The notes: generated by a model from the sequence alone, not told the origin. A stretch of DNA of 64,000 nt from Aggregicoccus sp. 17bor-14 (GCF_009659535.1 NZ_VJZZ01000007.1:62001-126000); one strand, 5' to 3'. Counted from the stretch's first letter, positions 1 to 64,000 are shown. A program made the numbers and translations.

Positions 1-118
1 GGGGCGCAGGCTTCTTTTCCTTCGCCCCGCGCGGCGCGGGCGCAGGCTGCGCGGCGGGCTTCTGCGGGGGCTGGGCGGGGGCCGCTGCGAGCGCGGCGAG
101 CAGCAGCAGCGCCGTCAC
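1..118 (-). CDS. Secreted Pro/Ala-rich protein, N-terminal fragment
   Basis: Only the first 39 codons lie inside the window; the gene continues past the left edge. It starts at a GTG (116-118) whose last two bases form the stop of the upstream DUF3106 gene, giving a GTGA overlap. The residues visible are a short hydrophobic Leu/Ala signal-like stretch followed by a Pro/Ala/Lys-rich segment (PAQPPQKPAAQPAP). It is the fourth gene of the ECF sigma operon and therefore probably exported under the same control. The function cannot be told from this fragment. Confidence 0.55.
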   Translation of the reverse strand, partial: MTALLLLAALAAAPAQPPQKPAAQPAPAPRGAKEKKPAP

Positions 119-666
119 TGCCCGCGCCTCTCGCGCAGACGCTGGCGCAGCTGCTGGCGCTCCTCCGGAGTCATCTGCCGCCAGCGGCGCAGGTTCTCCA
201 TCATCTCCTCGCGCCGCTCGGGGTGGGCGCGCAGGTAGGCGCGCATGCGCTGGCGCAGCTCGGCGCGCCGCTCGGCCTTGAGGCCGCGGAACTCCCGGAA
301 GTGCTCGCGCAGCGCGCGCCGCTCCTCGGGCGGGAGGCGCTTGAAGTCGGCCAGGTTCTGGCGCAGCCGCTGCTTCTCCTCGGGGGGCAGGGCGCGGAAG
401 CGGCGCAGGTTCTCGCGCACGCGCGCCCGCTCCTCCGGCGGCAGCGCCTTGAACTCGCGCAGCCGCTCGCGCAGCCGCTCCTTCTCCTCGGGGCTCATCT
501 TCTCGAAGCGCTCGAGCGCCGCGCGCCGGTCAGCATCGGAGGCGGCCCCGGCGGCCGGGCTCGCGGCCTCCGGCGGCGGCGCGGGCTGGGGCGCCGTCTG
601 CGCGAGCGCCGGCAGCGACAGCGCCAGCACGAGCGCCGCGAGGCGGGGAAGGGGAAAGCGCATCAT
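115..666 (-). CDS. DUF3106 secreted protein with seven 18-residue repeats
   Basis: A 183-residue exported protein. Residues 1-23 form a signal peptide (start MMRFPLPRL, cleavage near ALAQ), followed by an Ala/Pro linker to about residue 45. From residue 58 to the last residue the protein is seven uninterrupted 18-residue units of the form xPEERxxLRxxLRxFRxL, each predicted to be helical and highly charged. This pattern is typical of DUF3106, whose function is unknown. The start codon overlaps the stop of the anti-sigma gene (ATGA), so it is co-translated with the sigma/anti-sigma pair and may act in the periplasm on the envelope signal that pair senses. That role is inference. Family call is firm. 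Confidence 0.85.
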   Translation of the reverse strand: MMRFPLPRLAALVLALSLPALAQTAPQPAPPPEAASPAAGAASDADRRAALERFEKMSPEEKERLRERLREFKALPPEERARVRENLRRFRALPPEEKQRLRQNLADFKRLPPEERRALREHFREFRGLKAERRAELRQRMRAYLRAHPERREEMMENLRRWRQMTPEERQQLRQRLRERRGQ

Positions 667-1160
667 CGCTGCCGCTCCAGGGTGTGGAGGTTCGCGATGA
701 CCTCCAGGTCTTCGGGGCTGTCGAGCCCCACCACGTCGTAGTCCTCGGCGAGCTCCATGTTGCTCGCCACCTCGAACGCCACGGGGTCCGCCGTCTCGGG
801 CAGCAGCAGCGACCCGACGCTCGGCTCCTGCTGCGCCTGCAGCAGCACCACGGCGAGCGCCACCGCGGCGAGCCCCGGCACGAGCAGCACCGGGCGCAGC
901 AGCGGCTTGAAGGCAGCACCCAGGCGCTCGGACAGGGGCCGCGGAAGGGCCTCCACGCGCGCGAGCACCGCGCGGCGCGTGTGCGGAGAGAGCGCGGGCT
1001 CGGGCAGCTCGGGGAGGCGCGCGAGCGTGTGGCGCAGGAGCCCCTCCGTGCGCCGGCACGCGGCGCAGCCCGCCAGGTGCGCCTGCACCTCGCGCGCGCG
1101 CGGCGCCTCCAGCTCTCCATCGATGTAGGCGGTCAGCTCTTCCTCGTACGTGCAGCTCAT
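663..1160 (-). CDS. Zinc-finger (zf-HC2) anti-sigma factor, membrane-anchored
   Basis: A 165-residue protein with an N-terminal anti-sigma zinc finger (HLAGCAACRR, about residues 28-37), a helical linker, one membrane segment (LLVPGLAAVALAVVLLQ) and a C-terminal tail of about 60 residues likely outside the inner membrane. Members of this family bind and silence the ECF sigma factor encoded next to them. Here the gene overlaps the sigma gene by four bases (1157-1160) and the DUF3106 gene by four bases, so all three are translationally coupled. The acidic tail (DYDVVGLDSPEDLEVI) is conserved-looking but not assignable. Confidence 0.85.
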   Translation of the reverse strand: MSCTYEEELTAYIDGELEAPRAREVQAHLAGCAACRRTEGLLRHTLARLPELPEPALSPHTRRAVLARVEALPRPLSERLGAAFKPLLRPVLLVPGLAAVALAVVLLQAQQEPSVGSLLLPETADPVAFEVASNMELAEDYDVVGLDSPEDLEVIANLHTLERQR

Positions 1161-1756
1161 GCCCGACTCCTCGCGGGCGGCAGCGCGCCGCCGCCCGACT
1201 GCAGCTCCTCCACCGCCCGCGCCACCGCGAGGGTGGCGCGGTGGATGAGGCTCTTCACCGCGGCCTCGCTCGCCTCCAGCGCCTCGGCGATGTCGCGGTA
1301 CGCCATGCCCTCGAAGCGGCACATGGTGAAGGCCGCCCGCTCGCGCTCGCTCATCCCGGCGAGCGCGCGCGACACCGCCCGCTCCAGCTCCCGCCCCGCC
1401 AGCGCCTGCTCCGGGCCCTCGGACGCCGGTCCCGCCATCTCCACTCCCGCCTCCTCTTCCACCGTGTGCTCCACCTGGTACTCGCCGCGGCGCACCTCGT
1501 TGAGGCAGTGGTTCGTCGCCACCCGGAAGAGGAAGGTCTTGAAGCGCGCGCTCGGGCGGTAGGCCTTCGCGTGCCGGTACAGCTTCACGAAGATGTCCTG
1601 CGTCAGCTCCTCGGCGCGGGCCCGGTCCCCCACGAAGCGCAGCGCGAAGCGCGCGACGCTCGGGTGGTAGCGGTCGAACAGCTGCGCGAACGCCTGCCGG
1701 TCGCCCGCCGCCACCCTCAGCATTGCCTGTGCGTCCGGGTCGAGGTCTGCCGTCAC
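1157..1756 (-). CDS. ECF-family RNA polymerase sigma factor
   Basis: A 199-residue ECF sigma factor. Region 2 is seen at about residues 20-90 (LFDRYHPSVARFALRFVGD, then AEELTQDIFVKLYRHAKAY and FLFRVATNHCLNEVRR), and region 4 at about 125-185 (LAGMSERERAAFTMCRFEGMAYRDIAEAL). It directs RNA polymerase to a small envelope-stress-type regulon, normally including its own operon. The annotated start is a GTG at 1756 without a clear ribosome binding site; an internal ATG near 1723 is an alternative. Upstream on the minus strand, GCAACTTT (about 1784-1791) resembles an ECF -35 box but sits so close to the GTG that the transcript would be nearly leaderless. That promoter is tentative. Confidence 0.88.
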   Translation of the reverse strand: MTADLDPDAQAMLRVAAGDRQAFAQLFDRYHPSVARFALRFVGDRARAEELTQDIFVKLYRHAKAYRPSARFKTFLFRVATNHCLNEVRRGEYQVEHTVEEEAGVEMAGPASEGPEQALAGRELERAVSRALAGMSERERAAFTMCRFEGMAYRDIAEALEASEAAVKSLIHRATLAVARAVEELQSGGGALPPARSRA

Positions 1757-1848
1757 GGGAAGGTTGAACCCAGGGGTGGGGGAAAAGTTGCGGGAGGCCC
1801 GGAGAGCCTAGCGCCCGGCAGAGCGGGGAGGGCGTAAGGTCCCACGCC

Positions 1849-2421
1849 GTGGCCCCGCCCTCCACCCCGCCCTCGCTCGACGCGCTGCTCCCCCGGGTCG
1901 CCCGGGCCCGGGGCGCCCGCGAGCGCCGGCGCCTCGCCCGGGCGCTGCTGGAGGCCCTTGGCGAAGGCGGAGCCGGGGGCCCGCCTCCCGCGGCCCTGCA
2001 CCGCCTGCTCGCCGAGCCCGGCCTGCACGGCCTGCGCGATGCCCTGGGCCGGAGCGTGCGGGCGGCCGCCGTGCGCCGGCTCCTCGCGCTCGGGCTTCCC
2101 CACGCCCTGGAGGTCTCTCCGGAGGACCTCGCCCACGCGCGCGCGGAGGCCCGGGGCCGGGGGCGCCGGCCGGCGCTCGCGCTCGCCGGGGGGGCGCTGC
2201 TGCTCGCCCTCTTCCTCCTGCTCTCCGGGGGGCCCGCAGCCGCCGTGCTGGCCAGCGGCCTGGCAGGCGTGGCGCTGGTCCTCGGAGCCCTCGCATGGGC
2301 CGGTCCCGGGCGTTATCTCCCCGCCCCCGCTGCCAAGGCCACCGCCGAGGCACGGGGGGCGCTGCCGGGGTCCCTGCCGCATCCACCCCGCGACGAAGGC
2401 GATGTCAGACCCGTGGACTAG
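1849..2421 (+). CDS. Hypothetical membrane protein
   Basis: A 190-residue protein starting at GTG 1849. The N-terminal 100 residues are Ala/Arg/Leu-rich and helical. Two adjacent hydrophobic segments follow (about 104-117 and 121-142, the second ending AWAGPGRYL), and then a short polar tail. I do not recognise a family. It is transcribed in the same direction as recA and ends 75 bases before recA begins, with the recA SOS motif lying just beyond its stop. It is divergent from the ECF operon. A real gene is likely from codon use, but the function is unknown. Confidence 0.6.
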   Translation: MAPPSTPPSLDALLPRVARARGARERRRLARALLEALGEGGAGGPPPAALHRLLAEPGLHGLRDALGRSVRAAAVRRLLALGLPHALEVSPEDLAHARAEARGRGRRPALALAGGALLLALFLLLSGGPAAAVLASGLAGVALVLGALAWAGPGRYLPAPAAKATAEARGALPGSLPHPPRDEGDVRPVD

Positions 2422-2439
2422 AACCCATCCATCGCGATA

Positions 2440-2456
2440 CTAAACGCGAGTTCAGG
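2440..2456 (+). promoter_or_regulatory. Candidate LexA operator (SOS box) of recA
   Basis: The 17 bases CTAAACGCGAGTTCAGG match the LexA-binding motif described for Myxococcus xanthus (CTRHAMRYBYGTTCAGS, as I recall it) at all positions but one (A for Y before GTTCAG). The site lies 40 bases upstream of the recA start codon, with an AGGAG ribosome binding site at 2484-2488. It would make this recA damage-inducible. The match is by eye. Confidence 0.6.
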
Positions 2457-2496
2457 TGGGGCGGGGTGCCTCACCCTATCGACAGGAGCAGACAGA

Positions 2497-3582
2497 ATGG
2501 CCGTCAATACTGAGAAGGAAAAGGCAATCGAGTTGGCGATGTCCGCCGTCGAGCGCCAGTTCGGCAAGGGCTCGATCATGCGGCTCGGCAACGACGAGCC
2601 GATGATCCGCGATGTGCAGGCCATCTCCACGGGCTCCGTGTCGCTGGACATCGCCCTGGGCGTGGGTGGCGTGCCCAAGGGCCGCATCATCGAGATCTTC
2701 GGACCGGAGTCCTCCGGTAAGACGACCCTCTGCCTCCACATCGTCGCCGAGGCCCAGAAGAAGGGCGGCGTGTGCGGCTACATCGACGCCGAGCACGCGA
2801 TGGACATCGGCTACGCGCGCAAGCTGGGCGTGCGCACGGACGACCTCCTGCTGAGCCAGCCGGACACCGGTGAGCAGGCGCTGGAGATCGCCGAGATGCT
2901 GGTGCGCTCGGGCGCCATCGACGTGCTGGTGGTGGACTCCGTGGCGGCGCTCGTGCCGAAGGCGGAGCTCGAGGGTGAGATGGGCGATGCGCACATGGGC
3001 GTGCAGGCGCGCCTCATGAGCCAGGCGCTGCGCAAGCTCACCGGCACCATCTCCAAGAGCCAGACCTGCGTCATCTTCATCAACCAGATCCGCATGAAGA
3101 TCGGCGTGATGTTCGGCAACCCGGAGACGACCACGGGCGGCAACGCGCTCAAGTTCTACGCGTCGCAGCGCATGGACATCCGCCGCATCGGCGCCATCAA
3201 GAACGGCGAGCAGGTGGTGGGCAGCCGCACCCGCGTGAAGGTGGTGAAGAACAAGGTCGCGCCTCCCTTCAAGGAGGTCGAGTTCGACATCATGTACGGC
3301 ACCGGCATCAGCCGCGAGGGCGACCTGCTCGACATGGCGTCCAACGACGGCATCGTCGAGAAGAGCGGCTCGTGGTTCGCCTTCAAGGGCGAGCGCATCG
3401 GCCAGGGCCGTGAGAACGCGAAGGAGTACCTGCGCGAGCACCCCGAGGTCTACAAGGCCATCGAGACGCTGACGCTGGAGAAGTACGGCGTGGGCAAGCC
3501 GCAGCTCGCGGCGGTGCCGGCGCCTGCGGCCGAGGACGGGGACGCCCCCGCCGAGGAGAAGCGCGCCCGCAAGGCGAAGTAG
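2497..3582 (+). CDS. recA: Recombinase RecA
   Basis: A 361-residue RecA, a normal length. It polymerises on single-stranded DNA, catalyses strand exchange and stimulates LexA self-cleavage. Walker A is GPESSGKTT (about residue 68), Walker B lies in [22 protein letters not shown], and the L2 loop region is [28 protein letters not shown]. The C-terminus is a short acidic then basic tail. A strong ribosome binding site (AGGAG, spacing 8) decides the ATG. Myxobacteria usually have two recA genes; the upstream SOS-type motif suggests this is the inducible copy. The gene is followed by a strong hairpin terminator. Confidence 0.98.
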
Positions 3583-3619
3583 TCGCGGCGTCCGGCCAGG
3601 CGCCGGGCACTCAGCGACA

Positions 3620-3649
3620 GGGGCTGCTCACCGCACGGTGGGCAGCCCC
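3620..3649. terminator. Rho-independent-type hairpin between convergent genes
   Basis: A 14-base inverted repeat (GGGGCTGCTCACCG and CGGTGGGCAGCCCC, one G-T wobble) separated by CA is followed by TTCGTCTTT. It sits 37 bases after the recA stop and 16 bases before the end of the convergent lipoprotein gene, so it probably terminates recA and may serve both strands. Confidence 0.75.
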
Positions 3650-3665
3650 TTCGTCTTTGCGGGCC

Positions 3666-4334
3666 TCAGCGCGCGGCGGCGGCCGTGGCCGGGGCAGAGG
3701 GCTCGCGCAGCGCCGCCTCGAGCGCCTGGCCCAGCGCATCCAGCTCGCGCTGCAGCTCCGGCGGGGCCTCGGCCTGAGGTGCGCAGGGGCGCGCGTCGCG
3801 TGGCGAGCGCGCGTCCTCCCGGGCGCAGCGCTCCACCTCCACCCAGAGCGTGCAGGCCCAGAGCGCCGGGGCCGCGCCCGGCGCGCTCGGCACCGGCTCG
3901 AGCGCCAGCGCGTAGCTGCGCGCGAGCACGGCCGGGCGGGCGCTCACGGTGCCGTAGGACAGTCCCCCGTCGCGCCGCACCGTGCGCAGGGGGCCTGCGT
4001 CGAGCTGCGGCTGCAGTGAGAAGCCCTGCGCGCGCAGCACCGCGACGGCGCGGCCGAGCAGCGCCTCGCGCTCGCCCGCGGCGCGGAAGTGCACGGGGTG
4101 TGGCGCCTGGCGCTGCTCGCGGTAGCTGCTCGTCTCCTGCACCGCGCCCACCGCGGACCTCACCTCGGAGTCGGGGATCCACCAGGGGCCGCCCCGCGTG
4201 CCGCGCGAGGGACCGAGGTCCGGCCCCGCGCAGCCCAGCGCGAGCCCGCCCGCGCCGAGCGCCAGCGCGAGCGCCGTGGCGCGGAGCAGGCGAAGCTCAG
4301 GGGTGGGGAGGTCCGGCGAGAGGGGAGGGCGCAT
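3666..4334 (-). CDS. Hypothetical lipoprotein
   Basis: A 222-residue exported protein. Residues 1-38 hold a signal peptide with a lipobox (LALGC), so the mature protein should be lipid-anchored at a Cys near residue 39. The rest contains WWIPDSEVRSAVGAVQETSSYREQ, a mixed alpha/beta region and a Cys pair (WACTLWVEVERCAR), and ends in an Ala/Glu-rich helix. I do not recognise a family. It is convergent with recA and lies downstream of the AraC/desaturase pair on the same strand, 35 bases after the AraC stop. Confidence 0.7.
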   Translation of the reverse strand: MRPPLSPDLPTPELRLLRATALALALGAGGLALGCAGPDLGPSRGTRGGPWWIPDSEVRSAVGAVQETSSYREQRQAPHPVHFRAAGEREALLGRAVAVLRAQGFSLQPQLDAGPLRTVRRDGGLSYGTVSARPAVLARSYALALEPVPSAPGAAPALWACTLWVEVERCAREDARSPRDARPCAPQAEAPPELQRELDALGQALEAALREPSAPATAAAAR

Positions 4335-4369
4335 GCGCACGAGTCTAGCCCCTCTGGCGAAGCGCTGCT

Positions 4370-5194
4370 TCACCCCGGCCCTGCGGTCGCCCGGGCGCGC
4401 GCGCGGGCCCGCCAGTGGCTCGGCGACTCGCCGGTGAGCCGGCGGAACAGGCCGCTGAAGTGCTGCAGCGAGGCGCAGCCCACCTCGAGCGCGATCGCCG
4501 TGAGCTTCAGGTCGCTGTCGCGCAGCAGCGCCTGGGCGCAGCGCACCTGGGCGCGGTGCAGCTCCGCCTGGAAGGTGGTGCCTGCGAGCTGCAGCCGCCG
4601 CTGCAGGGTGCGCTCGGACAGGCCCAGCGCGCGCGCCGCCCGGGCGAGGCTCGCCTGCGCGAGGTCCGCGCGCAGCGCCTCGCCCAGCGCGCGCACCGTC
4701 GCGGACTCCCCGGCCTCGCCCGTCCACAGCGCATCCAGCTGCCGGGCGAGCGCGGGCGCGTCCGTGCAGCCCAGCCACGCGAGCGCCTCCTCGGGCGCTT
4801 CGAAGACGCGCACCGGGTAGGCGGGGGCCCGCAGCGCGTAGAAGCCGGCGACGAGCGCCCCCACCAGCCCCTGCGGGCGCACCAGCGCCTGGCGCTGCAC
4901 GCTCGCGCCGAAGCCCGCGGCCCGCGCGCCCATGTAGTGCGCGAAGCGGGCGAAGACGCCCGGGTCCACGCCCTCCAGGCGGCGCGCGTCCACGAGCGAG
5001 GCGTGGGGTGGGGCGGGCGGCAGCTCCACGTCCAGCACGCGGGTGATGCGCTGCAGCTGCGCCTCGTCCGGCCGGCCCCAGAGGATGAGGCCGCACAGCG
5101 CCGGGCCCCGCGTCCAGTGCAGGTGGCCCTCGCCGCCTAGGTAGCGCCCGACGGGGGCGCGGGCGTAGTCCTCGAGTCCGCCGGCGGCTTGCAC
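4370..5194 (-). CDS. AraC-family transcriptional regulator
   Basis: A 274-residue regulator. The C-terminal 100 residues are an AraC double helix-turn-helix (ASLARAARALGLSERTLQRRLQ, then LKLTAIALEVGCASLQHFSGLFRRLTGESPSHWR). The N-terminal part carries no recognisable cupin and may be a divergent effector domain. The start lies inside the end of the desaturase gene: the two same-strand genes overlap by 58 bases (5137-5194), so translation is probably coupled and the regulator may control the desaturase or its membrane-lipid context. No closer in-frame start is obvious. Confidence 0.82.
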   Translation of the reverse strand: MQAAGGLEDYARAPVGRYLGGEGHLHWTRGPALCGLILWGRPDEAQLQRITRVLDVELPPAPPHASLVDARRLEGVDPGVFARFAHYMGARAAGFGASVQRQALVRPQGLVGALVAGFYALRAPAYPVRVFEAPEEALAWLGCTDAPALARQLDALWTGEAGESATVRALGEALRADLAQASLARAARALGLSERTLQRRLQLAGTTFQAELHRAQVRCAQALLRDSDLKLTAIALEVGCASLQHFSGLFRRLTGESPSHWRARARARATAGPG

Positions 5195-6039
5195 GCCCGC
5201 GCATCATAGCCGCGCACCACCCGCGCCGCCCAGGCGGGGTGCAGGGGGCTGAGCCCGGTGGTGAGGTGAACGGGCAGGCGCCCCTCGCGCTCGAGCTCGC
5301 GCGTGAGCGCCTCGAGCGCGCGCCACGGCAGCTGCGGCCGCAGGTGGTGCGCCTGGTGCAGCCCCGCGTTGAAGAACCAGCGGTTGTAGAAGCGCGAGCG
5401 CGAGGTGTTGGCCAGCTGCGTGCGCTCGCGCGCGTCCGTGCCGTGGTGCGCCGCGAGGTTGAGGTAGTGGATGCAGCCCTGTGTCACCACCAGCCCGGCG
5501 AGGTAGCCCGCGCCCAGGGCCGGGCGCCACACGAGCAGCGCGACGACGGTGCCGTCCACCACGGCGAAGTCCAGCAGCAGCTCGAGGCGCTGGGCCCGCC
5601 CGCGCGCCGCCCCCCACACCTTGCCCAGCGCGACCCAGGGCCAGAGCCAGGGCGTGAGCGCCCAGCGCGCGCAGTAGTGCAGCGCGGCCTCGCCTGGGCG
5701 CAGGCGACCCCAGTCCCCCTCGCCGTTGTCGAAGCGGTGGTGGTTGAGGTGGTGCAGGTGGTAGCCGCGGTAGGGAAAGCCGCAGGCGAGCCCCAGGGTG
5801 CGGTGCAGCACGAAGCGCAGGGGCCGTGAGCGCGCGAGCGGCACGTGCATGTGGTTGTGCAGCGCCGCGTAGCTCCAGAACTGCAGCGCCACGCCCGCGA
5901 GCAGCAGCGCCGCGCGCGTGGGGACCGGGGCCGCGTCCCACGCGCGCAGCAGCACCCCGAACCATCCGGCCCACAGCGCGTGCACGCCCAGGTTGGGCAG
6001 GTCCAGCGCCGGCGCGTCGGCGGGAAAGCGGGTGGCCAT
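5137..6039 (-). CDS. Membrane fatty acid desaturase-like di-iron enzyme
   Basis: A 300-residue membrane protein with the three histidine boxes of the fatty acid desaturase/hydroxylase superfamily: HNHMH at 61-65, HHLNHHRFD from 96, and HQAHH near 233. These ligate a di-iron centre that inserts double bonds or hydroxyls into acyl chains or carotenoid-like substrates at the inner membrane. Several hydrophobic stretches lie between the boxes. The start MATRFPADAP was chosen because upstream in-frame codons run into the divergent tex promoter region. Substrate is not predictable from sequence. It overlaps the AraC gene downstream. Confidence 0.85.
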   Translation of the reverse strand: MATRFPADAPALDLPNLGVHALWAGWFGVLLRAWDAAPVPTRAALLLAGVALQFWSYAALHNHMHVPLARSRPLRFVLHRTLGLACGFPYRGYHLHHLNHHRFDNGEGDWGRLRPGEAALHYCARWALTPWLWPWVALGKVWGAARGRAQRLELLLDFAVVDGTVVALLVWRPALGAGYLAGLVVTQGCIHYLNLAAHHGTDARERTQLANTSRSRFYNRWFFNAGLHQAHHLRPQLPWRALEALTRELEREGRLPVHLTTGLSPLHPAWAARVVRGYDARACKPPADSRTTPAPPSGAT

Positions 6040-6092
6040 CGCGGAATTGGGCCCTCGGGTGGGGGAGGAGTGCTTCGCCGCGGGCGCCAAGC

Positions 6093-6112
6093 GGTTGCGC
6101 CCGGGCGCAACC
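6093..6112. promoter_or_regulatory. 20-bp perfect palindrome in the desaturase/tex divergent promoter
   Basis: GGTTGCGCCC directly followed by its reverse complement GGGCGCAACC forms a perfect 20-base palindrome between the divergent desaturase and tex genes. A possible -35 (TTGCGC, 6095-6100) and -10 (TACAAG, 6117-6122) for tex flank it with a 16-base spacer, so a bound dimeric repressor would block that promoter. The palindrome is seen directly; its role is inferred. Confidence 0.45.
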
Positions 6113-6128
6113 CGGGTACAAGGCGCCC

Positions 6129-8387
6129 ATGCACGCCTACGCACAGGAGCTCGCCCGCGAGCTGGGGCTCACGCCCTCCCAGGTGGACCGCACGCTCGCG
6201 CTCGCCGACGAGGGGGCCACGGTGCCCTTCATCGCGCGCTACCGCAAGGAGGCGACCGGCGGGCTGGACGAGGTGCAGATCCAGGCGGTACTGGACCGGG
6301 CCGCCGAGCGCGCCGAGCTCGACGGGCGCCGCGACGCCATCCGCCACTCGCTCGAGGAGCAGGGGAAGCTCACCCCGGAGCTGCTGCGCGCGCTGCTCGC
6401 GGCGCGCACGCGCACCGAGCTCGAGGACCTCTACCTGCCCTACCGCCCCAAGCGCCGCACGCGCGCGGCGATGGCGCGCGAGCGCGGCCTCGAGCCGCTC
6501 GCGGACCTGCTCTGGCGGCAGGAGGGCGCGCGCGGCGAGAGCGTGGACGCGCGCGTGCGCCCCTTCGTGCGCCCCGAGGCGGGCGTGGCGGATGCGGCGG
6601 CGGCGCTCGCCGGTGCGCGCGACATCTGCGCGGAGCGCGTGGCGGAGGACGCGGCCTTGCGAAGGCTCGCGCGCGAGGCCTGCGTGCGCGAGGGGCAGCT
6701 CGCCTCCGAGGTAGTGGCCGCGAAGCGCGCCGAGGCCGGGAAGTTCGAGGCCTACTTCTCGCACCGCGAGCCCCTGCGCACCGCGCCGAGCCACCGCGTG
6801 CTCGCGCTCCTGCGCGGCGAGGAGGAGGGGCTGCTCAAGGTGCGCCTCGACTTCCCGGACGCCGCCGTGAAGGCGCAGCTCGCCTCCCGCGTCGTCACCC
6901 GGCCGCAGGCGCTCTTTGCAACCCAGTTGCAAGAGGCGGTGGAGGACGGGTGGGAGCGGCTGATGGGGCCCTCGCTCGAGAGCGAGCTGCGCGGCGAGCT
7001 CAAGGAGCGCGCGGACCGCGAGGCGATCGCCGTGTTCGGCCAGAACCTGCGCCACCTGCTGCTCGCCCCGCCCGCGGGGGCAAAGCGGGTGCTCGCGCTG
7101 GACCCGGGCCTGCGCACCGGGGTGAAGGCGGCGATGCTGGGCGAGACGGGTGGGCTGCTGGAGACGGCCACGCTCTACAGCGAGCGCGGGGGCGAGGAGC
7201 GCGCGCGGGCGGCGCGCGTGCTCGAGGCCCTGGTGCGCAAGCACGCGCCTGCGCTGGTGGCGGTGGGCAACGGGACGGGCAGCCGCGAGGCGGAGGCCTT
7301 CGTGCGCGAGGCGCTCGCGGCCCTTCCCGAGAAGCCCACGCTGGTGAGCGTGAGCGAGCAGGGCGCGAGCATCTACTCGGCCTCGGCGGTGGCGCGCGAG
7401 GAGTTCCCCGAGCTGGACGTGTCGCTGCGCGGCGCGGTCTCCATCGGGCGCCGGCTGCAGGACCCGCTCGCGGAGCTGGTGAAGCTGGACCCCAAGAGCA
7501 TCGGGGTGGGGCAGTACCAGCACGACGTGGACGCAGGGCTGCTCAAGAAGAAGCTGGGCGAGGTGGTGGACAGCTGCGTCAACGCGGTGGGCGTGGACGT
7601 GAACACCGCGAGCCCGCAGCTGCTCGAGCACGTGTCCGGCGTGGGGCCCACGCTCGCGAAGAAGCTCGTGGCGCACCGGGCGCAGAAGGGGCCCTTCAAG
7701 AGCCGCAAGGCGCTACTCAAGGTGAGCGGCCTGGGCCCCAAGACCTTCGAGCAGGCAGCGGGCTTCCTGCGCGTGCGCGGCGAGGAGCCGCTCGACGCCT
7801 CCGCGGTGCACCCCGAGCGCTACGAGGTGGTGGAGCGGATGGCGAAGGACCTGGGCGTCCCTCTGCCGCAGCTGGTGGGCAAGCCCGAGCTCGTGCGCCG
7901 CGTGCCGCTGCAGCGCTACGTCACCCAGGAGGTGGGCGAGCTCACGCTGAAGGACATCCTCGCGGAGCTGGAGAAGCCGGCGAGAGACCCGCGCGGCGAC
8001 TTCACCCCGCCTGCGCATCGCGAGGACCTGACCCGGCTCGAGGACGTGAAGGAGGGGATGTTGCTGCAGGGCGTGGTGACCAACGTGACGGCCTTCGGCG
8101 CCTTCGTGGACGTGGGCGTGCACCAGGACGGGCTCGTGCACGTGTCCCAGCTCGCGCAGCGCTTCGTGAAGGACCCGGCCGAGGTGGTGAAGGTGGGCGA
8201 CCGGCTCACGGTGCGCGTGCTCAGCGTGGACCTCGCGCGCAAGCGCCTCGGCCTGAGCGTGCGCGCGGTGACGGAGGGTGCGCCACCGGCCGCGCCCGGC
8301 CCGCGCGCGCCCGCCCCCGCGAAGCCCCCGCAGCGCCCCGCACCCGCCGCCCCCTTCAACAACCCCTTCGGCAAGCTCAAGCGCTAG
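6129..8387 (+). CDS. tex: RNA-binding transcription accessory protein Tex
   Basis: A 752-residue Tex/YhgF protein, close to the usual 770. Domains in order: an N-terminal helical region (residues 1-190, with VPFIARYRKEATGGLDE); a YqgF/RNase H-like fold starting at VLALDPGLRTGVK (about 319); helix-hairpin-helix motifs (NTASPQLLEHVSGVGPTLAKKL and VSGLGPKTFEQAAGFLRV); and a C-terminal S1 domain (about 642-710, VVTNVTAFGAFVDVGVHQDGLVHVSQL). Tex binds nucleic acids and the transcription or translation machinery. A short AAGG lies five bases upstream of the ATG. It is followed by convergent hairpins. Confidence 0.95.
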   Translation: MHAYAQELARELGLTPSQVDRTLALADEGATVPFIARYRKEATGGLDEVQIQAVLDRAAERAELDGRRDAIRHSLEEQGKLTPELLRALLAARTRTELEDLYLPYRPKRRTRAAMARERGLEPLADLLWRQEGARGESVDARVRPFVRPEAGVADAAAALAGARDICAERVAEDAALRRLAREACVREGQLASEVVAAKRAEAGKFEAYFSHREPLRTAPSHRVLALLRGEEEGLLKVRLDFPDAAVKAQLASRVVTRPQALFATQLQEAVEDGWERLMGPSLESELRGELKERADREAIAVFGQNLRHLLLAPPAGAKRVLALDPGLRTGVKAAMLGETGGLLETATLYSERGGEERARAARVLEALVRKHAPALVAVGNGTGSREAEAFVREALAALPEKPTLVSVSEQGASIYSASAVAREEFPELDVSLRGAVSIGRRLQDPLAELVKLDPKSIGVGQYQHDVDAGLLKKKLGEVVDSCVNAVGVDVNTASPQLLEHVSGVGPTLAKKLVAHRAQKGPFKSRKALLKVSGLGPKTFEQAAGFLRVRGEEPLDASAVHPERYEVVERMAKDLGVPLPQLVGKPELVRRVPLQRYVTQEVGELTLKDILAELEKPARDPRGDFTPPAHREDLTRLEDVKEGMLLQGVVTNVTAFGAFVDVGVHQDGLVHVSQLAQRFVKDPAEVVKVGDRLTVRVLSVDLARKRLGLSVRAVTEGAPPAAPGPRAPAPAKPPQRPAPAAPFNNPFGKLKR

Positions 8388-8411
8388 GGCGCGGCTGCCC
8401 TGGTTGCCCTG

Positions 8412-8447
8412 GCCTCGACACGGGCGAGGCTTGAAGGCGTCGCCTTT
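8412..8447. terminator. Weak tandem hairpins after tex
   Basis: Two small inverted repeats occur in the 125-base gap between convergent genes: GCCTCG/CGAGGC with a 7-base loop (8412-8430) and AAGGCG-T-CGCCTT (8434-8446) followed by TTT. They could end tex transcription, but the second has too small a loop unless the stem opens. Low certainty. Confidence 0.3.
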
Positions 8448-8512
8448 CGGGGCTGACGCGGATGTCAGGTGGCGCAGGGCTGCTACTGCGGGCCCACCTG
8501 CACCCCGGCCTG

Positions 8513-9691
8513 CTAGTTGTCCAGCGGCCGCTTCGGCGCGGGCTCGAGCGGGAAGGAGCGCGCGTGCGCCTTCTTCGCGAGGGCGCGCCCGAGCAGCTCC
8601 GCGTAGCGCGCGTTGCCGTTGCGCGCGTCGAAGCGGCGGGCAATCTCCTGCGCCTCGCCCTCGGCCCACTTCTGCAGGCGCACGGTGGCGTAGAGGCAGT
8701 CCGCCTGGTGCAGCGGGAAGCCGTAGGGCAGCCGCAGCGTGAGCACCTCGTGGCCCTCCGCGCGCAGCAGCTCGAAGAGGAGCGCCGCGGCGCAGAGGAA
8801 GGCGAAGCGGTCCACGCGGCTCGCGTGCGCGAGCGCCCAGTCCAGGTGCCGCTCGAGCAGCACCAGCGCGCGCGCGAAGTTGTGGGTGAGCGCGAGGAAC
8901 TCGAGGTGCTCGCCCACCGTGACGAGGAAGTCGCGGTTGCGCGCCACCGCCGGGTAGCCGTGCAGGTGCAGCTTCTGCGCCTCCTCCATGCGGCCGAGGC
9001 GCAGCAGCGGGTAGAGCACGCTGCCGTAGGTGCGCTGCGGGACCTCGGCGCAGCCCGTCCAGCCGCGCAGCAGCGGGAAGGCCTTCTGCATCACCTGTTC
9101 GTGCTCGCCCAGGTCCAGGTGCAGGTCCAGCTCGTCGTCCAGCTCGCAGGCCTCGCAGTCGGTGAGCGCGTCGCGCGGGGTGGCGAGCCACTGCCGCCAG
9201 TAGCCCGCGGCCGCCTCCTGGTCGCCCATGTCGCGCGCCGTCTGGTAGCGCAGCTTGAGCAGGGCGCGCTCGCCGGCGCCCGCGCGCGCGAAGGCCTGCG
9301 CGAGCTCCTCGAGCGCCGCGTGCACGCGCTCGCGGCTGATGTGGGGGAACTCGTGCAGCCGGCCCACCACCCACTTGGCCTTCCACAGCAGCTCGCCCAC
9401 CTCGAAGCGCTCGGGCGCGCGCTGCTGCTGGGCGCGGCACCAGGCGAAGGCATCCAGCGCCTTGTCCGGGAAGCCCCCGAAGGTCGCCGCGTCGATGAGC
9501 TCGAGGCGCGCCTCGTACGAGAGCGCGAGGTCGCCGTGCGTCTCCGCGAGCCCCACCGCGGACTCGAGCAGCGCCACGCGCGCGTCCCCATGGGGCAGCG
9601 CCGCGGCCTCGTCCAAGAGCCCCTCCACCTCGCTGCGGTAGTCCTGCTCGCTCACCACACCTCCGGCGGAGGCGTGGGACGCGTGCGGCAC
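8513..9691 (-). CDS. Hypothetical helical (TPR-like) protein
   Basis: A protein of up to 392 residues, almost entirely alpha-helical with regularly spaced helices of TPR or similar solenoid character (for example ALEELAQAFARAGAGERALLKLRYQTARDMGDQEAAAGYWRQWL), and no signal peptide or membrane segment. An acidic patch DCEACELDDELDLHLDLGEHE lies mid-protein. The GTG at 9691 gives the longest form; a GTG pair near 9655 (VVSEQDY) is an equally good start. I do not recognise a named family. It is convergent with tex and divergent from the LETM1-like gene. Confidence 0.65.
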   Translation of the reverse strand: MPHASHASAGGVVSEQDYRSEVEGLLDEAAALPHGDARVALLESAVGLAETHGDLALSYEARLELIDAATFGGFPDKALDAFAWCRAQQQRAPERFEVGELLWKAKWVVGRLHEFPHISRERVHAALEELAQAFARAGAGERALLKLRYQTARDMGDQEAAAGYWRQWLATPRDALTDCEACELDDELDLHLDLGEHEQVMQKAFPLLRGWTGCAEVPQRTYGSVLYPLLRLGRMEEAQKLHLHGYPAVARNRDFLVTVGEHLEFLALTHNFARALVLLERHLDWALAHASRVDRFAFLCAAALLFELLRAEGHEVLTLRLPYGFPLHQADCLYATVRLQKWAEGEAQEIARRFDARNGNARYAELLGRALAKKAHARSFPLEPAPKRPLDN

Positions 9692-10006
9692 GGGGGCGGA
9701 AGCGGGGGGCGCATGGGAGCGGAGCCGGAGGAGAACGGGGGGAGGTTAGCGCACTGGATCCAGGACGGAAGCGCGATGTGCGATGCGGGGCAGGGGATGG
9801 CGCTGGGCGAGCGGGCACCCGCGGCGCCGCGCGGGCAGGGCCTCCGGGCGGCCGCCCCCCTCGCGACGTCCGCTTCTCGGCGCCGCCAGCCGAGCTCCGC
9901 GCCGTGCCTCCACTGCCGCTGGCGGGCGGCGCGCCCCTGCGCTATTCGACCCGCGTCCCTGCTGCTCCCTCCCTCCTCCCTCTCCCCCTCTGCGGTGTCG
10001 CACGGC
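9692..10006. other. Divergent intergenic region, no gene seen
   Basis: These 315 bases separate two divergently transcribed genes and should hold both promoters. Both strands are open in some frames, but none has the codon pattern or a plausible start of a gene. The last 50 bases are pyrimidine-rich (CTCCCTCCTCCCTC). I see no convincing promoter hexamers or inverted repeat. Confidence 0.4.
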
Positions 10007-11425
10007 ATGTACCTGGGCAAGGCCGGCTGGCTCTCCACGCTGCTCGACGAGGCGATCGCCGCCCATGCCCGCGCGCCCGAGCCCGCGGTGCCTCCGGGGC
10101 TGCCCGAGGGCAGCTCGGGCCGCGCCCGCGCCCGCGCCTACCTGCGGGCCATGCTGCGCGAGAGCGGGCTGCTCTACGGCACGCCCACGGGCGCCGCGGC
10201 CGAGGTAGCGGGCACCCCTGCCGCGCCGGAGGCCCCCGCGCCCGCCGCCGCCAGCCGCACCCATGCCCCCTCCCGCGCGCCCGAGGAGCAGCTCTTCCTC
10301 GCGGTGGTGCGCACGCTCGCGCGCATGGCGCTGGACGTGGCGGCGCTCACCGGGGCCCCGGAGGGCCCGCGGCGCGAGCAGCTGCTCCTGCTCTTCGCGG
10401 TGCTCACCGGGCTGCTGGACGAGGCGGACGCGCTGCACAAGCGCCTGCCGCAGCCGGTGCCCCGCAGGCTGTGGAGCCGGGTGGAGGCGGCGCTCGAGCG
10501 GCGCGCCATCAGCCTCGCCGGAGACCCGGTGTACGGGCTGGTGCTGCACAACGGCGCCCTCTACGCGGACGCGCAGATGCTGGTGCGCCAGGCCATCGAC
10601 TACTTCAGCCGCGGCGCGCTGCCGCGCACCATGGCCCAGCGGCGCCTGGACTTCGCGGCGCGCCAGAAGGCGCTGCTGGTGGAGGTGCTCACCGCGCTCG
10701 CCTGCGTGGAGCGCCCGCCCAGCTTCGCGAGCCGGCGCGCCATCCTGCGCCAGGTGGAGGACCTGGGCCTCCCGGACGCGCTGGAGGGCGAGCTGAAGGC
10801 GGCGGTGCGCGGCGCCTTCGAGCGCAAGCGCCCGGTGCGCGCGGTGGTGGCGAGCGTGCGCAGCGCGGACCAGCGCCACTTCCTGCTCGAGCAGACGCTG
10901 CTCGCGAGCCTCGTGGACGGGCGGCGCAGCCGCGCCGAGCGCGCCTTCATCCAGGAGCTCGCGCAGGCGATGCAGGTGTCGCCCGAGGAGCTGCACCGGC
11001 TCGAGCTGCAGATGGCCGAGTTCTACGCGAAGAACCGCAGCGTGGTGGACGTGTTCACCGTGAGCGCCGCGGCGGGGCTCCTGGGCGAGGACCTCGTCTC
11101 CAGCATGCAGGACACGCTGGAGAAGAACTTCCACCGGCTGATGACCGAGGTGCGCGAGACGGGCGAGCTCAGCGTGCTGCTCACCAAGGCGGCGCGCCGC
11201 CAGCCCCTGAGCGCCGAGGAGCGCCAGCGCATGCGCGCCCAGCTCATCGACGTGGCCAAGGCCATCCCCGCGCTCGCCATCTTCGCCGCGCCCGGCGGGA
11301 TGCTGCTGCTCATCGCGCTCGCCAAGGTGCTGCCCTTCAACCTGCTGCCCAGCGCCTTCCAGGACCCGCAGCCTCCCCCCGCGCTCGCGCCGGGGGAGGA
11401 CACGCTGCCGCCCTCGGACCGCTGA
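10007..11425 (+). CDS. TerB-like / LETM1-like domain protein
   Basis: A 472-residue protein (ATG 10007; an in-frame GTG at 9995 is possible). The N-terminal 60 residues precede an Ala/Pro linker. A long helical region follows, with a TerB-like segment at about 293-341 (LASLVDGRRSRAERAFIQELAQAMQVSPEELHRLE). At 375-452 comes a segment close to the LETM1 domain: charged helices, then LSAEERQRMRAQLIDVAKAIPALAIFAAPGG and the membrane-like stretch MLLLIALAKVLPFNLLPSAF. LETM1 proteins act in cation exchange and ribosome anchoring in mitochondria; bacterial relatives are uncharacterised. The domain reading is by eye. Confidence 0.65.
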   Translation: MYLGKAGWLSTLLDEAIAAHARAPEPAVPPGLPEGSSGRARARAYLRAMLRESGLLYGTPTGAAAEVAGTPAAPEAPAPAAASRTHAPSRAPEEQLFLAVVRTLARMALDVAALTGAPEGPRREQLLLLFAVLTGLLDEADALHKRLPQPVPRRLWSRVEAALERRAISLAGDPVYGLVLHNGALYADAQMLVRQAIDYFSRGALPRTMAQRRLDFAARQKALLVEVLTALACVERPPSFASRRAILRQVEDLGLPDALEGELKAAVRGAFERKRPVRAVVASVRSADQRHFLLEQTLLASLVDGRRSRAERAFIQELAQAMQVSPEELHRLELQMAEFYAKNRSVVDVFTVSAAAGLLGEDLVSSMQDTLEKNFHRLMTEVRETGELSVLLTKAARRQPLSAEERQRMRAQLIDVAKAIPALAIFAAPGGMLLLIALAKVLPFNLLPSAFQDPQPPPALAPGEDTLPPSDR

Positions 11426-11458
11426 GGGCTCCCGGACCGCCGAGGGCTCCCGGACCGC
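11415..11458. repeat. Three copies of CGGACCGC at 18-base spacing
   Basis: CGGACCGC occurs at 11415-11422, 11433-11440 and 11451-11458. The 17-mer GAGGGCTCCCGGACCGC is repeated exactly at 11424-11440 and 11442-11458. The array bridges the stop codons of two convergent genes and looks like a small tandem duplication rather than a functional site. Confidence 0.6.
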
Positions 11459-13080
11459 TAGGCCTCGGTGCGCTGCAGCCGCACCACGAGCCGGCGCAGG
11501 TCCTCGTTCACCTTCATGAACTCGGTGCGCCCGCGCTCCTGCTCCAGCTGCTGGTTCATGCGGGGCAGGGCGGCGCGCACCTTCGCGCCCGCGTCCTTGT
11601 TGCCCTCCACCATCCAGTCCAGCGCCTGGATGACGGTGGCGCGCGTCTCGGTGTCGCGCTCGTCCAGGCGGGCCACCAGCGCGTCCGCGTGCGCGGCGCT
11701 CGCGGCGCGCCCCAGCTCCAGGGCCGCGCGGCGCACCACGCCCGCGTCCGCCTTGGGGTCCTGCAGCCGCGCGCCCCAGCAGGCGGCGTCCTGGCCGCAG
11801 GCCTGCGCCGCCTGCAGGCGCTGCGAGAGCCGCGTGTACGCCGCGGCGCGCTCCTGGCCCAGCTTCGGCGCCTCGTCGCAGCCGTCGTAGTCCTGCTTCT
11901 GGCACTCGGCCTGGGTGGCCGCGGGCTCCGCCGCCGCGAGCTTCTGCAGCAGCGGCAGCTCGCGCGCATCGCCGAGCAGGGTGATGCCCTCCACGGCCGC
12001 CTCGCGCGCCCACCAGTTGCCCTGGGTGGCGGCCTTCTGCAGCGCAGGGATCGCGTCGCGCCCGCCCAGGTGCACGAGCGCGCGCACGTAGGCGGCGCGC
12101 ACCACCGGGTCGGTCTCCACCAGCATCGCGGTGAGCGGCTTGATGGCGGCCTGCGTGCGCATGCGCCCCAGCGCGTCCGCCGCCTGCATGCGCACGATGG
12201 CCTGGATGCGCGGGTCGCTGTCGCTGAAGGCGAGCCGCTGCATCAGGGCCCCTTCCGCGCGCCGGTCGCGCAGGTCGCCGAGCACCTGCGCCGCCTTGGA
12301 GTAGTAGCTCGCCGGCAGGATGCGCCGGCCCTGTGCCCAGCTCGCGAGCTGCGCGTCCTTGCCCTCGAGCACCGGCAGCAGCGCGTCACCCGCCGGGCGC
12401 CCCAGCTGGAAGAGGGCGAAGGAGCTCTCCGGGTAGAAGGACACGTTGCGCCGCTCCTGGGTGAGCATCTTCACCAGCGCGGGCACCGCGCGCGCATCCC
12501 CGATGCGCCCCAGCGCCTCGATGGAGCGCTTGGCCACCTGCGCGTCCGTGTGGTCGTCCGTGGCCAGCTGCGCGAGCGGCTCCACCGCCTCCTTCGCGCG
12601 TATCGCGCCCAGGGCGTTGATCGCCTCCACGCGCGTGTAGTTGTCCGGCACCGCGAGCAGCTTCACCAGCGCGGGGATGGCGCGCGCGTCGCCGATCTGC
12701 GCGAGCGCCGCGGCGATGGCCCCGTTCGCCCCGTTGTCCCCGCCGCGCGGGTTGGCAGAGATGGCGCGCGTGAGCGGCTCCACGGAAGAGGGGTCCTTGA
12801 TCGAGCCGAGCACCCGCGCGAGGGCGCTCTTGAGCTCGGGCGCGCGCGCCTCGCCGAGCCGCTCGTGCAGCATGGGCAGGAAGCGCTTGTCCACGTGGCC
12901 GGAGCCGCGCATCGCGTCCACCACCCGCACCTCGTCCGCCACGCGGCGGGTGCGCGAGAGCGTCTTGTCCCAGTACTCCGGCGAGTCCGGGTCCACGCGG
13001 TTGCAGCCGAGCGTGGACGCGGCGAGTCCTCCGACGAGGGACGAGAGGACGAGACACAGGGCGACGCGCGAGCGAGTCAT
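11458..13080 (-). CDS. HEAT-repeat lipoprotein
   Basis: A 540-residue exported protein. The signal peptide ends in a lipobox (STLGC, Cys near 26). The mature protein is a solenoid of HEAT/PBS-lyase-type repeats recognisable by recurring IGDARAIPALVKLL, LGAIRAKEAVEPLAQL, IGDARAVPALVKML, LGRMRTQAAIKPLTAML and LGGRDAIPALQKA. A Cys-rich insert (QAECQKQDYDGCDEAPK, then CGQDAACWG) breaks the solenoid near residues 400-450 and may form disulfides. The C-terminus is charged. The family is a protein-interaction scaffold; partner unknown. The ATG at 13080 is followed directly by a normal signal sequence. Confidence 0.85.
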   Translation of the reverse strand: MTRSRVALCLVLSSLVGGLAASTLGCNRVDPDSPEYWDKTLSRTRRVADEVRVVDAMRGSGHVDKRFLPMLHERLGEARAPELKSALARVLGSIKDPSSVEPLTRAISANPRGGDNGANGAIAAALAQIGDARAIPALVKLLAVPDNYTRVEAINALGAIRAKEAVEPLAQLATDDHTDAQVAKRSIEALGRIGDARAVPALVKMLTQERRNVSFYPESSFALFQLGRPAGDALLPVLEGKDAQLASWAQGRRILPASYYSKAAQVLGDLRDRRAEGALMQRLAFSDSDPRIQAIVRMQAADALGRMRTQAAIKPLTAMLVETDPVVRAAYVRALVHLGGRDAIPALQKAATQGNWWAREAAVEGITLLGDARELPLLQKLAAAEPAATQAECQKQDYDGCDEAPKLGQERAAAYTRLSQRLQAAQACGQDAACWGARLQDPKADAGVVRRAALELGRAASAAHADALVARLDERDTETRATVIQALDWMVEGNKDAGAKVRAALPRMNQQLEQERGRTEFMKVNEDLRRLVVRLQRTEA

Positions 13081-13177
13081 GCCGGCTCTCCTGGCAGCGG
13101 GATGTAGGAGAGGTCGTAGTCCGCCTGCGGCGGAAGAATCAAACCGCCCTCCGGTCTGAGGTAGCCTGCAGAACGAC

Positions 13178-13786
13178 ATGACCTCCGACCCCAGCGCCGG
13201 GCCCCGCGCGGCCCCCCACCGCCGCCGCACCCTGCTCCTCGATCGCAGCTTCCAGCTGCGCTACAGCCTGCTGCTCGCCACGCTCGGCGCGGCGGCCGTG
13301 ACGCTGTTCGGCGCACTCGCCTACCAGGTGCACGCGAGCGCCATGGCCGCCACTGTCGGCGGCGCGGCAGGCGAGGTGTCCACGGGCGGACAGACGCTGC
13401 TGTGGCTCACGGTGGTGGGGGCGCTGGGCACCGCCGTGGTGCTGGGGCTGTTCGGGCTGCTGCTCACCCACCGGGTGGCGGGGCCGGTGCACGTGATGGG
13501 GCTGTACATGGCGGCGCTCGCCGCGGGGCGCTACCCGCGCCTGCGCCCGCTGCGCAAGCGCGACGAGCTGCGCAGCTTCTTCGAGCGCTTCCGCGAGGCG
13601 GTGGACCGCATCCGCGCGCGCGAGGCGGACGAGGCGCGCGCGCTGGGGCACGTGCTGGGCGCGCTCGCCCCCATCGCGGTGAGCCCCGAGGCGCGCGAGG
13701 CGCTCGCCACCCTGGAGTCTCTGCACGCGCGCAAGCGCCAGGCCGCGGAGGGTGCGGGAGACGTGGCCTTCACGCCCGGCTCGTGA
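13178..13786 (+). CDS. Two-TM protein with HAMP-like region and no output domain
   Basis: A 202-residue inner-membrane protein. Two transmembrane helices (about 28-50 and 73-97) flank a short periplasmic loop of about 22 residues. A HAMP-like segment follows (RVAGPVHVMGLYMAALAAGRYPRLRPLRKRDELRSFFERFREAVDRIR), then a helical tail. The arrangement is that of a receptor or sensor kinase that stops after HAMP: no kinase, methyl-accepting or cyclase domain is present. It could transmit a signal to a separate partner. It lies 16 bases upstream of fmt and probably shares its transcript. Confidence 0.7.
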   Translation: MTSDPSAGPRAAPHRRRTLLLDRSFQLRYSLLLATLGAAAVTLFGALAYQVHASAMAATVGGAAGEVSTGGQTLLWLTVVGALGTAVVLGLFGLLLTHRVAGPVHVMGLYMAALAAGRYPRLRPLRKRDELRSFFERFREAVDRIRAREADEARALGHVLGALAPIAVSPEAREALATLESLHARKRQAAEGAGDVAFTPGS

Positions 13787-13802
13787 GAGAGAGGGGACAC
13801 GC

Positions 13803-14765
13803 ATGGACCGTCCCCGCATCGTCTTCATGGGCACCCCGGAGTTCGCCGTCGGCTCGCTCGCCGCGCTGCTCGCGCTGCAGGAGCAGGGCGCGCTCGAGCT
13901 CGTCGCCGTGGTCACCCAGCCCGACAAGCCCAAGGGCCGCGGCCAGGCGCTGAGCGCGCCGCCGGTGAAGGCGCTCGCGCTCGCGCACGGGCTGCCCGTC
14001 CTGCAGCCGCAGAAGCTGCGCACGCCCCCCTTCAGCGAGACGCTGCGCGAGCTGCGGCCGGACGCCTGCGTGGTGACGGCCTACGGGAAGATCCTCCCCG
14101 AGGACCTGCTCGCCGTGCCGCGGCTCGGCTGCGTCAACGTGCACGCGAGCCTCCTGCCGCGCTTTCGCGGCGCGGCGCCCATCCAGTGGGCGATTGCGCA
14201 CGGGGACGCGGAGACCGGCGTGTGCCTCATGCAGATGGACGCGGGCCTGGACACCGGCCCGGTGCTCGCCTGCCGCCGCCTGCCCATCCTCCCGGAGGAG
14301 ACCAGCGCGAGCCTGCACGAGAAGCTCGCGGCGCTCGGCGGCCAGGTGCTGCGCGAGGAGCTGCCGCGCTTCCTGCGCGGGGAGCTGCGGGCCGTGCCGC
14401 AGCCCTCCGAGGGCGCGGTGTATGCGCCGATGATCCAGAAGGAGGACGGGCTGCTGGACTTCACCCGCCCCGCGCAGGAGCTGGAGCGGCGCGTGCGCGC
14501 CTTCACGCCCTGGCCCGGCGCCTACACCTGGCTCGAGGGCGCGCGGCTCAAGGTGCACCGCGTGCAGGTGGCGGAGGGCCGCGGCGAGCCCGGCACGCTG
14601 CTCGGCGCGGGCCCCGCGGGGCTCGAGGTCGCGTGCGCGCAGGGCTCCCTGCGGCTGCTCGAGGTACAGCCCGAGGGCAAGCGCGCGATGGGCGCCGCGG
14701 ACTTCCTCTCCGGCCGCAAGCTCGCTCCCGGCTCGCGCCCCTTCACCGCCCCGCCGGCGCCCTGA
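13803..14765 (+). CDS. fmt: Methionyl-tRNA formyltransferase
   Basis: A 320-residue enzyme that formylates initiator Met-tRNA using 10-formyl-tetrahydrofolate. It has the N-terminal MGTPEFAVGSL, the active-site segment CVNVHASLLPRFRGAAPIQWAI, and MQMDAGLDTGPVL. The C-terminal OB-like tRNA-binding domain is seen at FTPWPGAYTWLEGARLKVHR. Length is standard. It overlaps nothing but sits eight bases before the dehydroquinase-like gene, which is in turn coupled to rsmB, forming an fmt-rsmB translation-related operon. No def gene adjoins it here; a def gene occurs at 61.2 kb. Confidence 0.97.
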   Translation: MDRPRIVFMGTPEFAVGSLAALLALQEQGALELVAVVTQPDKPKGRGQALSAPPVKALALAHGLPVLQPQKLRTPPFSETLRELRPDACVVTAYGKILPEDLLAVPRLGCVNVHASLLPRFRGAAPIQWAIAHGDAETGVCLMQMDAGLDTGPVLACRRLPILPEETSASLHEKLAALGGQVLREELPRFLRGELRAVPQPSEGAVYAPMIQKEDGLLDFTRPAQELERRVRAFTPWPGAYTWLEGARLKVHRVQVAEGRGEPGTLLGAGPAGLEVACAQGSLRLLEVQPEGKRAMGAADFLSGRKLAPGSRPFTAPPAP

Positions 14766-14773
14766 CCCTGCCC

Positions 14774-15754
14774 ATGCCCTCCCGCTCCCTCCGACTGCTG
14801 CTGGTGCTCCACGGACCGAACCTGCCGCAGCTCGCCGAGGCGGCCGGCACGCGCCTCGCGGACATCGACGCGGCGCTGCACGCGCGCGCCGCTGCGCTGG
14901 GCCTGCAGCTGCACGTGGTGAGCAGCAACCACGAGGGCGCGCTGCTGGACGCGCTGCACGCGCAAGGGGCCCGCGCGGTGGGCGTGCTGGTGAGCCCCGG
15001 CGCGCTCGCGCTCGGTGGCCACGCGCTCGCCGAGGGGCTCGCGCTCGCGCGCCTGCCGGCGGTGGAGGTGCACCCGGGCCCGGTGCGCCGCGGCCGCCGC
15101 TCGCTCTTGCGCGGCGTCTGCCTCGCGCACGTGGCCGGCAAGGGCGCGGCGGGCTACCTCCTCGCGCTCGAGCGACTCGCGCGCGCCGTGCCTGCGGCCG
15201 CGCCCGACGCGGCGTCCCCGAAGGCAGCCGGCGACGCGGCCGGCGATGCGGCGGAGACTGCGTCCGAGGCCGCCTCGGACGACGCAGCGGCGGCGCGCGC
15301 GCCTTCCCAGGGTGCGCCCGCGGGCAAGACCCTGGGGCGCAAGCCGGTGAACCGGCTCAAGGAGCGCGCGCAGCGCGGCGAGGTGGCCAAGACGCTGGGG
15401 CGCAAGCCCGCGGCGAAGCGCAGCGCCGCGCCGCCCGCGCGCACCAACACGCTCGCCGCGCGCACGCTCGGGCGCGCGGCGCACCTGGCGGGCGAGGACG
15501 AGGCCGCGCAGCTCGTCAGCCGCGCGAGCGTGCGCCAGAAGGTGGCCGAGCGGCTCGCGGGGCGTCTCAGCCCCGCGGCGCTCGCCACCTGGGCGCGCGG
15601 CCACCTGCTGGACGTGCAGCGCGGCGCCGCGGTGGAGAGCGGCCAGCGCGAGCTGCTCGAAGACGTGCTGCAGCGCCTCACCCTCTCCACCCTCCCGCCG
15701 AGCCGCCTCACCGACGAGCAGCTCATCGAGCTGATGACGGAGCTGGACACATGA
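14774..15754 (+). CDS. Degenerate type II dehydroquinase-like protein with basic C-terminal extension
   Basis: A 326-residue protein. Residues 5-140 read as a type II 3-dehydroquinate dehydratase fold: LVLHGPNLPQL, LADIDAAL, VSSNHEGALLDALH, VSPGALALGGHALAEGLA, LPAVEVHPGPVRRG. The loop that carries the catalytic Arg and Tyr (GTREPxxYG) is absent, the Asn of the NPGA motif is Ser, and the His of the THTS motif is not aligned, although EVH remains. It is therefore probably not an active dehydroquinase. The C-terminal half is Ala/Arg-rich with two KTLGRKP copies and a third TLGR, ending in a helical domain. Its stop overlaps the rsmB start (ATGA). Confidence 0.7.
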   Translation: MPSRSLRLLLVLHGPNLPQLAEAAGTRLADIDAALHARAAALGLQLHVVSSNHEGALLDALHAQGARAVGVLVSPGALALGGHALAEGLALARLPAVEVHPGPVRRGRRSLLRGVCLAHVAGKGAAGYLLALERLARAVPAAAPDAASPKAAGDAAGDAAETASEAASDDAAAARAPSQGAPAGKTLGRKPVNRLKERAQRGEVAKTLGRKPAAKRSAAPPARTNTLAARTLGRAAHLAGEDEAAQLVSRASVRQKVAERLAGRLSPAALATWARGHLLDVQRGAAVESGQRELLEDVLQRLTLSTLPPSRLTDEQLIELMTELDT

Positions 15755-17079
15755 GCGCCCGCGTCCTCGCGATCAAGATCCTCGCCCGCGTCCGCGCCAC
15801 GGACGCCTACCTCAACGTGGTGCTGGACACCGTGCTGTCCGAGCAGCCCCCGAAGGACCCGCGCGACGCGGGCCTCGTCACCGAGCTCGTGTACGGCGCC
15901 ACGCGCCGCCAGCTCGCGCTGGACTACGCCATCCTGCAGTTCAGCGACCGGCGCCTGGACACCATGGAGGACCGGGTGCTCGCGGCGCTGCGCGTGGGCG
16001 CCTACCAGCTCTTCTACATGCGCGTGCCGGGGCGCGCCGCGGTCGCCGAGACGGTGCAGGCGCTCAAGGAGATCGGCCTCAGCCGCGCCTCGGGCTTCGT
16101 CAACGCCATCCTGCGCAAGCTCTCGGCGCTGCCCCAGCAGCCCCTGCCGCCTCCCGGGGACCGCGTGCAGCACCTCTCGGTGCGCGAGAGCCACCCGGCC
16201 TGGCTCGTGGAGCGTTGGCTGCGCCACTACGGGCCCGAGCGCGGGGAGGCCATCCTCGCGGCGAACAACGTGGCGCCCCCCGTGGTCGTGCGCGCCAACG
16301 CCAGCCGCATCACCCGCGACGCGCTGCTCGCGCAGCTGCGCGAGGCGGGCCTGGACGCGCAAGCGACGGCGCTCTCGCCCGTGGGCATCGTGCTGCCCAG
16401 CGTGGGCCGGCTCGAGGACGTGTACGGCTACGCGGAGGGCCTCTGGCAGGTGCAGGACGAGGCCGCCCAGCTGGTGGGCATCTACGGCGCCATCCCCGAG
16501 AGCGCGCGCGTGCTGGACACCTGCGCCGCGCCCGGCGGCAAGGCCTGCCACGAGGCGGAGACGCACGAGGTGGTGGCCACGGATCTCCACGCGCCCAAGC
16601 TGCGCAAGATCGAGAGCGAGGCGAAGCGCCTGGGGCTGAGCAGCCGCCTGCGCACGCTCGCCCACGACGCCACCCAGCCCTTCTCCGAGGCGCAGGCGCG
16701 GGAGCTCGGCGAGTTCCACGCCGTGGTGGTGGACGCGCCCTGCTCGGGCCTGGGCACGCTGCGCCGCCACCCGGAGCTGCGCTACCGGCGCAAGCCCGAG
16801 GACATCCCGCGCATCGCCGCGCTGCAGCGCCGCATCCTCGAGAACTGCCAGGAGCAGGTGCCCCCCGGCGGCCTCCTGCTCTACGCGGTGTGCACCACCG
16901 AGGCCGAGGAGGGGCAGGACCAGGTGGAGATGTTCCTGCGCAGCCACCCGGAGTGGACGGCCGAGCCGCCCTCGCTGCCCACGCTCAAGCTGCCGCTCGC
17001 GCAGGGCTACCTGCGCACGCTGCCCGGCCCCGAGGGGATGGACGGCTTCTTCGCGGCGCGCCTGCGAAAGCTCTACTAG
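15751..17079 (+). CDS. rsmB: 16S rRNA m5C967 methyltransferase RsmB
   Basis: A 442-residue SAM-dependent RNA cytosine-5 methyltransferase. It has an N-terminal NusB-like RNA-binding domain (1-130, with VTELVYGATRRQLALDYAI). The catalytic domain has the SAM motif LDTCAAPGGK, the PC motif DAPCSGLGTLRRHPE (Cys near 331) and the second catalytic Cys in AVCTTEAEEGQDQ (near 381). It modifies C967 of 16S rRNA. The start overlaps the preceding gene by four bases. The family includes RsmF and other Nop2/Sun proteins, but the NusB domain favours RsmB. Confidence 0.92.
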   Translation: MSARVLAIKILARVRATDAYLNVVLDTVLSEQPPKDPRDAGLVTELVYGATRRQLALDYAILQFSDRRLDTMEDRVLAALRVGAYQLFYMRVPGRAAVAETVQALKEIGLSRASGFVNAILRKLSALPQQPLPPPGDRVQHLSVRESHPAWLVERWLRHYGPERGEAILAANNVAPPVVVRANASRITRDALLAQLREAGLDAQATALSPVGIVLPSVGRLEDVYGYAEGLWQVQDEAAQLVGIYGAIPESARVLDTCAAPGGKACHEAETHEVVATDLHAPKLRKIESEAKRLGLSSRLRTLAHDATQPFSEAQARELGEFHAVVVDAPCSGLGTLRRHPELRYRRKPEDIPRIAALQRRILENCQEQVPPGGLLLYAVCTTEAEEGQDQVEMFLRSHPEWTAEPPSLPTLKLPLAQGYLRTLPGPEGMDGFFAARLRKLY

Positions 17080-17168
17080 CCCCCGAACGAAGTGCAGGGA
17101 GCCTCCCGCCAGAGGGCCCGGGACGCTCCCCGCGAAGAGGGGCTTCGGCTGCGGTGCTGCGTGGGCCG

Positions 17169-17441
17169 CTACTTCGTGGGGGCCGGGGTCGTCTCGGCCT
17201 TGGTCTCCGTCTTCGTCTCGGTCTTCGAGGTGGCGGCGGCGTGCTTCGCGGTCTTCTTGGTGGCCTTCTTCGCCGGAGCGGCCTCGGCCTTCATCTCGGT
17301 CGCCTTGGTCTCGGAGGCCTTCTCGGTCTTGGTCTCGGAGGCCTTCATCTGAGCGGCAGGGGCAGCGGCAGGCGCCGGGGTCTCGGCGGCAAAGGCGGCG
17401 AAGGAGGCAGCGAGGGCGATCACGGTGACGATGCGCTTCAT
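17169..17441 (-). CDS. Small secreted Ala/Lys/Thr/Glu-rich protein
   Basis: A 90-residue protein. Residues 1-19 are a clear signal peptide (MKRIVTVIALAASFAAFAAE). The mature part is low-complexity, with alternating Lys-Glu-Thr-Ala motifs (SETKTEKASETKATEMKAE, KTETKTETKAETT). No Cys or folded domain is visible. It is probably a periplasmic or surface protein, or a histone-tail-like polycation; no family is recognised. A near-consensus sigma-54 promoter lies about 60 bases upstream of the start codon, with two inverted repeats farther upstream, next to a divergent histidine kinase/sigma-54 activator operon. It is the best candidate target of that pair. Confidence 0.7.
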   Translation of the reverse strand: MKRIVTVIALAASFAAFAAETPAPAAAPAAQMKASETKTEKASETKATEMKAEAAPAKKATKKTAKHAAATSKTETKTETKAETTPAPTK

Positions 17442-17498
17442 GGAAAGCTCCAACGTGGCTCTACCGGTGCGGAATGCGCCGTGGCAGCCAGTGGACAG

Positions 17499-17514
17499 AG
17501 CAGCCCGCGTGCCA
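17499..17514 (-). promoter_or_regulatory. Candidate sigma-54 promoter of the small secreted protein
   Basis: Read on the minus strand, TGGCACGCGGGCTGCT fits the -24/-12 consensus TGGCACRNNNNTTGCW with one mismatch (C for the first T) and keeps the invariant GG-N10-GC. Transcription would begin near 17489, giving a leader of about 48 bases before the start at 17441. Confidence 0.5.
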
Positions 17515-17542
17515 CGCCCACCCGCGCCTGGACTTACATGTG

Positions 17543-17599
17543 GGCCTGGGGAGCGGCTCCCCAGGCCGCCTCGGGAGCGCGAGGAGCGGCTCCCCAGGC
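17543..17599. promoter_or_regulatory. Paired inverted repeats, possible enhancer (UAS) of a sigma-54 activator
   Basis: A long inverted repeat, GGCCTGGGGAGC-G-GCTCCCCAGGCC (17543-17567), is followed by a second, shorter one, GGAGC-G-GCTCC (17583-17593). The 17-mer GGAGCGGCTCCCCAGGC occurs at both (17550-17566, 17583-17599). Centres are 33 bases apart, about three helical turns, and lie roughly 66 and 99 bases upstream of the predicted sigma-54 start. That is the usual geometry of NtrC-type enhancer sites. The role is inferred. Confidence 0.45.
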
Positions 17600-17687
17600 A
17601 GGCGGCCACCGAGCGTCCCTCCAAGCCCCCCGAAGGGGCGGGTTCCTTTTGACGCGCCGGTCCATCTTGAGCATCCTCGCGCGGTCC

Positions 17688-18158
17688 GTGCCGAACACCG
17701 TCAGTCCCCGCTGCCGCCGCCCTGCGCTCGTCCTGGCGCTCACCCTGCTGGGGCTGGGCGGGAGCGGCGCGGCGTGCGTGCCGGCCGGGCGCTACCGGGC
17801 CCAGCTGGCGGAGGCCGAGCGGCTGCGCGCGCAGCTGGAGGCGGGCCGCGAGGAGGAGCAGCGCCTGCTCAACGCGCTCGCCACACTGGAGAGCGCGCAG
17901 GAGGCGCTGGAGGCCGAGCGCGCCGAGGCCGCCCAGGAGGCGGAGCTGCTCTCGCTGGACCTGCGCGCGAGCGAGGCGGACCGGCGCGAGCTGGAGGAGC
18001 ACGCGCAGCAGCTCGAGCAGCGCGAGCGCGAGCTGAGCACCCTGCACGACCAGATGTCCGAGCTCTGGTACCGCCAGGCGCTCACCCGCGCGCGCCGCGG
18101 CAGCGCCCCGCCGCCGCTGTCCCCGCCGCAGGAGGCCGGGGCGGTGGGGCAGCCCTAG
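17688..18158 (+). CDS. Coiled-coil lipoprotein
   Basis: A 156-residue exported protein if started at GTG 17688; a TTG at 17649 would add 13 residues. The hydrophobic signal ends in a lipobox (SGAAC). From the Cys onward the protein is one long coiled coil of about 95 residues (LAEAERLRAQLEAGREEEQRLLNAL through ELEEHAQQLEQRERELSTLHDQM), then a Pro-rich tail. It ends four bases before the histidine kinase gene and is likely its operon partner, perhaps a periplasmic ligand or accessory sensor. No named family is recognised. Confidence 0.68.
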   Translation: MPNTVSPRCRRPALVLALTLLGLGGSGAACVPAGRYRAQLAEAERLRAQLEAGREEEQRLLNALATLESAQEALEAERAEAAQEAELLSLDLRASEADRRELEEHAQQLEQRERELSTLHDQMSELWYRQALTRARRGSAPPPLSPPQEAGAVGQP

Positions 18159-18162
18159 GCGC

Positions 18163-19563
18163 ATGGCGCTCGGCAGCTCCATCCGCCGCTACCGCGCGGG
18201 CTTCCTCTTCACCGTGGCGCTCCTGTCCGCCGCGGCCCTCTTCACGCTCTGGGCCCAGGTGCGCGCGAGCCGGCGCGTGGACCGGCTGGTGCAGGACGCG
18301 CTCGCGCGCACCGCGCTCATCGGCCGCATCCGGGTGGACGCGCTGCTGCTGGAGAGCGCGACGGAGGCGCACGTGCGCGCCTCCAACGACGTGGAGCGCG
18401 AGGCGGCGGACGCCGCGATGGCCGGCGTGCTCGCGCGCATCCGGGATGCGAGCGCCCAGAGCACCCGCGGCCTGCCCGAGGGCGAGGGCCTGCGGGTGTG
18501 GAAGCGCTTCAACGCGAGCTGCGACGCGCTCGCGGCGAAGGTGCGCGAGACGGTGGGCCTGAGCCACGCCCGCGAGGCGGAGCAGGCGCGCCTGCACCTG
18601 GTGGAGCAGCTGCACCCGGTGGCGGTGGAGCTGGACAGCCTCGCCGCGCAGCTCGAGGCCCAGAACGCGCGCGACACGCGCGACCTGCTGCGACAGGTGG
18701 AGACCCTGCGCCTGCGCAGCACGCAGGGCAGCGCCGCGCTCACCCTGCTCGCGGTGCTGCTCAGCCTCGCGGTGGGCTGGCAGGTGACGCGGCGGCTGCG
18801 GACGCAGGAGGCCACCATCCAGGAGCAGCTGCAGGAGCTGGGGCGCCACAACCGCGAGCTGGACGCCTTCGCGAGCCGGGTCGCGCACGATTTGATGGCC
18901 CCGCTCGCGCCCCTGCGCGGCTACCTCACCCTCATCCGCCGCAGCGCGGGGCTGAAGGACCCGGGCGCGCTCGAGATGCTGGGCCACGCGGAGGCGGGTG
19001 CTGCGCGCATGAGCGAGCTCATCGAGGCGCTGCTGCGCTTCTGCCGCGCCGGCACCCGCGCGGGCAGCGAGCGGCCGCGCGGCGAGCTGGACGTGGCGGT
19101 GGAGACCCTGCTGCTCGAGGTGAGCCAGACGGCGGCCGCCCAGGGCGTGGCGCTCTCGCGCGAGGTGGAGCGGGGGGTGGCCGTGCGCTGCCCGCCGCAG
19201 CTCTTGCAGGTGGTGGCCCAGAACCTGCTCTCCAACGCCGTGAAGTACACCGCGGGGCGCGAGGGCGCCCGGGTGGAGGTGCGCGTGGCGCGCGAGGAGG
19301 ACACGGCCGTGCTCGAGGTGAAGGACAACGGCATCGGGATGGGGGAGCGCGTGCAGGCGGCGCTGTTCCAGCCCTTCTTCCGCGCCCCCGAGGTGCGCGC
19401 ACTTCCGGGCCACGGCCTGGGGCTCGCCACGGTGAAGCGCGTGGTGGAGGCCCACGGGGGCGGCATCCAGGTGCACTCGGCGGAGGGGCAGGGCACCCGG
19501 GTGCGCGTGCAGCTGCCGCTCGCCGCGCCGCCTCCTGCCACAGCCATGGAGACCGCAGGATGA
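18163..19563 (+). CDS. Membrane sensor histidine kinase
   Basis: A 466-residue kinase. A first membrane helix (about 13-30) and a second (about 190-205) bracket a helical periplasmic sensor of about 160 residues that looks like a four-helix bundle. The H-box is [18 protein letters not shown] with phosphoacceptor His242. The ATPase core has [17 protein letters not shown] and [18 protein letters not shown]. It should phosphorylate the NtrC-type regulator encoded immediately downstream, whose start overlaps its stop by four bases. The lipoprotein encoded upstream may modulate its sensor domain. Confidence 0.92.
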
Positions 19564-20915
19564 GCGCCGCGAGCCGCAGCGCCGAGCGCATCCTTGTCGT
19601 GGACGACGACCCGCACGCGCGCGACCTGCTGCGCCGGCTGCTCGGGGGCCTCGGCGAGGTGCACGAGGCGGACGGGGCCGCGAGCGCGCGAGAGCGGCTG
19701 GACGCGGGCGGCTGGGACCTGGTCCTCACCGACATGGCCATGCCCGAGCCGGGCGACGGCCTGCGGGTGCTCGCGCACGCGCGCAGTGCGCAGCCGGACG
19801 CGCCCGTCATCGTGCTCACGGCGTTCGGCAACATCGAGGGAGCGCTGGACAGCATCCAGCAGGGCGCCTTCGACTACCTGCCCAAGCCCTTCGACCTGGA
19901 CGCGCTGGTGCGCATCGCGCGCCGCGCGCTCGAGCAGAAGCGCCTGCAGGAGGAGAACCGCGCCCTCAAGGCGCGCGCCGCGGAGAAGCGCGCGCTGGTG
20001 GGCCGCTCCCCCGCGCTGCTCGAGGTGTACAAGCAGGTGGCGCGCGCCGCCGGCAGCCCCGTGCCCGTGCTCATCACCGGCGAGACGGGTACCGGCAAGG
20101 AGCAGGTCGCGCGCGCCCTGCACGCGCGCAGCCCCCGCGCCTCGCAGCCCTTCATCCCCGTGGACTGCGGCGCCATCGCCGAGAGCCTCATGGAGAGCGA
20201 GCTGTTCGGCCACGCGAAGGGCGCCTTCACCGGCGCCTCGGGGCCGCGCCGCGGGCTCTTCGAGGAGGCGGACGGCGGCACCCTCTTCCTCGACGAGATC
20301 GGCGACGTGGGCGCCAAGGTGCAGGCGCAGTTGCTGCGCGCGCTGCAGGAGGGGGAGATCCGCCGCGTGGGCGAGAGCACCCCGGTGCGCGTGAACGTGC
20401 GCGTGGTGGCCGCCACCAACAAGGACCTGCGCGCGCGCGTGGCCGAGGGTGCCTTCCGCGAGGACCTGCTCTACCGCCTGGACGTGGTGCACCTGCACCT
20501 GCCGCCCCTGCGCGAGCGCAGCGAGGACGTGCCCGCGCTGGTGGAGCACTTCGCCGCGCTCCACGCCCGCGGCGGCGTGCGCCCCGCCGTCACCCCGGCG
20601 GCGCTCGCGCGGCTCACCGCGTACGCGTGGCCGGGCAACGTGCGCCAGCTGGAGAACGTGGTGGCGCGCGCGCTCGCCCTCAACGTGACGGGCGTGCTGG
20701 GGCCCGAGGACTTCCCCGCGCCCATCGGGGATGCGACCCCCAAGCTCACCGGGCTCGCGGGCGACCTGCCCACGCTCGCCGAGCTCTCGCGCCGCTACGC
20801 CGCGCACCTGCTGCAGCACACCGGCGGCAACAAGAGCGAGGCGGCGCGCCTGCTCGGGGTGGACCGCAAGACGCTCTACAAGCTGCTCGAGGCGAGCGAG
20901 CGGGAGAGCGAGTAG
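19560..20915 (+). CDS. NtrC-family sigma-54-dependent response regulator
   Basis: A 451-residue enhancer-binding protein. The receiver (about 10-125) has DDD and phosphoacceptor Asp58 in [13 protein letters not shown], with Lys in LPKPFDLD. The AAA+ domain has Walker A GETGTGKE (174-181), the sigma-54 contact loop GAFTGA (221-226) and Walker [13 protein letters not shown] Fis-type helix-turn-helix closes the protein ([20 protein letters not shown]). All parts needed for sigma-54 activation are intact. It is coupled to the histidine kinase, and the sigma-54 promoter and paired inverted repeats at 17.5 kb make a likely target. Confidence 0.95.
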
Positions 20916-20961
20916 GGCGCACTGGAAGTGAAGCGGCGCGCGCGGGTGTTCCTGCGCCAGC

Positions 20962-23214
<2,253 letters not shown>

Positions 23215-23229
23215 CGACTCGCTGGGAGG

Positions 23230-24120
23230 CTACTCCTCCACCGGCACGGCCTTGAAGGCCTCGAGCACCGCGGCGCTCGCGCGGTCCAGGTACTTGCCCT
23301 TGCGGATGAGCAGGCCGATGGGGCGCGAGACGGGGCCCTCCGCGAAGGGCTTGGCCACCAGCGTGCCCTGGGCGATCTCGCCGTGGGCCGTGGCGAGCGG
23401 GAGGATGGCCACGCCCAGGCCCATCTCCACCGCGCGCTTGATGGTCTCCACGTTGTCCATCTCCATGATGGGGTTCAGCTCGAGGTTCTTCTCGCGGAAC
23501 ACCCGGTCCAGCGCCTTGCGCGTGGGGGCCTCGCGGTCGAAGGCGATGAAGGGCACGCCCGAGAGCGCGGTGAGGCTCACCTTGTTCTTCGAGGCGAAGG
23601 GGTGGCCCGGGTGGCACACCACCGCGAGCTTGTCGTCGCGGAAGGGGTGGATGTCCACGCCGGCGCGCGGCTGCGGGTAGGCCACGATGCCGATCTCCGC
23701 CGCGCCCAGGATGACGTCGTCGTAGACCTGGTCGTTGCGCCGGTAGTTCAGCCGCAGGTTCACCTTGGGGTGCGTCTTGAGCAGCACCTTCTGCACGCTC
23801 GCCAGCTCGTGCAGGCCCACCGAGTAGATGGTGGACACCGTGGTGGTGCCGGCCACCTCCGCGCTCTGCTCGCGGATCTCCTGCTCCACCTCGCCGAAGC
23901 GCGCGAGGATCTCCTTGCACCCGCGGAAGAGGCGCTCGCCCGCGGGCGTGGGCGTCACCTGGCGCGCGCTGCGGCTCAAGAGCTTCTGCTCGTAGCGGTT
24001 CTCCAGCGCGCGGATCTGCTGGCTCACCGCCGACTGGGTCACGTGGTTGAGCTGCGCGGCGCGCGAGAAGGATCCGGTCTCGACCACGTCGCAGAACATC
24101 TTCAGGGACTCGAGCTGCAT
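23230..24120 (-). CDS. LysR-family transcriptional regulator (CysB/CbbR-like)
   Basis: A 296-residue regulator with an N-terminal winged helix (MQLESLKMFCDVVETGSFSR, then AVSQQIRALENRYEQKLLSR) and a periplasmic-binding-protein-like effector domain (TTVSTIYSVGLHELASVQKVL through VAILPLA). Length and order are standard. An AGGAGG ribosome binding site seven bases upstream fixes the ATG. It is a stand-alone gene with overlapping inverted repeats in its promoter, suggesting autoregulation; no obvious divergently transcribed target is present. Effector unknown. Confidence 0.92.
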   Translation of the reverse strand: MQLESLKMFCDVVETGSFSRAAQLNHVTQSAVSQQIRALENRYEQKLLSRSARQVTPTPAGERLFRGCKEILARFGEVEQEIREQSAEVAGTTTVSTIYSVGLHELASVQKVLLKTHPKVNLRLNYRRNDQVYDDVILGAAEIGIVAYPQPRAGVDIHPFRDDKLAVVCHPGHPFASKNKVSLTALSGVPFIAFDREAPTRKALDRVFREKNLELNPIMEMDNVETIKRAVEMGLGVAILPLATAHGEIAQGTLVAKPFAEGPVSRPIGLLIRKGKYLDRASAAVLEAFKAVPVEE

Positions 24121-24142
24121 AAGGCGGCCTCCTACACCGGAG

Positions 24143-24163
24143 CCTTATAGTAAGGCCAGCCTT
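24143..24163. promoter_or_regulatory. Overlapping inverted repeats upstream of the LysR gene
   Basis: CCTTA-TAG-TAAGG (24143-24155) and AAGGC-CA-GCCTT (24152-24163) share the AAGG half. They lie 23-43 bases before the LysR start in an unusually A/T-rich patch for this genome (CCTTAATTAG follows). Positions suit a LysR autoregulatory site over the promoter. Confidence 0.45.
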
Positions 24164-24259
24164 AATTAGCCGGGCTTGGTTGCGCGGGCAATATCCCTTA
24201 CTGGACCCCGCCGGGCGCCGAAGGGTTGGCCGCACGGCACTCGGCCAGGCTGCGGGCCC

Positions 24260-25477
24260 TCAGCGCAGGGCAGCCCGCCGCCGCGACGCGCCCCACCCCG
24301 AAGGCGGCGCGTCCGCGAGCCGCACCAGCCCCAGCAGGAGCCCCACCGTGGCGAGCAGGTACAGCGGCCACGCGGGCGAGTAGCGCAGTCCCAGCCAGGG
24401 CAGCAGCGCGTAGTAGACGTAGAACTGCAGCACGAAGGCGAGCAGCGAGTGGCGCCCCAGCATCGCCGTCACGCGCAGGTAGGGCCCGAGCCGCCCCGCG
24501 CGCTCGGCGCGCAGCAGCAGCGCGAGGATGCCCAGCGCGAGCCCGCAGTAGAGCGCGAGGTAGGTGAGCCCCGGCGGCATCTTGGAGAAGGGTGAGCTCG
24601 CGTGGCGCAGCACCTCGAGCACCTGCTGGGCTCCCGGTGAGAACCCGGCCGCATGGCCCCGCGCCCAGCGCATGACGAGGTGCACCGAGACTCCCGCGAC
24701 CGCGACGCCGCCCAGCGCCTTCGACAGCCGCACGAGCCGCGCGCGCACCGCCTCCTCGCGGCCCGCCGCCAGCTCGCGCGCGAGCCACTCCCCCAGCACG
24801 CTGCCTGCGCAGTACAGCGCAATCCAGGGCGCGAAGGGGAAGCAGTAGATGAGCAGGTGGTGCGAGTCCGAGATCCCCAGCAGCACGTCCTTGACCAGCT
24901 GCGCCGCCATTGCGTGCGGCGTCCAGGCATAGACCAGCACCTGGCTCAGCGCGTAGAGCCCCGCGGAGAGCAGCAGCCGCACGCGCGCGGAGAGCCGCGG
25001 CACCAGCAGGGGGCCCACCAGCAGCGCGACGCCGATGGTGTCCGTCACCTCGAGCTCCTGCAGCGCCTCCCACGGCGAGGGGAGCGAGGGCAGCTGCGCC
25101 ACCGCGATGAGCACGTGGCCGATGGTGAGCAGGAAGAGGCCGCGGCGGAGCAGCGCCCGGCGCACCGGGCCGAAGGCCTCGCGCCGCCGCTCGAACAACA
25201 AGCCCAGCATCAGCCCGCTGATGAGCATGAAGCTCGGAGTGGCCAGGAAGCCCACCCCCTGCAGCGTCACCCGCAGCCGCGCGTGCGCGGCATCCGTGAC
25301 GGGGAAGTAATTGTCCGCGAAGTGGGAGAGGAACACGAACAGCATCGCGGTGCCGCGCGCGGCGTCCACCGCGAGCAGGCGGGGCCCGGAGGCGAGCGGC
25401 TGCGGGGACACCGGGTGCAGCAGCGGGAGCGGCGCCTCCTGCCGCGGCGGGGAGAGCGGGTGGGGAGCAGGGGACAT
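24260..25477 (-). CDS. Multi-pass membrane acyltransferase-like protein (DUF1624/HGSNAT type)
   Basis: A 405-residue integral membrane protein with about ten hydrophobic segments. The segment VDAARGTAMLFVFLSHFADNYF is the hallmark start of the heparan-alpha-glucosaminide acetyltransferase/DUF1624 and acyltransferase-3 group (R-G-x-A, then a His in the first membrane helix). LGRHSLLAFVLQFYVYY near the end is also typical. Such proteins transfer acyl groups across the membrane onto glycans or other surface molecules. A GAGGAG ribosome binding site overlaps the stop of the upstream hydrolase gene, so the two are co-transcribed. Confidence 0.75.
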   Translation of the reverse strand: MSPAPHPLSPPRQEAPLPLLHPVSPQPLASGPRLLAVDAARGTAMLFVFLSHFADNYFPVTDAAHARLRVTLQGVGFLATPSFMLISGLMLGLLFERRREAFGPVRRALLRRGLFLLTIGHVLIAVAQLPSLPSPWEALQELEVTDTIGVALLVGPLLVPRLSARVRLLLSAGLYALSQVLVYAWTPHAMAAQLVKDVLLGISDSHHLLIYCFPFAPWIALYCAGSVLGEWLARELAAGREEAVRARLVRLSKALGGVAVAGVSVHLVMRWARGHAAGFSPGAQQVLEVLRHASSPFSKMPPGLTYLALYCGLALGILALLLRAERAGRLGPYLRVTAMLGRHSLLAFVLQFYVYYALLPWLGLRYSPAWPLYLLATVGLLLGLVRLADAPPSGWGASRRRAALR

Positions 25478-25486
25478 GCGCGCTCC

Positions 25487-26353
25487 TCAGGGGTGGTGCG
25501 GCTGCAGCGCCGCGTCGAAGAAGGCGCGCAGGCGGCGCGGGTACTCGGCCGGGGCCGCCTCCACCAGGTGGCCGTGGCCTGCGCCCGGCACCCGCCAGCT
25601 CGCCCCCGAGGGCGCCGCGGCGAGCAGCGCGGCGTTCATCTCGGTGTCGCGCTCGAGCGCGCCCACCACCAGCCACACCGGCCTCGGCGCGAGCGCGTGC
25701 AGCGCGTCCACGGTGCGCACCGCCGCCAGGTCGATGTGGCGGCGCCAGAAGGGCAGGCGCATGCCGAGGCGCGAGAGCGGGTCGCGGTGCCCGCAGTCGA
25801 AGTCCACCTCGTCCGAGAGCAGCGTGTAGGGGGAGACGAGCGCCACGGCGCCCAGCCCCGCGTCGCGCGCCGCCACGTCCGCGAGCGCGCTCGCCCCGAT
25901 GGAGAAGCCCAGGCCGCCCACGCGCGCCGGGTCCACCTGCGGCTGCGCCCGCACCCACGCGAGCGCCGCCTCCACGTCGCGCCGCTCCTCGTTGCCCCAG
26001 GTGGTGGCCTCGCCCGCGCTCTCGCCGTGGGCGCGCAGGTCGAAGAGCAGCACGCCGTAGCCCGCCTCGAGCAGCACCCGCGCCTCGGGCAAGAGCCCCT
26101 GGCGCCCCTGCCCGAGCCCGTGCACCAGCACCACCGTGGCGCCGTTGCGCGGCGGCACGAACCAGCCCGAGAGCCCGAGCCCGTCCGAGGTGGTGAAGTG
26201 CGCTGCTTGCGCGGGCGGCAGCTCCGCGGGCCACTGGGCGCGCGGGCGCGGGTAGTGGAAGAGCCGCTCGGAGTAGAGCGCGGCGCGCGCCACCGGGGCG
26301 AGCACGAGCCCCAGCGCCGCCACCCCTGCTGCCCACCGCACTGCGCTGCGCAT
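25487..26353 (-). CDS. Alpha/beta hydrolase, exported or membrane-anchored
   Basis: A 288-residue alpha/beta hydrolase. An N-terminal hydrophobic segment (about 5-24, AAGVAALGLVLAPVARAAL) is a signal peptide or anchor. The oxyanion region is VVLVHGLGQG, the nucleophile elbow GLGFSIGAS places Ser151, and the catalytic His is in PGAGHGHLVEAAP. Fold resembles the bem46/YqkD-type serine hydrolases. Substrate is unknown; its position between an acyltransferase and a FemAB-like gene suggests de-esterification of a surface or secreted product, which is inference. Confidence 0.85.
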   Translation of the reverse strand: MRSAVRWAAGVAALGLVLAPVARAALYSERLFHYPRPRAQWPAELPPAQAAHFTTSDGLGLSGWFVPPRNGATVVLVHGLGQGRQGLLPEARVLLEAGYGVLLFDLRAHGESAGEATTWGNEERRDVEAALAWVRAQPQVDPARVGGLGFSIGASALADVAARDAGLGAVALVSPYTLLSDEVDFDCGHRDPLSRLGMRLPFWRRHIDLAAVRTVDALHALAPRPVWLVVGALERDTEMNAALLAAAPSGASWRVPGAGHGHLVEAAPAEYPRRLRAFFDAALQPHHP

Positions 26354-26385
26354 CGTGCCTTCCCTCCCGCTCACGGCCCGCGCGC

Positions 26386-27549
26386 CTAGCCGGCGCTGCG
26401 CTTGAGGAAGCGCTCCGCGAGCTGGCTCAGGCGCGGGCTCGCCATCGCGCGGCGCGCCCGCTGGTAGCCGTCCCACGCGAGGCTGCCGCGCAGGCTGGGC
26501 GAGAGCTCGAGCGCCTCGCGGTAGCGCACGCACTCCGGCCCCCAGCGCGTCTTGGACACGTCCTCCCCGGTGGAGAGGTTCACCGTGCGCAGGCCCCGCT
26601 CGATGCTCCAGCGCAGCGCCTCGGCCACCAGCGTGGTCATCACGCTGTACTGCGCGAAGGCCGGGTCGTAGCCCGAGTAGTAGAGGTAGAGGCTGTCGCC
26701 CAGCAGGAAGCCCACGCGCGCGGCCACCACCGCGTCGCCCAGGTGCAGCAGGAACACGCGGGTGACGCCGCGCCCGGCGAGCCGCGCGCACACGTCCCCG
26801 AGGAAGCCCTGCGCCTCGTCGCTCGAGAACACGTCGCGGTGGCGCACCGTGTCCTCGCGGCTCGCGCGCGCCGCGTGCAGGCGCAGGAAGTGCGCGACTC
26901 CCTCGGCCACCTGCGCGGGGCCCTCGGCCACCTCGAGCCGCGGCTCGAGCCCATCGCGGCGGGGCGCGTTGTAGCACTTGCGCAGCGACTCCTTGATGTT
27001 GCGCTTGAGCCCCGAGCGGAAGGTCTCCCAGTCCGCGGGCAGGGGCATCAGGAAGTCCGGCGTCTCGCGCACCCAGCGCACGCCCGGCTGCGCCCGCAGC
27101 AGCGCCTCCGCCTCGCTGCCCTCCTGCACGCTGCCCCAGTTCATCCAGTCCCACTCGCCGGCGCGCGTGCGCAGGTGCGCGCGCAGCGCGCCGAACACCG
27201 CCGCCTCGTGCCCGGGCCGGCAGGTGATGCTGCGCACCTCGGTCATGTTCGGGTCCGCGCCGAAGGGCTGCAGCTCGCGCAGGCGCAGGGGGCCCACCGA
27301 GGGGCGGTGGGTGAGCATGAAGGGCGCCACCGCGAGCAGCTCGCCAGCCTCCGAGTGCACCGCGTGCACCCAGAGCCGGTCTCCCACGCTGCGCTGGCGC
27401 GCGCGCATGTGCTGCCACCACGCGTCCTGCCACTCCCAGAGCCGGAAGGGCAGGCCGCCGTGCGCCTCGGCGCCGAGCTGCTGCCACGCGGGCTGCAGCG
27501 CGCGCAGGCGCTCGGGCGTCTCGTGCGACTCGACGCGAAGTGCGCTCAC
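26386..27549 (-). CDS. FemAB/BioF2-like GNAT acyltransferase (Acetyltransf_6)
   Basis: A 387-residue protein of the GNAT fold class linked with exopolysaccharide loci (PF13480-like). Recognisable parts are FRLWEWQDAWWQHM, GSGLKRNIKESL-type FRSGLKRNIKESLRKCY, and the C-terminal GNAT half GFLLGDSLYLYYSGYDPAFAQYSVMTTLVAEALRWSIERGLRTVNL. The last motif (Y-S-G-x-D, then conserved helix and N-L-x-x-G) is typical. It transfers an acyl or aminoacyl group to a sugar or peptide. The GTG start at 27549 overlaps the glycosyltransferase stop (GTGA), arguing for a shared pathway. Confidence 0.85.
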   Translation of the reverse strand: MSALRVESHETPERLRALQPAWQQLGAEAHGGLPFRLWEWQDAWWQHMRARQRSVGDRLWVHAVHSEAGELLAVAPFMLTHRPSVGPLRLRELQPFGADPNMTEVRSITCRPGHEAAVFGALRAHLRTRAGEWDWMNWGSVQEGSEAEALLRAQPGVRWVRETPDFLMPLPADWETFRSGLKRNIKESLRKCYNAPRRDGLEPRLEVAEGPAQVAEGVAHFLRLHAARASREDTVRHRDVFSSDEAQGFLGDVCARLAGRGVTRVFLLHLGDAVVAARVGFLLGDSLYLYYSGYDPAFAQYSVMTTLVAEALRWSIERGLRTVNLSTGEDVSKTRWGPECVRYREALELSPSLRGSLAWDGYQRARRAMASPRLSQLAERFLKRSAG

Positions 27550-28361
27550 AGCCACCGCAGCACCGTCCTCGCGCACAGCTTGAGCGCCGTGAGCTCCAGC
27601 TGCCCGTACGTCTCGCGGTAGCGCTCGTAGATGGCGCCGTACGAGCGCACCACGCGCTCGGAGTGGGCGTCGTGCATGAGCGAGGTCTCGCCCGTGCGGT
27701 AGTGCACCACCACCTCGTCCAGGAAGACGAAGCCGAAGCGGCGGATGACGCGCAGGTAGAAGTCCACGTCCTCCACCACCAGGCACTCGGTGCGGTAGCC
27801 GCCCAGCGGCGCCACGCACTCGCGGCGCACCATGCAGGCGCTGTTCACCAGCACCGTGGGCCGGAACAGCATGTTGGTGGCCATCCAGCGGCGCGAGCCC
27901 ACCTTCTGGGCCCGCTTGGCGCGGCGCGCCGCGTCCGCGAAGTAGGCGCGCTGGTGCGCGAGCACCTCGGCGTTGTTGCCGAAGGGGTCCACGCGGCCGA
28001 ACACCATGCCGGCGCGCGGGTTCGCATCCAGCGCGGCCACCATGGCGCGGTAGGCGCCCGCGGCCACCCGGTCGTCGTCGTCCAGGAAGTGCACGTAGCG
28101 GCCGCGCGCCACCGGCCAGCCCTCGTTGCGCACCACCGCCGGGTCACCCCCGGTGGGCACCTCGCGCTTCACGTACGTGAGGCGCGCGTCGCGGAATGCC
28201 TCCACCACCTCGCGCGCCGAGCCCTCGGGGCTGTCGTCCAGGACACGCACCTCCACCTGGACGCCCTCTTGCGCGAGCACGCTCTCCAGCGCCTCGCGCA
28301 GCGCCTGGGGCCGGCGGAAGGTGGGGATGACGACGGAGACGTCCGGGACGTCGGAGACCAT
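27546..28361 (-). CDS. Family 2 glycosyltransferase
   Basis: A 271-residue inverting glycosyltransferase with a GT-A fold. It has VSVVIPTFRRPQALREALESVLAQ, the acidic VLDDSPEGSA, and the metal-binding HFLDDDDRV, followed by CLVVEDVDFYLRVIRRFG. It is cytoplasmic with no membrane helix. The ATG at 28361 places the start six residues before the first strand; an ATG at 28379 is possible. It is translationally coupled to the FemAB-like gene. Donor and acceptor are not predictable. Confidence 0.9.
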   Translation of the reverse strand: MVSDVPDVSVVIPTFRRPQALREALESVLAQEGVQVEVRVLDDSPEGSAREVVEAFRDARLTYVKREVPTGGDPAVVRNEGWPVARGRYVHFLDDDDRVAAGAYRAMVAALDANPRAGMVFGRVDPFGNNAEVLAHQRAYFADAARRAKRAQKVGSRRWMATNMLFRPTVLVNSACMVRRECVAPLGGYRTECLVVEDVDFYLRVIRRFGFVFLDEVVVHYRTGETSLMHDAHSERVVRSYGAIYERYRETYGQLELTALKLCARTVLRWL

Positions 28362-28457
28362 GGGAGCTGTGCCTTGCATGTGCAGAATTTGGGGCGCGCT
28401 GTATGACCCTGCCAGGGGTACAGCGGCCACGGATGGGGGGAAAGGTGTGCCCCTTTA

Positions 28458-29486
28458 CTACGAGCCGCGGGTGAAGAGGGCCTTTGCGCGCCGCCCCACC
28501 GCCGAGCTCACCCGGTGCCGGGCGAGGCGCAGGGCGTGGGCGAGCGAGAAGTGGTGCTGGAAGAGGCCGCGCACGCGCGGGTCCAGCTCGCGGTAGAGCT
28601 GCGGGTCCAGGTTGTAGGAGGCGTCGCCGTAGAAGTACTCGTAGCCCGCGCGGAAGTAGGCCGTGGTGAGCAGGGTGCGCGGCTGCTCACTGCCGCTGGG
28701 CGTGCCGCGGTGCCACATGGACAGGTCTCGCACGAGGATCTCCCCGGGCTGCAGCGTCACCTTCACGCTCGGGAAGTACTCGGCGAGCCGCTCCACCGGG
28801 GGGTTGCGCCCGTCCTGCACGTAGGGCGCGAGCCCGAAGCGCTCGAACAGCCCCGAGGACCACATGTGGCTGCCGCCCGGCCACACCTCGGTGGGACCGT
28901 TGTGCAGCCCGCACTCGGCGATCGGCACGTTCACGATGAAGCCGCGCGGCCGCCACTGGCCCTGGTGGATGACCCGGTCCTGGTCGATGTCGCTGTGCGG
29001 CGACTGCAGCATCGCCCCCTTCACGCAGGTGTCGCTCGAGACGTACTTGCAGTAGAAGCCGGGCCCCAGCAGCTGCTCGAGCACCGGCATCACGAAGGCG
29101 TTCGCCAGCAGCTCCGGCGAGCCCATGATGCCGGTGAGGCGCGGGAAGATGCGCCAGCGCGACTTGCGGAACCAGAAGGTGGCTCCCTTGCGCCCGGACA
29201 CGTAGGTGTGGCGCACCGCATCCGGGCTGCCGTCCGTCTCCACCGCGTCCAGCGTGGACCGGCAGTCCGCGTAGATCTCCGCCACCTCCGCGCGCAGCCG
29301 CTCCACGAACTCCGGGCGCAGCGCGTCCTTGAGGATGACGTAGCCACGAAAGGCGAGGATGGCCGCCGCGAGCTCCCGGTGCTCGGCGCTCATCACCCCC
29401 TCCGCTTGCTCGCGGGGGGTGAGCTGCAGCGTCTGCAGGGGAAGCGTGTCCGGACGGACGTCCGCGGGGCGGGCGAGGGCGTTCAT
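28458..29486 (-). CDS. Phytanoyl-CoA dioxygenase (PhyH)-family oxygenase
   Basis: A 342-residue Fe(II)/2-oxoglutarate oxygenase of the PhyH family. The iron triad is visible as His164/Asp166 in SPHSDIDQD and His259 in MWHRGTPSG. RGYVILKDAL and GPTEVWPGGSHMWSSG are family hallmarks. Members hydroxylate lipids or natural products. It is the first gene on the minus strand before the GT2/FemAB/hydrolase/acyltransferase series, with a 96-base gap, and may hydroxylate the molecule those genes decorate. A 13-base palindrome lies about 78 bases upstream of its start. Confidence 0.85.
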   Translation of the reverse strand: MNALARPADVRPDTLPLQTLQLTPREQAEGVMSAEHRELAAAILAFRGYVILKDALRPEFVERLRAEVAEIYADCRSTLDAVETDGSPDAVRHTYVSGRKGATFWFRKSRWRIFPRLTGIMGSPELLANAFVMPVLEQLLGPGFYCKYVSSDTCVKGAMLQSPHSDIDQDRVIHQGQWRPRGFIVNVPIAECGLHNGPTEVWPGGSHMWSSGLFERFGLAPYVQDGRNPPVERLAEYFPSVKVTLQPGEILVRDLSMWHRGTPSGSEQPRTLLTTAYFRAGYEYFYGDASYNLDPQLYRELDPRVRGLFQHHFSLAHALRLARHRVSSAVGRRAKALFTRGS

Positions 29487-29563
29487 GAGGGCTCGGAGGG
29501 GCTTGGAGAGACAGGAGAACGGTGGCCGGGGGACCCGACACGACACTCGCTGGCTCAGCCCCC

Positions 29564-29576
29564 CCTACACTGTAGG
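29564..29576. promoter_or_regulatory. 13-base palindrome upstream of the PhyH-family gene
   Basis: CCTACA-C-TGTAGG is a perfect inverted repeat with a one-base centre in the 135-base gap between the creatininase-like and PhyH genes, about 78 bases upstream of the PhyH start. It is a candidate operator; no bound regulator can be named. Confidence 0.35.
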
Positions 29577-29621
29577 ATTACACCAGCGGCCGACGCGCTG
29601 TCATCCTGGGGTCGCCGTGAC

Positions 29622-30383
29622 TCAGGGGGCGTCCAGCGCCGAGAGCACCGCGTCCGCGAGCACTCCGAGCAGCCGCTTCCCCTCCTCGGCCGAGGCACTG
29701 CGGGGATCCCCGAAGTAGGCCTCGGGCCCTCCCGCCTCGTGGAAGTCCCTGGCCCCGGCCTTGATGCGCGCCGGCAGGTCCACCTCCACGGCCGCGAGCC
29801 CCGCGAGCGCGTCCTGGTCCACCAGCTCGGGCGCCGCGGCGAGCATGAGGCTGGTCTCGTAGCAGCCCGCGTGGCTGCCGCCGTGGGTGAACTCCCGGCC
29901 CAGCAGGGGCCCGGTGGGCGGGCGGCGGTGGTCGGGCGCCAGCACGCGCGCGCCGCTGCGCTCGCGCGCGGCCTTCGCCGCCTCGTGCACCACGCGGAAG
30001 TGCGCGGGCTCCAGGTGGTGGTTCACCGCGAGCGTCGCCGCAAAGCCGTGCCCCGCGATGCCCGCGAGCGCGTCCGCGAGCAGCGCGCGCGCCGTGTCCG
30101 CCGCGAGGCTCACCGTGCCGCTGAAGGACGCGGCGAAGTCGGTGAGACCGTAGGCCACCGGCGGAAAGAGCAGCGCCTGCACCCCGCGCTCGCTCTCCAG
30201 GCGCCGCGCCACCTCGCGGCACACCGCCTGGGCGATGAGCACGTCCACCGCGAGCGGCAGGTGGGGCCCGTGCGCTTCCGTCGAGCCCACCGGCAGGAGC
30301 GCCACTGCGCCGCCGCGGGCGAGCGCGCGCACGCGCGGCCAGGAGAGGTGGGCGGCCTCCAGCGCGCGAAACGGGCTGCTCAT
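29622..30383 (-). CDS. Creatininase-family amidohydrolase
   Basis: A 253-residue metal-dependent amidohydrolase. Family motifs are ALLPVGSTEAHGPHLPLAVD (metal-binding Glu, His and Asp), the NHH of AVNHHLEPAHF and HGGSHAGCYETS (His and Glu). Relatives include creatinine amidohydrolase, a riboflavin-pathway formamide hydrolase and the mycofactocin protease MftE. Nothing here decides between them. Its ATG overlaps the stop of the aryl-CoA ligase gene (ATGA), a coupling that suggests it acts in the same route, perhaps by hydrolysing an amide. That step is inference. Confidence 0.85.
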   Translation of the reverse strand: MSSPFRALEAAHLSWPRVRALARGGAVALLPVGSTEAHGPHLPLAVDVLIAQAVCREVARRLESERGVQALLFPPVAYGLTDFAASFSGTVSLAADTARALLADALAGIAGHGFAATLAVNHHLEPAHFRVVHEAAKAARERSGARVLAPDHRRPPTGPLLGREFTHGGSHAGCYETSLMLAAAPELVDQDALAGLAAVEVDLPARIKAGARDFHEAGGPEAYFGDPRSASAEEGKRLLGVLADAVLSALDAP

Positions 30384-31957
30384 GCGCGCAGCTCCCCCTT
30401 GAGCACCTTGCCGCGCTCGCTGCGCGGCAGCGCCTCCACGAAGCGCACCTCGCGCGGCGCCTTGTACGCGGCGAGCTGCGCGCGCACGTGCGCCTTGAGC
30501 GCCTCGGCGAGCTCGGGGCTGCCCGCGTGCCCGGGCTGCAGCGCCACGAAGGCGCGCGGCTTGTCCAGGCCGTCGTGGTCCTTGAAGCCCACCACCGCCG
30601 CCTCGCGCACCGCCGGGTGGCTGAGCAGCGCGTTCTCCACCTCCACCGGCGCGAGCCACTTGCCGCTCACCTTGAGCAGGTCGTCCCCGCGGCCGCAGAA
30701 GTAGAAGTAGCCCTCCTCGTCCTGGCGGAACTTGTCCGCCGAGACGCACCAGTCCCCGCGGAAGGTGTGCTTGCTCTTCTCGTGCTCGCGCCAGTACTCG
30801 AGCGCCATCGAGTCGCCGCGCACCCACAGGGTGCCCACCTCGCCGCGCGGCAGCTCGTGCCCCTCGTCGTCGCACACCCGGGCCTCGTAGCCCTCGACCA
30901 CGCGCCCCAGCGCGCCGAGCTTCACGTCGCCCGGGCGGTTGGTGATGAAGATGTGGAACATCTCCGCGCTGCCGATGCCGTCCAGCACCTCCACGCCCGT
31001 GCGCGCGCGGAAGCGGTGGTAGAGCTCCGCGGGCAGCGCCTCACCCGCGCTCACGCACAGCCGCAGGCAGGAGAAGTCCGTGCCCTCCGCCTCGGGCGCG
31101 CTCGCCAGCTGGTTGAGCGCGGTGGGCACCGCGGTGAGCAGCGTGGGCCGGAAGCGGCGCACCAGCGCGCAGAGGCGCTCGGGGGTGGGCTTCTCGGGGA
31201 AGAGCACGCTCGCGGCGCCGGCGAGCAGCGGGAAGAGCAGGTTGGTCCCCAGCGCGTAGCCGAAGGCGAGCTTGGGCACGCTGAGCATCACGTCCCCGGG
31301 CCGGTAGCCGAGGATGGGCAGCCCGTAGGTGAGCGCGTTGTAGAGGAAGTCGTGCGCCTTGTGCACCGCGCCCTTCGGGAAGCCCGTGGAGCCCGAGGTG
31401 AAGAGCCACACCGCCGCGTCGTCCCTGTGCGTGGGGTGGAAGTGCGGGTCCGGCGTCGCCTCGGCGAGCGCGCGCTCGTAGGCAACGTGTGCGCCCGCTC
31501 CCGCGCCTGCCTCGCCACTTCCCACCACCAGCACCCGGCGCAGGCGCGGGCAGTGGGGCAGGGCCGCCTCCACCAGCGGCAGCACGCTCGCGTGCGCGAC
31601 GAGCAGCGTGGCCCCGGTGTACTCGAGGTAGTAGCGCACCTCCTCGGGCTTGAGGTCCGGGCTCACCGCGCCCACCACGCCGCCCGCCTTCACGCAGCCG
31701 AGCCACGCGGAGGCGAAGGCCGGTACGTCCGGCAGCATCAGCAGCACGCGCTGCTCGGGCTGCAGCCCCAGCGCCCGGAACACCGCGCAGGCGCGGTCCA
31801 CCTGGTCCGCGAGCTGCGCGTAGGTGAGCGTCTCCGTCTCGGTGAGCAGCGCCGGTGCATCGCCCCGCGCGGGCAGCTGCCGGTGCAGGAACAGCTCGGC
31901 CAGGTTCAGCCGCTCGGGGAGGTGGCGCCAGTCGAGGGCTGCAGGGGTGGGGTCCAC
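30380..31957 (-). CDS. Benzoate/aminobenzoate-CoA ligase-family enzyme
   Basis: A 525-residue acyl-adenylate-forming ligase. ATP-binding P-loop: LFTSGSTGFPKGAVH. Also visible are DGIGSAEMFHIFITNRPGDVKLG, the hinge ADKFRQDEEGYFYFCGRGDDLLKVSGKW and the catalytic Lys near the end (RGKVLKGELRA). The N-terminus (LPERLNLAELFL) and GIGSAEMFHIF match the benzoate-CoA ligase group, which includes 2-aminobenzoate-CoA ligases. It would activate an aromatic acid to its CoA thioester with ATP. It is coupled to the creatininase-like gene. The exact acid is not determined. Confidence 0.85.
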   Translation of the reverse strand: MDPTPAALDWRHLPERLNLAELFLHRQLPARGDAPALLTETETLTYAQLADQVDRACAVFRALGLQPEQRVLLMLPDVPAFASAWLGCVKAGGVVGAVSPDLKPEEVRYYLEYTGATLLVAHASVLPLVEAALPHCPRLRRVLVVGSGEAGAGAGAHVAYERALAEATPDPHFHPTHRDDAAVWLFTSGSTGFPKGAVHKAHDFLYNALTYGLPILGYRPGDVMLSVPKLAFGYALGTNLLFPLLAGAASVLFPEKPTPERLCALVRRFRPTLLTAVPTALNQLASAPEAEGTDFSCLRLCVSAGEALPAELYHRFRARTGVEVLDGIGSAEMFHIFITNRPGDVKLGALGRVVEGYEARVCDDEGHELPRGEVGTLWVRGDSMALEYWREHEKSKHTFRGDWCVSADKFRQDEEGYFYFCGRGDDLLKVSGKWLAPVEVENALLSHPAVREAAVVGFKDHDGLDKPRAFVALQPGHAGSPELAEALKAHVRAQLAAYKAPREVRFVEALPRSERGKVLKGELRA

Positions 31958-31982
31958 GCGGGGAGTCCTCCTGGGAACAGCG

Positions 31983-32267
31983 TCACGGGTGGTCAGCGGG
32001 GGAGCGCTTGCGGAGCCAGAGGAACACGGCGATCGAGAGCAGCGCGAGCGCGACGGCGCTCGCGGCCTGCAGGCGGCCCAGCGACCGCGCGAGCTCGACC
32101 TCGGCGGCGCACTCGATCGGCTCCAGGCCGGCGCAGTCCGGGCCGGTGAGGCCGCGCAGGGCGAAGAAGGCGAGCATCATGGCGCCCCCGAGCAGCCCCA
32201 GCCCCAGCCCCAGCAGCGCGGCGCGGGCGAGCGACTGCGGCGGGGGGGAGCGGGGCGGGGCGTCCAT
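31983..32267 (-). CDS. Small two-TM membrane protein
   Basis: A 94-residue protein with two hydrophobic helices (about 13-37 and 66-84), and between them a loop containing two Cys (GPDCAGLEPIECAAEVELARSL). The C-terminus is basic (LRKRSPADHP). I recognise no family. It ends 25 bases upstream of the ligase start and is divergent from the glycosyltransferase at 32307. Codon use supports a gene. Confidence 0.6.
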   Translation of the reverse strand: MDAPPRSPPPQSLARAALLGLGLGLLGGAMMLAFFALRGLTGPDCAGLEPIECAAEVELARSLGRLQAASAVALALLSIAVFLWLRKRSPADHP

Positions 32268-32306
32268 GGGCGCGCCCAGGCTAGCCCGCGTATGCTGCGG
32301 CGTCGA

Positions 32307-33416
32307 ATGCGAATCCTCTATGGAGTCGTCGGCGAAGGGATGGGGCACGCCACGCGCTCGCGGGTGCTGCTCGAGGAGCTGGTGAAGAAGCACGAGGTGC
32401 AGATCGTGGTCTCGGGCCGCGCCCGCGACTACCTGCAGCAGCGCTTCCAGAACGTGCGCGGCATCTGGGGCCTCACGCTCGCCTACGAGGGCAACAGCGT
32501 GAAGAGCGTGCAGACGGTGCTGCAGAACGTGCAGGGCGCGCTCAAGGGCTGGCCGCAGAACGTGCGTCAGTATCTGGAGCTGGCGGAGGAGTTCCGCCCC
32601 GACGTGGTGGTGAGCGACTTCGAGAGCTTCAGCTATCTGTTCGCGCGCAACCACTTCCTGCCGGTGGTGAGCGTGGACAACATGCAGGTCATCAACCGCT
32701 GCAAGCACGACCCGGCGCTGCTCGCGGGGCACGAGGACAGCTTCGAGCTGAGCCGCGCGCTGGTGAAGGCGAAGCTGCCGGGCGCCTTCCACTACCTCGT
32801 CACCACCTTCTTCTACCCGCCCGTGCGCAAGGAGCGCACCACGCTCCTGCCCTCCATCCTGCGCCCCGAGGTGCTGGCCGCGCGCAGCGAGCAGGGCGAG
32901 CACCTGCTCGTCTACCAGACCGCCACCACCAACACGCGCCTGCCCGAGGTGCTCAAGCAGAGCGGGCTGCCCTGCCGCATCTACGGGCTGCGCCGCGACC
33001 TGAAGGAGGACCTGGTGGACGGCAACCTCACCTACCGCCCCTTCAGCGAGGCGGGCTTCATCGACGACCTGCGCACCGCGCGCGCCGTGGTGGCGGGCGG
33101 CGGCTACACGCTGATGAGCGAGGCGGTGTACCTGCACAAGCCGCTGCTCGCGCTGCCCCTGGAGGGACAGTTCGAGCAGGTGCTCAACGCGCTCTACCTC
33201 GAGCGCCTGGGCTACGGCATGTACGCGAAGGCGCTCACCGCGGAGAGCCTGCAGGCGTTCCTGCGCCGCGTGCCCGCCTGCGCCGAGGCGCTGCAGGGCT
33301 ACCACCAGGACGGCAACACGCTCATGCTCACCGCACTCGAGGAGCAGCTGCAGCGGGCGAAGGAGGCGGGCGCGGACCCGCTCTCCCTCTGGAAGGACGC
33401 GAAGCCGCGCGCATAG
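32307..33416 (+). CDS. MJ1255/VC2487-type glycosyltransferase
   Basis: A 369-residue GT-B-like protein beginning MRILYGVVGEGMGHATRSRVLLEEL, the signature of the MJ1255/VC2487 glycosyltransferase group. The C-terminal half has ARAVVAGGGYTLMSEAVYLHKPLLALPLEGQFEQ, the MurG-like donor site. It is cytoplasmic. An in-frame ATG at 32292 would add five residues. It stands alone, convergent with the SDR gene seven bases away. Biological acceptor unknown. Confidence 0.87.
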   Translation: MRILYGVVGEGMGHATRSRVLLEELVKKHEVQIVVSGRARDYLQQRFQNVRGIWGLTLAYEGNSVKSVQTVLQNVQGALKGWPQNVRQYLELAEEFRPDVVVSDFESFSYLFARNHFLPVVSVDNMQVINRCKHDPALLAGHEDSFELSRALVKAKLPGAFHYLVTTFFYPPVRKERTTLLPSILRPEVLAARSEQGEHLLVYQTATTNTRLPEVLKQSGLPCRIYGLRRDLKEDLVDGNLTYRPFSEAGFIDDLRTARAVVAGGGYTLMSEAVYLHKPLLALPLEGQFEQVLNALYLERLGYGMYAKALTAESLQAFLRRVPACAEALQGYHQDGNTLMLTALEEQLQRAKEAGADPLSLWKDAKPRA

Positions 33417-33423
33417 GCCTCCG

Positions 33424-34473
33424 TCAGTGCACCGAGGCCGCGCTCTCCTGCGGCCCCACCTCGTTGTTGCGCCGCGCGGCGCGCTGGGTGAGCAGCGTGA
33501 GCCACGAGCGGCTGAGCGGGGTCTCGCTGTCGCGGCCCTTCGCGCTCTCGGGGCTCGCGTCCTGGGGCAGGGCGCGCGCCGCGAGCGCGAGCACGCCGGC
33601 GGTGAGGTTGGGGGCGAGCGCGCGCGAGAGGGCGCCCACCTTCGCCTGAACGCTGAGCACCACCTCGGCGTCGCCGCGGCGGGTGGCGCGCAGGATCTTG
33701 CGCGCCGCGCGCTCCGCGCTCATCGAGAACAGCGGGAGCGAGTCGCTCAGCGAGAACCAGGTGTACTCGGCCTCGCTGTCGCCCCTGAAGTCCGCGTTGC
33801 GAGGGGACCCGGTGCGCATGAGGCCCGGACACACCGTGGTCACCACGATGCCGTAGCGGCGCAGCTCCGCGCGCAGGCCGTCCGAGAGTCCCACCAGCGC
33901 GAACTTGCTCGCGCTGTAGGGCACCAGGTGCGGCACCGCGAGCTTGCCGCCGATGGAGGAGATGTTGACGACGCGGCCCTCGCGGCGCGCCTTCATCTGG
34001 GGCAGCACCGCGAGCGTCGCGTGCAGCGGGCCCCAGAAGTGCGTGTCCATGGCCTCGGCGAAGTCCTCCTCGGTCATCGACTCGAGCGGGCCCGCCTGGA
34101 TGACGCCCGCGTTGTTCACCAGCACGTCCACGCTGCCGAAGCGCGCCTGCACCGCGTCCACCAGGGCCTGCACCTGGGCGCGCTCGCGCACGTCGCAGGC
34201 CTGGGTGAACACCTCGGCGCCCAGGCGCTCGAGCTCCTCTCGGGCACGCGCGAGCGAGTCCTCGTCGCGCGCGCACAGGGCGAGGCGCGCGCCCTCGGCC
34301 GCGAGGTGCCGGGCGAGCACCAGCCCGAGGCCGCGCGAGCCTCCGGTGATGAGCACCGTGCGGCCGCGGAAGGCGTAGCGGTGGCTGAGCGTGGCGCGCA
34401 GTCCCACCGCGGCGCCCAGGGACGCGGCGGCGGCGTTGCGCAGGAGGGAGAGGGTCCGGGAGCGGTCGGCCAT
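33424..34473 (-). CDS. Short-chain dehydrogenase/reductase with C-terminal extension
   Basis: A 349-residue SDR. The Rossmann motif TGGSRGLG (about 44-51), NNAG, and the catalytic YSASK with upstream Ser (NISSIGG) are intact. The N-terminus has a weakly hydrophobic segment (RNAAAASLGAAVGLRATL) that may associate with the membrane, and the C-terminal 100 residues extend past the classical fold. Similar long SDRs act on lipids or fatty aldehydes. The start lies 19 bases after the thioredoxin-like gene on the same strand. Confidence 0.88.
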   Translation of the reverse strand: MADRSRTLSLLRNAAAASLGAAVGLRATLSHRYAFRGRTVLITGGSRGLGLVLARHLAAEGARLALCARDEDSLARAREELERLGAEVFTQACDVRERAQVQALVDAVQARFGSVDVLVNNAGVIQAGPLESMTEEDFAEAMDTHFWGPLHATLAVLPQMKARREGRVVNISSIGGKLAVPHLVPYSASKFALVGLSDGLRAELRRYGIVVTTVCPGLMRTGSPRNADFRGDSEAEYTWFSLSDSLPLFSMSAERAARKILRATRRGDAEVVLSVQAKVGALSRALAPNLTAGVLALAARALPQDASPESAKGRDSETPLSRSWLTLLTQRAARRNNEVGPQESAASVH

Positions 34474-34492
34474 GGGCGGTCTTTCTCCGGGG

Positions 34493-34981
34493 TCAGGGCG
34501 CGCTGGCGGTGATGTCGCCGTGGGGCTCGTGCGGCTTCTCCTCCAGGGCGCGCTCGAGTGCCGAGCGCAGGTGCCCCATCGCCTTCTCGCCGGAGACCTG
34601 GTGGCGCAGCTCGGGGTTCGCGTCGAACACGAGGAACGCGGGAATGGCCTTCACCCCGTAGGCCTGCGCCATGGAGCCGTCGTCCACCGCGATGGGGTGC
34701 TTGAGGTTGAGGCGGCGCGCCTCCGTCTCGATGACGTTGGTGTCCAGCGCGGCCTCGTTCTCGTCGAGCGGGACGTGCACGCCGATGACGCGCAGGCCCC
34801 GCGGCTCGAACTCCGCGATGAGCTTGTGCAGCGAGGGCAGCTGCTCCTTGCAGCTCTTGCAGTTCGTGGACCAGAAGTGCAGCAGGACAGGACGGTTGTG
34901 CAGCTCGGAGACGTGGACCGGCGCATTCACCCAGCCGCCATCGGGGTCGAGCAGGGTGAGCGGAACTCGGTGCGGTGGCAT
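34493..34981 (-). CDS. Thioredoxin-fold (TlpA/AhpC-TSA-type) protein
   Basis: A 162-residue thioredoxin-like protein with active-site CKSC (Cys41, Cys44) in LLHFWSTNCKSCKEQLPSL and the cis-Pro region GVKAIPAFLVFD. There is no signal peptide, so it is predicted cytoplasmic, unlike most TlpA relatives. It would act as a thiol-disulfide reductase. It is upstream of the SDR gene on the same strand and divergent from the aminotransferase. Confidence 0.85.
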   Translation of the reverse strand: MPPHRVPLTLLDPDGGWVNAPVHVSELHNRPVLLHFWSTNCKSCKEQLPSLHKLIAEFEPRGLRVIGVHVPLDENEAALDTNVIETEARRLNLKHPIAVDDGSMAQAYGVKAIPAFLVFDANPELRHQVSGEKAMGHLRSALERALEEKPHEPHGDITASAP

Positions 34982-35111
34982 GCGGACACCTCGGCGGGGC
35001 AGGGGGTGGAGGGCAGCCCCTCGAAGCTATGCATCGGTGCCCGGTGACCTGTGGCCAGCGGCCCTCGCGGGGCTGGTCGCCCGCCCCCGGGCCGAGGAGA
35101 CTGACGAGACC

Positions 35112-36236
35112 ATGCGCATCCCCGACTTCAAGCTCGAGCGGTACTTCGCGAAGTGGGAGTTCTCCGCTCCCTACCTGCTGTGCAGCTCGGACATCGAGGG
35201 CTGGCGGATGGCCGACCTGCTCGCGCTCGCGGACGACGACGCGCGCTCGCGCTGGGAGGCGCTCACGCTGGGCTACACCGAGAGCACCGGCCTGCCCGCG
35301 CTGCGCGAGGCGATCGCCGGGCTCTACGCGGGCGTGGCGCCCGAGGAGGTGCTCACCTTCGGCGGCGCGCAGGAGGCGCTCTTTGTCCTGCTCAACGTCC
35401 TGCTCGGCCCGGGGGACCACGCGCTCGTCACCTGGCCGGGCTACCAGTCGCTCTACGAGGTGGCGCGCGCGACGGGCGCGGACGTCGCGCTGCTGCGCCT
35501 GCGCCCCGAGGACGGCTGGCAGCTCGATGTGGAAGCGCTCGAGCGCGCCCTGAAGCCGAACACCCGCTGCGTGGTGGTGAACTTCCCGCACAACCCCACC
35601 GGCGCCCTGCCGCCGCGCGCGGCCTTCGAGGCGCTCGGGGCGCTGTGCGCGGCGCGGGGCATCGTGCTCCTCTCGGACGAGGTGTACCGGCTGCTCGAGT
35701 ACGCGCCCGCGGACCGGCTCCCCGCCGCGGTGGAGCTGCCGGGGCGCGGCGTGAGCCTCGGGGTGATGTCCAAGGCCTTCGGGCTCGCGGGGCTGCGCGT
35801 GGGGTGGCTCGCGCTGAAGGACGCGGGGCTGCGCGCGCGCATCGCGGCGTTCAAGGACTACACGACCATCTGCAACTCGGCCCCCAGCGAGGTGCTCGCG
35901 CTCATCGCCCTGCGCGCGAAGGAGCAGGTGCTCGCGCGCAGCCGCGCGCTGCTCGAGGGGAACCTCGGCCTGCTCGACGCCTTCTTCGCCCGCCACGCGG
36001 AGCGCTTCGGCTGGGTGCGCCCGCGCGCGGGCAGCGTGGCCTTCCCCCGGCTGCTGCAGGGCGGGCCCGTGGACCGCTTCTGCCAGCGACTCGTGGAGCA
36101 AGAGGGCGTGCTGCTGCTTCCCGGCAGCGTCTACGACTTCCCCGGCGACCACTTCCGGCTCGGCTTCGGCCGCTCCTCCCTCCCCGAGGCACTCGAGCGT
36201 CTGGAGCGCTTCGTTGCCTCGAGCACTCCGGCCTGA
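35112..36236 (+). CDS. PLP-dependent class I/II aminotransferase
   Basis: A 374-residue fold-type I aminotransferase. The PLP Lys is Lys221 in VMSKAFGLAGLRVGW. NFPHNPTGALPP provides the Asn/Pro ring contacts, LSDEVYRLLEY the Asp, and FRLGFGR the carboxylate-binding Arg. The N-terminus (FKLERYFAKWEFSAPYLLCSSDIE) is like that of a subgroup that includes capreomycidine synthase-type enzymes, but this does not fix the substrate. It is followed by an ATTGAG/CTCAAT inverted repeat (36270-36290) ahead of the next gene. Confidence 0.9.
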   Translation: MRIPDFKLERYFAKWEFSAPYLLCSSDIEGWRMADLLALADDDARSRWEALTLGYTESTGLPALREAIAGLYAGVAPEEVLTFGGAQEALFVLLNVLLGPGDHALVTWPGYQSLYEVARATGADVALLRLRPEDGWQLDVEALERALKPNTRCVVVNFPHNPTGALPPRAAFEALGALCAARGIVLLSDEVYRLLEYAPADRLPAAVELPGRGVSLGVMSKAFGLAGLRVGWLALKDAGLRARIAAFKDYTTICNSAPSEVLALIALRAKEQVLARSRALLEGNLGLLDAFFARHAERFGWVRPRAGSVAFPRLLQGGPVDRFCQRLVEQEGVLLLPGSVYDFPGDHFRLGFGRSSLPEALERLERFVASSTPA

Positions 36237-36308
36237 GCGTGCTTATCGATATGTGCGGGGTATCCAGGCATTGAGACACCGACACTCAATCCGACCCGGG
36301 AGGACGCC

Positions 36309-36683
36309 ATGAAGCGCGGCTGGCTCGCAGGATGCGTGGGAGTCTTGGTGCTGTCGACGACGGGCTGTGCCACCGGCGGAGGCACAAGGGGCGATGTCTA
36401 CGGCCTCACGGGAACGAGCTCCTGGGCCCAGTGGCGCGCCCACGAGCTGCGCGCGGGCTACCTGCAGCCGCAGAGCAGGTGGCACCTGTCCAGCTTCCAG
36501 GGCCTCGTGGACTACCGCTACCTCAGCACCCCCTACAGCGCCGTGCTCATGGAGGGCAGGCCCGAGGCCATCTACGCGCGCGCGCAGGACTGGCGCGATC
36601 GGCCGCCGATCGATCCGCAGACGGGCCTGCAGTACGGCGCCAAGGACGGGTCGAACGTCACCGTGTACGTCGCCCCCCACTGA
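36309..36683 (+). CDS. Small hypothetical lipoprotein
   Basis: A 124-residue protein with a signal peptide ending in a lipobox (LSTTGC, Cys about 20). The mature part has SSWAQWRAHELRAGYLQPQSRWHLSSFQGLVDYRYLSTPYSAVLM and a polar C-terminus, and no recognised domain. GGGAGG lies five bases upstream of the ATG. A second small lipoprotein gene follows after 43 bases, likely co-transcribed. Confidence 0.7.
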   Translation: MKRGWLAGCVGVLVLSTTGCATGGGTRGDVYGLTGTSSWAQWRAHELRAGYLQPQSRWHLSSFQGLVDYRYLSTPYSAVLMEGRPEAIYARAQDWRDRPPIDPQTGLQYGAKDGSNVTVYVAPH

Positions 36684-36726
36684 GCGCCTCGCGTCTCCTC
36701 ATGCCGTTCCAACACGGGAGAGTCCG

Positions 36727-36891
36727 ATGAGAGCGTCGTCCGTCGTGACGTCGTTGCTGGCCGTCCTGTTCCTGGGCTCGGCGTGCGCGAGCCACTCGCA
36801 GTCGCTCATCGGTGCGAGCCAGGGGCGCGCCCAGAAGCCCGCGCGCCCCGAGCCCAACGTGGACAAGCCGCCGCCTCCCGAGGGCCGCTGA
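36727..36891 (+). CDS. Very small lipoprotein
   Basis: A 54-residue protein with a signal peptide and lipobox (LGSAC, Cys about 20), leaving a mature tail of 34 residues rich in Pro, Lys and Ser (SQSLIGASQGRAQKPARPEPN). A ribosome binding site (GGGAG) precedes the ATG. It probably follows the preceding lipoprotein gene in an operon. Function unknown. Confidence 0.6.
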   Translation: MRASSVVTSLLAVLFLGSACASHSQSLIGASQGRAQKPARPEPNVDKPPPPEGR

Positions 36892-36906
36892 GCCCCGGGC
36901 GGGCCC

Positions 36907-38034
<1,128 letters not shown>

Positions 38035-38076
38035 GGGTTCCAGCTCCTGGAGCGACGTGCGTGAGAGAGGTCCGTC

Positions 38077-38874
38077 CTACCGTCCGGTGAACTTCGCGGG
38101 CCGCTTCGCGACGAAGGCCTCGTATGCCTCGCGGAAGTCCTGGGTCTGCATGCAGACGGCCTGGGCGCGCGCCTCGTTGTCCAGCGCGCCGTAGAGGTCC
38201 GAGTTCAGCTCGCCGTTGAGCAGCTCCTTCGTCATCCCGAGCGCGAAGCGCGGGCCGTCGGCGAGGCGGCGGGCCCAGGCCATGGCCTCCTCGAGCACGC
38301 GCTCGGGGGGCACCACGCGGTTGAAGAGGCCGTAGCGCTCGGCGGTGGCGGCGTCGATCGCGTCGCCGAAGTAGAGCAGCTCGGTGGCGCGGCCGAGGCC
38401 GACGATCTTCGGGAGCAGGTACGCGGCGCCCATGTCGGCACCCGCGAGGCCCACCTTGACGAAGAGGAAGGCAATCTTCGCCTTCTCGCTCGCCACGCGC
38501 AGGTCGGAGGCGAGCGCGATGACGGCGCCTGCGCCCGCCGCCGTGCCGTTGAGCGCGGCGACGATGGGCTTGCGCAGCGCGCGCATGTTCTTGATGAGGT
38601 CGCAGGTCATCCGGGTGAACTCGACGAGGCCCGGCATGTCCCGGCTGAACAGCTCGCCGATGATGCTGTTCACGTCTCCGCCGGAGCAGAAGCCGCGGCC
38701 CTCGCCAGTGATGACCACGCTGGCGACGGAGGGCTCGCGCTCGAGCGCGAAGAAGAGGTCGGTGAGCTCGCGGTAGACCTCGAAGGTCAGCGCGTTGAGC
38801 ATGTCGGGCCGGGTGAAGGTGATGACCCCGACCCGGTCCTGCACCTCGAAGCGAAAGGACGTGGGCGTCTGCAT
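38077..38874 (-). CDS. Crotonase-fold (enoyl-CoA hydratase/isomerase) enzyme
   Basis: A 265-residue crotonase. It has the CoA-binding/oxyanion motifs GRGFCSGGDVNSI and ALNGTAAGAGAVIALASDLRVAS, then KVGLAGADMGAAYLLPKIVG. By eye, the two catalytic Glu residues of classical hydratases are not at their aligned positions; an Asp in AGADMG is the only nearby acid. It may therefore be a non-hydratase crotonase (isomerase, hydrolase or ring-processing enzyme). The operon also has an acyl-CoA dehydrogenase and a RidA-like protein. Confidence 0.88.
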   Translation of the reverse strand: MQTPTSFRFEVQDRVGVITFTRPDMLNALTFEVYRELTDLFFALEREPSVASVVITGEGRGFCSGGDVNSIIGELFSRDMPGLVEFTRMTCDLIKNMRALRKPIVAALNGTAAGAGAVIALASDLRVASEKAKIAFLFVKVGLAGADMGAAYLLPKIVGLGRATELLYFGDAIDAATAERYGLFNRVVPPERVLEEAMAWARRLADGPRFALGMTKELLNGELNSDLYGALDNEARAQAVCMQTQDFREAYEAFVAKRPAKFTGR

Positions 38875-38915
38875 GGCCCACCTTCTAGCGCACTTGGGGC
38901 GAGGCCTGTCCCCGC

Positions 38916-39317
38916 TCAGAGCACCGCGGTGGCCTCGATCTCCACCAGCGCACGGTCCTCGAGCAGCGCGGCGACCTGCACCAGCGCCATGGCGGGGTAG
39001 TGCCTGCCGAGCAGCTTGCGCCACGCTCCACCGATCTCCTTCGCCGCGGCGAGGTACGCGTGCTTGTCCGTCACGTACACGGTCATCCGCGCGATGCTCT
39101 CCGGTGCGCCGCCGGCCTCGCGCACCACCGCGAGCACGTTGGCGAGCGCCTGCTCGAACTGCGCCGCGAAGCCCTCGGGAAAGCGGGGCGTCTCGCTCGT
39201 GGGGTCCCACCCGATCTGCCCGCCGACGAAGAGCATGCGCCCCTCGGCGACGATGCCGTTCGCGTACCCCTTGGGGCGAGCCCAGCCGGGCGGCTGCACG
39301 ACGGTGGGTCCAGGCAT
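38916..39317 (-). CDS. RidA-family protein lacking the key arginine
   Basis: A 133-residue YjgF/YER057c/UK114 (RidA) protein with FVGGQIGWDP, AQFEQALANVLAVVREAGG and the C-terminal VEIEATAVL. Active RidA deaminases carry an Arg in the motif PARxxVxVA; here the motif reads PAMALVQVA with Met at 110, so 2-aminoacrylate deamination is not expected. Such Rid subfamily members often occur in catabolic operons. It is the first gene of the operon with the crotonase and acyl-CoA dehydrogenase, spaced by about 40 bases each. Confidence 0.88.
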   Translation of the reverse strand: MPGPTVVQPPGWARPKGYANGIVAEGRMLFVGGQIGWDPTSETPRFPEGFAAQFEQALANVLAVVREAGGAPESIARMTVYVTDKHAYLAAAKEIGGAWRKLLGRHYPAMALVQVAALLEDRALVEIEATAVL

Positions 39318-39476
39318 GGCAACATCCTCCTCGGTGGGGAGCGAGCACTGTAGCGGGCGGGGCTGGCAGCGTCGCGTGCCGGAATCGATTCCTGGGAGTG
39401 ATGGATGAGCCCACAGTTAGTTACTCACGCTGAAGAACAGGTCGAGGCCAGGGTTGCCCCCATAGGGAGGCAGCCC

Positions 39477-39932
39477 ATGCACCGACGTCATCAGGTCCCC
39501 ATCCTCATGTTGCTGGCCGGAGTCACCGTGCACGCGGCCGGCGCGCTGGTGGCAGACGCTCTCTGGAACAAGGGCGCGCTGCACGACCTCGTCACCCGCC
39601 AACCCTCGGCGTTGTTCGCGTACGCCCTCGCGACGGCCTTTGCGCTCACGCCGCTGGTTGCGTTCGCGTCGCTGCACGTCCTGCTGCAGCGCCTGGCCCA
39701 CCGGTTCGTGCCCGTGCGCAGGATGCTGCAGGTAGGCACCGTGGCCTTTCCGCTCCTCGCGCTCGCGGCGCAGGTGGAGAGCTGGCGCTGGCTCGCCTCC
39801 GACGCGCAGGCCGCGCTGCTCCTCCTCTTCCTTCCGATTTACGCCGCAGTAGGCGCGGGCGTGCTCATGCTGCTCGCGCTGCTTGCCTCGGTGCTGCTCG
39901 GCGAGCACCACCGCCCCGCGCTGCGTCACTGA
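39477..39932 (+). CDS. Four-TM hypothetical membrane protein
   Basis: A 151-residue membrane protein with four hydrophobic helices (about 8-26, 47-70, 85-102 and 113-140). AGGGAGG just upstream supports the ATG at 39477 over an upstream in-frame start at 39405. The first helix contains HAAGALVADALWNKGALHD. I recognise no named family. The gene is flanked by the RidA operon (divergent) and the next lipoprotein (convergent). Confidence 0.65.
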   Translation: MHRRHQVPILMLLAGVTVHAAGALVADALWNKGALHDLVTRQPSALFAYALATAFALTPLVAFASLHVLLQRLAHRFVPVRRMLQVGTVAFPLLALAAQVESWRWLASDAQAALLLLFLPIYAAVGAGVLMLLALLASVLLGEHHRPALRH

Positions 39933-39949
39933 CGCGCGGGCTCAGCCGC

Positions 39950-40423
39950 TCACTCCGCCTGCGACGTGGCGACCTCGGGCGGTCCCTCGGCGGTGTCGTT
40001 CAGCTCGCAGGGTGCGAGGAGCAGGGTGTTGCCCGAGGCGTTCGAGGCCACCTGGATGAGCGGCCCGTGCACCGTCACCCACGTCTTGCGCGCCACCAGG
40101 GAGTTGATGCGCCGCACATCGAGCGGTGGCGTCAGGATGCAGGTCACCACGTGGGACTTCTCGCGCGGGGTGGTGGCGTCCAGCACGCCGTCCACGTCCA
40201 GCCGCGCGTTGCCGTTGGACATCGGGACCACCGTGGCGAGGCGACCGGTGATCTCCACGTCCGCGTACTTCCCGGCGCACTTCTGCTGCGCCTCGCCCTC
40301 GCCGGTGGTGCTGCGCGCGCAGCCGTAGAGGTCCTCCCACTGCCGCTCGAACTGGGGGTGCAGCCGCACCTGGGAGCAGGCACAGAGGACGAGCAGCGCG
40401 GGGAGCAGGAGGAGGCGCTTCAT
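39950..40423 (-). CDS. Hypothetical lipoprotein
   Basis: A 157-residue protein with an N-terminal signal and lipobox-like VLCAC (Cys 14 or 16). The mature part contains two more Cys (DLYGCARSTTGEGEAQQKCAGKY) and a beta-rich region (VEITGRLATVVPMSNGNARLDVDGVLDA). No family is recognised. Its ATG overlaps the stop of the upstream SDR gene (ATGA), so it is coupled to that gene. Confidence 0.68.
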   Translation of the reverse strand: MKRLLLLPALLVLCACSQVRLHPQFERQWEDLYGCARSTTGEGEAQQKCAGKYADVEITGRLATVVPMSNGNARLDVDGVLDATTPREKSHVVTCILTPPLDVRRINSLVARKTWVTVHGPLIQVASNASGNTLLLAPCELNDTAEGPPEVATSQAE

Positions 40424-41193
40424 ACCGTCTCCCCACCGTCGATCGCGTAGGTGGCGCCCGTCACGGCGGCCGCTGCCTCGGAGGCGAGGAAGAGGCACAC
40501 CGCAGCGACCTCCTCGGGCCGGATGATGCGGCCCATCGCATTCATCGACGCGAGCGCCTCGCGGCTCTCGGCCTCGCTGCGCCCGGTGGCCTTGCTGATG
40601 TTGCCGGTGGCAGCGGTGAGCATGTCCGTCTCTACCCAGCCCGGGCACACGGCGTTCACGGTGACGTTCTTCTTGCCGTACTCCACCGCGAGCGCGCGCG
40701 TGAGCCCGAGCAGCGCGTGCTTCGAGGCGCAGTACGCGCTCGTGTAGCGAAAGCCCTTCACGGCCGCGGTGGAGGCGATGTTCAGCACGCGGCCGCCGCC
40801 GGCCGCCGCCATCGCGGGCATCAGCTCGCGGCAGAGGAGGAAGGGCGCGGTGACGTTCACCGCCATGAGCCGCGCATAGTCCTGGGTGGAGGTCTTGCCG
40901 AGCGGCGCCGCGAGCGCGATGCCGGCGTTGTTCACCAGCACCGCGGGCGGGCCCAGCTCCAGCACGGTGCGGCAGGCGGCGAGCAGCGAGGCCTCGTCGG
41001 CCACGTCCACCTCGAGCGGGCGCACCGCGTCACCGGCCTCCTGCTGCAGCCCCTGAAGCTGCTCGCGCGAGCGGGCGAGCGCCCACACCCCATAACCCTC
41101 GCGCGCGAAGGCGAGCGCGATGGCGCGCCCGATGCCGCGGCTCGCGCCGGTGACCACTGCCATCCGCCTGTTCGAAGTCGCCGAAGGAGCCAT
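40420..41193 (-). CDS. FabG-like short-chain dehydrogenase
   Basis: A 257-residue classical SDR. It has VTGASRGIGRAIALAFAREGY, VLVNNAGIALAAPLGK, the active-site Ser in LNIASTAAVKG, YCASK and the C-terminal GATYAIDGGETV. The start ATG at 41193 was taken; an ATG at 41163 ten residues later would remove the lead peptide. Typical 3-oxoacyl-ACP/CoA reductase or 3-hydroxyacyl dehydrogenase; substrate unknown. It is divergent from the glutaryl-CoA dehydrogenase-like gene with about 90 bases between, so the two may share regulation. Confidence 0.9.
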   Translation of the reverse strand: MAPSATSNRRMAVVTGASRGIGRAIALAFAREGYGVWALARSREQLQGLQQEAGDAVRPLEVDVADEASLLAACRTVLELGPPAVLVNNAGIALAAPLGKTSTQDYARLMAVNVTAPFLLCRELMPAMAAAGGGRVLNIASTAAVKGFRYTSAYCASKHALLGLTRALAVEYGKKNVTVNAVCPGWVETDMLTAATGNISKATGRSEAESREALASMNAMGRIIRPEEVAAVCLFLASEAAAAVTGATYAIDGGETV

Positions 41194-41224
41194 CGTGCGC
41201 CGCAGCATACCCGGCCGGGCGCGT

Positions 41225-41253
41225 TTGACTGCCCTGGAGGTGGGGGTTACAAG
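41225..41253 (+). promoter_or_regulatory. Sigma-70-type promoter of the glutaryl-CoA dehydrogenase gene
   Basis: TTGACT (41225-41230) and TACAAG (41248-41253) are separated by exactly 17 bases, 29 bases before the start codon. The match to the -35 box is five of six and to the -10 box four of six. Transcription would start near 41260 with a leader of about 20 bases containing GAGG. Confidence 0.5.
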
Positions 41254-41281
41254 CCGCCGCAACCCCTACTCGAGGACGCAC

Positions 41282-42463
41282 ATGCCCCGCGCGGAAGTCA
41301 CGGACCTCTACCGCATCGACGACCTGCTGTCCGACGAGGAGAAGGCCGCCCGCGACACGGTGGCGCAGTTCATCGACCGCGAGTACCTGCCCATCATCGG
41401 CAAGCACTTCCGCGACGGCACCTTCCCCATGCACCTCATCCCGCGCATCGCGGAGATGGGCGTGCTGGGCGCGAACCTGCACGGCTACGGCTGCGCGGGG
41501 ATGAACAACGTCACCTACGGCCTGGTGCTGCAGGAGCTCGAGCGGGGCGACTCCGGGCTGCGCTCCTTCGCCAGCGTGCAGGGCTCCTTGTGCATGTACC
41601 CCCTCCACGCCTACGGCAGCGAGGAGCAGAAGGAGCGCTTCCTGCCCGGCATGGCCAAGGGCAAGCTCATCGGCTGCTTCGGCCTCACCGAGCCGGACTT
41701 CGGCTCCAACCCCGGCGGGATGCGCACGCGCGCGCGCAAGGACGGGGACCACTGGGTGCTCAACGGCAGCAAGGCGTGGATCACCAACGGCACCTTCGCA
41801 GACCTGGCCATCGTGTGGGCGAAGACGGACGACGGCGGCCCCGAGTCCATCCGCGGCTTCATCGTGGAGAAGGGGATGCCGGGCTTCACGGCGCGCGAGA
41901 TCCCCGGCAAGTTCTCCCTGCGCGCCTCGGCCACCGCCGAGCTCGCCTTCCAGGACGTGCGCGTTCCGGAGCGCAACATGCTGCCCGGCGTGAAGGGGCT
42001 CAAGGGCCCGCTGAGCTGCCTCAACAACGCGCGCTACGGCATCTCCTTCGCCGTGACGGGCGCGGCCATCGCCTGCTTCGAGGGCGCGCGCGAGTACGCG
42101 CTGTCCCGCGTGCAGTTCGACCGCCCCATCGCCGGCTACCAGCTCACGCAGGAGAAGTTCGCCGACATGCTCACGGAGATCGTGAAGGCGCAGCTGCTCT
42201 CGCTGCGGCTCGGCCGGCTCAAGGACGAGGGCAAGGCGACGCCCACGATGGTGAGCCTCGCGAAGCGCAACAACGTGAAGAGCGCCATGGAGATCGCCCG
42301 CGTCGCGCGCGGCATCTACGGCGCCAACGGCATCACGGACGAGTACCCGCCCATCCGCCACATGCTCAACCTCGAGAGCGTGTACACCTACGAGGGCACC
42401 CACGAGGTGCACACGCTGGTGCTGGGCAAGGCGATCACGGGCATCGACGCGTTCAACCCGTAG
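41282..42463 (+). CDS. gcdH: Glutaryl-CoA dehydrogenase-like acyl-CoA dehydrogenase
   Basis: A 393-residue flavoprotein. It reads closely as glutaryl-CoA dehydrogenase: LRSFASVQGSLCMYPLHAYGSEEQKERFLPGMAKGKLIGCFGLTEPDFGSN, with the substrate-carboxylate Arg in LRSFASVQ and the catalytic Glu371 in YEGTHEVHTLVLG. The enzyme oxidatively decarboxylates glutaryl-CoA to crotonyl-CoA, the joining step of lysine, tryptophan and benzoyl-CoA breakdown. Without biochemical data a related acyl-CoA substrate remains possible. It has its own promoter and a strong terminator. Confidence 0.88.
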   Translation: MPRAEVTDLYRIDDLLSDEEKAARDTVAQFIDREYLPIIGKHFRDGTFPMHLIPRIAEMGVLGANLHGYGCAGMNNVTYGLVLQELERGDSGLRSFASVQGSLCMYPLHAYGSEEQKERFLPGMAKGKLIGCFGLTEPDFGSNPGGMRTRARKDGDHWVLNGSKAWITNGTFADLAIVWAKTDDGGPESIRGFIVEKGMPGFTAREIPGKFSLRASATAELAFQDVRVPERNMLPGVKGLKGPLSCLNNARYGISFAVTGAAIACFEGAREYALSRVQFDRPIAGYQLTQEKFADMLTEIVKAQLLSLRLGRLKDEGKATPTMVSLAKRNNVKSAMEIARVARGIYGANGITDEYPPIRHMLNLESVYTYEGTHEVHTLVLGKAITGIDAFNP

Positions 42464-42477
42464 CCCGGATGCACGAA

Positions 42478-42505
42478 GGGCCCCGGGGTGCTCACCGCGG
42501 GGCCC
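42478..42505. terminator. Strong hairpin terminator between convergent genes
   Basis: GGGCCCC (42478-42484) and GGGGCCC (42499-42505) bracket an inner GGTG/CACC pairing, making a long G/C-rich hairpin 15 bases after the gcdH-like stop and 34 bases before the end of the convergent DUF2058 gene. There is no T-run, so it may depend on its stability or act in both directions. Confidence 0.65.
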
Positions 42506-42538
42506 TCCGCTGCTGCTCTCCCGGGGGAGCGCGGACCT

Positions 42539-43327
42539 TCAGCTCGGCTGGGGCTCGGTGGCTTCGGAGGTCTCGGCAGCGGCCTCGGGCTCGGCGGCCT
42601 CCGGCTCGGCGCCAGCGGCCTCCGGCTCGTCATCCGGCGTCTCCTGCGCGGTGCCGGCGGCCTCGGCCTCCTGCTGCGCCTTGAGCGCCGAGTCGTCCAT
42701 GAAGCCGATGGGCGAGTCCTTGCGGTTGAGGAAGCGCACCGACTTCTGGCTCAGCGCGTACATCTTCTCGGCGGCCGCCGCGGGCACCAGCGAGTGCTCG
42801 ATCTGCGCGGGCTCCGGGCGCTCCACCACCGCGAGCGCGCCCTCCTCGAGCTGCTTCGCCTGGGCCTCGGTGAGCTCGAGCCGGCGCAGCTTGCCCTTGC
42901 GGGTCATGAAGTAGAAGACGCTGGCGCCCACGTCCACGGGCACCTGGTTGCCGAGCACCAGCTCGCGCAGCGCGCGCGCCAGCTCCTGCTGCTTCTTGCT
43001 CTCCAGGCGCTGCGCCTCGCGCGAGCCCGGCATGGGCGGCAGCTTGGGGACCGGGGGAGCAGCCGGCGCGGACGGCCGGCCGAAGGAGGGGCGGCCACCC
43101 TCGCGCCGGGGCGGAGGGCCTCCGCGGCCCTCGTCGCGGCGGGGGCGGTGATCGTCGCGGCGCGGTCCCCGGGATTCCTCCCGGCGTGGCCCGCGTTCAC
43201 CCGCACCCCCCTCGTCGCGCCTCGACGGGGAGGGGGCAGGGCGGCTCGGGGCCGCCGTCTCGACCTTCTTCGCCTGGTCCTCGGTGACGAGGCCGGCCTT
43301 CAGGAGCTTGTCGCGCAGGTTCTGCAT
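42539..43327 (-). CDS. DUF2058-family protein with charged linker and acidic tail
   Basis: A 262-residue protein. Residues 1-20 (MQNLRDKLLKAGLVTEDQAK) and the core at about 105-215 (KKQQELARALRELVLGNQV, FYFMTRKGKLRRLELTE, AAAAEKMYALSQKSVRFLN) match DUF2058 (E. coli YaiL type), thought to bind RNA or the translation apparatus. Between them lies an Arg/Asp/Gly/Pro-rich linker of about 80 residues with repeated PRRD/PRRE motifs, and after them a Glu/Ala-rich tail. The linker and tail are much longer than in YaiL. Confidence 0.78.
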   Translation of the reverse strand: MQNLRDKLLKAGLVTEDQAKKVETAAPSRPAPSPSRRDEGGAGERGPRREESRGPRRDDHRPRRDEGRGGPPPRREGGRPSFGRPSAPAAPPVPKLPPMPGSREAQRLESKKQQELARALRELVLGNQVPVDVGASVFYFMTRKGKLRRLELTEAQAKQLEEGALAVVERPEPAQIEHSLVPAAAAEKMYALSQKSVRFLNRKDSPIGFMDDSALKAQQEAEAAGTAQETPDDEPEAAGAEPEAAEPEAAAETSEATEPQPS

Positions 43328-43427
43328 GCGCCCCGCGTTCTATCCCTTGTGCCAGCAGAGGCAAGCCGTCCCTTGCTCCCCCCTGTGCGCCCCATCTAAC
43401 TTGCCCCTTCCCCCTTCGGGAGAAACC

Positions 43428-44498
43428 GTGAGCAGAGCCGTGAGCCGTCTGAAGAACTCCCTCCTCGTCGCCACCCTCAGCCTGGCGCTGCCTGCGTGCC
43501 AGGACCCCGTCGACAAGGCGGCCAAGCAGCGCATCTTCTCGCCCGAGGCCCCGCCCCAGACGGTGACCGCGGCGGCGCAGAAGCTGCCCCCCGAGGGCGT
43601 GGCGGACGACCCGGCGGTCGCGCGGCGCGTGCTCGGCATGGACGCGGCCGAGGTGACGGAGCGGCTCGGGCCCCACCTGTACACGGCGGACCTGGTGACC
43701 GAGTGGGCCTCGGGCGCCGGCGGCTCGGTGAAGCTCGTGGAGAAGCGCACGCTGCGCGCGGGGCCGGGCGGCGTGAGCGGCGACTTCCACGGCGTGATGG
43801 AGAACAGCCGCGACCAGGGGCTCGAGGTCCTGCGCGTGGGCGGCAAGGTCTACGCGCGCAACCGCTACGGCACCTTCCGCCTGCGCTCGCGCGACCGCGG
43901 CATCGCCGAGCGCACCCGCGCCGAGCTCACCGGCGCGCTGCACGACTTCGACGAGCTGTTCCGCGGCCGCCTCAAGCTCAGCCCCCAGGGCGCGGGCACG
44001 CACGAGGGCCGCAGCGCCCAGCGCTACGCGGTGAGCCTCGCGCCCGCCACCCCCGGCGAGGCCACCCCGGACGCGGCCGAGCTCCCCGCCGCGCTCAACC
44101 CCCGCAACGGCCGCGACGACACCTCGCGCCGCCGCGCCGCCTTCTTCGCCCTGCGCGAGCCGCGCAGCCTCACCGGCGAGGTGTGGGTGGATGCGCAGAC
44201 CTCCGTGGTGCTCAAGGCCACGCTGGACGGGCGCCTCTCCGTTCCCGGCGACGGCAAGGGCGGCGACGCCGGGGTGGGCGAGGCCGAGCTGCACATGACC
44301 CTGGACAGCGCCCGCACGGAGATCGGCAAGGACCCGCGCCTCAAGCCCCCCGAGACCTTCCTGCCGGATGCGGACAAGCCCCAGGGCATCGCGGACGCGC
44401 TGGACCGCTTCGGCGTGCCGCGCTCGGGCCCCGCGAAGCCGGACGCCGGCACCCCTCCGGGCGGCGCCGAGCCCGATGAGGACGATGACAACAACTGA
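43428..44498 (+). CDS. Hypothetical lipoprotein
   Basis: A 356-residue exported protein. The GTG start at 43428 is followed by a signal peptide with lipobox (SLALPAC, Cys about 24). The mature protein has a beta-rich middle (LRVGGKVYARNRYGTFRLRSR; GTHEGRSAQRYAVSLAP; LTGEVWVDAQTSVVLKATLDGRLSV) resembling the lipid-carrier/LolA-LppX style of sheet, but the family is not certain. The tail is acidic (EPDEDDDNN). It ends directly on a hairpin terminator. Confidence 0.72.
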   Translation: MSRAVSRLKNSLLVATLSLALPACQDPVDKAAKQRIFSPEAPPQTVTAAAQKLPPEGVADDPAVARRVLGMDAAEVTERLGPHLYTADLVTEWASGAGGSVKLVEKRTLRAGPGGVSGDFHGVMENSRDQGLEVLRVGGKVYARNRYGTFRLRSRDRGIAERTRAELTGALHDFDELFRGRLKLSPQGAGTHEGRSAQRYAVSLAPATPGEATPDAAELPAALNPRNGRDDTSRRRAAFFALREPRSLTGEVWVDAQTSVVLKATLDGRLSVPGDGKGGDAGVGEAELHMTLDSARTEIGKDPRLKPPETFLPDADKPQGIADALDRFGVPRSGPAKPDAGTPPGGAEPDEDDDNN

Positions 44499-44523
44499 CC
44501 CCGCCCGGGCCCCCCTGCGGGGT
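44498..44523 (+). terminator. Hairpin after the lipoprotein gene
   Basis: ACCCCGC (44498-44504) and GCGGGGT (44517-44523) form a 7-bp stem with a 12-base C-rich loop, starting on the last base of the stop codon. A probable terminator, though no T-run follows. Confidence 0.45.
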
Positions 44524-44597
44524 CCGCCCCCACCCCGTCCTGGAGTAGGGGGAAACGTGTGCTGCTACAGGGTGGCAGCGGGGTGTTGGAAGAAAAT

Positions 44598-44625
44598 TTG
44601 ATCTCGTTCTTGCACCCTCTACAAT
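44598..44625 (+). promoter_or_regulatory. Sigma-70-type promoter of the small 115-residue protein
   Basis: TTGATC (44598-44603) and TACAAT (44620-44625, five of six matches to TATAAT) are separated by 16 bases, in an unusually A/T-rich patch (GAAGAAAATTTG just upstream). Transcription would start near 44632, about 62 bases before the start codon. Confidence 0.5.
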
Positions 44626-44693
44626 CCTCACAGGTTGCGGCTCGGCCGCATCCGACATGAATGGATGTTCAGGGGTTCGAAAGGGAGCGGCAG

Positions 44694-45041
44694 ATGGAGC
44701 GCAAGGTCGGTAGCAGCACGGTGACGGCGAAGGAGCTCAAGGGTGCGCTCGGCAAGGCCCGTACCCTGAGCGCCGAGGAGGAGAAGGTCGTCCGCATGCG
44801 CCACGGCGCTGCGGCGGACGTGGCCGCGCCCCTCCCGCGCGCTGCGGCGGGCAACGCCGAGCTCGAGGACGAGCTGCTCGTCATCGAGATGCAGCTGATG
44901 AAGGCGATGCGCGCGCGCACCGGCCAGACCCGCACGGCGAGCAACACCAAGCCGGCGGCCGCCGCGGCCCAGCGCGTGAGCAGCGCCGCGGTGAACCAGA
45001 CGAAGGACAAGATCGTCCGCGCCCTGCGCAAGAAGAAGTAG
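44694..45041 (+). CDS. Small basic hypothetical protein
   Basis: A 115-residue protein. The ATG at 44694 has an AGGGAG ribosome binding site; an upstream in-frame ATG at 44661 lacks one. The sequence is polar and helical: TAKELKGALGKARTLSAEEEKVVRMRHG, then LEDELLVIEMQLMKAMRAR, then a basic tail ending in RALRKKK. It has no signal peptide or membrane segment. I know of no named family; it may be a myxobacterial cytoplasmic regulator or nucleic-acid-associated protein, which is speculation. It has a good promoter of its own and ends five bases before a convergent gene. Confidence 0.68.
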   Translation: MERKVGSSTVTAKELKGALGKARTLSAEEEKVVRMRHGAAADVAAPLPRAAAGNAELEDELLVIEMQLMKAMRARTGQTRTASNTKPAAAAAQRVSSAAVNQTKDKIVRALRKKK

Positions 45042-45046
45042 TCCCC

Positions 45047-46567
45047 TCAGGCGTTGAGCACGGCGACCAGCCGCGCTCCCGCCTCGGGCAGACTCAGGGG
45101 CTCTGCAGAGAGCTCCTGCGCCAGCGCCTCGGCGTCCAGCGCTCCGCCGCGCGCGAACAGCGTGCGCAGCCAGGCGCCGGCGGCCGGGTTGCGCCAGAAG
45201 TCCTCGTTGAAGCGCTGCGTGAGGTGGCGCTGCAGGCGCGCCTCCAGCGCCCAGCCGCGCAGGTAGCGCGCCCCGTAGAGCTGCGGGTCCACGTCGAAGA
45301 GGAAGAAGCCCGCGTGCGGCTCCACGGCGAGCGCACGCCGCTGCCCCTCGGCGTACTCCTCCGCCCGCTCCTCGGACGGTCCCCGCAGGCTGAGCGAGCG
45401 CTCGTAGGCGAGCTTCGCGCAGTGGCGGCGCAGCACCGCGAGCGCTCCGAAGGCCGCGAGCCGCGCGCCGTCCGTCGCGGGCGAGGTGGGCAGGCGCAGG
45501 TAGCGCTTGAGCCAGCCGGCATCCGCGGGCAGCCGGTCGAACAGTGCCGCCACCCCTTCGGTCACGGAGGGGTCGGAGAGCCTCCGCAGCTCCACCGGGA
45601 GCCCGTCGTCCACGTGCGCGAGGTGCTGGGCGTGCCCGTACTCGTGCAGGAGCGCCCCCAGGGCGTCGAGCCCGCCGTGCGGCTGCACCACCAGGCGCAC
45701 GTCGCGCGGCACCTGCAGCGCGACGACGAAGGGGCGCGGGCTCTTGCCCTCGCGGGCCTCGTCGTCCAGGCGGATGTAGCGCTGCTGGGGCGTGTCGAAG
45801 CCCATGTCCATGAGGAAGTGGCGCAGCGCGGGGCCCAGGTCCTCGCGCCGGAAGTGCTCGGCCATCCACGGCGCGCGCAGCGCGTACTGCAGGTCGTGCC
45901 GGTGCGCGCCGCCCGCGGGCAGCGGGCGCAGGAGCGGGTCCACCTTCTTGAGCACGTAGCCGAGCAGGTCGCGGTACGCGTCCTCGGTGGCCTTCAGCGT
46001 GGCCTCGGCCTGCTCGAGCAGGGGCGCGAGCGCGATGCCCGTCACCGCCTCCTGCAGGGCGAGGTAGTCCGGGAAGCCCAGGCGCTCGGCCGCGCGCAGC
46101 GCCGCCTCGCGCCGGTCGCCGTACAGCCCGCGCGCCTCCCAGAGGAAGCTCCCCGCGGCGCGCTCGAGCAGCCCGCGCCGGCCCCGGTGCGGCTCGCGCG
46201 GCAGCTGCGAGAGCGCCTCGGAGAGCGAGAGCGCGCGGTCGTCCACCGCGAGCTGGGATTGCGCCTCGTGCGCCGCCACGCGCTCGGCGGCGCGCGCCCC
46301 GAGCGCCTCCTCCACCTCGGCGGCCACCCGCTCGCGCAGCAGCGAGAGCCTGCGCACCGTCACGCCCTCGCCGCGCGCGCTCGCCCGCGCGATGCCCTCG
46401 CCCAGCTCGGCGAAGGCCTCCTGCGAGGAGAGCTCCGGGAAGGAGCGGTAGAGGTCGGCCAGCGGCAGGGTGGGGCTGAGCCCCGCGCCGTGGCGGTAGT
46501 GCAGCGTGGCGAGCTCGGTGAGAAAGTCGTCCAGCCGCGCGTGCAGGGAGTGCAGGGGACGGTCCAT
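45047..46567 (-). CDS. M3-like zinc metallopeptidase
   Basis: A 506-residue cytoplasmic gluzincin. The zinc motif HEYGHAQH is near residue 307, and a second Glu follows about 30 residues later in PSVTEGVAALFDRL, the spacing of M3/M32-type peptidases. Long helical regions flank the motif (LLEQAEATLKATEDAYRDLLGYVLKKV). No signal peptide. It is somewhat shorter than oligoendopeptidase F. It would cut short peptides, but specificity is unknown. It is divergent from the pseudouridine synthase gene. Confidence 0.82.
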   Translation of the reverse strand: MDRPLHSLHARLDDFLTELATLHYRHGAGLSPTLPLADLYRSFPELSSQEAFAELGEGIARASARGEGVTVRRLSLLRERVAAEVEEALGARAAERVAAHEAQSQLAVDDRALSLSEALSQLPREPHRGRRGLLERAAGSFLWEARGLYGDRREAALRAAERLGFPDYLALQEAVTGIALAPLLEQAEATLKATEDAYRDLLGYVLKKVDPLLRPLPAGGAHRHDLQYALRAPWMAEHFRREDLGPALRHFLMDMGFDTPQQRYIRLDDEAREGKSPRPFVVALQVPRDVRLVVQPHGGLDALGALLHEYGHAQHLAHVDDGLPVELRRLSDPSVTEGVAALFDRLPADAGWLKRYLRLPTSPATDGARLAAFGALAVLRRHCAKLAYERSLSLRGPSEERAEEYAEGQRRALAVEPHAGFFLFDVDPQLYGARYLRGWALEARLQRHLTQRFNEDFWRNPAAGAWLRTLFARGGALDAEALAQELSAEPLSLPEAGARLVAVLNA

Positions 46568-46672
46568 GGCGGCCGTGCAAGCTAGCAGCTCGCGCGCGCT
46601 GCGCGAGCGTCCGCGCACCGCTACAGTGCCCCGCACCGTGCTCCCTCCCTCGCCTGCCCAGGGCCCCCTGCC

Positions 46673-47584
46673 ATGAAGCGCCGCACCTTTCGCGCGGAGG
46701 GCGCGCTCTCCCGGCTCACGCTCGCCGACGCCGTGGCGCGTGAGCTCTCGCTGCCCGGCCCCGAGGCGCGCGCGCTCGTGGAGGCGGGGGCGGTGTACCT
46801 CGCGGGCCGGCGCTGCCGGGACCCGGGGGCTGCGCTCGCGGCCGCGCCCGTGGTCATGGTGGTGCTGGAGGAGGGGGGCGAGAGTGCGCTCGCGCCGGCC
46901 GCTGCACCCTCACCCCTGCGCGTGCTCTGGGAGGACGCGGCGCTGCTCGCGGTGGACAAGCCCGCGGGCGTCACCGCCCAGCCCACCGAGGGGCGGGTGG
47001 GCGCGAGCCTCGTGGACCTCGCCTCCACGCACCTCGGTGCGCAGGCGGGGCTCGTGCACCGGCTGGACCGCGAGACGAGCGGCGTCACCGTGTTCGGCAA
47101 GACGCCCGCGGCCACCTCCGCGCTCGCGGCGCAGTTTCGCGAGGGCACGGCGAAGAAGCGCTACCTCGCGGCCTGCGGGCCCGGCCTTCCGCCGCGCGGC
47201 ACCGTGGACCTGCCGCTCTCCAAGGACCCCCAACGCCCGGGCCGCTACCGCGCGACCCGCCAGGCCAACGGCGTGCCCGCGCTCACCCACTACGAGACGC
47301 TGCACGCGGGCGAGGCCTTCTGCCTCGTGCTGCTGCTGCCGCAGACGGGGCGCACGCACCAGCTGCGCGCGCACCTCACGGCGCTGGGCGCGCCCATCCT
47401 CGGCGATGCGCGCTACGGCGGCGCGGCGCGGGCCGCGGGGCTCGAGGCGCCGCGCTGCCTCCTGCACGCGCAGGTGCTCGAGCTCGCGCACCCGGTGAGC
47501 GGCGCCGCGCTGCGCCTCGTCTCGCCGGTGCCCGCGGATCTCGCGCGCTTCTTCGACTCAGCCGGAGTCGCAGCGCCCGCCTGA
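46673..47584 (+). CDS. RluA-family RNA pseudouridine synthase
   Basis: A 303-residue enzyme. An S4-like N-terminal region (LTLADAVARELSLPGPEARALVEAGAVYLAGRRCRDP) is followed by the catalytic domain with HRLDRETSGVTVFGKT, where the Asp is the nucleophile, and with LLLPQTGRTHQLRAHLTALGAPILGDARYGG. It converts uridine to pseudouridine in rRNA or tRNA; which site is not predictable (RluC/RluD/TruC-like). Length and motifs are normal. Confidence 0.92.
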   Translation: MKRRTFRAEGALSRLTLADAVARELSLPGPEARALVEAGAVYLAGRRCRDPGAALAAAPVVMVVLEEGGESALAPAAAPSPLRVLWEDAALLAVDKPAGVTAQPTEGRVGASLVDLASTHLGAQAGLVHRLDRETSGVTVFGKTPAATSALAAQFREGTAKKRYLAACGPGLPPRGTVDLPLSKDPQRPGRYRATRQANGVPALTHYETLHAGEAFCLVLLLPQTGRTHQLRAHLTALGAPILGDARYGGAARAAGLEAPRCLLHAQVLELAHPVSGAALRLVSPVPADLARFFDSAGVAAPA

Positions 47585-47593
47585 GCGCGCGCG

Positions 47594-47965
47594 CTAGGCG
47601 CCGCGAGAGAGCTGCACCAGCAGCAGGAGCGTGGGCACGCCCATCACCGCGAGCCCCAGGGCCGTGACGGCGAAGCCCACCGCGCCCGCGCCGCACCACA
47701 GGAGCACGCCGGGCCGCTCCGCGGGCCGCAGCCGCGGGTGCAGCGCGATGGGGCTCCAGTACCAGCCCGCAGGCAGCGCGCCGCGCCGCGAGAGCACCCG
47801 CGCCAGCTGCACGTGGTACGCGATGCCCGTGGGCACGCCCAGCGCGAGCCCCCCGGCCGTGAGCAGCGCACCCCAGTGCAGCGCCGCGTCGAAGGGCAGC
47901 TGCGCGAGGACGCCCAGGCCCAGCAGGCCCAGCGCGATGGCGACGACGAGTGCGAGCTCCCGCAT
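47594..47965 (-). CDS. Four-TM hypothetical membrane protein
   Basis: A 123-residue integral membrane protein with hydrophobic segments at about 4-22, 32-50, 83-98 and 101-117. A GTG five codons upstream of the chosen ATG (LVGAMRELAL) could also start it. Between segments two and three lies a polar loop with GWYWSPIALHPRLRPAERPG. I recognise no family. It is convergent with the pseudouridine synthase and divergent from the secreted protein at 48075. Confidence 0.62.
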   Translation of the reverse strand: MRELALVVAIALGLLGLGVLAQLPFDAALHWGALLTAGGLALGVPTGIAYHVQLARVLSRRGALPAGWYWSPIALHPRLRPAERPGVLLWCGAGAVGFAVTALGLAVMGVPTLLLLVQLSRGA

Positions 47966-48011
47966 GGCACCCACGAGCGTAGCACCGGCCGTCCTCGGCC
48001 CGGGTTCAGCC

Positions 48012-48025
48012 CCGAACACGTTCGG
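48012..48025. promoter_or_regulatory. 14-base inverted repeat in a divergent promoter region
   Basis: CCGAAC-AC-GTTCGG lies in the 109-base region between the divergent genes ending at 47965 and starting at 48075. It is a perfect inverted repeat with a two-base centre and a plausible operator for either gene. No regulator can be assigned. Confidence 0.35.
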
Positions 48026-48074
48026 AGGCAGGGGCGGGTGACCGCTGCCGCGCCGGCCTGTTAGAGCGGATGCC

Positions 48075-48674
48075 ATGCAATCCGAGAAATCCTGGAGGGC
48101 GGTGTCCCGAGGCCTTCGCGCCCTGCTGCTGGTGCTCCTTCCGTGTGCCGGGAGCGCGGTCGCTGCGCCGCGCCTGGGCCTCGCGGTGGGACCGGCGCTG
48201 ACCCTCACGGGCGCCGTGGATCCGGGAGCCACCGTGCGCGGGCAGCTGCTCACGGGGGGCGCTTTCCCCGTCCACGTGGGGGTGGAGGGAGGCCTCACGC
48301 TCTTTCCGGGCCGGGCAGTGGAGGAGCGCTGCACGGACGCGACCTGTGCCCACCTCGTGGTGACGGACCGGGCCACGGACGCCCTCTGGCACCTGGGCTT
48401 CGCGGTGCGCGCCGAGTCCGCTGCGGGATGGCGCCCCTTCTTCTCGGGGCAGCTCGGCTATGTGGCCACCGTCCGCTACGGCGCCGAGCACCCCGAGTCC
48501 GATGGCCATGGCGCCTCGCTCTCCCTGGGCGGCGGCGTGAGGCCCTGGGCCCTGGGCGAGCGCTGCCGGCTCGGGCTCGAGGCGAGTGTGCAGGGCCTCG
48601 CGCTGACCTTCGGGGACGAAGGCGGCGGCGTGGGCGCACTGGGCTCGCTCACGGCAGTGCTGGACTTCGACTGA
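48075..48674 (+). CDS. Secreted beta-rich (outer-membrane-like) protein
   Basis: A 199-residue exported protein with a signal peptide (about 1-31, LRALLLVLLPCAGSAVAAP). The mature part alternates short hydrophobic strands with turns (LGLAVGPALTLTGAVDPGATVRGQLLTGGAFPVHVGVEGGLTLF, and FFSGQLGYVATVRYG). The last residues LGSLTAVLDFD, with an aromatic near the end, resemble an outer-membrane barrel strand. Two Cys lie close together (RCTDATC). It may be a small outer-membrane barrel. Family unknown. Confidence 0.65.
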   Translation: MQSEKSWRAVSRGLRALLLVLLPCAGSAVAAPRLGLAVGPALTLTGAVDPGATVRGQLLTGGAFPVHVGVEGGLTLFPGRAVEERCTDATCAHLVVTDRATDALWHLGFAVRAESAAGWRPFFSGQLGYVATVRYGAEHPESDGHGASLSLGGGVRPWALGERCRLGLEASVQGLALTFGDEGGGVGALGSLTAVLDFD

Positions 48675-48686
48675 GGCGCCGGCGCG

Positions 48687-49565
48687 CTACTGCAGCTGGA
48701 TCTTGAAGGTGAGCGCGAGCAGGCGGCTCGCGCGGTCGCTGAAGTCGTGGCGGTAGGCGAGGTCGATGCCGCCGCCCTCGGTGAGGAAGCCCGCGCCTAC
48801 GCTCACCTGCGAGTCGCGCGTGGCGGTGTCGAGGGAGTAGCCCGCGCGCAGCGGGATGGCCTGCGCCACGATGTACTCGGCGCCGGCGCCCCAGTTGTAG
48901 CGGGTGCGGTCGCCGGTGAAGTCGGCGCGCGCATCGGTCGCGAGCGTGAACACCCCGGCCGCGTAGCCCACGTGCGCCGAGTAGTAGCGGCCCAGCAGGT
49001 TCGTGTTCGAGCCCACCAGGTTGTGCGCGCTCACGCCCGCGAGCACGCTGCCCGCCAGGCGCACCAGCAGGCCCGTGTCCACGCTCACGGCGTTGAAGCC
49101 GTCGATGCCGCCGAGCGTGACGTAGCGCCCCGAGGCGCCGATGAAGAAGTTCTCCGAGAGGGGCAGCGCGAGCCCCAGCGCGGTGAAGTGGCCGGTGGCC
49201 CGCCCCGTCTCCGGGCGCAGGCTGAGGTAGTGGTAGTCGAAGCCCGCCGCGAGCGGGCCGCTCGCCGCGTCCGTCACCCCGACGCTGCCCACGCCGTCCT
49301 TCGTGTGCGTGTCGTAGGCGCCCGTGCCCTCGATGCGGTAGGTGCGCCAGAGCGCGAGCGCCGCCGGGTTGCCCAGCACCGCCTCCGTCCCCAGCCCCAG
49401 CGCCCGGTAGGCCCCGCCCATGGCCAGGCTGCGCGCGGTGCCCAGCTCGCGCAGCGCATCCGGGGTGGTGCGCGTGAATGCCTGCTGGGCCTCCGACACG
49501 ACGGGCAGGAGGAGGGCGAGGAGGAGGGCAGCGGTAGGAAGAGGACGCGCCATGGCGGCGCGCAT
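48687..49565 (-). CDS. PorV/PorQ-like outer-membrane barrel protein
   Basis: A protein of up to 292 residues with a signal peptide ending near SEAQQ. The mature N-terminus LGTARSLAMGGAYRALGLGTEAVLGNPAALALWRTY is the signature of the PorV/PorQ/FadL-related barrel group. Repeated Gly/aromatic beta strands follow (FIGASGRYVTLGGIDGFNAVSVDTGLLVRL; YSAHVGYAAGVFTLATDARADF). It ends in a strand with C-terminal LTFKIQLQ. An ATG at 49553 is a second possible start. It is divergent from the secreted protein at 49614 with only 48 bases between. Confidence 0.78.
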   Translation of the reverse strand: MRAAMARPLPTAALLLALLLPVVSEAQQAFTRTTPDALRELGTARSLAMGGAYRALGLGTEAVLGNPAALALWRTYRIEGTGAYDTHTKDGVGSVGVTDAASGPLAAGFDYHYLSLRPETGRATGHFTALGLALPLSENFFIGASGRYVTLGGIDGFNAVSVDTGLLVRLAGSVLAGVSAHNLVGSNTNLLGRYYSAHVGYAAGVFTLATDARADFTGDRTRYNWGAGAEYIVAQAIPLRAGYSLDTATRDSQVSVGAGFLTEGGGIDLAYRHDFSDRASRLLALTFKIQLQ

Positions 49566-49613
49566 CCTATCCGTCTTGAAGCACTGGGGGGCCACCACTA
49601 CATTCGCGCCGCC

Positions 49614-50387
49614 ATGTCCTGTTCTCCTTCGACCTTCTCGCGCGCCCTGCTGGGCGCTGCCCTGCTGGTGTCCCTGAGCGCCGCCGCGTACGTGCTGCCA
49701 CAGGGGGCCATCCTGCGGCGGATGGTGGAAGCGCGCTCCGAGCTGCAGCTGGTCAACGTGCGCGTGGAGGGCGCCGCCATCCTCTCGGGCCCCGCGCAGG
49801 CCCAGGCCGCGAGCGCGCTGGGGCTCCCCGCGGACCGCCCCGAGCTGTCGCTGGACGGCACGCTCTCGCTGAAGCTGCCGGGGCGCTGCCGGCTCGAGGT
49901 GGGCACCCCGGACGGCAAGCGCGTGGGCGCGGTGATGAACGCGGGGCGGCGCAAGAGCGTGGGCCCCGAGGTCGCCGCGCTCTCCGCGGCGCTCGAGCAG
50001 GTGTGCCCGCTGCTCGCCGCGCGCTCGGGCTCGGACAGCGAGGCGCGCGCCGCGCTCGAGCAGCACATCCGCTCGCTCGGCGTGGCGGCCCAGCGCTCCA
50101 GCCTCGCGCGCTTCAGCGGCGAGGTGACCTACGTGCTCGGCGACCCCGCCGAGGGCAAGTCCCAGCTGTGGGTGTACAAGGACACCTTCCGCCCGGCGCG
50201 CGTGCGCTCCACCGACAAGGCCGGCACCGTGTGGGACGTGCGCTTCATCGACTTCGACTCCCCCACCACGGGCGAGTGGATGCCGCGCACCATCGAGGTG
50301 TGGCGCGGCAACGAGCGCGCCCTGCGCTTCACCGCGCTCAAGGGCGACAGCCGCGCGCAGCTCGCCGACAGCCTCTTCGCCCTCTAG
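49614..50387 (+). CDS. Hypothetical secreted protein
   Basis: A 257-residue exported protein with a signal peptide (about 1-25, SRALLGAALLVSLSAAAYV). The mature part has LPQGAILRRMVEARSELQLVNVRVEGAAIL, a Cys pair (GRCRLEVG and LEQVCPLL), and a C-terminal beta-rich stretch (VLGDPAEGKSQLWVYKDTFRPARVR; WDVRFIDFDSPTTGEWMPRTIEVW) resembling periplasmic lipoprotein-carrier sheets. No firm family. Its stop TAG shares the palindrome CTAG with the stop of the convergent glycosyltransferase gene. Confidence 0.68.
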   Translation: MSCSPSTFSRALLGAALLVSLSAAAYVLPQGAILRRMVEARSELQLVNVRVEGAAILSGPAQAQAASALGLPADRPELSLDGTLSLKLPGRCRLEVGTPDGKRVGAVMNAGRRKSVGPEVAALSAALEQVCPLLAARSGSDSEARAALEQHIRSLGVAAQRSSLARFSGEVTYVLGDPAEGKSQLWVYKDTFRPARVRSTDKAGTVWDVRFIDFDSPTTGEWMPRTIEVWRGNERALRFTALKGDSRAQLADSLFAL

Positions 50388-51073
50388 CGCTCGTGGCGGT
50401 AGAGCCCGAGCAGCTGCTCGGGCGTGGCCCCCAGCGCGTAGGCGAGCGGGAACAGGTTCACCGCGAGGAAGTAGAAGACGGGGCGCGCGAGGAAGCGCCG
50501 CCCGGACACCCGCACGCGCGCGTCCACCCGCGCGATGTGCCCCTGCCGCCGCAGCCGGCGCGAGAGCTCCAGGTCCTCCATCAGCGGCTGCTCGGGAAAG
50601 CCTCCGGCGGCGCGAAAGGCCTCGGCGCGCACGAACAGCGCCTGGTCCCCGTAGGGCAGGTGCGTGTAGCGCGAGCGCAGGTCCGCGAGGTGCAGCAGCG
50701 GCCCCAGCCGCGAGCGCGCTCCCGCGTCCGCCACCGTCCAGGTCTTGAAGGCGCCGGCCACCGTCCGCGTGTCCCCGAGCGCGCGCGCCACGTGCGCAGG
50801 TGCCTCCGGCGGCAGCGCCACGTCCGCGTGCAGGAAGAGCAGCACGTCTCCGCTCGCCGCGGCGGCGCCCGCGTTCATCTGCCGCGCGCGGCCCCGCGGC
50901 GCCTCGAGCAGGTGCACCCCGGGGGCTTCGCGCACGCGCTCGCGCGTGGCGTCCCGGCTGCCGCCGTCCACCACCCACACCTCGTGCACGCCCGTCATGG
51001 CGGCGAGCTCGCGCAGCCGCTCGCCGATGCGCTCCGCCTCGTCCAGCGTGGGGATGATGACCGAGAGCCTCAC
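50384..51073 (-). CDS. TIGR04283-type family 2 glycosyltransferase
   Basis: A 229-residue GT2 enzyme beginning VRLSVIIPTLDEAERIGERL, with WVVDGGSRDAT, RARQMNAGAAAASGDVLLFLHADVALP and QPLMEDLELSRRLRRQG. These are hallmarks of the TIGR04283 group, which databases name after arsenosugar biosynthesis because of frequent neighbours. The GTG start overlaps the TIGR04282 stop by four bases. It is the last gene of the coupled four-gene operon. Its real donor and acceptor are not established by the sequence. Confidence 0.9.
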   Translation of the reverse strand: MRLSVIIPTLDEAERIGERLRELAAMTGVHEVWVVDGGSRDATRERVREAPGVHLLEAPRGRARQMNAGAAAASGDVLLFLHADVALPPEAPAHVARALGDTRTVAGAFKTWTVADAGARSRLGPLLHLADLRSRYTHLPYGDQALFVRAEAFRAAGGFPEQPLMEDLELSRRLRRQGHIARVDARVRVSGRRFLARPVFYFLAVNLFPLAYALGATPEQLLGLYRHER

Positions 51074-51735
51074 CGCTCGAGCCGCCCCGGCGGTCCGAGC
51101 CGCTCCAGCGCCGCGCGTGTGGCGGGGGCGTCCGTGCCAGCCGCCCGCAGCCGCTCGAGGTCGTGAGGCGTGTCCACGTCGAACCAGGGCTCGGCGCGCG
51201 CCACGCGAAGGCCGAGCGCGCGCAGCCTCTGCTCGGTGCACGCGAGCGTGTCGGGCGCGCTCCACGGCAGCCCCTCGAGGGCGCCCGGCGGCAGCGCCCG
51301 GCGCAGGCCCAGCAGGTAGAAGCCTCCGTCCTCGCTCGGGCCGAGCACGGCGTCCGCCTCGGCGAGCAGGGCGCGCGCCCGCGCGAGGTGTGCGGCCGGA
51401 AGCCCCGGGCTGTCCGCGCCCAGTGCCATAGCGAAGGGGCGCTGCGCGAGGGCGCGCGCGAGCACCCGCTCCAGCCGCGCGCCGAGGGCTCCTTCGCCCT
51501 GCGGCCAGACGGCGATGCCCGGAGCGGGCAGCAGCGCCTCGGGCCAGGGCGCGGGGGAGGTGAGCACGGGCTCGGCCCAGGGCAGCTGCTCGAGCAGGGC
51601 CCAGGTGTCCGCAAGGAAGGCGCGCGCGAGCGCCGCTGCCCCCTCGGGCCCGAGGGCCGGGATGAGGCGCGTCTTGGCCTCGCCCGCGCGAGGAGGTTTG
51701 GCGAAGAGGCAGACGGCGGTGTCCGGAGGGGTCAT
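51070..51735 (-). CDS. TIGR04282-family glycosyltransferase-like protein (DUF2064)
   Basis: A 221-residue nucleotide-sugar-transferase-like protein with VCLFAKPPRAGEAKTRLIPALG, GADSPGLPAAHLARA, VLGPSEDGGFYLLGLR and PWFDVDTPHDLERLR. These motifs resemble a MobA/GT-A nucleotidyltransferase fold and define the TIGR04282 family that pairs with TIGR04283. It is coupled by ATGA to the flavoprotein upstream and by GTGA to TIGR04283 downstream. Confidence 0.9.
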   Translation of the reverse strand: MTPPDTAVCLFAKPPRAGEAKTRLIPALGPEGAAALARAFLADTWALLEQLPWAEPVLTSPAPWPEALLPAPGIAVWPQGEGALGARLERVLARALAQRPFAMALGADSPGLPAAHLARARALLAEADAVLGPSEDGGFYLLGLRRALPPGALEGLPWSAPDTLACTEQRLRALGLRVARAEPWFDVDTPHDLERLRAAGTDAPATRAALERLGPPGRLER

Positions 51736-53228
51736 CGACGAAGGCGCAGGAAGCGGGTGAGCAGCCCGTGGGTACGCGGGGTGAGGCGGCGCCGGTTCCA
51801 CGCGTCCCCCAGCTTCTTCACCACCTCGCCGCGCGTGGGGTAGGGGAGCACCGTGCTCGCGAGCGCCCCCAGGGACAGCCCCTCGGTCATCGCGAGCACC
51901 AGCTCCCCGAGGCTCTCGCCCGCGTGCGCGCCCACGAGCGTCGCTCCCAGGATGCGCCCGCTCTTCGCGTCCACGTGCACGCGCGCGAAGCCCTCCGTCT
52001 CGCCCTCGAGCACGGCGCGGTCGACCGAAGAGAAGGGGACGGTGAGCGTCACCGTGCCGGGGCGCTTCGAAGCCTCCTCGGCGCCGAGGCCCACGTGCGC
52101 GAGCTCCGGGTCGGTGTACGTGCACCAGGGGATGACGAGGGCGCTGGCGCGCTTGCGCCCGAGGAAGAGGGCGTTCTGCAGCGCGACCCGCGCGAGCGCA
52201 TCCGCGGCGTGCGTGAACTTGAAGCGGCTGCAGATGTCTCCGGCCGCGTAGATGCGCGGGTTGCTCGTGCGCAGGTGGTCGTCTACCTCCACGCCGTGCG
52301 GCCCCGCCCTCACGCCCGCCGCGTCCAGCCCCAGCCCCTCCATCACGGGGCTGCGGCCCGTGGCCACCAGCAGCGCATCGCACGCGAGGGCGGAGGCCTC
52401 GAGCTGCACCTGCAGCGCTGCCTCGCGGTGGGCGGCGGCGGCAACGCGCTGCACCTTCGTCTGCAGGTGGAGCACGACCCCGTCGCGCTCGAGCGACCGC
52501 TGCACCACGCCCGCGGCCTCCGGGTCCTCGCGCGGGAGCAGCCCCGAGTCGCACACCACGTGCACCCGCGAGCCGAGCCGCGCGAAGGCCTGCGCGAGCT
52601 CGCAGCCGATGGGGCCTCCCCCCAGCACCACCAGCCGCTGCGGCAGCGCGGTCAGGGTGAACACCGTCTCGTTCGTGAGGTAGGGCACCTCCGCGAGCCC
52701 CGGGATGGGCGGCACCGCGGCGCGTCCGCCCGTGGCGATGAGCGCACGCGAGAAGCGCAGGCGCGTGCCCCCCACCTCCACCGCATCGCGTGCGACGAAG
52801 CGCGCATCCCCGAGGAACACGTCCACCCCGAGCTCGCGAAAGCGCGCCGCCGAGTCGTGCGGCGCGATGCCCGCGCGCAGCGAGCGCACGCGCGCCATCA
52901 CCTCGCCGAAGTCCACGCGCGCGCTGCCCGCGTGCACGCCGTAGGGCGCCGCGGTGCGCACCGCCTGCGCCACCCGCGAGGACGCGATGAGGGCCTTGGA
53001 GGGCACGCAGCCCACGTTGAGGCAGTCGCCGCCCAGCAGCGCGCGCTCCACCAGCGCCACCCGCGCGCCCAGCCCCGCGGCGCCCGCGGCCGCCACCAGC
53101 CCCGCCGTGCCCCCACCGATGATGACGAGGTTGTAGCGCCCCGCGGGCGTGGGGTTCGTCCAGTCCTGCGGGTGCACGTGGCGCCGCAGCGCCTCGTCGT
53201 GCGCGTCCCCCTCGAGCAGCGCGCTCAC
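51732..53228 (-). CDS. MerA-like FAD pyridine nucleotide-disulfide oxidoreductase
   Basis: A 498-residue flavoprotein of the mercuric reductase/lipoamide dehydrogenase class. It has the FAD fold LVIIGGGTAGLVAAAGAAGLG, the redox pair Cys69-Cys74 in GGDCLNVGCVPSK, the NAD(P) fold LVVLGGGPIGCELAQAFARLG, and the C-terminal dimer domain with GATLVGAHAGESLGELVLAM and LPYPTRGEVVKKL. It lacks the N-terminal metal-binding domain and the C-terminal Cys pair of true MerA, so mercury reduction is unlikely. It is coupled by GTGA to the VTT gene upstream and by ATGA to TIGR04282. Confidence 0.9.
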   Translation of the reverse strand: MSALLEGDAHDEALRRHVHPQDWTNPTPAGRYNLVIIGGGTAGLVAAAGAAGLGARVALVERALLGGDCLNVGCVPSKALIASSRVAQAVRTAAPYGVHAGSARVDFGEVMARVRSLRAGIAPHDSAARFRELGVDVFLGDARFVARDAVEVGGTRLRFSRALIATGGRAAVPPIPGLAEVPYLTNETVFTLTALPQRLVVLGGGPIGCELAQAFARLGSRVHVVCDSGLLPREDPEAAGVVQRSLERDGVVLHLQTKVQRVAAAAHREAALQVQLEASALACDALLVATGRSPVMEGLGLDAAGVRAGPHGVEVDDHLRTSNPRIYAAGDICSRFKFTHAADALARVALQNALFLGRKRASALVIPWCTYTDPELAHVGLGAEEASKRPGTVTLTVPFSSVDRAVLEGETEGFARVHVDAKSGRILGATLVGAHAGESLGELVLAMTEGLSLGALASTVLPYPTRGEVVKKLGDAWNRRRLTPRTHGLLTRFLRLRR

Positions 53229-53938
53229 GCGGCCTCCTTCGCGGCCGGGGCCTCCAGCGCCTGCGCGAGCGCGCGGCGCGCCGTGCGGGTGATGAGCACG
53301 GTGGCCACCACCGTGGCCACCAGGCCTCCCCAGAAGAGCAGCTGCCCGTAGGGACCCCCCTGCGGGCGCCTCCCGCTCGCGAGCTCCGCGGCGCTCGTCA
53401 CCAGCGAGCCCAGGTACACGTAGAGCAGGGTGCCCGGGAACATGCCGATGAGCGAGGCGAGCGCGTACGTGCCCAGGCGCACCCGGGTGAGCCCCAGCGC
53501 GTAGTTGAGCAGGTTGAAGGGAAAGAGGGGCGAGAGGCGCAAGAGCAACACCACCTTGAAGCCCTGCGCCCCCACCGCGCGGTCCACCGCGGCAAAGCGG
53601 GGCTGGCTCGCGAGCCTGCGCTCGATGGGGCCGCGCAGCACGGTGCGCCCCAGCACGAAGGCGGCCATCGCCCCGAGCATGCTCGCCACCATCACCAGCA
53701 GCGTGCCCTGCACCGGTCCGTAGGCGAAGCCCGCGGCGAGCGTGAGCACCGAGCCCGGGATGAGCAGCACGCACGCGAGCACGTAGGCCGCGACGTACAG
53801 CGCCGCCCCCGCGCCGCCCGCCCCACGCATCTGCTCCACCAGCGCGAGCAGCCACCGGTTCAGCGGCAGCAGGAACAGCGCCGCCCCCGCCCCCGCCACG
53901 ACCAGCGCCGCCAGCGTCCACTTCGCTCCTGCCCTCAT
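53225..53938 (-). CDS. TVP38/TMEM64 (VTT/DedA-like) membrane protein
   Basis: A 237-residue multi-pass membrane protein. The VTT core reads PGSVLTLAAGFAYGPVQGTLLVMVASMLGAMAAFVLGR and VVLLLRLSPLFPFNLLNYALGLTRV. VTT proteins act in lipid scrambling or small-molecule movement across the membrane. The ATG at 53938 was chosen; an in-frame ATG at 53995 would add a basic leader. It is the first gene of the four-gene coupled operon, and a VTT/MerA-like/TIGR04282/TIGR04283 order recurs in bacteria to my knowledge. Confidence 0.9.
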   Translation of the reverse strand: MRAGAKWTLAALVVAGAGAALFLLPLNRWLLALVEQMRGAGGAGAALYVAAYVLACVLLIPGSVLTLAAGFAYGPVQGTLLVMVASMLGAMAAFVLGRTVLRGPIERRLASQPRFAAVDRAVGAQGFKVVLLLRLSPLFPFNLLNYALGLTRVRLGTYALASLIGMFPGTLLYVYLGSLVTSAAELASGRRPQGGPYGQLLFWGGLVATVVATVLITRTARRALAQALEAPAAKEAA

Positions 53939-54060
53939 GCGCCTCCCCGCGCGGCCCTGGGGCCGCTTCACCCGCGTTCTACGCGCGAGCCGCACGCCCG
54001 GTCACACCCGAAGGCTTCCGTGCGCAAGGAACTGGGCAGGTCAGGGTCCGCCTGTAGAGT

Positions 54061-56319
54061 GTGCAGCCTGCCGTGAGCTCGCCCTCCCTCGCCTCCGTCG
54101 CCGTCGGCCGCCCCGTGCGCGGCGAGTTCACCTACCGCATCCCGGAGGAGCTCGCCGGTCAGCTCGCGCCCGGCCAGCGCGTGCTCGTGCCCTTCGGCCG
54201 CGGCAAGGCGCTCGGCTTCTACCTGGGCCCCGCGCAGCCGCCGCCCGAGGCGGCCCTGCCGCGCCTCAAGCCCATCCACAGCGTGCTCGAGGCCTCGCCG
54301 GCGCTGCCCGCGGATCTCATCGCGCTCCTGCGCTTCGCCGCCGAGCACTACCGCTACCCGCTCGGCGAGGTGATCCGCGGCGCGCTGCCCCCGGGCCTCT
54401 CCAAGGCCGAGGAGGAGCACGAGGCGCGCCCCGACGTGCAGCACTTCGCGCGTGCCCTCACCACCGAGGTGCCCGCGGCACTCGCGCGCGCTCCCGCACA
54501 GTCCGCCGCGCTCGCGTACCTGCTCGCGGTGGGGGGAAGGGCGCCGCTCGAGGAGGTCGCGCACGCCATCCCCGGCGCGCGCGAGACGCTGAAGAAGCTC
54601 GCCCAGCGCGGCCTCGTGCGGCTGGAGGAGGAGGTGCTGCAGCCCGGCGTGCGCGAGGGGCTCGCGCAGGGCCGCCCCGCGCAGCTCACCCCCGAGCAGG
54701 CCGCGGCCGGCCAGGTGCTCGAGGCGGCGCTGGATGCCGGCGGCTTCAAGCCCTTCCTGCTGCACGGGGTGACGGGCAGCGGCAAGACCGAGGTCTACCT
54801 GCGCGCGGTGGAGCACGCGCGCGCGCAGGGCAAGGGCAGCCTCATCCTGGTGCCGGAGATCGCCCTCACCCCGCAGCTGGTGGGGCGCTTTCGCAGCCGC
54901 TTCGGCGCGGACGTGGCCGTGCTGCACTCGGGCCTCAAGGACCGCGAGCGGCTCTTCCACTGGCAGGCGCTGCGCAAGGGCTCGGTGCACATCGCGGTGG
55001 GCGTGCGCAGCGCCATCTTCGCGCCGGTGGACCGGCTCGGCCTCGTGGTGGTGGACGAGGAGCACGACCCCTCCTTCAAGCAGGAGGAGAAGCTGCGCTA
55101 CCAGGCGCGCGACCTCGCCGTGGTGCGCGCGAAGCAGGCCGGCGCGGTGGTGGTGCTGGGCTCGGCCACCCCGGCGCTCGAGACGCTGGAGAACGCGCGG
55201 CGCGGGCGCTACGGGCTCATCGAGCTGCGCCGCCGCGTGGACGACCGCCCCATGCCCTCGGTGGAGCTGGTGGACCTGCGCATCGAGCGCCCGCGCGAGG
55301 GCGCACCCACCACCGAGGAGGCGCCGGTGCTCAGCCGGCCCCTGCTGGACGCGATGGAGCAGACGCTCGAGCGCGGCCAGCAGGTCATCCTCTTCCTCAA
55401 CCGCCGCGGCCACAGCACCTTCCTGCTCTGCGAGGTGTGCGGCCACACGCTCAAGTGCAGCGAGTGCGACGTGTGCCTCACCCACCACCGCGGGCAGGGC
55501 AAGGTGGTGTGCCACTACTGCGGCCTCGCCACCGCCGTGCCCGAGCGCTGCAGCGAGTGCACCGGGCCGCTCTTGCGCCTGGGCGTGGGCACCGAGCGCG
55601 TGGAGGCCGAGGTCGCCGAGCGGCTGCCGCGCGCGCGCGTGGCCCGGCTGGACCGCGACTCGGCCACCAGCGCCGAGCGCCTCACCGAGCTGCTCGCCGC
55701 CTTCGCGCGCCGGGAGATCGACGTGCTGGTGGGCACGCAGATGGTGGCCAAGGGGCACGACTTCCCCGGCGTCACGCTGGTGTGCGTGGTGATGGCGGAC
55801 ACCTCGCTCGCCATCCCGGACTTCCGCGCCGGCGAGCGCACCTTCCACCTGCTCACCCAGGTGGGCGGGCGCGCGGGGCGCGGCAAGGACCCGGGGCGCG
55901 TCCTCATCCAGAGCTACAACCCGGACGCCGAGCCCGTGCGCCGCGTGCTCGCCCACGACTTCGACGGCTTCAGCGAGCAGGAGCTGCAGTGGCGCAAGGC
56001 GCTCGCCTATCCGCCCTTCGCCCGCCTCGCCGCCATCCGGCTCGAGGGGGAGAACGCGGAGCAGACCGCGGGCGTCGCGCGCTTCCTCGGAGACCACCTC
56101 GCGCGCCGCATGCCGCCCCCGTCCGCCGGGGTGCGCCTGCTAGGGCCCGCGCTCGCCCCCATCAGCCGCATCCGCGGCAAGACGCGCTGGCAGCTGCTGC
56201 TCAAGGCGCCCACCCACGCCGCGCTCGCCCCCCTGCTCGCCAGCCTGGAATCGAAGCTCGACGACGTGCCCGCGAGCGTCCGGGTGGTGATCGACGTGGA
56301 CCCGGGCGCGATGCTGTAG
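54061..56319 (+). CDS. priA: Primosomal replication-restart helicase PriA
   Basis: A 752-residue PriA (GTG 54061; GTG 54073 also fits). PriA binds stalled forks and reloads DnaB. Domains: 3-prime-end-binding region (VAVGRPVRGEFTYRIPEELA), the helicase lobe with GVTGSGKTEVYLRAV and the DEEH box in VVVDEEHDPSFK, and a Cys-rich zinc module (CEVCGHTLKCSECDVCLTHHRGQGKVVCHYCGL, then CSECTG). The second lobe has VGGRAGRGKDPG. Length is typical. The giant fusion gene begins 15 bases after its stop. Confidence 0.95.
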   Translation: MQPAVSSPSLASVAVGRPVRGEFTYRIPEELAGQLAPGQRVLVPFGRGKALGFYLGPAQPPPEAALPRLKPIHSVLEASPALPADLIALLRFAAEHYRYPLGEVIRGALPPGLSKAEEEHEARPDVQHFARALTTEVPAALARAPAQSAALAYLLAVGGRAPLEEVAHAIPGARETLKKLAQRGLVRLEEEVLQPGVREGLAQGRPAQLTPEQAAAGQVLEAALDAGGFKPFLLHGVTGSGKTEVYLRAVEHARAQGKGSLILVPEIALTPQLVGRFRSRFGADVAVLHSGLKDRERLFHWQALRKGSVHIAVGVRSAIFAPVDRLGLVVVDEEHDPSFKQEEKLRYQARDLAVVRAKQAGAVVVLGSATPALETLENARRGRYGLIELRRRVDDRPMPSVELVDLRIERPREGAPTTEEAPVLSRPLLDAMEQTLERGQQVILFLNRRGHSTFLLCEVCGHTLKCSECDVCLTHHRGQGKVVCHYCGLATAVPERCSECTGPLLRLGVGTERVEAEVAERLPRARVARLDRDSATSAERLTELLAAFARREIDVLVGTQMVAKGHDFPGVTLVCVVMADTSLAIPDFRAGERTFHLLTQVGGRAGRGKDPGRVLIQSYNPDAEPVRRVLAHDFDGFSEQELQWRKALAYPPFARLAAIRLEGENAEQTAGVARFLGDHLARRMPPPSAGVRLLGPALAPISRIRGKTRWQLLLKAPTHAALAPLLASLESKLDDVPASVRVVIDVDPGAML

Positions 56320-56334
56320 ACTTTCCAGCCCCCT

Positions 56335-59300
56335 ATGGCCGCGCCGGTCCTCCTCGTCCACGACGACATCGCCACCATCGCCGCCGTGCGCCGCCTCCTC
56401 GCGCGCGAGGGACACGAGGTCATCCTCGCCACCTCCGCCGCAGACGCGCTCATCGCCTACGGCCACCACCTGCCCGCCCTGCTGGTGCTCGCGCCCTCGG
56501 TGGAGAGCGGCCGCGGCCACGTGGTGCTGGACGAGCTCGCGCAGCACCCGGACGGCCGGCTCGCGCGCGTGCTGCTGCTCGGCGAGCCCATCCCCGGCTA
56601 CGGCGCGCCCGTGGCCCCGCTGCCCCTGGACGGCCCCGCCTTCCTCCAGCAGGTGGACTCCCTCGTGCGCTCGCCCACCGAGGCGGACGCCTGGTACGTC
56701 ATCGAGAACCGCGCCTCGGCCGAGCGCGCTCCCTACTTCCCCGCCCAGCCGCAGGACCCGTGGGCGTTGGGGGCGGCGGGAGGCGCCGAGGGCAGCAGCC
56801 ACTCCGCGCTCGCCGACGCCCTCTTCGGAGACCTCGCCCCCCTGCAGTCCGCTGACTGGGAGCTCGCCGCGACGGACAGCGGCGCCGAGCGCGAGGAGGT
56901 GCGCCGGCAGCGCGAGGCGCAGACCGCCGCCGTCGCCGACGCCGCCCTCGCGCGCGCCCACGACGAGGTGGAGGCCGAGGCGCTCGCGAGCCTCGACTCC
57001 CTGCTGGGCGCCGGTGCGGCTCCGGCGGCCGCCGTGGACGAGGACGCCCTGGACGCGCTCGAGGCCGAGGTGCGCCGCGAGGCCCACGCCCGCCGCATGC
57101 AGCGCGAGCTCGCCGAGGGTCAGCGCCCCATGGTCGGTGGCGGCCTCGAGGCGGCTCCCGCCGCATCGTCGGCGGACGGCGACCTGCCCTGGGCGGCCGA
57201 GCCGGAGCCTGCGGCGGCTGCTGCTCCTGAAGGGCTCCCGAGCATGCCGCCCGTCCGCGAGGAGCCGGGCGCACGCAGCCGCTGGGCCGCCCTCGAGGCG
57301 GAGGAGTCCGGGCTGGGGTGGAGCGCCGCAGCGCCGGCGCCGCACGGCGGCGGGTTGGCGGCGGAGCTCCCGGCGCACGAGGCGCCGGAGCCCGCGGACG
57401 CTGGCGGCTACGGCGAGCCCACGGCCCACTCGGCGCACGAAGAGGCGACGGCCTACGGAGCGTATGCCGGCGCGACGCACGAGGACGCCGCTGCCTACGG
57501 CGAGTACGCGGCCCCTTCGACGCATGGCAATGCGGGGGCCTATGGCGAGCTCGCAGACGCTTCGACAGCCGCAGATGCTGGGGCCTACGGCGAGCTCGCA
57601 GCCGCCCCGGTGCAAGCGGAGCTGGCGGCCTACGGCGACTACGCCGGCGCGACAAGCGAGCACGCCGGGACCGATGGCGAGCACTCCGCCACCGCGACAT
57701 ACGAAGACGCCGGGCGCTACGGGGAGTACTCCGCCCCCGCGACACACGAGGCGTCCGGGCCGGAGGGCGAGCTCACGGCAGAGGGGCTGATGCCCGTCGG
57801 CGTGGGGCGCTACGGCGAGCTCGCGCCAGCCTCCGCGATGCCCGACGAGCCCGGGACCGACGGAGAGTACTCGGGTCCATCGGCGAGCCCCGAGCCCGCG
57901 ACTCACGGTGCGTACGCGGACCCATCCGCGCACTCGGAGTCTGCGGCCTACGGTGCGTACGCGGACCCATCGGCGCAGCCGGAGCCCGAGGCCTACGGTG
58001 CCTACGCGGCCGAACCTCCGGCGGACCCGGAGCCCGGAACCTACGGGCTCCACGAGGCGGGAGCTCCTTCGCTCGGAGCGCCTGTCTCCGATGGCGAATA
58101 CACGTCGGGCGCGGAGGGGCTTACGGAGCCTGCCGCGTACGGAGAGTACGCGGCGGAAGTTGCGGCACCTCCGCAGTACGCGCTCGCCGACGAAGTGGGA
58201 AGCGCATCACACGGCGAACTCGAGAGCGAGGGCGCGTACGCTGCGCTCGAGGGTGACGGCGCTGCCGACGCCGCTTCGCTGTACGCGCACGGCGGCGCAT
58301 CCGGTGAGGAGCTCGCGCCGCTCGACGACGCGACGGGTGGCTTCCTCGAGCCCGTGCCGGGTACTCCGGACGGTGCATACGTGCCCGACGCCGGAACGCT
58401 CGAGGGTGAGGAAGGGCAGGGCGCGGCGCCCTTGACGGGCCCCGCGGCTCACGCGGAGCCGGCGGACGAGTTGCTCGCCTCCGATGATGCATCCGGTGAC
58501 GACGCTCACTCCGCGGACGAACTGGACGCCGAAGCGCAGGCCGGTGCCTTCCGCGCGGAGACCCCGCTCGGGTCGAGCCCCGACTTCGAGTCCGCGCGCA
58601 TGCCCGCCTCCGTAGACGTGTGGGCCGAGCGCCGGCGCTCACCGAGGGGCAACGCTGGCGGCGTTCCCGGGCGCGAAGGCCCCACGGCGCCCATGCCTCC
58701 CTCCGTGGTCAGCGTGGGCCGCAAGACCCTGCTGTTCGCGCGGCCCACGGCGCCCGCCGTGCCCTCTTCGCTGGAGAGCGCGCACGAGGCGCCTCCTGGC
58801 CACGAGGAGCTCGACGCGGGCGGCACGCAGGCCTCGTGGACCGAGCAGACGCTCGAGGCGGAGCTGGAGCGCGAGGTGGGCGCGCGCGCCCTGCACGCGC
58901 AGGCGCTGCAGGCCGCGGCCGAGGCGCGCGCGGAGGCGGAGCGCGCGCTGCAGGAAGAGGTGGAGCGGCGTGCACTCGAGGCAGAGGCCGAGGCCCGCGC
59001 CGAGGAAGAGGCTCGGGCCGAGGAGGCTCGGGCCGAGGAGGCTCGAGCCGAGGAGGCGCGCGCTGAGCAAGAGCGCACTGAGCAGGAGAGCGCCGCGCTC
59101 GAGGCCGACGCGCAGGCCGAGCGCGAGCGGGCGCTGCAGGAGGCGCACGCGCACGCCGAGCAGCAGCAGCGGCTGCAGCAGGCGGAGCGCGAGGCCCGCG
59201 CCCTCGCGGAGGCCGAGGCGGAGCGGGCGCTGCGCGCTGCGGCGGAGGCCCGCGCGGAAGCCGCCCGGGCGGACTCCCTGCGCCGGGCCGAGGAGTCCGA

Positions 59301-61131
59301 GGCGCGGCTCACCACGGAGCACGCAGCGCGCCTGGAGGCTGAGCGCGTGGCCCGTGCCGAGGCGGAGGCCCGGGCCGCTGCGGCAGCGGCAGCCCGCGCG
59401 GAGGCCGAGGCGCGCGCAGAGGCCGCCGCGGCCGCGCGCGCGGAGGCGGAGGCGCGCGCCGCGCTGGAGACGGCGGGGCGCGCCGCAGCGGAGGCCGCGG
59501 CGCAGGCGCGCGGGGACGAGGCACGCGCGCTGCGGGCGCAGGCCGAGGCACTGCAGCAGCGGGCCGACGAGGAGGCTGCCCGGCGCGCGGCGGCAGAGGC
59601 GCGCGCCGCGCAGGAGGCCGCGGCGCGCTCGGACGCGGACGCGCGCGCCCAGGAGGAGATCGCCCGCCTGAAGGCCGCGCTCGCGGCGCTGCGCCGCGAC
59701 GCCGAGGCGAAGCTGCGCGCGGCGCAGGCCAGCGTCGAGGCGCAGCGCGAGCAGCAGGGGCGCGAGGCGCTGGAGTCGGCGCGCGCCGAGGCGCTCGCCG
59801 CGGCCCAGGCCGAGGCGGAGCGGGTGCGCGAGGCGGTGCTGGCCGAGGCGGCGCACCTGCAGCAGGAGGCCCAGGCCGCGCAGGAGGCCGCGCGCCGGGA
59901 GCTCGAGCGCGCGCAGCGCGAGGCCGCGGAGGCCGAGGCCCGCGAGCGCGAGGCGCGCAGCGCGCGGGACGAGGCGCGGCGCCTGGAGGCGGAGCTGCAG
60001 CGCGAGCGCGAGGCGCTGCAGCAGTCGGGCGCATCGCCCGCGGGCGCGAAGGTGCTGAGGCTGGAGCGCGTGGCGGGCGTGGGCGTGGAATTCGCGCCGA
60101 CGGGCACGCTCGAGCGCGCACCGCTCGCGCGCCTGCTCATCCAGCTGTGCGAGGCGGGGGCGCAGGTGCGGCTCACCCTGCGTGCCCCCGAGGTGGAGCG
60201 CGTGCTGTGGCTGCGCGAGGGCGCGCTCGTGGGGGCGCTGTCCACCGCCCCGGGCGAGACGCTGCTCGAGCGCGCGCGGCGCGACGGCCTCATCGACGCG
60301 CGCCAGGAGTCCGAGCTGCGCCGGGTGCGCACCCAGGCTCCGGGTGCGCAGCTCGAGGCCCTGCGCGCGCGCGGCTACCTGCGCGACTCCGAGGTGGTGC
60401 CGCTCGCCCAGCGCTACACCGAGCAGGTGGCGCTCGACGCGCTCTCCGAGCCCCACGTGCACTACCGCCTCGCGGTGGCCGCGCCTCCTCCCGAGGTCGC
60501 CCCTGCGGCGGCGCCCCGCCCGCTGCTGCACCTGCTCGCCGAGGCGCTGCGCAACGCGCTCGCCGCCGATGCGCTGCTCGCCGAGGCTGGCGGCCTGCGC
60601 GCCGTGGCCGAGCCGCGCCCGGGCAGCCCCGCTCCCGAGGCCTTTGGCCTGCCGCCGCGCGAGCGCGCCCTGCTCGAGCGCATCGACGGCGCCCGCCCCG
60701 ACGCCGAGCGCACCCTCGAGGCGCTGCTGCGCGCGGCGGGGCTGCCCCAGGACGTCGCCCTCAAGGCGCTCGCGGTGGCGCACGCCCTGGGCCTCTTCGC
60801 CCTGCGCCCCGCGGAGCCCGGGACGGCGGACGAGGAGGCCGTCCCCACGCCGGCCGAGCTGGACGTGCAGCGACTCGAGGCCAAGTTCGAGGAGGTGCAG
60901 GACGCGGACTACTTCACCGTGCTCGGCCTGCCGCGCTCGGCGGGCGGCGAGGAGGTGCGGCGCGCCTACGCCCAGCTCGCCGAGGAGTTCCACCCCCTGC
61001 GCTTCGCCGGCCACCCGGACGTGAGCCTGCAGCAGCGGGCGCACCAGATCCGCAGCCTGCTCGCCGAGGCAGCGCGCGCCCTCGGAGATGACCGGCTGCG
61101 TCAGGAGTACGCGCGCAACCTGCTGGACTGA
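56335..61131 (+). CDS. Giant pseudo-receiver / repeat / coiled-coil / PATAN (DUF4388) / J-like protein
   Basis: A 1598-residue protein. Residues 1-105 read as a receiver fold ([17 protein letters not shown]) without the phosphoacceptor Asp (Ala in [10 protein letters not shown]) or the conserved Lys, so it is a pseudo-receiver. Residues 105-360 are acidic and low-complexity. About 359-620 is a 15-residue YG repeat array. About 839-1235 is a long Ala/Glu/Arg coiled coil. About 1245-1390 resembles DUF4388/PATAN ([29 protein letters not shown]). About 1525-1597 is a J-like domain ([24 protein letters not shown]) with HPL instead of HPD. No membrane segment. It resembles AglZ/FrzS scaffolds only in layout. 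It lies directly after priA and before def. Confidence 0.85.
57409..58200 (+). repeat. 15-residue (45-bp) degenerate tandem repeat in the giant protein
   Basis: Codons for Tyr-Gly (or Asp/His-Gly) recur nearly every 45 bases: 57409, 57454, 57496, 57541, 57586, 57631, 57673, 57718, then 57763, 57811, 57859, 57904, 57949 and 57994. Units read like AYGEYAxPxxxxxxG, with 14-16-residue variation. At least 14 copies are clear, followed by looser copies to about 58200. The array is Ala/Glu/Pro-rich and probably extended or fibrous. Confidence 0.75.
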
Positions 61132-61165
61132 CGTGCGGGCCTGACGTGGTAGAAGGCGCCCCGCC

Positions 61166-61687
61166 ATGCGCCGCGACATCCTCCTCTGGCCCCATCCCCT
61201 GCTGAAGCAGAAGGCTGCCCCGGTGCTCCACGTGGACGCGCGCGTGCGCGCCCTCGTCGAGGACCTCTTCGAGACCATGTACGCCGCCGAGGGCGTGGGG
61301 CTCGCCGCCACCCAGGTGGGCGTGCTCGAGCGGGTGCTCGTGCTGGACACCACCTCGCGCCAGCCGCACCTGCAGCCGCTCGCCATGGTGAACCCGGTCA
61401 TCGTCGCCGAGGAGGGCGAGCAGGTGTACGCGGAGGGTTGTCTCTCGCTCCCCGGCGAGGTCGAGGACGTGGCGCGCGCCGCCGTCGTCACCGTGCGCTA
61501 CCTCGACCTGCAGGGGCAGGAGCAGAGCGTGCGCTGCGAGGGGCTGCTCTCGGTCGCGGTGCAGCACGAGCTGGACCACCTGGACGGCATCGTCTTCGTG
61601 GACCACGTCTCGGTGCTCAAGCGCGAGCTCATCCGCCGCCGCATGAAGCGCCGCCAGGCCGAGCGCGAGCCGCGCACCGGCACCTGA
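61166..61687 (+). CDS. def: Peptide deformylase
   Basis: A 173-residue metalloenzyme that removes the N-formyl group from nascent proteins. All three motifs are present: GVGLAATQ, EGCLSLPGE and QHELDHLDG (HExxH plus Cys metal ligands). The C-terminal basic tail (LIRRRMKRRQAEREP) is usual. It begins 34 bases after the giant gene and faces the endonuclease III gene, seven bases away. Its partner fmt is far off at 13.8 kb. Confidence 0.96.
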   Translation: MRRDILLWPHPLLKQKAAPVLHVDARVRALVEDLFETMYAAEGVGLAATQVGVLERVLVLDTTSRQPHLQPLAMVNPVIVAEEGEQVYAEGCLSLPGEVEDVARAAVVTVRYLDLQGQEQSVRCEGLLSVAVQHELDHLDGIVFVDHVSVLKRELIRRRMKRRQAEREPRTGT

Positions 61688-61694
61688 GGCCGCT

Positions 61695-62405
61695 TCAGGC
61701 CTTCTCGACGCCGCGGCGCGGGCACAGCGCGCGCACGGGGCAGCGCTCGCAGGCGGGCGCGCGCGCGAAGCAGGTGCGCCGCCCGTGCCACACCAGCAGC
61801 TGGTGGCCGAGCACCCAGCGCTCCGGGGGAAGCAGCGCCTGCAGGTCGCGCTCCACCTTGTCCGGCGCCTCCTCGCGCGTGAGGTCCATGCGCTGCGCGA
61901 GCCGCTTCACGTGCGTGTCCACCGGGAAGGCCACGTCCCCGCCGATGTGCATGCTCACCACGCCGGCCGTCTTGTTGCCCACGCCGGGCAGCAGCGCGAG
62001 CGGGGCGCGGCGCACCGGCACCTCGCCCCCGTGCTCGGCCACGAGCTGCCGCGCCGCCGCCACCAGGTTCTTCGCCTTCGCGCGGTAGAGCCCCAGCGAC
62101 TGGATGAAGGGCCGCACCTCGGCCTCGTCCGCCTGCGCGAGCGAGCGCGCGTCCGGGAAGCGGCGGAAGAGGGCAGGGGTGACCATGTTCACCCGCCGGT
62201 CCGTGCACTGCGCGCTGAGGATGACCGCCACCAGCAGCTCGTAGGGCGAGCGGTGGTCCAGCTCGATGCGCGCGTCCGGCATCGCCTCGCCCAGCAGCGT
62301 GAGGATGCGCTGCGCCCGCTCGGCCCGGGCCGCCCTGCTCTCGCGCGCCACTGCTCGAAAGACCTCCCCGGGCGGAAGCCCCGCCGCGAGTCCGCTGTAT
62401 GTCAC
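61695..62405 (-). CDS. nth: Endonuclease III
   Basis: A 236-residue DNA glycosylase/AP lyase for oxidised pyrimidines. The helix-hairpin-helix with catalytic Lys is [12 protein letters not shown], the catalytic Asp is in [11 protein letters not shown], and the 4Fe-4S ligands follow C-x6-C-x2-C-x5-C near the C-terminus ([17 protein letters not shown]). It has about 25 extra N-terminal residues compared with E. coli Nth. It is divergent from the threonine aldolase gene. Confidence 0.95.
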
Positions 62406-62472
62406 AGGGCCCCTCGCCTATGAAGGGCCTCCCTGCCGGCCACCGGCCTTCACTCCCCGAGGTCTCCCGCCC

Positions 62473-63504
<1,032 letters not shown>

Positions 63505-63552
63505 GGGGTGGGATAGGGGGCCGGGCAGGCGCGTGCTAGCCTCGGGCGCGCC

Positions 63553-64000
63553 GTGCGCCGCCGTGCCCTCCTCCCGCTCTCCCTCCTCTCGCTCGGTGCG
63601 GCCCTCGCGGGCTGCGCGAGTGCTCCTGCGCCGAAGCTGAGCTTCGCGGAGCTGTACGCGCGTCCCGAGGCCCCGGTGCCGCCGCCGGCCCCGCCGCGCC
63701 CCGCGCCGAGGCCCCCTCCGCCCCCGCTCGTGCTCGAGTGGCCCGTCGCCCCCGTCGCGGTGACCAGCCTCTTCGGCCAGCGGCTGCATCCCATCACCGG
63801 CACCCTGCGCGCCCACGAGGGCCTGGACCTCGCCGCCCGCGAGGGGACGCTGGTGGCCACCGCGGCCGAGGGGGTGGTGCTCAGCGCCGGCTGGTGCGGC
63901 GGCTACGGGCTGCAGGTGGAGGTGCTGCACCCGGACGGCCTGCACTCGCGCTACGGCCACCTCTCGCGCATCCTCGTGGAGCCCGGCATGGTGCTCGAGG
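63553..64000 (+). CDS. M23 (LytM-type) peptidase lipoprotein, cut at the right edge
   Basis: The window holds 149 codons from a GTG start at 63553. A signal peptide ends in a lipobox (LAGC), a Pro-rich linker follows, and then the LytM/M23 fold: VTSLFGQRLHPITG, HEGLDLAAREGTLV and LHSRYGHLS, giving the zinc ligands His/Asp of HxxxD and the His of HxH. Such lipoproteins cut peptidoglycan or activate amidases (NlpD-like). The remainder and the stop codon lie beyond the window. Confidence 0.85.
   Translation, partial: MRRRALLPLSLLSLGAALAGCASAPAPKLSFAELYARPEAPVPPPAPPRPAPRPPPPPLVLEWPVAPVAVTSLFGQRLHPITGTLRAHEGLDLAAREGTLVATAAEGVVLSAGWCGGYGLQVEVLHPDGLHSRYGHLSRILVEPGMVLE

Follow-up and report, generated by a model that had tools for sequence, protein, structure and literature searches.

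The window, i.e., the whole 64,000-nucleotide stretch of Aggregicoccus sp. 17bor-14 DNA that was analyzed, carries at positions 56335..61131 (+) a gene for a protein of 1598 aa, with an ATG at 56335, a stop codon at 61129–61131 and no interruption between them, in agreement with the intact 1598-codon frame of the original prediction. This giant gene starts 15 bp downstream of priA (54061..56319, +) and is followed after 34 bp by def, coding for peptide deformylase (61166..61687, +); both neighboring products were confirmed with Pfam. Its parts are ordered as pseudo-receiver (REC), motif-bearing linker, species-specific repeats, Ala/Glu/Arg helix, PATAN (DUF4388), winged-helix-like stretch and degenerate J domain. 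Third-position GC is 0.905 in the giant gene vs. 0.98 in priA and def, with 0.854 in its disordered stretch and 0.984 in the receiver part, and long frames on the opposite strand were, in our judgement, taken to be shadows of GC-rich coding sequence. The 1598-aa protein is real, conserved, and uncharacterized. In Myxococcus xanthus, PriA is MXAN_1428 (PMC12288472), so the orthologue is expected at a neighboring locus number; the literature search returned no name for the giant gene and no mention of MXAN_1427, MXAN_1429, or MXAN_1430.

The pseudo-receiver occupies residues 1–125 (fold 1–116; 56335..56709, +) and was assigned by profile, AlphaFold model and structure match. Pfam Response_reg covers residues 5–72 below its cut-off (E 0.025), a profile built from seven orthologous REC domains recovered receivers of solved structure (E 2e-6), and the AlphaFold model (pLDDT 82) superposed on solved receivers with Z 18.4 (DivK), rmsd 1.8–1.9 and 112–114 residues aligned. 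The predicted receiver-like domain without a phosphoacceptor Asp was thereby confirmed, as Ala53 stands at the Asp position, the Asp pair of the HDD motif is kept, the switch Thr/Ser is replaced by Gly and the Lys is lost. Across 19 receiver sequences, the phosphoacceptor position holds Ala, in a few cases Gln or Ser, and never Asp, the switch residue is usually Gly, the Lys is absent and the HDD acidic pair is mostly kept. Family receivers also have a deletion of ~10 residues where alpha4 would lie, and the AlphaFold model is without this helix. Mean positional entropy rises from the HDD loop (0.20) through alpha2 (0.55), alpha1 (0.66), and alpha3 (0.91) to alpha5 (1.88), while in FrzS receivers the order is reversed (alpha3 0.34, alpha4 0.52, alpha1 1.55); by these values, the conserved receiver face is alpha1/alpha2 and not alpha3-beta4-alpha4. 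Pseudo-receivers are common and their mode of action is largely unresolved (PMC12632262).

A pseudo-receiver followed by a long coiled coil had been likened to the layout of the motility scaffolds AglZ and FrzS, a likeness that held for the layout and failed for the receiver clade, alpha4, and the conserved face. FrzS is the M. xanthus pseudo-receiver that acts as a polar beacon for SgmX, and AglZ is a pseudo-receiver/coiled-coil protein of gliding motility. FrzS (PDB 2gkg) resembles the giant protein in starting with a pseudo-receiver in which Ala stands at the Asp position and Gly at the switch position, and in continuing as a long helical part, but it is about 600 aa long (vs. roughly 1000–2400 aa for the giant protein in most genera), belongs to another receiver clade, has alpha4 and a different conserved face, and is without the extra PATAN and J ends. 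AglZ is likewise large and joins a pseudo-receiver to a long helix; it differs by an Arg for Asp, a clade of its own, no recognized PATAN or J domain, and a C-terminal tail, (D)DWTALVDELDK, that is absent from the giant protein. In a tree of 74 receivers, from which we claim no deeper branching given few alignment columns and some long-branch rows, the giant-protein family (100/95), FrzS (95/91), and AglZ (100/99) each formed a group, with FrzS and AglZ together at 97/82, and the genome of the window has separate FrzS and AglZ-like genes. FrzS binds SgmX via its alpha3-beta4-alpha4 face (PMC12632262). No conserved face of this SgmX type was found in the family receivers, in which alpha4 is absent and alpha3 is not the most conserved element; with alpha1/alpha2 conserved here and alpha3-alpha4 in FrzS, docking most likely differs between the two families.

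The first linker holds conserved short motifs which, like the winged-helix-like stretch described below, were missed by the original prediction. About 25 residues past the receiver lies a Trp motif, DPWALGA (56755..56775, +), with a looser orthologue consensus, E/D-x-W-R/H/Q-A-T, followed at residues 157–167 by a linear motif with the consensus SLA-x-x-LFGDL (56803..56835, +) that was evaluated in orthologue linkers against shuffled sequences. Its pattern, L[A/V/E/G/D/N]xxLF[G/D/N][D/E] (best copy SLA-x-x-LFGDL), was written after viewing the first 19 linkers, of which 13 carry it (shuffle mean 0.02), and it was present in 23 of 25 further sequences that were not used in writing it but are related (0.01 when shuffled). 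The M. xanthus orthologue (L071) has the LFGDL motif, no second place with the motif context was found in the host genome, and the motif was rejected as one common to FrzS or AglZ, as none of the FrzS and AglZ proteins checked contains it. An acidic-basic helix motif at residues 241–258 (57055..57108, +) recurs in several orthologues, its strict pattern being found in 5/19 linkers and 1/25 of the further set; both this helix and the Trp motif ahead of LFGDL are repeated less strictly among orthologues. The linker of one orthologue (L056, genome G025) has ~5 copies of an LFGDL-type motif, which suggests multivalent binding.

The Ala/Glu-rich repeat array of the original prediction does exist, in the form of ~16 AYGEY-type copies of 15 residues (residues 357–608; 57403..58158, +; 45-bp DNA period), with no counterpart in the 18 orthologues checked, and is specific to the window species. 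The Ala/Glu/Arg-rich helical spacer (residues about 851–1231; 58885..60027, +) is nearly without Gly and Pro (Ala 0.39, Glu 0.21, Arg 0.16) and varies in length among orthologues. A coiled coil of ~400 residues had been proposed here; the helical part was recovered, and the 3.5-residue hydrophobic periodicity of a heptad pattern is clear in several orthologues with little of it in the window protein, so that a weak coil or a single long helix is possible in the latter.

The C-terminal module begins with the DUF4388/PATAN domain (residues 1256–1407; 60100..60555, +), proposed earlier as DUF4388-like and placed by Pfam above the cut-off (PF14332, E 2.4e-8, 34.5 bits vs. 25). AlphaFold gave a mean pLDDT of 92 for the C-terminal 343 residues, with PATAN mostly > 90 by block. 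Between PATAN and J, a helical, winged-helix-like stretch (residues about 1397–1491; 60523..60807, +) is suggested by predicted secondary structure only. The degenerate J domain (residues 1523–1598; 60901..61128, +) is recognized by Pfam DnaJ above the cut-off (1525–1592, E 3.9e-7) and by a profile against PDB (E 7.6e-13), and its fold matches 6jmg (Z 9.9, rmsd 4.0, 82 aligned) as well as many J domains over about 70 residues (Z 8–9.6, rmsd near 2), these structure matches spanning the J domain only and not PATAN or the winged-helix-like stretch. HPL replaces HPD at residues 1553–1555, which fits the earlier wording "J-like", and HPD is absent from 26/26 J sequences, with HPL, HPM, HPA, HPE, DPL, DPI, DPV, DPR, NPL, and others instead. 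By Pfam, profiles, and structure matches, the terminal domains are thus related to REC, PATAN, and J, and from the residues at their active sites both the receiver and J domains are predicted to be catalytically dead throughout the family. The genome of the window has 18 DUF4388/PATAN matches (L160–L177), an expanded domain family to which the literature found assigns no function (a search on DUF4388 returned unrelated material only), and with so many matches PATAN alone does not imply motility.

Two other sets of proteins combine some of these domains. The order also contains REC-DUF4388-DnaJ(-TPR) proteins that form a set of their own (L064 3084–5201, −; L065 2699–5098, −; L062 5542–9183, +; L066 7511–9463, +). 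Like the giant protein, such proteins of Myxococcota have the domain order REC, DUF4388, DnaJ, and the C-terminal modules of L064 and L066 are weakly alignable with it (28–29% identity); they differ in having usually a receiver with a phosphorylatable Asp, no long spacer, and a TPR tail, and their J motifs read HPD (one), HPE, HAD, and HLD. The set possibly represents ancestors or cousins of the giant gene. Cyanobacterial PATAN response regulators (PatA, PixG, PixE, LsiR) also join PATAN to a receiver-type domain, but with PATAN N-terminal to the receiver where stated and neither a J domain nor a long spacer described. Several of them act on type IV pili, and in Synechocystis the PATAN domains of such regulators contact PilB directly (PMC10519157, PMC7690835); PATAN genes are sometimes found near mglA or mglB genes (PMC4316618). 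SopA, which came up through a mention of PATAN (PMC11580455), was rejected as a candidate (405 aa, no recognized domains).

The C-terminal module was searched in 40 related genomes, and orthologues from 25 related genomes were collected, with several frames cut off at contig ends. Nearly all adjoin def and, where the contig extends far enough, usually priA too, which places orthologues beside these genes in other myxobacteria across the order. Relatives align with the window protein over REC and over the C-terminal module, and frame and architecture are kept across genera and families. In the closest genera, identity is about 60–65% for the C-module and 67–81% for the receiver (vs. 79–82% for PriA), and in other families of the order 30–33% for the C-module. 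The ends are fixed, and the middle between them measures anything from a few hundred residues to > 1400. At E 1e-12, the receiver profile matched 99 of 195 sampled genomes of the phylum, every one in the window's class, and at E 1e-8 it matched 111 of the 147 genomes of the class, some of the weakest matches at the latter threshold being probably other receivers. The profile did not detect a receiver in several families of the order, and some genomes of the family without a receiver match do carry the C-module (G001, G006, G019). The protein occurs across Myxococcaceae and has a patchy distribution in their order. In G017, priA and the giant gene lie several kilobases apart, with other genes between them, and a similar gap is seen in G015; by eye, the frames between the two in G017 (L044 1442–5299) resemble ATP synthase gamma and TPR proteins, and such intervening frames mean that the link to priA is not obligatory.

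We favor, at about even probability, a constitutive, phosphorylation-independent cytoplasmic adaptor or scaffold that tethers the PATAN-J module to the partner of the pseudo-receiver and LFGDL. The pseudo-receiver would hold one partner through its conserved alpha1/alpha2/HDD face together with LFGDL, the spacer of variable length would extend the span between the ends and perhaps allow self-association, and a second partner would be presented by the PATAN-J end. In this module, the J fold would serve as a binding surface, since stimulation of DnaK is not expected of a J domain that lacks HPD. In favor of such an adaptor, the receiver and the J domain are dead in all sequences examined with their folds intact, conservation of the receiver comes close to that of PriA in the closest genera, the ends are fixed around a variable middle, LFGDL is retained in an otherwise diverged linker, and the conserved face is unlike that of FrzS.

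More speculatively, the second partner might belong to the surface-motility/polarity apparatus, e.g., the PilB extension motor, by analogy with the cyanobacterial PATAN proteins, an analogy that makes a connection with type IV pili or polarity plausible. The original prediction suggested a polar or cytoskeletal scaffold, a location that is likewise conjectural. The giant protein could then be a third pseudo-receiver scaffold of Myxococcia beside FrzS and AglZ, positioning this machinery with a docking face of its own, the SLA-x-x-LFGDL motif and a retired J domain as binding module, which we put forward tentatively, as possible and somewhat doubtful. Against this step stand the housekeeping neighbors priA and def, the 18 DUF4388 matches, and the lack of support from PilB co-occurrence; PilB is present in 40/40 relatives, including lineages without a detected receiver, which makes co-occurrence with type IV pili uninformative, so that the phyletic pattern cannot decide. 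The protein looks like a molecular connector, and any statement on which cell machine it connects would be a guess.

Other explanations were weighed against the same data. The degenerate J domain could bind DnaK or a genuine J protein while the rest delivers a client, making the protein a localized chaperone regulator of the Hsp70 network and not a motility scaffold. This is conceivable, as profile and structure matches show an intact J fold, a J-like end is present in every orthologue read over this part, and REC-DUF4388-DnaJ-TPR relatives exist in the order, one of them with HPD intact, but HPD, which is required for stimulation of the DnaK ATPase, is missing from all 26 sequences, and we regard the idea as unlikely. 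A housekeeping role in replication restart or in N-terminal processing of new proteins would account for the tight spacing to priA and def (15 and 34 bp) and for an adjacency to def, and usually priA, kept across the order. We hold it to be improbable, as the domains are of signaling or adaptor type, several kilobases with other frames part priA from the giant gene in two genera, and the receiver goes undetected in several families of the order, though priA and def serve general housekeeping functions.

A paralogue of FrzS/AglZ doing the same job through an SgmX-type interface would share the common layout, and Ala and Gly occupy the Asp and switch positions as they do in FrzS, but the family has its own receiver clade while FrzS and AglZ group together, alpha4 is deleted and the conserved face is alpha1/alpha2 instead of alpha3-alpha4, and we disfavor this reading as very improbable. 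Slightest of all, in our estimate, is the probability of a degenerating REC-DUF4388-DnaJ(-TPR) response regulator that lacks a strong function today and is maintained by its neighborhood: relatives with a canonical Asp and the same domain order exist and both active sites were lost, but in the closest genera the receiver falls little short of PriA in conservation, and the folds and the LFGDL motif are maintained across genera.

The adaptor or scaffold favored above would be of interest in either case. The family-wide conserved pseudo-receiver has alpha4 deleted and is fused to a second dead domain, to PATAN, and to a conserved short motif, and the loss of alpha4, the conserved alpha1/alpha2 face, and the SLA-x-x-LFGDL motif within a "disordered" part are new here. 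If the protein acts on pili or polarity, a network that has been studied well would gain a previously unrecognized component; otherwise, it would offer a clean case of two signaling/chaperone domains turned into probable binding modules. M. xanthus should provide access, with the gene expected beside MXAN_1428.

Draft-genome contigs break within the repeat/helix part of the gene (L046, L048, L049, L050, L051, L052, and L054), so that orthologues look truncated there and public annotations are probably often fragments. An orthologue with 81% receiver identity was also found in BNCN01000002.1 (L069), which is entered under the name Comamonas sp. KCTC 72670 and is most likely a mislabeled myxobacterial genome.
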